DNA from: a virus
Reading direction: 5' to 3' (one strand)
DNA: 27,676 nucleotides
Virus record (IMG/VR): IMGVR_UViG_3300020438_000217
Span: 1-27,676 of that record
Part shown: positions 1 through 27,676 of the stretch, piece by piece
How the letters are laid out: each line of letters starts with the position of its first letter
Position numbering within the stretch: the stretch's first letter is position 1
Program-made: the position numbers and the translations under genes
The notes under the pieces: model-generated
Seen by the model: the letters and a program-made list of their open reading frames with translations, nothing else
Told to the model about the DNA's origin: nothing
Databases searched by the model: none

Positions 1-2
1 TT

Positions 3-1154
3 CAAAACTTCTTACCTTGTGCTGTAGGTAATGTTATTGGTTCTATAGGTGATGCTGTTAAAGGATTACTTCGTGGAATAATGGATAATGTCCAGAACTT
101 TGTGTCTTGTATAGGTGAACAATTTGTTGCTGGATTGATGAATCAGATTATTGGAGGATTAACTAAAGGATTAGGACCACTTATGGGAGGAGTTTCTAAA
201 ATATTAGGTGGGTTTAGTTTGGGTGGTTTCCTTAGATCTAAAGCAGAGGGTTTGATGGCAATTGCTAATGCACTTTCTTGTAATGATACAACACCTGATT
301 TTGATGCACCAACAAATGAGTGGGTAATTGGTAAAGGTCCTAAAAGTGCAGTTGGAGTTGCTGTTGATAGTATTTTAGCTGCTGCCAATGCTGCAGATAG
401 TCTTACCTCAAAATTGGTTGGTGGTGTTCAGGATCTTAGTATTGCTTCTGGATCATTAGGAGTATTTGATTTCTTAAATCCAAGTGTATCTGTTCCTAGT
501 ATCGGTGATAGCCTTGGTAAATGTTATTCAGGTCCACCATTAAAATGTGCTGGATTGAAAGTTAATATTTTTGGTAGTAGTGGTAAAGGTGCTATCGGTA
601 AGGCAATTGTTGGTTCTATTATTGGTCAAGGGAATACTGCAGCAGGAAGTATAATTGGTGTTGATTTGGTTAGTGGTGGTTCTGGATATAATAGTCCACC
701 ATTTATTGAGATAACTGATGAATGTAAGAATGGATATGGTGCAATTGCCAGAGCAGTAATTGATTATGATGAAGATTCACCTACTTACCAACAAGTAACT
801 GATATCTACATAGTATCTGAAGGTGAAAATTATCCAGTTCCTGAAGATCAGGGTGAATTAGATACTGTTCCTGATCATGTTGTCGTTATTGATCCTGGTG
901 AAAATTATGATGATGATACTGTAGTTAAAGATCAATTTGGTAATGTATATACTGCTTTGATTGATGATAATGGTAGAATTACTAGAGTTAGTGTTCCTGA
1001 TGGAGCAAATGTTAGTGTTAAAACCTTGAAAGATGAATTACCTGAACTTAAAATTACAAGTAGAACTGGATTTGGTGCAATATTAAAACTAGCGTTGAAA
1101 CCAAGACCTTCATATCAAGGTGAAATCAAGCAAGTTATTGATTGTGTGAGCTAA
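3..1154 (+). CDS. Virion structural protein, 5'-truncated
   Basis: The reading frame is open from base 3, before the first ATG at 81, so the gene begins outside the window and 81 is an internal Met. The visible part (about 384 residues) starts with a Gly/Ile/Leu-rich, possibly membrane-active or amphipathic stretch (LMNQIIGGLTKGLGPLMGG). It then has a beta-rich part containing GGSGYNSPPF near residue 220 counted from the ATG at 81, a short module I associate with T4-like cyanophage structural proteins, and ends in acidic beta-strand sequence. No enzymatic motif is visible. It precedes a spike-like gene and large virion genes, so a baseplate or tail role is likely by position. A GATAAATA late-promoter octamer begins at the end of this gene. 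The structural role is fairly sure; the exact component is not. Confidence 0.75.
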   Translation, partial: QNFLPCAVGNVIGSIGDAVKGLLRGIMDNVQNFVSCIGEQFVAGLMNQIIGGLTKGLGPLMGGVSKILGGFSLGGFLRSKAEGLMAIANALSCNDTTPDFDAPTNEWVIGKGPKSAVGVAVDSILAAANAADSLTSKLVGGVQDLSIASGSLGVFDFLNPSVSVPSIGDSLGKCYSGPPLKCAGLKVNIFGSSGKGAIGKAIVGSIIGQGNTAAGSIIGVDLVSGGSGYNSPPFIEITDECKNGYGAIARAVIDYDEDSPTYQQVTDIYIVSEGENYPVPEDQGELDTVPDHVVVIDPGENYDDDTVVKDQFGNVYTALIDDNGRITRVSVPDGANVSVKTLKDELPELKITSRTGFGAILKLALKPRPSYQGEIKQVIDCVS

Positions 1155-1162
1155 GATAAATA
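1155..1162 (+). promoter_or_regulatory. Phage late promoter octamer (GATAAATA)
   Basis: GATAAATA matches the NATAAATA late-promoter element of T4-like cyanophages (TATAAATA in T4). It overlaps the last base of the preceding stop codon and lies 20 bases before the ATG at 1183, which fits a late structural transcript. Confidence 0.7.
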
Positions 1163-1182
1163 CTTAACACTAGGCATTAACT

Positions 1183-1728
1183 ATGGCAGAAAGACCAGCT
1201 AGTAAACAAAATTGGCAACAAAGGGAGTATATTAATTTCGGTCCTAAATTTAGGATTGATATGGGTAATCCTCAAATGGGGATGAATGGTACTACTACCT
1301 ATGATTTGCTTGGAGTAGGTGATGATGGGAATACTAGTGCTGTTGGAATGACAGATGCTGGTTTATATCACATTTATAACGACCAGTGTATTGATATTAT
1401 TGGTGGGGAGAAGGCAGATAGTGGATGTTGTGTTAATATTGTTGGTAGAAACGGTGATATCACGATCACTGCACAATCGAATGGTGATGTGAAAATAACT
1501 GCTAAGAATATTACTATTGATGGAGATAAAAATATAACATTAAGTGCAGGGGAAGATATTAAATTAAAAGCTGGTAATAGGATTGATCTTGAGAGTAATA
1601 TTGCAAACTGTGATGCTTTAGTAGGAAATCTAGCACCGAGAGATATTTCTTTTGGTGGATTAGTTTTTGGTGGTACTAAGATTGGGGTTGATTCTATTAA
1701 CTCACTAAAAACTAGAGGTATAGTGTAG
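1183..1728 (+). CDS. Small beta-helical baseplate spike-like protein (gp5 C-terminal-like)
   Basis: This 181-residue protein has a central region (about residues 75-145) of short alternating beta strands with Gly/Asn/Asp turns, such as NGDITITA, NGDVKITA, KNITIDG, KNITLSAG and EDIKLKAG. This roughly eight-residue periodicity is the pattern of triple-stranded beta-helix spikes, such as the C-terminal part of T4 gp5 and VgrG proteins. There is no lysozyme domain, so it resembles only the needle part. It would act at the tail tip in membrane puncture or as a baseplate spike. It follows the late promoter at 1155, and its stop overlaps the next start by one base, so translation is probably coupled. 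The fold is inferred from the repeat; assignment as the central spike is tentative. Confidence 0.7.
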   Translation: MAERPASKQNWQQREYINFGPKFRIDMGNPQMGMNGTTTYDLLGVGDDGNTSAVGMTDAGLYHIYNDQCIDIIGGEKADSGCCVNIVGRNGDITITAQSNGDVKITAKNITIDGDKNITLSAGEDIKLKAGNRIDLESNIANCDALVGNLAPRDISFGGLVFGGTKIGVDSINSLKTRGIV

Positions 1729-4700
1729 TGGCAGAATCAGACAATTATATCAATTTAGATAATAATACAATAGGTAATGTAACAGAGTTTAACAACGATG
1801 TTTACGTTTATGGAACTCTTTATGCTGATTTGTTTGGTAATACTTCAATTGAGGGTGGATTAAATTTAGATGTTAATAATTTATTTGTTACTGGTATTGC
1901 TACCTTTATGGATGATGTATTCATCACAAATGGTGCAGAAGCATATGCTGATTACTTAACAGTAAAGCATAGATTTAACGTTGGTTCAGCAGGAACCGTT
2001 TTTGTTGCTATATCTTCACAAAAAGGTCTTGATGATGGTCAAACTATTGGTCGTGTGGGAATTGGAACTACACAACCTGATGCAAGGTTCCAAGTAGGTG
2101 AAATTGGAGAATTTACTAATACTTCCTTTGTAGTTACTGAAGAAGGTGGAGTTGGTATAGGAACTACACAACCAACTGAGAAATTCCAAGTTGGAAGTCA
2201 GTGTTTAACTGTTAGTGTAGATCCCTGTAGGGTTGGTATTGGAACAACCATGCCTGAAGGTAAGTTGCAGGTAGGTGTAAGAGAGAACTCGGTAATTTTT
2301 ACAGATCCTGCTTCAGGAATAACTTCAGTTGGTATTGGAAGTACAAACCCGTGGCATAGATTCCAAGTTAATGCTGACGATGATATATTTGTAATTGATC
2401 AATTTGGTCGTGTAGGAATTGGAAGTACATTTCCTGATCAGATACCTGGATATGCAGCTAATGTTGAAGGTGATATAAAATTAAATGTAGAGGGAACGGT
2501 CAAGATTGATCGAAATATTATTGACTCTGCTGATTCTCCAGGATTAAATGGATATTATTTAACTAGAGATGGTAATGGAATCAGGTGGGTTCAAGCATCA
2601 CCTGTATCATTGGATGGAATGTATGTGCAGGATGAGCATGTAGATTTGCCTTTAGGAGGTACAGCACAGTTATTCCAATGGTTGAATTTTACACAACAGA
2701 ATAGTTTAGGTCTTGGTACAGATACTGTAATACCAATACCAGATCCTAATAATCCTACTGCTATTGCAAGAATACAAACAAGAGATTTGTGGGGTCATGT
2801 TGACGTTACAAATACTTCTCCCATCTATAGGATGACTAAAGTTGGTATTTTTAATAATGCTCCAACTGCAGATCTTGATATTTCAGGTACAGTTCATGCA
2901 ACAAATAATGTTGATTTTGATTCTGAATTAAATGTTGACGGGGATACTTTTTTAAACTCAAAATTAGATGTAGATGGTGCTACAACCCTTAATTTAACAT
3001 TAGATGTAGATGGTAATACAGATCTTCATTCTAATTTGGTAGTAGATCTTACTGGTCTAGTTAAAGGAAACTTTACTGTTAATAGTGATACTTTCTTAGA
3101 TGGTAAGTTAGATGTTGATGGAGAAGCTACATTTAATGACACTACTGAGGCAACTAGCACTACAAATGCATCTGTTCAGATAGATGGTGGACTTGGTGTT
3201 GTAAAGAAAGTTTTTATTGGTGATGATACTAAGGTTGAATCAACAACTCAATCCACTAACCAAAATACTGGATCTTTTGTTACTCTAGGTGGTGCTGGAA
3301 TTGCAAAGAATTTAAATGTTGGGGAAAATACAAAACTCATTGGTACATTAGAGTTAGAGAATCAAATAATTGATAAATTAAATGTAACTGGGTTTAGTGG
3401 TTCTCGTACTAAAAATGATTATAGATTAGCTTCTGTTGTTGATGGTGTAAAATGGAGACCATCAGGTGTAGAAACTACAAATATCATTTATGTTACTAGA
3501 GATGGTGATGATAATAATACTGGATTATTAGAAGGTGATGCTAAAGCAACTATAGGTGCTGCAGCTGCAATAGCACAGGAGGGTGATACTATTAAGGTTC
3601 GTTCTGGTGTTTATACTGAGAATAATCCTATTGGACTAAGAAGAGATGTTACTGTTTCTGGAGAAGATATTAGACTGGTTAGTATTATCCCTCAAAATGT
3701 TAATGATGATATTTTCTATGTTAGAGTTGGTTGTTTAATACAGAATCTAAGTTTTCATGGTACAAACGGTGTAGCAACAGAATGTATTGATTGTGCTGCA
3801 GTTGCTTTCCCACCAACACAACCATATATTGATGCTGGAGTTTCTGCTGCTCCTGCAACTGGGTTTATGGATGCTGGACCTGCAGATGAAGGACCTAAAG
3901 GTAGATGGAAGTCTCCATATATTAGAAATTGTACTAACTTTATGACTAAGAGTATTGGAATGAGGATCAATGGTCATCATGCTGATGCTTCTCATTTTGG
4001 ATCTAATGATTTAGGACAAGATTTAAAGAGTATGGTATGTGATGCATTTACGCAATATAATGAAGCAGGTATCGGTGTTTCTATTCATAATAATGCTTAT
4101 GCTCAGTTAGTTTCTATCTTTACTATTGGATGTGATATTGGTATTGGATGTACACACGGTGGTCAATGTGATTTAACAAACTCTAACTCCTCATTTGGTA
4201 ATTTTGGATTAGTTGCTAATGGTACAGGTGTTGTTGAGTTTGATGGTACTACTGAAGAAGCAATTAATGGTGAATCTGATAAGGTTAAATTATTAGATTG
4301 TCAAGATTTTAATAATCCTAGAAGATATAGAACTCCATTTGATGGTCAAGCAGCATATTTCCATTTAGATATGAATGACTATCCAGATAGTACTTCTACA
4401 GATACCATAACTGAACCTATGCAATTAATACGTGGAGTTACTGTTGTTAATGGTGGTAATGCTGGTGATTATAGTTCTTCTGCACCTCCAATTATTACTG
4501 CTACTTTACCTCTAGGACCAGAATCAATATTTGCTGAGTTTTCACCAAATATAAGCGAAGATGGTAAGATAATATCTGTTGATGTAATTGCTAGTGGTAG
4601 AAACTTCTTACCAACACAAACTATATCGCTTACTGTTTCTGGTGGTGGTTCTGCACAATTAACTGCAGATATGGACCCCATTTTATATACTGTTGATGAA

Positions 4701-5093
4701 GCAACTAAAACACCTACAGATCCAACAGATCCAAATGTAGGAAAAACTACAATAACATTTGATCAATTTATTCCATATGCTGTTAAAGCAGGTGTAAAGA
4801 TGGAATTGGTTAGGATGAGTAGGATTATTACCAGCTCACATTCATTTGAATACATAGGTGCAGGTACAGATATAAATACAGCTAACCCATTCCAGGCTGG
4901 AGATCCAATACCAGAAAATGAAGTTGTTGCCATTAATGGTGGTCAAGTTCCCTTCACAAGTACGGATCAAAAAGGTAATTTTAGAATTGGTGACGGTTTG
5001 ACAATTGATCAAACAACGTCTACAATAAGAGGAAGGGACTTCAATAGAGCAATACAAGCACAATTAACACCATTAATATTAGCATTGAAATAA
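1728..5093 (+). CDS. Large virion structural protein, VGIGTT repeats plus pectin-lyase-like beta-helix
   Basis: A GTG start at 1728 shares one base with the preceding TAG stop and gives 1121 residues. Residues about 110-235 hold five VGIG(T/S)T-x-P repeats, the small beta-hairpin motif of trimeric phage fibre stems. Residues about 390-560 are strand-rich DVDG/TG repeats. From about 585 (YVTRDGDDNN) to 830 the sequence resembles a right-handed parallel beta-helix of the pectin-lyase type, including IGVSIHNNAYAQLVSIFTIG and LTNSNSSFGNFGL. That block is paralogous to part of the 1897-residue protein at 15097, as is the C-terminal FEYIGAG...KGNFRIGDG region. No catalytic set is evident, so a structural or glycan-binding role is likelier than lyase activity. 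The stop abuts the next ATG directly. Confidence 0.75.
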   Translation: MAESDNYINLDNNTIGNVTEFNNDVYVYGTLYADLFGNTSIEGGLNLDVNNLFVTGIATFMDDVFITNGAEAYADYLTVKHRFNVGSAGTVFVAISSQKGLDDGQTIGRVGIGTTQPDARFQVGEIGEFTNTSFVVTEEGGVGIGTTQPTEKFQVGSQCLTVSVDPCRVGIGTTMPEGKLQVGVRENSVIFTDPASGITSVGIGSTNPWHRFQVNADDDIFVIDQFGRVGIGSTFPDQIPGYAANVEGDIKLNVEGTVKIDRNIIDSADSPGLNGYYLTRDGNGIRWVQASPVSLDGMYVQDEHVDLPLGGTAQLFQWLNFTQQNSLGLGTDTVIPIPDPNNPTAIARIQTRDLWGHVDVTNTSPIYRMTKVGIFNNAPTADLDISGTVHATNNVDFDSELNVDGDTFLNSKLDVDGATTLNLTLDVDGNTDLHSNLVVDLTGLVKGNFTVNSDTFLDGKLDVDGEATFNDTTEATSTTNASVQIDGGLGVVKKVFIGDDTKVESTTQSTNQNTGSFVTLGGAGIAKNLNVGENTKLIGTLELENQIIDKLNVTGFSGSRTKNDYRLASVVDGVKWRPSGVETTNIIYVTRDGDDNNTGLLEGDAKATIGAAAAIAQEGDTIKVRSGVYTENNPIGLRRDVTVSGEDIRLVSIIPQNVNDDIFYVRVGCLIQNLSFHGTNGVATECIDCAAVAFPPTQPYIDAGVSAAPATGFMDAGPADEGPKGRWKSPYIRNCTNFMTKSIGMRINGHHADASHFGSNDLGQDLKSMVCDAFTQYNEAGIGVSIHNNAYAQLVSIFTIGCDIGIGCTHGGQCDLTNSNSSFGNFGLVANGTGVVEFDGTTEEAINGESDKVKLLDCQDFNNPRRYRTPFDGQAAYFHLDMNDYPDSTSTDTITEPMQLIRGVTVVNGGNAGDYSSSAPPIITATLPLGPESIFAEFSPNISEDGKIISVDVIASGRNFLPTQTISLTVSGGGSAQLTADMDPILYTVDEATKTPTDPTDPNVGKTTITFDQFIPYAVKAGVKMELVRMSRIITSSHSFEYIGAGTDINTANPFQAGDPIPENEVVAINGGQVPFTSTDQKGNFRIGDGLTIDQTTSTIRGRDFNRAIQAQLTPLILALK

Positions 5094-6080
5094 ATGGCAA
5101 TAGCACCAGTCAATAAGTTTATAAATGTTGCCGTTCCTGTTGCACCAGGATTGCAAAAGATCTATGAGGTTCCTACGGGAACTTCTTCACTATTATTATA
5201 TGCTCAAGTATCTAATGTCTCAGTAGGAACTACTTATCCAACAGTTACCTTTTTTCAGAGAAGAGAATCTAGAAGTACTGGAAATCAAAGAGATGTAAGA
5301 ATTATAAAAGAGGCAGAGATACCACCAAATGATGCTTTAATAATGGTGGATGGTAGAATAGTATTAGAAAAAACTCCTTTAGTTGTTGATAGAGTATTTC
5401 TTGAAGGTATACAAAGTGGTGTTGGTACTATTACAAATGTTGCTTATGATGAACCTACAGGAATAGCAACTGTTACTACAATGGAACCTCACGGATTTTC
5501 TAAATCCGATCCGATTACAATGGGTGGTATATATTTTGATTGTGCAACATATTCTGGTATTACTACTAATATATTCCCCGATCCACAACAATCATATATT
5601 GTAGATAGTGTTCCTAGTACAACTATATTTTCTGCAGATATTGGAAGTGCTAATGGAAATGTTCATACATATAAACCATCTGTTCATACATTTGTTCGTG
5701 CTGCTGCAGAATGTGTTGAAGTAGTTGATGGAAGTGGAAGTGGTCACACTGCTGGTACAAAATTTAGTGTATGGTATGCAGATTATAATCCAACAACTGG
5801 TGAAATTGTACTTAAAATAGGAACCAATTCATTAGTAAGTGGTAATACTATTAAAATAGCAACAAATTCTATAGTATTTACTTGCTCTATGGATAATAAT
5901 TATACAGAGCATTCTTATCCTAGAGATACAGATCCAATATATGATACAGCAACACAAATAGCTGTTGCTACAGCAAATGAATCAATTAGACTTCAAGTTG
6001 GATCAACAAATGCAGGTGGTATGGTCGCACCACTTCAAATGGAATTTATTGCGAGTATCTTAGAAAATAGTAATGTCTAA
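5094..6080 (+). CDS. Virion structural protein with YNPTTG module
   Basis: This 328-residue protein begins immediately after the previous stop. Its N-terminal 110 residues (VPAGLQ-like start, QRRESRSTGNQRDVRI, NDALIMVDGRIVLE) are beta-rich. Residues about 115-150 contain YDEPTGIATVTT and a PHGFSKSDPI turn, a module that recurs in cyanophage structural proteins. Residues about 235-290 carry YNPTTGEIVLKIGTNSL, FTCSMDNN and YPRDTDP, and a diverged copy is present near residues 50-100 of the next protein. No enzyme signature or signal peptide is seen. The end overlaps the next start by eight bases (ATGTCTAA). A tail or baseplate accessory role is inferred from context only. Confidence 0.7.
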   Translation: MAIAPVNKFINVAVPVAPGLQKIYEVPTGTSSLLLYAQVSNVSVGTTYPTVTFFQRRESRSTGNQRDVRIIKEAEIPPNDALIMVDGRIVLEKTPLVVDRVFLEGIQSGVGTITNVAYDEPTGIATVTTMEPHGFSKSDPITMGGIYFDCATYSGITTNIFPDPQQSYIVDSVPSTTIFSADIGSANGNVHTYKPSVHTFVRAAAECVEVVDGSGSGHTAGTKFSVWYADYNPTTGEIVLKIGTNSLVSGNTIKIATNSIVFTCSMDNNYTEHSYPRDTDPIYDTATQIAVATANESIRLQVGSTNAGGMVAPLQMEFIASILENSNV

Positions 6081-8337
6081 GAAATATATAAGTGGTAGAG
6101 TTCAAAGAACTCCTCAAGATAAATTAAGAGATGATAGATATAAGTATCTTAATGTAGAACAGTCAGAACCTAATTTAGGTGATCCTGTTGAAAATACTTA
6201 TCATAATGTTACTGATGCGTCATATAATCCAACATCTGGTGATTTAACATTAACAATTGGTACACATACATTAGAAGTATATGAACCAATTGGAATTGTA
6301 GGTGCTGCACTTACTTTTACGTGTAATTATAATGGAGATAATTTTACAACAGAGAAAGCATATCCTAGAGAGATAGGTGCTAATACGGCTGATAGTGCTG
6401 ATTATGCATATAATAAACAACTTCCAATTACTGGTATAACAGGAACTACTATTACAGTAAATGTTAATGGTGGACAAGGTGCTATAAGCGATCTTTCAAC
6501 TCATCAATGGTTTGGACAGACTGCATATAATGCAATATATTCGGGAAAATATAATACACCACCACCAGTTGGTGATCAATATCAAGTAATATCAATACCT
6601 GGACATCCTGGAGAAAGATTTTGGGTTCCTATTGGTGGTGGTAAAGTTCCTGGTGCCTTAAGCATTTATGATGAAGGTGTTCTTGTAGGAACTTCTAATA
6701 ATATTACTCAATTAGATTTTGTTGGTGCTCCATTAACTGCAACTGCACTTCCAAATAATGATAAGGCAACTATTAGAGTTGTTCCTGCAACAATTGCTAG
6801 TACTCCACCTTCAAATCCATATCATGGTGAATTGTGGTGGGAGGATGATACTGGAGATTTGATGATTTGGTATCAAGATGGTAGTAGTGGTCAGTGGGTT
6901 ATTGCAAACTCTGGTGGTGGTAATACTAATCCAGGTTCTAAAGGACAAAAGGGTGAAGTGGGTCCTAAAGGTACTCAAGGATTACTTGGACCTGATGGTA
7001 AAGAAGGTCCAAAAGGTGAACCTTCTACTGAAAAAGGACCTAAAGGTGAACAAGGAAAAGATGGTATTCTGGGTAAAGATGGTGCTAAAGGTGATGGTGG
7101 CGATAAAGGAGAACCTGGTGCTAAAGGTGATGGAGGTGATAAAGGACAGAAAGGAGAAAATAAAGGTGAACCAGGAGATAAAGGTGATCCAGGAGATAAA
7201 GGTGGTTTAGGTACTAAAGGTGAGTCAGGAACTGCTGCAAATAAAGGAGATAAGGGTGATAAAGGTGATGAAGGTGCTAAAGGAGAAGGTGGTAAAGGTG
7301 AGCCAGGAACTGGTATAAAAGGTGAACCAGGAACTGCTGCTAACAAAGGGGATAAAGGTGAGCCAGGTGGTAAAGGTAGTGATGGTGATGGTGGAACTAA
7401 AGGTGAACCAGGAGCTGGACAAAAAGGTGAACCAGGAACTGCTGCTAACAAAGGTGATAAAGGTAATGAAGGTGATAAAGGCGATAAGGGTGAAGGTGAT
7501 AAGGGTGAACAGGGTGTAGGTATTAAAGGAGAACCAGGAACTGCTGCTAACAAGGGTCAAAAGGGTGAAGTAGGTCAAGAAGGTGATAAAGGTGATGTAG
7601 GTGCAGGTACTAAAGGTGAACCAGGATCTAATGCAGATCAGAAGGGTGAGCCAGGAGATAAAGGTGCGGCAGGTGATTCTACGAAAGGTGAACCAGGAAC
7701 TGGTGATAAAGGTGAACCAGGATCAGGACAGAAAGGACAAAAGGGTGAAGTAGGTGAAGAAGGTACTGGTATAAAAGGTGAGCCAGGTGCTGCTGAAAAG
7801 GGACAAAAAGGTGATGGTGATAAAGGTCAGAAAGGTGAGTTAGGAACTACTAGTAAGGGTCAAAAAGGTGAAGAAGGAGAAGGTCAGAAAGGACAAAAGG
7901 GTAGTGATGGTGAAGATGCTACTGGTGGTGCTGGAACATTAACTTGTTTTGGATTTTTCACAGGTGGTAGTGGTGGTACTGTTGGAACTCTTCAAAGATC
8001 TTATAATATAAGTAGTATTAGTGGACAAATGAATAGTAATGATGGATACAATGACCATTACGATGGTGGTATGACTGTCCAACTAAGTAGTAGTGCTGGT
8101 GCATCTAATTGGCCTATTGTTGCTTCTGGATTTATGAATGCCAATGCTGATACTACAGGTAGTGATGATGGTGATGTTTATCCTCAAGTAGGTGAATTAT
8201 GGACATTACACGCTTATAGTATAAGTGCTACTAGTTTTAAATTTAAAGCTAGAATGGAAACAAAGTGGGGTGACGATGGTGGTGGATATCATAATGATTT
8301 CCCAACTCTTGTAAGTTTTATAGGGTATGATAGCTAA
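6073..8337 (+). CDS. Collagen-like tail fibre protein (fibre 1)
   Basis: The 754-residue protein has three parts. Residues 1-285 are globular: a YNPTSG module near 50-100, then NPYHGELWWEDDTG...WYQDG...W just before the collagen. Residues about 288-615 are Gly-X-Y triplets dominated by GDK, GEK-type and GEP, with Lys or Pro almost always in Y. Residues about 616-754 form a beta-rich C-terminal tip with no recognised motif. The collagen part has short breaks of G-x-G-x-K and an in-register Gly-to-Ala substitution (GEP-GTA-ANK) recurring every 34-35 residues. Such proteins form trimeric phage fibres. The next gene starts inside the stop codon (TAATG), and a 2-oxoglutarate oxygenase follows one gene later. 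The collagen-like nature is certain; the tip's receptor is unknown. Confidence 0.85.
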   Translation: MSKKYISGRVQRTPQDKLRDDRYKYLNVEQSEPNLGDPVENTYHNVTDASYNPTSGDLTLTIGTHTLEVYEPIGIVGAALTFTCNYNGDNFTTEKAYPREIGANTADSADYAYNKQLPITGITGTTITVNVNGGQGAISDLSTHQWFGQTAYNAIYSGKYNTPPPVGDQYQVISIPGHPGERFWVPIGGGKVPGALSIYDEGVLVGTSNNITQLDFVGAPLTATALPNNDKATIRVVPATIASTPPSNPYHGELWWEDDTGDLMIWYQDGSSGQWVIANSGGGNTNPGSKGQKGEVGPKGTQGLLGPDGKEGPKGEPSTEKGPKGEQGKDGILGKDGAKGDGGDKGEPGAKGDGGDKGQKGENKGEPGDKGDPGDKGGLGTKGESGTAANKGDKGDKGDEGAKGEGGKGEPGTGIKGEPGTAANKGDKGEPGGKGSDGDGGTKGEPGAGQKGEPGTAANKGDKGNEGDKGDKGEGDKGEQGVGIKGEPGTAANKGQKGEVGQEGDKGDVGAGTKGEPGSNADQKGEPGDKGAAGDSTKGEPGTGDKGEPGSGQKGQKGEVGEEGTGIKGEPGAAEKGQKGDGDKGQKGELGTTSKGQKGEEGEGQKGQKGSDGEDATGGAGTLTCFGFFTGGSGGTVGTLQRSYNISSISGQMNSNDGYNDHYDGGMTVQLSSSAGASNWPIVASGFMNANADTTGSDDGDVYPQVGELWTLHAYSISATSFKFKARMETKWGDDGGGYHNDFPTLVSFIGYDS
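7219..7632 (+). repeat. Four-copy 102-105 bp tandem repeat inside collagen-like region
   Basis: Units begin at about 7219, 7321, 7426 and 7528, spaced 102, 105 and 102 bases. Each starts with codons for GE(P/S)GTAANKG and continues with about 24 variable Gly-X-Y residues. The conserved head carries Ala in place of Gly while keeping the triplet phase. Copies differ at third positions, so the repeat is not a recent perfect duplication. The downstream limit is approximate. Confidence 0.75.
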
Positions 8338-8924
8338 TGACTAAACAAATTATTATTTGCGAAAATTATGATTATATGAAGGTAGTTGTTGATCTTCATA
8401 ATGATCCTACTGGTGCAACGACATGTATTGCTACACATTGTCCTTTACCTTTATGGATTACTCCTGATCCTAATTGTGGATTAACTACAGCTCAAATTGC
8501 TGCAAAGGATGTACCTAGTGGATATAAGTATGAGATAGTAGATGTTGATAAGTATGAGGACTATTGGAGGGTTGGAATAGGAAGTACTGCATTTTTATTA
8601 ACTGATGCAATTACCTCATATGACTTTGATACTAAACAATGTACATATGATGTTGCTTTTGCAAAGAAAATAGCACATCGGAAAAGACGTAACAGAAGAT
8701 ATAGTGAGTTTGCTCCACACGATGATACTGTAGCAAAAGCAATTCCAGGTACAGCAGATGCAGCAGAAGTATCCCGTGCTTCAATAAGAACAAAATATAC
8801 TACGATGCAAACTGAGATAGATGCTTGTTCGACAGTTGATGAGATATATGCTATACTACAAAAATATCCAAGTCTTCCAAAACCAAAGGAAGCAAAACCT
8901 AGTGGTTATACAAAACAATATTAA
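8337..8924 (+). CDS. Hypothetical protein, possible tail-fibre accessory or assembly protein
   Basis: I do not recognise this 195-residue protein with confidence. It begins inside the stop codon of fibre 1 (TAATG) and ends by the same overlap with the oxygenase gene, so the three are probably translationally coupled. The N-terminal half is mixed alpha/beta with several Cys residues (CIATHCPLPLW, DPNCGL). The C-terminal half has a basic patch KRRNRRYSEFAP near 115-127 and then a helical stretch RASIRTKYTTMQTEID. A charged helical C-terminus directly behind a fibre gene fits an assembly chaperone, but the WPTPP-type ending seen in the protein at 14329 is absent. The C-terminus is Pro/Lys-rich (LPKPKEAKP). 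Function is inferred from position only. Confidence 0.55.
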   Translation: MTKQIIICENYDYMKVVVDLHNDPTGATTCIATHCPLPLWITPDPNCGLTTAQIAAKDVPSGYKYEIVDVDKYEDYWRVGIGSTAFLLTDAITSYDFDTKQCTYDVAFAKKIAHRKRRNRRYSEFAPHDDTVAKAIPGTADAAEVSRASIRTKYTTMQTEIDACSTVDEIYAILQKYPSLPKPKEAKPSGYTKQY

Positions 8925-9523
8925 TGAATTTTGAAACAATTGATTTTGGTGAGGGTAGATCAGTTACCCTAATAGATGGTTCTGTGAATTTGAGTATTTT
9001 AACTAATCTTTATTACTTGTGTACTCAATTACCTTATAGAATTGGTAATTCTAGTTGTCAAGAAATTCAAGGTATAGTTGATAAAAGATTAAAATGTGAT
9101 TTAGAACCTAATCATCCAATTGTAGAACTTCTTCTACACGAAGATTCGCCATCAGAACAGGCAATAAAAAAATATGTTACTAGTGATAAGTATTGTTTTG
9201 TTAGAGCATATGCGAACTTAGGAATACATTCTGATGTAAATGAAATACATATAGACCATCAAACTGATTCTAAAACTATTTTATATTATCCTAATAAGAG
9301 TTGGAAAACTCATTGGGGTGGACAAACTATGTTTTTAGATGATGATGGAAGTTGTAAAAAATTAGTTGAGATTATTCCTGGTAGAATAGTAATATTTGAT
9401 GGTAGAATACCACATACAGTAATGCCTTTAAATATAAGATCTACTCCATCATATAGATTTACTGTTGCACTTAAATTTGAACTTATAAAAGAACATACCA
9501 AAGATGTTAAAACTAATAAATGA
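8924..9523 (+). CDS. 2-oxoglutarate/Fe(II)-dependent oxygenase (prolyl-4-hydroxylase-like)
   Basis: The 199-residue protein carries the pattern of the 2OG-Fe(II) dioxygenase superfamily. It has an H-x-D metal site (H109/D111 preferred; H102/D104 is an alternative), then TILYYPNKSW (118-127), HWGGQT (130-135; usually WGGET), PGRIVIFDGRIPH with the distal metal ligand at H164, and R178 fourteen residues later as the probable 2-oxoglutarate carboxylate ligand. Family members couple decarboxylation of 2-oxoglutarate to substrate hydroxylation. Such genes are common in cyanophages, mostly with unknown substrates. Here the gene sits between two collagen-like fibre genes, so Pro or Lys in Gly-X-Y repeats is an attractive candidate substrate. 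That link is inference. The gene overlaps its upstream neighbour by one base and its downstream neighbour by 20. Confidence 0.85.
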   Translation: MNFETIDFGEGRSVTLIDGSVNLSILTNLYYLCTQLPYRIGNSSCQEIQGIVDKRLKCDLEPNHPIVELLLHEDSPSEQAIKKYVTSDKYCFVRAYANLGIHSDVNEIHIDHQTDSKTILYYPNKSWKTHWGGQTMFLDDDGSCKKLVEIIPGRIVIFDGRIPHTVMPLNIRSTPSYRFTVALKFELIKEHTKDVKTNK

Positions 9524-9965
9524 TTATCATTTTGTAAATGGAACTATACTTAGACCACTTGGTTTAATTCCAGGATCAAAAACTCATTTTGATATAGATC
9601 CAGACTATGGGGATTGGACTTTAGATGGTGAAACATATCATTTAGATCTTCATGATTTATTACCATTATTGACTGAAGATAATGGTTTTCATGTTATTAA
9701 ATTGGATGATATTGCTTGGAAGGGTTTTAATCTAGATATGAGTAGTCGTGCAGAAAATTGTCGTTGTTGTAATGGTGATAGATTTAGGGATTGTGATGCT
9801 ACCGTACCAGGTATACTTTTAGATGGTATTAATAATCCTGAAGGTAGAAGATATAGATGTTTAGATGGAAAGCATAGGATAGAGGCTCTTTTGACTTATG
9901 ATCAGATATATGCTAATTTTTATGTTTTAACTTTAAATCAAATTAAAGAATACTTATATACATAA
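9504..9965 (+). CDS. ParB/sulfiredoxin-fold-like small protein
   Basis: This 153-residue protein starts 20 bases inside the oxygenase gene. Its C-terminal part reads RYRCLDGKHRIEALLTY (about 116-132). The D-G-x-H-R-x-x-A core is the motif of the ParB/Srx nucleotide-binding fold (ParB N-terminal, sulfiredoxin, DndB-like and phage ParB-like nucleases). Upstream, HVIKLDDI near 63-70 fits the first strand and helix of that fold. A Cys-rich segment CRCCNGDRFRDC (about 86-97) lies between them and might bind metal or serve redox chemistry. No helix-turn-helix DNA-binding region is visible, so chromosome partitioning is unlikely. NTP-dependent or nuclease activity is possible. The stop overlaps the late-promoter octamer for the second fibre. 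Confidence 0.6.
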   Translation: MLKLINDYHFVNGTILRPLGLIPGSKTHFDIDPDYGDWTLDGETYHLDLHDLLPLLTEDNGFHVIKLDDIAWKGFNLDMSSRAENCRCCNGDRFRDCDATVPGILLDGINNPEGRRYRCLDGKHRIEALLTYDQIYANFYVLTLNQIKEYLYT

Positions 9966-9971
9966 TAAATA
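9964..9971 (+). promoter_or_regulatory. Phage late promoter octamer (AATAAATA)
   Basis: AATAAATA matches the NATAAATA late-promoter consensus. It overlaps the preceding TAA stop by two bases and lies 33 bases before the ATG at 10005. It would give fibre 2 its own late transcript. No clear Shine-Dalgarno sequence precedes that ATG. Confidence 0.7.
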
Positions 9972-10004
9972 GATCTAGTACTTGAAGAAAAAATATAATA
10001 TATA

Positions 10005-13000
10005 ATGCCTATAAATTTTCCAATTAATCCTAATGTCGGTGACACTTACACTTTTGGTAGTGCAGTGTGGAAATGGAATGGTTATGCTTGGACTAGAGTA
10101 CCTGATCCAGGTGCTAAAGGAGAGGAAGGTACTAAAGGTGATGAAGGTGTAGGTACTAAAGGTGAACCAGGAGATAAAGGTGATCAAGGACCTATTGGTA
10201 CAAAAGGAGAACCATCTCAAGTTCCTGGACCTAAAGGTGATAAGGGTGAAATAGGAGATAAAGGTCAGAAAGGTGATGTAGAAGAAAAGGGTAATAAGGG
10301 TGGTAAAGGAGAAAAGGGTGAGACTGCAGATAAGGGTGATAAAGGTGATAAGGGATATGTAGGTGTTGATGGGGAAAAGGGTGTACCAGGAGATAAGGGT
10401 GAAATTGGTGATAAGGGAGATAAGGGAGATAAAGGTGAACTAGGTATAGGTCAAAAAGGTGAACCATCTACCGTTAAAGGTGATAAAGGTCAAAAAGGAG
10501 AAGTAGCCGAGAAAGGTCAGAAGGGTGAAATAGGTGTAGGTGAGAAAGGTACTATTGGTGATAAAGGTGATGTAGGACCTAAAGGAGATACTGGAACTAA
10601 AGGTGAAGTAGGTGTAGGACAAAAGGGTGATAAAGGTGAAGTAGGAGATAAAGGTGCTCAGGGTGATAAAGGTGATACTGGAACTAAAGGTGAAGTAGGT
10701 GTAGGACAACAAGGAATAAAAGGTGATGTTGGTGATAAAGGTCAGAAAGGTGAACAGAATGATAAAGGTGATCAAGGGGATAAAGGTGTTCAAGGGGATA
10801 AAGGTGAAGTAGGTTCTAAAGGTGAAATAGGTGTAGGTGAGAAAGGTACTACTGGTGATAAAGGTGATGATAATTCTACTAAAGGTGATAAAGGTGTAGG
10901 TGGTCAAAAAGGTTCTGAAGGTGCATCTGGAACAAATATAGGTCAAGTTCCAATAATAGATACAACCAATTCTTCTAGTGGTTGGACTTATTCAAATAAT
11001 AATACACAGGCAGTGATGGCTCAAACCTATCAGAACCGTGATCTTCATTGTTTGAAATTAGATAATAATACAGTTTATGAGTTTCGTCTCTATATGACTG
11101 GAGATTCGGGATGGTACATATCCGATGATTCATCTATTGGAGTTGAATCAGTTAGTGGATATCAAGGTGGTGGTGCTTATAGTGCTTTAGCAGCTTCTAG
11201 TTATTCTACTGATAACTGGATAGCACAAGGTCCTACTTTCAACCAAGCAATTAAAAAGAATGGTGAATTTGATTGGTCTCCTCCTCAAAATAATACGGAA
11301 AAATTGGGTGGATATAATTGGCCTAGTAGTACGCATTTTATAATTGATATGCCACAGCGTAAGGTGTGGGCAAAGGAAACAACTTCTTATGGATCTCAGG
11401 AACAACCTTGGTTTGTTTATAAAGCATCAGGTGCTCCACCTAATCAATCTGACCCAGTTCGTCCAGACGCAGCTCCAACGGTTCATTTGAGAGAAGATGG
11501 AGATATGGGTTCTCTTTCTGGTGATTATTATTTCAATGTGATGTTATATAATCAAGGTACTATTATAATAGATGAAATACCACAAACAGAATCTATATTC
11601 CGTAATGGTGCATTGGGACCACAGGGTGACAAGGGTGAAGTAGGTTCTAAAGGTGAAATAGGTGTTGGTCAGAAAGGTGAAGTAGGTGTAGGACAAAAGG
11701 GTGATAAAGGAGAAGTAGGAACTAAAGGAGAAGTAGGTTCTAAAGGTGAAATAGGTGTAGGTCAAAAGGGTACTACTGGAGATAAAGGAGAAGTAGGTGA
11801 TAAAGGTCAAAAAGGTGAGGTAGGATTACAAGGTAATAAAGGTCAAAAGGGTGATCTGGGTACTAAAGGTGAAATAGGTGTAGGTGAGAAAGGTACTACT
11901 GGTGATAAAGGAGATAAGGGTGAAATTGGCGATAAAGGAGAAGTAGGTGATAAGGGAGATAAAGGTGATAAAGGACAACTAGGTGCAAGAAATTATACTG
12001 TAACAGCTTCTGGTTCAAGTGATTACACAATAGATGGTAGTAGTGATCCTAGTCTTGAATTGATTAGAGGATTTACTTATACCTTTACTGTAAACGCAAG
12101 TGGTCATCCATTCTGGATTAAAACTGCTCAAAATACTGGAACTGGTGATGCATATAGTACAGGAGTAACTAATAATGGTACTGCGTCAGGATCTATAACA
12201 TTTGCAGTTCCGTATAATGCACCTAATACTTTGTATTATATTTGTCAGTATCATGGTAATATGACAGGAACCATTAATATTAGTGGTCTTGGTCCTAAAG
12301 GTGCTACTGGTGATAAAGGAGAAGTAGGTGATAAAGGAGAAGTAGGTGACAAGGGTGAAGTAGGTTCTAAAGGTGAAATAGGTGTAGGTCAAAAGGGTAC
12401 TACTGGAGATAAAGGAGAAGTAGGAATTAAAGGAGACAAAGGTGAAGTAGGTGATAAAGGTGAAATAGGTGTAGGTGAGAAAGGTCAGAAGGGTGATGTA
12501 GAAGCACAGGGTAATAAAGGTCAGAAAGGAGAAGTAGGACCTAAAGGAGAAGTAGGTGATAAGGGTGAACAGGGTGTTGGTCAGAAAGGTGATAAAGGTC
12601 AATTAGGTGCAAGAAATTATAATGTAACAGCTTCAGGTTCAAGTGATTACACTATAGATGGTGCAACTGATCCAACTCTTGAGTTAATCAGAGGATTTAG
12701 TTATACATTTACAGTAAGTGCTAGTGGACATCCATTTTGGATCAAAACATCTGCAACCACTGGAACTGGAAACGCATATGCTAGTGGAATAACAAATAAT
12801 GGTACACAATCTGGTGTATTAATATTTGATGTTCCATATAATGCACCTGATACTCTGTATTATATTTGCCAGTATCATGGTAATATGACAGGAACTATTA
12901 ATATTAGTAATTTAGGTCCTAAAGGTGAAATTGGAATAGGTCAGAAAGGTGAAGTAGGTAATGTTGGTAATAAGGGTGATACTGGAGATAAAGGTCAGAA

Positions 13001-13940
13001 AGGTGAAATAGGTGTAGGTCAAAAAGGTGAATCTGGAGATAAAGGTGAAATAGGTGTTGGCCAAAAAGGTGAAATAGGTGTTGGTCAAAAAGGAGATACA
13101 GGAGCAGGTGATAAGGGACAAAAGGGAGAAGTTGGTGTAGGACAAAAGGGAGAAGTTGGTGTAGGACAAAAGGGAGAAGTAGGTCCTAAAGGTGAAGTAG
13201 GTCAGAAAGGAGAGCAGAATGATAAAGGTGATAAAGGTGAGTTAGGAGATAAAGGTAATACAGGTGGTGCATCTATTCCTAGTAGTACCACTATGTTATT
13301 TGTTCAAAGTAGTGCTCCTACTGGATGGACAAAATCAACAACACATGATAATAAAGCACTTAGAGTTGTAAGTGGATCTGCGTCATCTGGTGGTAGTAGT
13401 GCATTTACCAGTGTATTTGCTAGTAGGAATGTAAGTGTTAGTGGATCTGGAAGTTCTAGTGGAACTACTGGAAGCAGTGTTTCTGGAAGTACTGGTAGTG
13501 ATGGTGGAGAAAGTGTAAGTATTAGTGGATCTGTTAGTGGTAATTGTGGTGGACAGGTTTATCTTAATGGTGCTGTAAGTCAAGTATCATTAAGTACTGC
13601 ACAGTTAGCATCACACCGTCACTCAAGTGTATTGGTTGGTACTTCTGGTGGTAACTACGGTCTTCAAGATACATTGAACGCAGGTTCTTCTGGGCAATTC
13701 CTAACAAATTACGAAGGTAGTGGTAATAGTCACTTCCACTATATTGTGAATTATTATATTGGTGGTTCTAATTTCAGTTTCAGTGATAGTTTCTCTGCTT
13801 CTGGATCAACCAGTGATCACACTCACGATATAGGTAATCACTCTCATAGTTTTGGTGATAGTAGCATAAGTGTTAGTAGTTCTGGTTCTCTTGATATGGC
13901 AGTTCAGTATGTTGATGTTATAATATGTACAAAGAATTAA
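10005..13940 (+). CDS. Mosaic collagen/cupredoxin tail fibre protein with HxH tip (fibre 2)
   Basis: The 1311-residue protein is a chain of modules. Residues 1-35 (NPNVGDTYTF...WKWNGYAW) are a short Trp-rich cap. Collagen-like segments fall at about 36-308, 536-660, 763-867 and 970-1090. A unique beta-rich domain spans about 309-535. Two amicyanin-like cupredoxin domains lie at about 661-762 and 868-969, each with one His, then Cys-x2-His-x2-Met (H701, C747, H750, M753; H909, C955, H958, M961). The tip, about 1090-1311, opens with a collar-like APTGWTKS motif and holds four HxH motifs (1204, 1243, 1272, 1279), the iron-binding motif of the T4 gp37 tip. Collagen triplets are Lys-rich with few Pro and contain many G-V-G-Q/E-K breaks. 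It is probably a trimeric receptor-binding fibre, with a tail-fibre chaperone encoded two genes downstream. Confidence 0.85.
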   Translation: MPINFPINPNVGDTYTFGSAVWKWNGYAWTRVPDPGAKGEEGTKGDEGVGTKGEPGDKGDQGPIGTKGEPSQVPGPKGDKGEIGDKGQKGDVEEKGNKGGKGEKGETADKGDKGDKGYVGVDGEKGVPGDKGEIGDKGDKGDKGELGIGQKGEPSTVKGDKGQKGEVAEKGQKGEIGVGEKGTIGDKGDVGPKGDTGTKGEVGVGQKGDKGEVGDKGAQGDKGDTGTKGEVGVGQQGIKGDVGDKGQKGEQNDKGDQGDKGVQGDKGEVGSKGEIGVGEKGTTGDKGDDNSTKGDKGVGGQKGSEGASGTNIGQVPIIDTTNSSSGWTYSNNNTQAVMAQTYQNRDLHCLKLDNNTVYEFRLYMTGDSGWYISDDSSIGVESVSGYQGGGAYSALAASSYSTDNWIAQGPTFNQAIKKNGEFDWSPPQNNTEKLGGYNWPSSTHFIIDMPQRKVWAKETTSYGSQEQPWFVYKASGAPPNQSDPVRPDAAPTVHLREDGDMGSLSGDYYFNVMLYNQGTIIIDEIPQTESIFRNGALGPQGDKGEVGSKGEIGVGQKGEVGVGQKGDKGEVGTKGEVGSKGEIGVGQKGTTGDKGEVGDKGQKGEVGLQGNKGQKGDLGTKGEIGVGEKGTTGDKGDKGEIGDKGEVGDKGDKGDKGQLGARNYTVTASGSSDYTIDGSSDPSLELIRGFTYTFTVNASGHPFWIKTAQNTGTGDAYSTGVTNNGTASGSITFAVPYNAPNTLYYICQYHGNMTGTINISGLGPKGATGDKGEVGDKGEVGDKGEVGSKGEIGVGQKGTTGDKGEVGIKGDKGEVGDKGEIGVGEKGQKGDVEAQGNKGQKGEVGPKGEVGDKGEQGVGQKGDKGQLGARNYNVTASGSSDYTIDGATDPTLELIRGFSYTFTVSASGHPFWIKTSATTGTGNAYASGITNNGTQSGVLIFDVPYNAPDTLYYICQYHGNMTGTINISNLGPKGEIGIGQKGEVGNVGNKGDTGDKGQKGEIGVGQKGESGDKGEIGVGQKGEIGVGQKGDTGAGDKGQKGEVGVGQKGEVGVGQKGEVGPKGEVGQKGEQNDKGDKGELGDKGNTGGASIPSSTTMLFVQSSAPTGWTKSTTHDNKALRVVSGSASSGGSSAFTSVFASRNVSVSGSGSSSGTTGSSVSGSTGSDGGESVSISGSVSGNCGGQVYLNGAVSQVSLSTAQLASHRHSSVLVGTSGGNYGLQDTLNAGSSGQFLTNYEGSGNSHFHYIVNYYIGGSNFSFSDSFSASGSTSDHTHDIGNHSHSFGDSSISVSSSGSLDMAVQYVDVIICTKN
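11973..12912 (+). repeat. Cupredoxin-domain duplication, about 624 bp period
   Basis: Two copies of the GQLGARNY...NMTGTINIS domain start at 11973 and 12597, 624 bases apart. Most residues are identical between copies, with changes mainly at codon third positions and in a few loops. The collagen segments before each copy also share blocks such as EVGSKGEIGVGQKGTTGDKGEVG, so a collagen-plus-cupredoxin unit was probably duplicated. Confidence 0.8.
13916..13935 (+). repeat. 20-bp direct repeat, copy 1 (fibre 2 3' end)
   Basis: This 20-base sequence (TGTTATAATATGTACAAAGA) encodes part of the last residues of fibre 2 (VIICTK). An exact second copy lies 31 bases downstream, after the stop codon. 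Confidence 0.85.
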
Positions 13941-13946
13941 ATAATG

Positions 13947-13966
13947 TGTTATAATATGTACAAAGA
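13947..13966 (+). repeat. 20-bp direct repeat, copy 2 (intergenic)
   Basis: This is an exact copy of the 3' end of fibre 2, placed seven bases after its stop. It contains TATAAT preceded by TGTGT, so it could also act as a weak -10 element for the gene at 13976, but no -35 was seen. Confidence 0.85.
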
Positions 13967-13975
13967 TCTGATATA

Positions 13976-14332
13976 ATGAAACTTGAACAAGGGAAGTTTT
14001 GCCCCTTAATTGGTAAAGATTGTATTCAAATGCAATGTTCTTGGTTTACTCAGGTTCGTGGTATGAATCCTCAAAGTGGTCAAGAGTTTGATGAATGGGG
14101 ATGTGCAGTTACTTGGTTGCCATTAATGTTGATTGAAAATTCTGGACAGCAAAGACAAACGGGTGCTGCTGTTGAATCTTTTAGAAATGAGATTGTAAAA
14201 TCAACTTTACAATCACAAGAGATGCTTAAACGAGATTTGAAACTTAGAGAAGAAGCACAAGCATTAAAAGCACAAGAACTATTACATAAACCTAGACAAA
14301 TACATAACATAAGTGGAGAAATAGAAGAATGA
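13976..14332 (+). CDS. Hypothetical protein with N-terminal Cys cluster and C-terminal helix
   Basis: The family of this 118-residue protein is not known to me by function. The N-terminus reads KFCPLIGKDCIQMQCSWF and places Cys at 9, 16 and 21, with a fourth at 43 (WGCAV). This spacing could hold zinc or an iron-sulphur cluster. Residues about 66-110 are charged and helical (FRNEIVKSTLQSQEMLKRDL, LREEAQALKAQELL), consistent with a coiled coil. It lies between fibre 2 and its probable chaperone and overlaps the latter by four bases (ATGA), suggesting a fibre-assembly or small virion role. That is context only. Confidence 0.6.
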   Translation: MKLEQGKFCPLIGKDCIQMQCSWFTQVRGMNPQSGQEFDEWGCAVTWLPLMLIENSGQQRQTGAAVESFRNEIVKSTLQSQEMLKRDLKLREEAQALKAQELLHKPRQIHNISGEIEE

Positions 14333-14814
14333 GATTAACAATCGTTCCATCAGATAAAATGATAATCCTTGATGGTGAACCAGTGCAATGTAGTCATGTT
14401 GATCTTTCTTGGATTCCTACAGATGTTCACGCTGTTCAGTGGGATGGTGCAAAAAATTCAGGTCAGGTTGAATATAATACTGAAGGTAAATTTCCACAAA
14501 TAATTAATGAAATAAGTGTGTGGCAACAAGCAGCAACAGATCATGCTAATGAGAAAATTGCTCAAGCAAATGAAAGAGAAGCAGCAAGAAATCATTTAGC
14601 AGAAGTAAAAGAATATAGAAATGCTTTGTTGATATGGTCTGATTGGACTCAAGGTAATGATTCTCCATTATCTGATAGTAAGAAGGCAGAATATGTAACT
14701 TATAGACAAGCATTAAGAGATCTTCCAGTAAAAATAGCAAATGAGGCTGGTTTAACTGCAAAAAAATTAGCAGATGATCATTCACATTCTGCTTGGCCTA
14801 CACCACCTACTTGA
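14329..14814 (+). CDS. Tail fibre assembly chaperone-like protein
   Basis: The 161-residue protein matches the general build of phage tail assembly chaperones. The N-terminal domain of about 60 residues (LDGEPVQ, VHAVQWDGAKNSGQVEYN) is followed by a helical linker (about 62-95). The C-terminal signature runs EYRNALLIWSDWTQ (95-108), AEYVTYRQALRDLP (120-133) and the terminal WPTPP (156-160). In this family (Phage_tail_APC-like) the YRxxLRDLP and WPxPP elements are the hallmark. The likely client is the fibre at 10005, two genes upstream. Its ATG overlaps the preceding stop. The stop codon lies inside the -35 hexamer of the promoter driving the next gene. Confidence 0.8.
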   Translation: MRLTIVPSDKMIILDGEPVQCSHVDLSWIPTDVHAVQWDGAKNSGQVEYNTEGKFPQIINEISVWQQAATDHANEKIAQANEREAARNHLAEVKEYRNALLIWSDWTQGNDSPLSDSKKAEYVTYRQALRDLPVKIANEAGLTAKKLADDHSHSAWPTPPT

Positions 14815-14839
14815 CAAATTAAATATTAAATAGTATTAT
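14811..14839 (+). promoter_or_regulatory. Sigma70-type promoter TTGACA-17-TATTAT
   Basis: TTGACA at 14811-14816 and TATTAT at 14834-14839 are separated by exactly 17 bases, a near-consensus host sigma70 promoter. Initiation would fall near 14846, just before the GGAG at 14849-14852, seven bases from the ATG at 14860. It would give a transcript independent of the late octamers nearby. An overlapping ATTAAATA is one mismatch from the late octamer. Confidence 0.7.
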
Positions 14840-14859
14840 ATTGAAAATGGAGTATTTAA

Positions 14860-15060
14860 ATGGATACTGAAGAAACTGTACAAGACATTATAGTTGACGT
14901 ATGTAAAAAGAGAATTACTTTAATTAGTAGTGAAGGTGAAACTAGATTTGTTAAATGTGAAAGTGGTGATCAATTCTTATCAGTAATGGAAGTTATTAAG
15001 AGAAGTGCTGAACCCGAAATGATTACTTACGTTGATCCTGTCTCACAAAAAGATGACTAA
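14860..15060 (+). CDS. Small hypothetical protein (66 aa)
   Basis: The 66-residue acidic protein has a predicted beta-alpha layout: a helix (ETVQDIIVDVCKK), two strands (RITLISSEGETRFVKCES) and a helix (QFLSVMEVIKRS). I know no family for it. It has the clearest Shine-Dalgarno sequence in this part of the window (GGAG, seven bases before ATG) and sits directly behind a near-consensus sigma70 promoter, so it may be expressed early, unlike the structural genes on either side. Confidence 0.6.
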   Translation: MDTEETVQDIIVDVCKKRITLISSEGETRFVKCESGDQFLSVMEVIKRSAEPEMITYVDPVSQKDD

Positions 15061-15096
15061 ATAGAAACATAGAAATATTTTGGCCAATATTCTCCA

Positions 15097-18000
15097 ATGC
15101 CTTTAAATAAGTTAGAAAATTTTATAAAGAATAGTGAAGGGCGTATTCTTTATGTAAATCCAAATGACCTTGACGCTACTGATGGTATCGAGAATCAAGG
15201 AAACTCGTTAACAAAACCTTTTAAAACGATTCAAAGAGCTCTTATTGAGTCTGCTCGATTCTCATACTTAAGAGGTAATGATAATGATATAGTAGAGAAG
15301 ACAACAATATTACTTTTTCCTGGTGAGCACCTTGTAGATAATAGACCAGGATTTGGTATAAAGAATGAAAGTGGCGTAGCAAAAGCAGTTAGTCCTGGTG
15401 GTACAGAAACTGGAGCACAAAATACTCTTACATTAACTCTCAACTCTAACTTTGATTTAACGCAAGAAGATAATTTACTTTATAAGTTCAACAGTACAGC
15501 AGGTGGTGTTATAGTTCCTAGAGGAACTTCTATTGTTGGATTAGATTTAAGAAAGACGAAGATAAGACCTAAGTATGTTCCTAATCCTACTGATGATAAT
15601 GTAAAAGGAACTGCAATTTTCAGGGTTACTGGTGCTTGTTATTTCTGGCAGTTTACTATTTTTGATGGAGATGAGAATACTTTAGTATATACTGATCCAA
15701 CTAATTTTGATGCTGCTTCTGGTAATTTATCAAAACCCTTATTCTCTCATCATAAGGTAACTTGTTTTGAATATGCTGATGGTGTTAATAAGTTAGATAA
15801 GTTTGGTGGATTAACTGATCTAGATGTTTACTATAGTAAGTTATCTAATGCTTATAATAGAGCATCAATCAGAGATATTGATGAGAAGTTTCCTAGTACT
15901 CCAGGTGGATTTGCAAAACAAAGACCTGAGTATGAAATTGTAGGTGCTTTCTCAGCAGACCGTCTTCAGGTTACAAGTATTATTTCAGGTGATGGTGCAA
16001 CACCAGGACAAGTTGTTACTGTAACAACAGGAGTTCCGCATGAATTAACTGGCGGCACACCAATTAAAGTTGAAGGTGTTAATGAATTAACATATAACAT
16101 TTCAACTAAAGTTAATAGTGTTTTAAATGAAAATCAATTTACATACTTACTTCCATATGTTCCACCTAACCTAAAGGCAGGTCCTGCTGGTGGACTAAGT
16201 GCTGGTAATGCAGAAGTTAGTATTGAAGTTGATACTGTTACTGGTGCATCTCCTTATATCTTTAACTGTTCTTTAAGATCAGTTTATGGTATGCAAGGTA
16301 TGAACGCTGATGGTGCAAAAGCAACTGGATTTAAGTCTATGGTTGTTGCCCAGTTTACTGGTATATCACTACAGAAAGATGACCGTGCGTTTGTTCAATA
16401 TTTACCAGGTAGTAGAAAGTATAATGGTATTTCATATACCAAACAAGTTGGAGAAAAGCTTGCTTCAGAATCTTCATCACCAATTCCATCTCAAGTTTAT
16501 CATTTAAATAAGGATGCTGTTTATAGAGATGGATGGAAGACAGCACATATTTCAATTCAGAATGATGCAATCTTACAGATTGTTTCTGTGTTTGCTATTG
16601 GTTATCATATTCACTTCTTAGGTAAATCTGGTGGTGACGCATCAATTACAAACTCTAACTCTAACTTCGGTCAGTTTGCTCTTTCTGCTGATGGATTTAA
16701 AGCAGAAGCATTTGATAAGGATGATAAAGGATTTATTACATCTGTTATTGCTCCAAAATCAATTGTATCATCTGATTCTAAAGTTGAATTAGCACAGTTT
16801 GATAAGGGTAGAATAGTTGCTGCTGCAAACTCTGGACGTTTGTATCTTCTAGGTCAAACTAATATAAACACACCTCCATCTGAAATAGCACAGGGATTTA
16901 GAATTGGTGCTAGATCTGGTGAGAAGATTTATGTGTCTATAGTTGCTACACCTTATGAAGCAGAGATTGTAATGGGTAATGATAATACCCAAGGTACTTT
17001 ATCTGCAACATCATTTACTTCAGAGAAGAAGTATGAAGCAATTCATAATGATACAACTACTGGTTCTGGTACATTAATCCATAAACTTACTTGTTCTATT
17101 GCACATAGTTTAAAGACTGGTGAATCAATTAGAATAATAAAAGATAATGGAGATCTTCCAGAAGGATTAAGTCCACATACAGTTTATTATGCAATTACTG
17201 GAGATAAGAACGCTACAAGACAAGATGGTATTGGTCTAAGTCAGTATGAGATACAGATTGCATCATCAAAAACTAATGCTGATAGGACAACACCTGTTTA
17301 TATTAAGTCAATAGGTAGTCCTGCTGATGGTCTTTTAAATGTTATTAGTAGAGTTTCTGATAAGAAAGCTGGTGATCTTGGACATCCAATGCAGTTTGAT
17401 GCTGCCACTTATACTGTTGATGGTCAAGCAGGTGAAGTTGGTGGATGGTTCATTCACGTTAATACTACTGGAAATACAATCTATAGTAATATTGCTAGTT
17501 TCTCTACTGATAATGAAGAGATTCCATATATCCTCAGAAAATCTGATGAAAGAAGTTTAGATGATAAACTTTATAAGTTTAGATATGTTATTCCAAAGGA
17601 ATTAAGAAACGCTAGAGATCCTCAAGATAGTTTTGTTATTCAGGAGTCAAGTTCTACTAATGTAAGAAATGACGCTGATCATACACGAACAGTAATAACA
17701 AACTCTGATTATGATTACGCTAGAAATACTAAGTTTATTTCTCATATTGATTTTAATGTTAGTACTAAGATAGTCACAATTAGATCTGATAAATCTCATA
17801 ATTTAAACTCTGGTGATCAGATTATAATTAAGAATGTTATAAGCGATGTTAATCAGAATGGTGCAGTGGGTCGTGGTTATAATGGAACATTTACAGTAAC
17901 AAGTATAACCAATGATAAGGTATTCTCTTATTCTACAACAGATATTTTAGGTATTGTTCATGATGTAGGAAACTGGACAGATACTACTGGTACTAGAAAT

Positions 18001-20790
18001 AATGCACTTCCTAGATTTGAGAGAAATGACAACTCAGATAACTTATTTGTTTATAGGACAGAAACAGTAAACAAATATGTTGAAGACTCTCAAGATGGTG
18101 TTTATCATCTTTATGTTTTAAATGGTGGTAATACTCTTGAAGAAGAATTTTCTGATGCAAAGTATAATCAAAATGTTGTTAATCTTTATCCTGAATTAGA
18201 TCGTGATAATATAGATGATAACCCACAGGAAGCAACTAGTTATGCTAAAAGATTCCCTCTTGGTGATGTAGTTACTAATGATCTGAAGAAGAGTATTACT
18301 AGGGAGACTGCTAACAAAGCACTTTCTAATTTTAATCTTACAAATACTATTACAAGTGTAACTGGTAATGATGGAGCAAATCCATATTTAAATCTTTCAA
18401 AAGAACATAAGATTAATGGATTGAGAGGTTTTGGTACTATTACAGGTGGTTCAGGTCATACTGCTGGAGATGGGATACATCATAATATAAAAGTATTCAA
18501 TAGTGCTGCTGCACCAGCAAGTGCTGTTTGGTATGGTGCTACTGCTAAAGTTACACTTAGTGGTGGTTCTGTAACTGAAGTAGAAATTAGTGAACCAGGA
18601 TCTGGTTATAAAACTGGTGGAGTTGTTGCACAAAATGATAGGTATTATTTTGATTCTTCATTACCTTCACAAGGTGGTTTGGGTGGAGCACCTAGTTCTT
18701 ATATTACTGTCACCGATGATGACATTAGTTTAGCTCAAGTTGTTACTAATAAATCTGGTGGTGATTATGTTCAACTTACAGGTATTACTACTGCAACTGA
18801 TGCTTATTATAGAATTAATGATGTATCTGGTAATAAGCAAATTAGAATCAACAAACCAACTGGTGACAGAATAGTTGATGGTCAGCAGGTAATTCATGTT
18901 GGTCCTGTTGTTGAAGTTAGTTCTTCTAGTGGTACTGATACAACTACATTTAATACTTCCACTTCACACGGATTAATTAAAGGTAATTCCTTTAGAGTAT
19001 TGAAGACTGATGATAGTCTTATTGGTGATTTTATTGTTGAGGATGTTGTAACTACTACTTCATTTACGACTAAGACTGGTATAAGTGGTGGAATATCACA
19101 ACCTAAGTATATTCTTAAACACGCTCTATCTGCTAATAATGCTAATAGTGGTAAGAATGGTGAGAACTTGGGTGTAAGAGGATATAGTTTCTTTGGTCAA
19201 GATGTTCTGAAGTTAACTGCTGATATTACTACTACTGATGAAATACCAGTAACTTTACAATATTCCACTGGATTAACAAGTACACAGATAGAAACCATCA
19301 TTAAATCTAAGTTCCGTTTAGGATCTTATATTCAAATTGATAGTGAAATAATGAGGATTATTGATTCTGATCTTAAGACTGGAATCAAATTGAAAGTTAT
19401 TCGTGGTTCAATGGGTACTATTGTTGATAACCACGCAAATGATTCTCAAATTAAAGCAGTTAAACCACTTGCTGTTGAATTGCGAAGACCATCTATACTT
19501 CGTGCATCTGGCCATACGTTTGAATATCTTGGTTATGGTCCAGGTAACTATTCAACTGGTCTTCCACAGGTTCAATTAAAGACACCTACTGAAAGAGAAG
19601 AGTTCCTATCACAGTCACAAGAAACATCTTGTGGTACTGTTGTTTACACAGGTATGAATGATAAGGGTGATTTCTATATTGGAAACACTAAGATTTCATC
19701 TGACTCTGGTGAACAGATAACATTTGATATTCCAGTTCCAACTGTAACAGGTGAAGATCCAAGTGCATTAAGTGTTGTATTTGATGAAGTAATTATCAAA
19801 GATAGATTACTTGTTGAGGGTGGAAGTTCTAAACAGATTCTATCTCAGTTTGATGGTCCTGTTACCTTTAATGGTAAACTTAGAATAAATAAGGATCTTA
19901 GATTAACTGAAGGATTAACTGTTGATGGTGCAGTTAAGTTTACAAATGAAACAGATTCTACCTCTGATTGTACTGGTGCATTAAATGGTGGACTTATTGT
20001 TGAAGGTGGTGCTGCAATCCGTAAGAAATTGAATGTTTGTGGAGATACTAAGATTTTCTCTGCATCTACATCTACAAGTAAAACTACTGGAGCTCTTGTA
20101 GTAACTGGTGGTGTTGGTATTAGTGGAAGTGCCTTTATTGGTGGAAATCTAACTTTATCTGGATTGCTCAATGCAAACGGTGGATTGAAGTTCCCTGATG
20201 ATGCTAAAGCAATTTTCGGGACGGATAATGATTTAGAAATTTATCATTCAGGAACGAAGTCGGTAATTAATGCTACTAATACTGAGTTTGAGATTCAGGG
20301 TGGAACTGATCCTGGTGATAGACTTGGTATTACTATTGGTGGTCAAACTGTCATAAGAGCACTTAAGGCAATGACTGGTGTTTCCGTTGCTCAGTTATTG
20401 TATAGTGATGGAAGTACCTCTACTACCAAATTAGAAACTATATCTACTGGAATTAAAGTCAGTGGTGATTTAGAAGTTACTGGTGATATTACTGCTTTCT
20501 GGTCTGCTTCTGATAGTACACTAAAAGATAATGTTACTGCTATCCCAAGTGCTTTAGATAAAATTAAAGCAATTTCAGGTAACACATTTACTTGGAAAGG
20601 ATTTAGAGATCAAACACCAGAGGGTGAGCAAGATACTGGTGTTATTGCACAAGAAGTTGAAGCACTTGGTCTACCTGGATTAGTTAAAACTAATGAAGAT
20701 GGTCATAAGTCTGTTTCATATACGAAACTCATTCCAGTTTTGATTGAAGCAATTAAAGAATTATCAACTAAGGTTGATGGTTTATCCTAA
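15097..20790 (+). CDS. Giant tail/adhesion protein with C-terminal S74 self-cleaving chaperone
   Basis: The product is 1897 residues. The N-terminus (ILYVNPNDLDATDG...KPFKTIQRAL) begins a pectin-lyase-type beta-helix that extends to about residue 560 (NDAILQIVSVFAIG, ITNSNSNFGQFALSADG), paralogous to the protein at 1728. The middle is beta-rich with repeated small modules, and FEYLGYG...KGDFYIGNTKI lies near 1475-1530. Residues about 1600-1690 hold TGAL-x-GG repeats of a trimeric stem, then DLEIYHSGTKSVIN near 1707. The last 93 residues are an S74 intramolecular chaperone. SDSTLK supplies the Ser1805/Lys1810 dyad, with predicted self-cleavage before Ser1805; GVIAQEVEALGLPGLV and LIPVLIEAIKEL complete the signature. 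The mature protein would be a trimeric virion fibre or spike. The consensus Arg of SDxRxK is replaced by Thr. Confidence 0.85.
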   Translation: MPLNKLENFIKNSEGRILYVNPNDLDATDGIENQGNSLTKPFKTIQRALIESARFSYLRGNDNDIVEKTTILLFPGEHLVDNRPGFGIKNESGVAKAVSPGGTETGAQNTLTLTLNSNFDLTQEDNLLYKFNSTAGGVIVPRGTSIVGLDLRKTKIRPKYVPNPTDDNVKGTAIFRVTGACYFWQFTIFDGDENTLVYTDPTNFDAASGNLSKPLFSHHKVTCFEYADGVNKLDKFGGLTDLDVYYSKLSNAYNRASIRDIDEKFPSTPGGFAKQRPEYEIVGAFSADRLQVTSIISGDGATPGQVVTVTTGVPHELTGGTPIKVEGVNELTYNISTKVNSVLNENQFTYLLPYVPPNLKAGPAGGLSAGNAEVSIEVDTVTGASPYIFNCSLRSVYGMQGMNADGAKATGFKSMVVAQFTGISLQKDDRAFVQYLPGSRKYNGISYTKQVGEKLASESSSPIPSQVYHLNKDAVYRDGWKTAHISIQNDAILQIVSVFAIGYHIHFLGKSGGDASITNSNSNFGQFALSADGFKAEAFDKDDKGFITSVIAPKSIVSSDSKVELAQFDKGRIVAAANSGRLYLLGQTNINTPPSEIAQGFRIGARSGEKIYVSIVATPYEAEIVMGNDNTQGTLSATSFTSEKKYEAIHNDTTTGSGTLIHKLTCSIAHSLKTGESIRIIKDNGDLPEGLSPHTVYYAITGDKNATRQDGIGLSQYEIQIASSKTNADRTTPVYIKSIGSPADGLLNVISRVSDKKAGDLGHPMQFDAATYTVDGQAGEVGGWFIHVNTTGNTIYSNIASFSTDNEEIPYILRKSDERSLDDKLYKFRYVIPKELRNARDPQDSFVIQESSSTNVRNDADHTRTVITNSDYDYARNTKFISHIDFNVSTKIVTIRSDKSHNLNSGDQIIIKNVISDVNQNGAVGRGYNGTFTVTSITNDKVFSYSTTDILGIVHDVGNWTDTTGTRNNALPRFERNDNSDNLFVYRTETVNKYVEDSQDGVYHLYVLNGGNTLEEEFSDAKYNQNVVNLYPELDRDNIDDNPQEATSYAKRFPLGDVVTNDLKKSITRETANKALSNFNLTNTITSVTGNDGANPYLNLSKEHKINGLRGFGTITGGSGHTAGDGIHHNIKVFNSAAAPASAVWYGATAKVTLSGGSVTEVEISEPGSGYKTGGVVAQNDRYYFDSSLPSQGGLGGAPSSYITVTDDDISLAQVVTNKSGGDYVQLTGITTATDAYYRINDVSGNKQIRINKPTGDRIVDGQQVIHVGPVVEVSSSSGTDTTTFNTSTSHGLIKGNSFRVLKTDDSLIGDFIVEDVVTTTSFTTKTGISGGISQPKYILKHALSANNANSGKNGENLGVRGYSFFGQDVLKLTADITTTDEIPVTLQYSTGLTSTQIETIIKSKFRLGSYIQIDSEIMRIIDSDLKTGIKLKVIRGSMGTIVDNHANDSQIKAVKPLAVELRRPSILRASGHTFEYLGYGPGNYSTGLPQVQLKTPTEREEFLSQSQETSCGTVVYTGMNDKGDFYIGNTKISSDSGEQITFDIPVPTVTGEDPSALSVVFDEVIIKDRLLVEGGSSKQILSQFDGPVTFNGKLRINKDLRLTEGLTVDGAVKFTNETDSTSDCTGALNGGLIVEGGAAIRKKLNVCGDTKIFSASTSTSKTTGALVVTGGVGISGSAFIGGNLTLSGLLNANGGLKFPDDAKAIFGTDNDLEIYHSGTKSVINATNTEFEIQGGTDPGDRLGITIGGQTVIRALKAMTGVSVAQLLYSDGSTSTTKLETISTGIKVSGDLEVTGDITAFWSASDSTLKDNVTAIPSALDKIKAISGNTFTWKGFRDQTPEGEQDTGVIAQEVEALGLPGLVKTNEDGHKSVSYTKLIPVLIEAIKELSTKVDGLS

Positions 20791-20796
20791 TAAATA
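20789..20796 (+). promoter_or_regulatory. Phage late promoter octamer (AATAAATA)
   Basis: AATAAATA begins within the TAA stop of the S74 protein and ends 17 bases before the ATG at 20814. It matches the NATAAATA late-promoter element and would start transcription of the last two structural genes. Confidence 0.7.
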
Positions 20797-20813
20797 ACTA
20801 AAAATTAATATAA

Positions 20814-22718
20814 ATGGCTAATATTAAGAAGTCCTTTAGTTTTCGTAATGGTGTTCAGGTTGATGATGACAATTTTCTCGTTAATCCAACGGGTCTGGTA
20901 GGTATTGGAACAACCGTTCCTACTGAGGCACTGGATGTTCGAGGAAAAGTCAAAGTTATTGGTGAAGTAAATGCTACTTCAGGACTTATTACAAGTTTAG
21001 TCATAAGTGATACATTAACAGTTAACAGTTTAGACTTTGCTGCTGGTGAAATTGGTGCTGGTATTAGTGTTGGTACTGCTGGAGTTATAACTGCTACTTC
21101 TTCTGCTGGACTTGTTACCTATTATGGTGATGGTAAGAATCTATTAAATCTTCCAACATCACAGTGGTTAGATAAAGATGTTGGTCTAGGATATACAAGT
21201 ATATTTTCTCAAGGTGCAGTTGGTATTGCAACTATTGATCCAAGATTCTTCTTACAGATTGGTGGTAATGAATCAAATAATTTAGCAACATTTAAAGCTG
21301 GTGTAGGATTTAACTCTACTGGAGATGTTGTAGCAACAGGTATAGTAACTGCTGGAACAAGATTTGAGGGAAATCTATCAGGTAATATTAATAGTGGTAT
21401 ATCAACTATTACTCAATTACAAACTACAAACACAAATGTTGTTGGTGTTATAACTGCTGGAATAGGATTTACTGGAGATTTAAGAGGTAATATTGTTAGT
21501 GGTATATCAACTATTACTAATCTAACAACAACTGATGTAAGTGTTTCTGGTATTATAACTGCTGGAATAGGATTTACTGGAGATTTATATGGTGATGTAG
21601 TAGGTAGACATACTGGACAAGTAGATGGTAATGTTAATTCTTCTGGTATTTCGACCTTTAATCAACTTAAAGTAACAGGTGGTATTTCTGGTGACACTGT
21701 TTCTGGTATTCTTACAACAGGACAATTAACAGCAAGTTCATCTCAAATTGGTATATCTACTGCTTCATCAATTGATATTCAGGGTAGGTTATCTGTTGGT
21801 ACTAATAACCCAGCTAAGAATGTAGAAATATTTAATGTTGGTATTACTACTGTTGATATTATAGGTGAAGAGTTTGCATTAATACAATTAGGACAAAGAT
21901 CTTCACTTGGAATAGGGCAAAGTACTGCTCAAGTTAAGTTTGGAGAGGCAAATAGATCATTTGAGTTGATAAATGGTGATACTGGTGATTTTAATTGCAC
22001 AATTCATGGTGCTAATTTCCAAGGTATCTCTACTGGTGGATTTAATTGGATATATGGTGGTAATGGTAGTACCTTAATGAATCTGGATTATAAAGGTAAT
22101 CTGGGTATAGGTAAAACACTTGGTGAATATCCTTTAGATGTAGTTGGAGTCGCAACATTTGGCGATGATGTATTTGTAAAGAATAACTTAGAAGTTGCTA
22201 ATACTTTAAAGGTACTTGGTAACTTAGATGTTAGTGGAAGTTCTACTTTTACTTTACCTGATCTTATTCAAGGATCAAATATTAATGTAAATACTGGAAT
22301 ATCCAGTTTCTTAAAGATTAATGTCGCTGAAAGTATTTCTGGTGTAGCAACAATAGGAATTGGAACTGATATAAGTCCAAATGGTATGGGTATTGATGCC
22401 CCTAATGCTGTGGTTAATTTCCAGCAAGTTGGTATTGGGTCAACACAACCATCAAGTACATTAGATGTCGGTGGTAGTGGTCATATTAAACAGTTCTTTG
22501 GTGTGGGTAATCTTGAGCCAGGTGCCGCAGTTGATTTCTCTAGTGCTGGTAGGGGAATGTCAATAGCACCATTACAGAATAGAATGTTTATGGTTCCACC
22601 AAAAGTAACTACAACTGAAAGAAATAACTTAGCAGGTTTAGTTGCTGGTGCTATGATTTATAATACTTCGACTAATAATATTCAGTTTTATAATGGCAGT
22701 TCTTGGTCTAACTTATAG
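20814..22718 (+). CDS. Virion fibre-like protein with VGIGTT and 35-residue repeats
   Basis: The 634-residue protein opens with SFSFRNGVQVDDDNF and VGIGTTVPTEALDVRG (about 29-44). That hairpin motif recurs near the end (VGIGSTQPSSTLDVGG) and is shared with the protein at 1728. Residues about 176-280 are three tandem units of GI(V/I)TAG...GDL.GNI.SGISTIT, spaced exactly 35 residues, which suggests a regular beta-solenoid or trimeric stem. The C-terminus MIYNTSTNNIQFYNGSSWSNL resembles the short Trp-containing cap found in the collagen fibre proteins. No S74 domain is present. It is probably a tail fibre or baseplate accessory. A late octamer precedes it, and eight bases separate it from the next gene. 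Confidence 0.75.
   Translation: MANIKKSFSFRNGVQVDDDNFLVNPTGLVGIGTTVPTEALDVRGKVKVIGEVNATSGLITSLVISDTLTVNSLDFAAGEIGAGISVGTAGVITATSSAGLVTYYGDGKNLLNLPTSQWLDKDVGLGYTSIFSQGAVGIATIDPRFFLQIGGNESNNLATFKAGVGFNSTGDVVATGIVTAGTRFEGNLSGNINSGISTITQLQTTNTNVVGVITAGIGFTGDLRGNIVSGISTITNLTTTDVSVSGIITAGIGFTGDLYGDVVGRHTGQVDGNVNSSGISTFNQLKVTGGISGDTVSGILTTGQLTASSSQIGISTASSIDIQGRLSVGTNNPAKNVEIFNVGITTVDIIGEEFALIQLGQRSSLGIGQSTAQVKFGEANRSFELINGDTGDFNCTIHGANFQGISTGGFNWIYGGNGSTLMNLDYKGNLGIGKTLGEYPLDVVGVATFGDDVFVKNNLEVANTLKVLGNLDVSGSSTFTLPDLIQGSNINVNTGISSFLKINVAESISGVATIGIGTDISPNGMGIDAPNAVVNFQQVGIGSTQPSSTLDVGGSGHIKQFFGVGNLEPGAAVDFSSAGRGMSIAPLQNRMFMVPPKVTTTERNNLAGLVAGAMIYNTSTNNIQFYNGSSWSNL
21339..21653 (+). repeat. Three tandem 105-bp coding repeats
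   Basis: Units start at 21339, 21444 and 21549, each exactly 105 bases apart, encoding 35-residue units. Units 2 and 3 share an unbroken identical stretch of more than 30 bases at their 5' ends, while unit 1 is more diverged. Unit 3 departs from the pattern after about 50 bases. Confidence 0.8.
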
Positions 22719-22726
22719 GGTAACTA

Positions 22727-25700
22727 ATGAGTGTTAATGTAGTAAAATCTGGTCCTTATTTTTCATCTGGATCTATAAAGTGGAGTGATTTAAGAAGCAA
22801 CTTCAAAGAAACATCTACTGGTTCTGTATCTGCATCTGAACTATTTGTTGATAATAGACTAGCAGTAAGAGATCCTATTGTTCCTGATTCTACGGAGAAT
22901 ACATCTATACCTACTGATGGGTATCCAGGTGGTGTTTTTTCTGAAACAAGTAATAATTGGAAAGCCTCTTTAATGAGGAATTCTATTAAAAGATATACTG
23001 CTAACCAAACTGGATCAGATGAAAATTTAGATTTAGGATTTGCCGATGGTGGGGGTCAAGGTATTGATTGGGATGGACAAAATAATTTAGATTTGGAAGG
23101 AAGTACAATTGGTAATTATACTAGAAACGTTCAAAAAATAATTAATATTAATGGTATCTGTTATTCCTCTGATCCTGGTGATAATGGTGCAACAGGTGAT
23201 GGTGGAACTGGAAGTGGTAAGAAAGCTGCTTGTAGTTTAGTTTTAGAGAAGGGTGTTCCAATTGGGTCAGGAACATTAAAAGCATTAAATGTTAGATTTT
23301 ATTTAAAACCTGGATCTGGAATATATGGTTCTGCTGGAAGAAAGGGATATTTTCCCGATACTTATAGTGATAAAACATTAAGTGATCCTGGTAAAGATGG
23401 TGGTGTTGCATTAACTATAAGACACGAAGGACAAGAGAATAGAACTTGGATTTATAATGAAGGTGGTGAATTATTTGGTGGCGGTGGCGGTGGAGAACAA
23501 GGTGAGCAGGGTGCTTGGCCTGTTCAAGCAGGTACTTGTGATAGAGGATATTCAACATCTTGTAGTAGTGGATATTATTTTGGTGGATATGATGAAGGAT
23601 GTCATGGTAGTTCCAGTGGTGGTTGTAATGCTGGTGATCAAACATATATGTTGCATATAGCAACACTACCTTGTCCTGGTGGTGGGGGAAGTGGAAGTAT
23701 TTACGCTTACTATTGTCGATTTACAAGTTGTAGTACAACATATCTTGGATCTTATGCGTCAACTTTACCTGAACAGGGTAGAGGTGGTGCTGGTGGAGAA
23801 GGTGCAGGATGGGGATTTAGAGTATTTGTTGGTGGTGGAAAACAACCTGCATCACAAGGTGAAGGTGGTAAAGCAAATAAACCAGCAAGTTGTAGTGGTG
23901 GCGAGACTCCTACAGGAGCATCAAACTCTAGTCCTGGTGGTTCTGGTGGAAATGGTGGAGATTATGGACAACCTGGTGGTAGTACTAATGGTATAAGTCC
24001 ATCTTCTGCTGGATTATCGCAAGGTGAAGGTGGTGGTAAAGGTGGTGCTGCAATGTGTGGTAGATACTTTAACCCAACGATACAGGGATATAATACTGCA
24101 CAGTATGTTAAGGGTAGTGTTGGTTTAGAATGTGATGGAACAGAAGGAACTCCTGTTATTCCACCTGGTATTCCTACCGTAACTATTAATTCACATAGTT
24201 CTTATGTTAGATTTAATTATCCAGAAAATGATGGAACAAATAAGCAAACATTAAGATGTACTAATTCCTCAAATGGTCAACCAGTATCATTTAAGATTTG
24301 GCATATTTGGGATGACCTAGAGACAGGTAGTTATAGTAGTATTGCATTAGAATCATTTAAAATAAAAGACTCTAATGGCACAGTTAAGTATGAAAGTGTT
24401 AAGAGTGGAGAAAGGAGTAATAAATTATCTCCAGTATTAACTCTCGATGAAGGCATATATGATGTTGAGTGGGAAAGGTTAAACAGTAATAATAGACCAC
24501 CTTCAGGTGCTAACTGGGTTAGAAACTCAAATATACTAGAGTTTGGACAGAGAATAGAATTATTTGATGATGCTGGTTCAGGTGGTATGGGTAGTGGTGA
24601 TAAAATTAATGCAGAAATTATTATATGTCCACAGGATCAAACTGCAGATGGTACAACATCTTGGATAAAATCATATTCTGGTTCTGCAATGGATGGAGTA
24701 AATCCTGACGGATCGTATGAGTATGTTGCTATTAAACAATATTGGTCACAGTTTATGCGTGATCTTGCTGTTTGGGAACAAAATAGTGATCCAAAAACTC
24801 AGGTTGGTGATTTTGCTGCTACACAGTCTTATCTACTAGAATCTGGAGTTCCTGGTGAACATACTATTGAGATACAATCAGATAATGATTGTGAATTATT
24901 TTTGAATCAGGCTCATGTAGCTTCAACAACTACATATGAAAGTCATTATCCTATGAATGTTGGTATAAGTCAATGTGGTAGATGGGTATCAAAAAATGCC
25001 AATAGTGGTAAACCAGTTGATACTGCGGTTACTGATGGTACTCCAATTAAATACAACTATAGTGGTGAAAAGAGATCATTTAGTGTAACTTGTAAGAATA
25101 GGAAGTTTTTAACTGAAGATTATAGTATAATATATGGTCCACAATATGTTGCAAATGAGTCTTATATTAAACAATTTACAAATGATGCTGGAACTTCACA
25201 AGAATTTACCATAGTTTTTCAGGGTGTAGAAAAGGGAAGACTTGAGATAGGTAGTGGTGATGATTTTCCTTTAGAAACAGTTGAAAATGGTGTTAAGAGA
25301 AAATATTATGCTGGAGCAAGAGTAGTTAATAATGGAAATCCTTGGGATTTTCCTGATTATTGGGAAATAAGAGTTGAAGAGCATAATAATCCTGAAGATT
25401 GGCAGCATAACCCTGCTGGTGTTGCATTTAGAGTAAAAGATCCTAATGGAAATGTAGTATTGGAATCAACAGACTTTGATCAAGCAGAAGGAAGTGTTTG
25501 GGGTCGAGGAGCTGTAAATTGGAGCGTAACAGGAGTTGATCTCAATGTACCTACAGACTCAATATATCAGATTCAATCTCCAGTAAACGATCAGTCATTT
25601 ACCCTAACACCAGGCCAGACTTCAGGAACCAGTTCTTTCTCTCCAACATACGGTGTTCAAACTTATAAAATATATGCTAAGAACTCTGGAGGAACTTCCA

Positions 25701-25729
25701 GTCCACCAGGAGAAGTGACAGTTCAGTAG
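22727..25729 (+). CDS. Glycine-rich adhesin-like tail protein
   Basis: The 1000-residue protein starts with SSGSIKWSDLRSNF, resembling the IxxSDLRxxF opening of many glycine-rich phage tail adhesins. Residues about 150-475 are strongly Gly-rich with runs such as FGGGGGGEQGEQGAW, PGGGGSGS, GRGGAGGEGAGWGF and GEGGGKGGAAMCG, interspersed with Cys and aromatic residues. This composition recalls polyglycine-II sandwich receptor-binding domains (gp38 of phage S16). Residues about 685-760 (HTIEIQSDNDCELFLNQAHVAS) resemble a PA14-like beta-sandwich, which often binds glycans. The last 60 residues are Ig-like. It is the last gene before a strong terminator, a usual place for a host-range determinant. 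The adhesin role is inferred from composition and position. Confidence 0.7.
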   Translation: MSVNVVKSGPYFSSGSIKWSDLRSNFKETSTGSVSASELFVDNRLAVRDPIVPDSTENTSIPTDGYPGGVFSETSNNWKASLMRNSIKRYTANQTGSDENLDLGFADGGGQGIDWDGQNNLDLEGSTIGNYTRNVQKIININGICYSSDPGDNGATGDGGTGSGKKAACSLVLEKGVPIGSGTLKALNVRFYLKPGSGIYGSAGRKGYFPDTYSDKTLSDPGKDGGVALTIRHEGQENRTWIYNEGGELFGGGGGGEQGEQGAWPVQAGTCDRGYSTSCSSGYYFGGYDEGCHGSSSGGCNAGDQTYMLHIATLPCPGGGGSGSIYAYYCRFTSCSTTYLGSYASTLPEQGRGGAGGEGAGWGFRVFVGGGKQPASQGEGGKANKPASCSGGETPTGASNSSPGGSGGNGGDYGQPGGSTNGISPSSAGLSQGEGGGKGGAAMCGRYFNPTIQGYNTAQYVKGSVGLECDGTEGTPVIPPGIPTVTINSHSSYVRFNYPENDGTNKQTLRCTNSSNGQPVSFKIWHIWDDLETGSYSSIALESFKIKDSNGTVKYESVKSGERSNKLSPVLTLDEGIYDVEWERLNSNNRPPSGANWVRNSNILEFGQRIELFDDAGSGGMGSGDKINAEIIICPQDQTADGTTSWIKSYSGSAMDGVNPDGSYEYVAIKQYWSQFMRDLAVWEQNSDPKTQVGDFAATQSYLLESGVPGEHTIEIQSDNDCELFLNQAHVASTTTYESHYPMNVGISQCGRWVSKNANSGKPVDTAVTDGTPIKYNYSGEKRSFSVTCKNRKFLTEDYSIIYGPQYVANESYIKQFTNDAGTSQEFTIVFQGVEKGRLEIGSGDDFPLETVENGVKRKYYAGARVVNNGNPWDFPDYWEIRVEEHNNPEDWQHNPAGVAFRVKDPNGNVVLESTDFDQAEGSVWGRGAVNWSVTGVDLNVPTDSIYQIQSPVNDQSFTLTPGQTSGTSSFSPTYGVQTYKIYAKNSGGTSSPPGEVTVQ

Positions 25730-25796
25730 AGATTTCAATTTCTATACATACTCTGTATGGCTTGTAAGCGATTCTTTATAATTTTTTAAGACCCAG

Positions 25797-25816
25797 ACCC
25801 CGAAAGGGGTTTTTTT
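25797..25816 (+). terminator. Rho-independent terminator of the structural gene block
   Basis: ACCCC (25797-25801), a GAAA tetraloop (25802-25805) and GGGGT (25806-25810) form a short GC stem followed by a run of T to 25816. It lies 68 bases after the adhesin stop and directly before the promoter at 25818, so it separates the late structural unit from the restriction-modification unit. Confidence 0.9.
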
Positions 25817-25817
25817 G

Positions 25818-25826
25818 TGCTATAAT
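25818..25826 (+). promoter_or_regulatory. Extended -10 promoter (TGCTATAAT) before the endonuclease gene
   Basis: TGC-TATAAT is a perfect extended -10 element. No -35 hexamer lies at 17 bases upstream, where the terminator hairpin is, which is typical of extended -10 promoters. Initiation would be near 25833 and give a short leader to the ATG at 25849. The same ten bases (TGCTATAATG) recur before the helicase gene. Confidence 0.7.
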
Positions 25827-25848
25827 GGATTTAGTAATATAAAGTACA

Positions 25849-26529
25849 ATGAGTACTAGCGAACATCTAAGACAGACTCACACTGAATTGGGTGGTGGTA
25901 GAGGTATTTTTACTGAAGGTGCAAAGGTACTAGAAGGAAATCTTGAGCAACAAGTAAAGAAACTCATTCCTACACTAGATGAGTTGTATCCTAATATAGA
26001 GTTTCAATGGAAAAAGACTTTAAGGAAATCTGATATATCGCCTGAACTTGAATATACTCCACACGCAAAGGGATCTGGTGTTAAACCTGATGGTGGTATA
26101 TTATTTGCTGTAATTGGTGGTAAGAAGTATCCTATTCTAGTTTCTGAGGCAAAGAAACAAGGAACTAATGATGTAAGAATGTCTGAAGGTAAAAAGAAAC
26201 AAGGAAAAGGAAATGCAATCGAGAGAGCGTTCAAGAATTGGGCAGAGTTTCAGATTTACTTTGAGAACTATAGCTATTTTCCTTATGTAATATTTGCATA
26301 CGGTTGTGATTTTGAAGATGGTTCATCTATCAATGATAGGATGGATGCAATGACAAGATACAAACCACGCAACAAAGAGTATATCTTTCACCCTAAGCAA
26401 CTTGCAACAATCTATGTGCAAGAAAAGGCATTTACAAATGAGGAGATCTTTGATAGAATTAAAGATATATCTACAAAAGTTATTGATAGTATTAATATTG
26501 AAAATCTTAAGAGGAACTTGAATGTCTAA
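25849..26529 (+). CDS. EcoRI-family type II restriction endonuclease
   Basis: The 226-residue protein is colinear with EcoRI (277 residues) from memory. GIF near 19-21 and QVKKLIP...LYPNIEFQWKKTLRKSDI match the EcoRI N-terminal helices. VKPDGGI (78-84) and ILVSEAKKQG (96-105) supply the PD-(E/D)xK site D81, E100, K102 (EcoRI D91, E111, K113). GNAIER (121-126) equals the EcoRI/MunI/RsrI motif that reads the inner AATT. FPYVIFAYG and IYVQEKAFTNEEIFDRIKDIST match the C-terminal part. It is shorter in the segments corresponding to the EcoRI arms (between K102 and G121, and after residue 158). All catalytic residues are present, so it is probably active, with a target containing AATT. Its end overlaps an adenine methyltransferase gene by eight bases. 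Possible roles are exclusion of competing phages or host DNA breakdown. Confidence 0.88.
   Translation: MSTSEHLRQTHTELGGGRGIFTEGAKVLEGNLEQQVKKLIPTLDELYPNIEFQWKKTLRKSDISPELEYTPHAKGSGVKPDGGILFAVIGGKKYPILVSEAKKQGTNDVRMSEGKKKQGKGNAIERAFKNWAEFQIYFENYSYFPYVIFAYGCDFEDGSSINDRMDAMTRYKPRNKEYIFHPKQLATIYVQEKAFTNEEIFDRIKDISTKVIDSINIENLKRNLNV
26511..26514 (+). promoter_or_regulatory. Shine-Dalgarno GAGG inside the endonuclease gene
   Basis: AAGAGG, with GAGG at 26511-26514, lies seven bases before the methyltransferase ATG at 26522, inside the last codons of the endonuclease. This supports the start choice and efficient initiation on the methyltransferase independent of coupling. The endonuclease ATG has no comparable site. 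Confidence 0.6.
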
Positions 26530-27160
26530 GAAGAAAGGCAAGAACTTTAGTGCTAACAATGCAACTGGTAAGAGAAAGAAGTCTGATTTTTATGAGACTC
26601 CCTATACTCTTACTCGTAAGTTTTTAGATGTAGAATATTTTAATAAGAATAGTACTGTCTGTGAACCTGCTTGTGGTGGAGGTGCTATTACTAGAGTATT
26701 AAAAGAGCATTGGGAAGATGATAAAGTAACTGCTTATGACCAAGAAACTAACTTCTTATGGGAAACAGGTGAATATGATTACATTGTAACAAACCCACCA
26801 TTTTCTATTGCCTTTGAGTTTATTCAAAGGGCGAAATTGGTAGCAAAGAGTAAGTTTGCTTTTCTATTACCTTTGTCATATTTACATGGTAAGAAAAGAT
26901 TTGATGAGATATATTCTGACAGAACTTATGGATTAGAAAAGGTGTATGTATTCACTAGGTATCCTATGTTGGGTGAATCCTTGAGAGAGGATGGTAAGTA
27001 TAATACTGGTATGATGGTTTATGCGTGGTATGTCTGGACAAATGGGTATAGTGGATTACCTACAGTAGATTGGTTAGACAATAATGAGGATGTGTTGTCT
27101 AAGAAAGACAGTATAGAAATTGTCACAAAAGAGACTCCTTTGACTAAGATTCTGCTATAA
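26522..27160 (+). CDS. N6-adenine DNA methyltransferase (gamma-type motif order)
   Basis: The 212-residue SAM-dependent methyltransferase has, in order, motif X (SDFYETP, 21-27), motif I for SAM binding (CEPACGGGAI, 47-56), an acidic motif II residue (AYD, D73) and catalytic motif IV NPPF (91-94). The order X-I-IV is that of gamma-class N6-adenine enzymes. The C-terminal target-recognition part (about 120-212) is short, including GMMVYAWYVW. It overlaps the endonuclease stop by eight bases, so the two form an R-M pair in R-then-M order, as in the EcoRI system. It is clearly shorter than M.EcoRI (about 325 residues), and I do not claim direct orthology. It resembles compact phage adenine methylases and may have been paired secondarily. 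It probably protects phage DNA from the upstream enzyme. Confidence 0.85.
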   Translation: MSKKKGKNFSANNATGKRKKSDFYETPYTLTRKFLDVEYFNKNSTVCEPACGGGAITRVLKEHWEDDKVTAYDQETNFLWETGEYDYIVTNPPFSIAFEFIQRAKLVAKSKFAFLLPLSYLHGKKRFDEIYSDRTYGLEKVYVFTRYPMLGESLREDGKYNTGMMVYAWYVWTNGYSGLPTVDWLDNNEDVLSKKDSIEIVTKETPLTKILL

Positions 27161-27161
27161 T
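27153..27161 (+). promoter_or_regulatory. Extended -10 promoter (TGCTATAAT) before the helicase gene
   Basis: TGC-TATAAT overlaps the last codons and TAA stop of the methyltransferase and lies 21 bases before the helicase ATG. It repeats the element at 25818, followed by G in both cases. A TTGACT at 27140 is too close (10 bases) to act as its -35. Confidence 0.6.
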
Positions 27162-27182
27162 GTATTCAACTGAGAAACATTA

Positions 27183-27676
27183 ATGCCATTACGTCCTCAC
27201 CAACTTGATGCTCTGGATGCTATGGCAAAGTATGACAGGGGGCAAATCATCGTACCTACAGGCGGTGGTAAGACAATGTGTATGATTGAGGATGCTAAGA
27301 GAGGAGGCACTATTGTTGTGGTTGCTCCTCGTATTCTATTGGCAGAGCAGCTATCATCTGAGTTCCTTGAGGTTCTTGATGATGTATCTGTAATGCACGT
27401 ACACAGTGGTGAGACAGATCATTATTCTTCAACCAAAGTTGAGAATATTTACTGGTGGCACAAGCACACAAGAGGTAATAAGATTATATTTACTACCTAT
27501 CATTCACTTGATAAGGTCAAAAGATCTACCATTGATGTAGATACCATTTACTTTGATGAGGCACATAATAGTGTTCAACGAAACTTTTTCCCTGCTGTGG
27601 AACATTTTGCAACTAATTGGGCTAACAGGTGCTTTTTCTTTACTGCTACTCCTAAGCATAGTCTTACTCCTTTCAA
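27183..27676 (+). CDS. SF2 DEAH-box helicase, 3'-truncated
   Basis: The first 164 codons are present; the gene runs off the window. MPLRPHQLDAL is the usual opening of SF2 restriction-type helicases (RxxQ). PTGGGKT (about 26-32) is Walker A/motif I, VVVAPRILLAEQ is motif Ia, YFDEAHN (about 122-128) is motif II of DEAH type, and FFTATPK (about 153-159) is motif III. It has its own extended -10 promoter and follows the methyltransferase by 22 bases. It could be a replication or recombination helicase of the phage, or functionally tied to the R-M genes as in helicase-containing restriction systems. It lacks the N-terminal domain of T4 UvsW, so UvsW identity is not supported. Start: first ATG of the frame, directly before the conserved motif. 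Confidence 0.85.
   Translation, partial: MPLRPHQLDALDAMAKYDRGQIIVPTGGGKTMCMIEDAKRGGTIVVVAPRILLAEQLSSEFLEVLDDVSVMHVHSGETDHYSSTKVENIYWWHKHTRGNKIIFTTYHSLDKVKRSTIDVDTIYFDEAHNSVQRNFFPAVEHFATNWANRCFFFTATPKHSLTPF

Follow-up and report, generated by a model that had tools for sequence, protein, structure and literature searches.

We identified, in a marine cyanophage genome, two overlapping genes that we consider likely (probability roughly 0.7) to encode a Type II-like restriction-modification (R-M) pair, in which the nuclease would cut unmodified RAATTY and the methylase would protect the phage DNA. In the proposed mechanism, a PD-(D/E)XK nuclease of the EcoRI fold with trimmed DNA-embracing arms would cut DNA lacking the modification, at a degenerate EcoRI-type sequence for which R^AATTY is the likeliest candidate, and the overlapping N6-adenine methyltransferase would mark the same sites on phage DNA, such that replicating phage genomes would survive and unmodified DNA would be cut. 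At the level of sequence, this reading draws on family membership, on catalytic and recognition residues that are intact, on purifying selection, and on the two genes recurring side by side and as fusions.

The window, by which we mean the whole stretch of 27,676 nucleotides analysed, was 68-72% identical to Prochlorococcus phage P-SSM2 over long stretches in a nucleotide comparison. By this comparison its source is a P-SSM2-like T4-type cyanophage; the virus is marine and its hosts are Prochlorococcus-type cyanobacteria. The endonuclease gene (226 aa, 25849..26529) and the methyltransferase gene (212 aa, 26522..27160) lie on the plus strand and overlap by 8 nt (26522..26529), and short overlaps are common to most relatives. 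Between a tail gene and the pair is an intrinsic-terminator-like hairpin with a T-run (25795..25812, plus strand; fold z -2.2), which is suggestive only, because one such element was found against 0.5 expected by chance. A scan for sigma-70 promoters for the pair found fewer sites than in shuffled sequence. Downstream, a UvsW-like helicase gene (27183..27676, plus strand; phrog_16 DNA helicase, E=2.4e-36; ResIII) runs off the end of the window; it marks the genomic slot and is outside the pair. P-SSM2 has the helicase as well, but no pair of this kind is annotated ahead of it. In another contig (L006, 1-2160), the pair is located directly behind psbA- and psbD-like genes (identity judged by eye), in a cyanophage host-takeover region. 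The window also contains no CCGG, against 6 expected.

The nuclease matched the Pfam EcoRI family (PF02963) with 68.4 bits (E=6.5e-19; cut-off 22), and phmmer matched it to the EcoRI sequence in the PDB (E=1e-14); by these E-values the family match is far beyond chance. A search of NCBIfam gave no match for the nuclease. The catalytic residues D81 (26089-26091), E100 (26146-26148) and K102 (26152-26154), all on the plus strand, align with D91, E111 and K113 of EcoRI. The GNAIER motif (residues 121-126; 26209..26226, plus strand) corresponds to the segment with which EcoRI reads AATT. In an alignment of 28 phage homologues, D81, E100, K102, Q104, GNAIER 121-126, K129 and N130 did not vary, and they remained invariant across 36 phage and bacterial homologues. 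Modelling of the nuclease with AlphaFold2 gave a pLDDT of 83, and the best five PDB matches of this model in Foldseek were all EcoRI (E 6e-13 to 1e-15; TM by query length up to 0.73), while the next match had an E-value of only 0.03. The predicted structure thus has the EcoRI core fold. dN/dS among nuclease homologues was 0.06-0.19, indicating purifying selection. A chance reading frame was ruled out by the E-values, the fold and dN/dS, and identity as a homing endonuclease was not supported, the significant fold matches being to EcoRI only.

The nuclease differs from full-length EcoRI types in its arms. The inner arm segment, which lies between EAKKQ and GNAIER, is shorter by about 8 residues, and the outer arm segment by about 17; full-length arms are a feature of EcoRI itself and not a requirement for membership of the Pfam family. 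The second arginine of NRLDRL is replaced by alanine. The NRLDRL region helps EcoRI to read its outer G-C pair, and for the window nuclease this substitution is a lead. The nucleases of three other contigs (L003, 803-1540; L004; L011, 312-1061) contain an in-frame, helix-turn-helix-like insertion of about 28 residues exactly at the EcoRI inner-arm position.

The methylase matched phrog_799, annotated "DNA methyltransferase", with E=6.7e-43. Its motifs run from an N-terminal FYETP through PACGGG to NPPF, the catalytic motif IV (residues 91-94; 26792..26803, plus strand), in which N91, P92 and P93 are invariant and F94 nearly so in 33 relatives. The structural model (pLDDT 78) matched HsdM (2okc) and M.TaqI in Foldseek, with E-values of about 1e-7. 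Given the motif order and the HsdM/M.TaqI-like fold, we assign the methylase, a compact enzyme, to the gamma class, most likely modifying adenine at N6 rather than cytosine at N4. Membership of the M.EcoRI family was ruled out (PF13651, 13.3 bits against a cut-off of 26.4). The methylase is also under purifying selection (dN/dS 0.09-0.15). The preliminary description had proposed the two reading frames at these positions, a T4-like phage genome, an EcoRI relative with D81/E100/K102 and GNAIER intact and with shortened arms, and a compact methylase unlike M.EcoRI; profile searches, alignments, structure prediction and the nucleotide comparison together bore out these proposals.

The site of the nuclease was addressed through related phages. 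In a related clade (contigs L021-L035) the nuclease has no adjacent methylase, and a search of clade contigs, which are fragments, detected no methylase of the window type. RAATTY is absent from 171 kb of this clade against a Markov expectation of at least 37.8, itself an underestimate because the model was trained on the purged sequence, while YAATTR (143) and mixed NAATTN (240) are still present. Nuclease-free kin of the same family, found via a neighbouring gene, have about 1 RAATTY per kb. An unbiased scan of all 6-mers compared 190 kb of nuclease-bearing sequence with 153 kb of nuclease-free kin. Among the words missing with the nuclease, those commonest in kin were AAATTC, AAATTT and GAATTC, precisely the RAATTY set; RAATTY words numbered 0 against 154 in kin, a scaled expectation of 191. 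At aligned orthologous positions, 0/55 of the RAATTY sites of the kin were kept, against fractions of 0.06-0.47 for other 6-mers. The kin are only about 72% identical to the clade in shared DNA, and L228 is a weak close nuclease-free relative, with only 1.1 kb aligning to a nuclease-bearing contig. Five further short clade contigs, which end before the nuclease slot, also lack RAATTY. A single acquisition probably underlies the clade; its contigs therefore do not count as independent cases, and the purge is one event seen at many sites. Close relatives differ in the gene immediately preceding the methylase-less nuclease (HNH/HTH-type in L026, 5615-5995; an unknown 184-aa gene in L027, 5460-6014), and the next gene further upstream is DruA-like.

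In contigs carrying both nuclease and methylase (505 kb), RAATTY occurs 756 times against 849 expected, or about 1.5 per kb; the window, counted apart, has 25 against 38 expected. GAATTC is low, with 1 against 5.2 expected in the window and 84 against 138 in all nuclease-plus-methylase contigs. Near-expected RAATTY counts fit protected sites, since protected sites need not be avoided, and for the same reason the specificity of their nucleases is not readable from these contigs. With about 1.5 RAATTY sites per kb and no protection, the phage would not survive an active nuclease. The best reading is that self-protection is achieved either by the methylase or by purging the site from the phage genome. 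The purge suggests that the nuclease of the methylase-less clade is active and cuts RAATTY, and comparative genomics likewise points to nuclease activity, RAATTY specificity and methylase-based protection in the window pair. RAATTY is the probable site of the window nuclease; as this is transferred from homologues about 45% identical, specificity for the outer bases could differ. A minimal EcoRI-type R-M system with an AATT core had been suggested from the window sequence. Sequence, predicted fold, recurrent pairing, fused reading frames and site avoidance support such a system, and the avoidance in related phages refines the core to a probable RAATTY.

Which DNA the pair would attack, with superinfection exclusion or host genome breakdown as the roles put forward in the preliminary description, is a question separate from the R-M mechanism. 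We know of no use of T4's hydroxymethylcytosine by cyanophages. An R-M pair would directly explain how they could destroy host DNA and spare their own. We lean, by a modest degree, towards the host chromosome as the target. The pair might instead be a weapon against superinfecting phages or satellites, a less favoured option to which we give roughly one chance in three. Sequence-specific phage nucleases that act against satellites are known, as described for ICP1 (PMC8263062), and the R-M pair of phage NrS-3, confirmed in vitro, has been proposed to block foreign DNA (PMC10734518). However, RAATTY is not avoided in the nuclease-free kin, themselves plausible competitors, so there is no sign of strong selection on rivals.

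The methylase might also be an orphan anti-restriction enzyme, with the nuclease an independent neighbour (for example in host DNA breakdown) and no specificity shared between them. Methylases of this family do occur without the nuclease in phages of Campylobacter, Staphylococcus and Listeria, in other phages and in about 20 viral contigs, and since the family is so widespread, the specificity of the methylase need not match that of the nuclease. Against this, a window-type methylase lies directly downstream in 24/35 distinct viral nuclease genes, mostly with an overlap of 4-17 nt. The two proteins form a single reading frame of 417-437 aa in L045/L076 and in L057/L058, and the 5'-truncated L048 is likewise a nuclease-methylase single frame, giving three lineages with a fusion; an internal methylase start may be used in the fused frames. 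In addition, RAATTY is kept in phages with both genes and absent from those with the nuclease only, a contrast that would be difficult to account for if RAATTY were left unprotected in the phages with both genes. We therefore regard independent neighbours as unlikely.

EcoRI-family nucleases are also found beside other methylases. Eight contigs have a D12-type or D12-like neighbour (L036, L037, L303, L305, L309, L318, L321 and L322; Pfam-checked for L036, L037, L303, L318 and L322), and L314 and, by motif, L317 have one of the N6_N4 type. True EcoRI methylases are the partners in L307, a full-length EcoRI type (PF13651, Pfam-checked), and by motif in others, and the contigs concerned are possibly bacterial in origin. 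Such repeated association with unrelated methylases is to be expected of an R-M function. The preliminary description had held that complete R-M pairs are rare in tailed phages; this stands for isolates and fails for marine viral contigs, given the frequency of pairing above. Phage R-M pairs are already known. What looks new is the minimal EcoRI-fold version, together with the nuclease-methylase fusions and the purged version lacking a methylase: the literature searched, which mostly excluded subscription papers, gave no description of a minimal EcoRI-type pair in cyanophages, of the fusions or of the methylase-free purged clade.

The purge could in principle reflect a host restriction system of RAATTY specificity acting only on the purged clade. 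The clade also lacks, or nearly lacks, CTGCAG, GACGTC, CTCGAG and CTTAAG, which resembles host-driven avoidance. However, these four sites are absent or nearly absent both in the clade of L026 and in its nuclease-free kin (L228-L239), and being missing in both sets they represent a lineage or host effect that does not track the nuclease, whereas RAATTY tracks it exactly. The absence of the four sites suggests, in its own right, host restriction pressure on both groups. The lost motif also holds the AATT core expected of an EcoRI-family enzyme, and a second lineage, S-RIM2, has lost AATT together with an EcoRI-like gene of its own. We consider host restriction a quite improbable source of the purge.

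In that second lineage, a search with the nuclease of cyanophage S-CREM2, already annotated EcoRI in its record, gave homologues from 64 S-RIM2 genomes; those in the records listed are labelled hypothetical. The gene order in S-RIM2 is nuclease, one unknown gene, D12 methylase, helicase. AATT is the most depleted 4-mer of S-RIM2, with 56 occurrences in 49 kb against 342 expected (six-fold), the baseline being cyanophages without a hit to the nuclease (S-RIM8, 350; S-SM1, 293; ACG-2014b, 382), and the avoidance shows no preference for RAATTY. Contig L322 has 27 AATT against a Markov expectation of 74, while a comparison of site counts gave no clear avoidance in S-CREM2. The nucleases of S-RIM2 and L322 have an inner segment of just a few residues and lack the NRLDRL segment, which fits a four-base site. 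AATT is avoided in S-RIM2 and L322 despite the nearby D12 methylase, which, like the lack of strong avoidance in S-CREM2, counts against the R-M explanation of the window pair. We also observed that CCGG is absent from the S-RIM2, S-RIM8, S-SM1 and ACG-2014b regions (L273, L276-L278; 35-43 expected per 49 kb) and that S-SM1 has no GTAC against 143 expected. In S-CREM2 (L082, 1102-13563), the neighbour of the EcoRI-like gene is annotated as encoding a virion Cas9-like nuclease, and genes for a D12 methylase and a SAM hydrolase lie close by.

Finally, a selfish mobile cassette of no benefit to the phage, kept by post-segregational-like killing or homing, would suit the patchy distribution, the differing slots (psbA/psbD-like genes in L006, the helicase in the window) and the swapped neighbours (an HNH-like gene in L026, an unknown gene in L027), but purifying selection across divergent phages, with no homing-type insertion seen, makes it very improbable.

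Returning to the R-M reading, we put at even odds a broader series of marine phage EcoRI-fold nucleases in which the arms shrink as specificity relaxes, from GAATTC (277 aa) through RAATTY (about 225 aa) to AATT (about 179 aa), with protection by unrelated methylases or by complete purging of the site. A phage with no methylase and a genome purged of its nuclease's own site would offer a rare natural example of telling self from non-self through the absence of a sequence, and such purging would allow genomes to reveal recognition sequences. The reading is testable in S-RIM2, a relative cultured on Synechococcus WH7803.

Several known systems are close to the window pair. ApoI recognises R^AATTY, the same sequence as proposed for the window nuclease, and is likened to it by site alone and not by sequence. 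SWTG_00030 of S-RIM2 and gp11 of S-CREM2 are EcoRI-like nucleases of isolated cyanophages and lie near a D12 methyltransferase, the S-RIM2 gene beside a helicase; unlike the window nuclease, they are of a 172-189 aa type below Pfam detection. The phrog_799 methyltransferases of Campylobacter phage CP220, Staphylococcus phage SEP9 and Listeria phage LMTA belong to the family of the window methylase (33-47% identity), and the CPt10 and CP220 loci examined (L078, L079) have no EcoRI-like nuclease near theirs. Chlorovirus PBCV-1 encodes nucleases with adenine methylases and is under strong pressure to modify all of its own sites (PMC7248222); unlike the window pair, it is a system of a eukaryotic algal virus, with GATC and CATG sites and packaged nucleases. 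Nph3I of Nitratiruptor phage NrS-3 is a complete phage-borne Type II R-M system confirmed in vitro (PMC10734518), with a BglII-type nuclease, RGATCY as its site and a temperate phage as its carrier, in contrast to the EcoRI fold and T4-like cyanophage of the window. EcoRI itself (PF02963; PDB 1eri, 1ckq, 1qri) shares the fold, D/E/K triad, Q104, GNAIER and K129 of the window nuclease, and differs in length (277 aa against 226, with the inner arm about 8 and the outer about 17 residues shorter in the window nuclease) and in site, GAATTC against a probable RAATTY.
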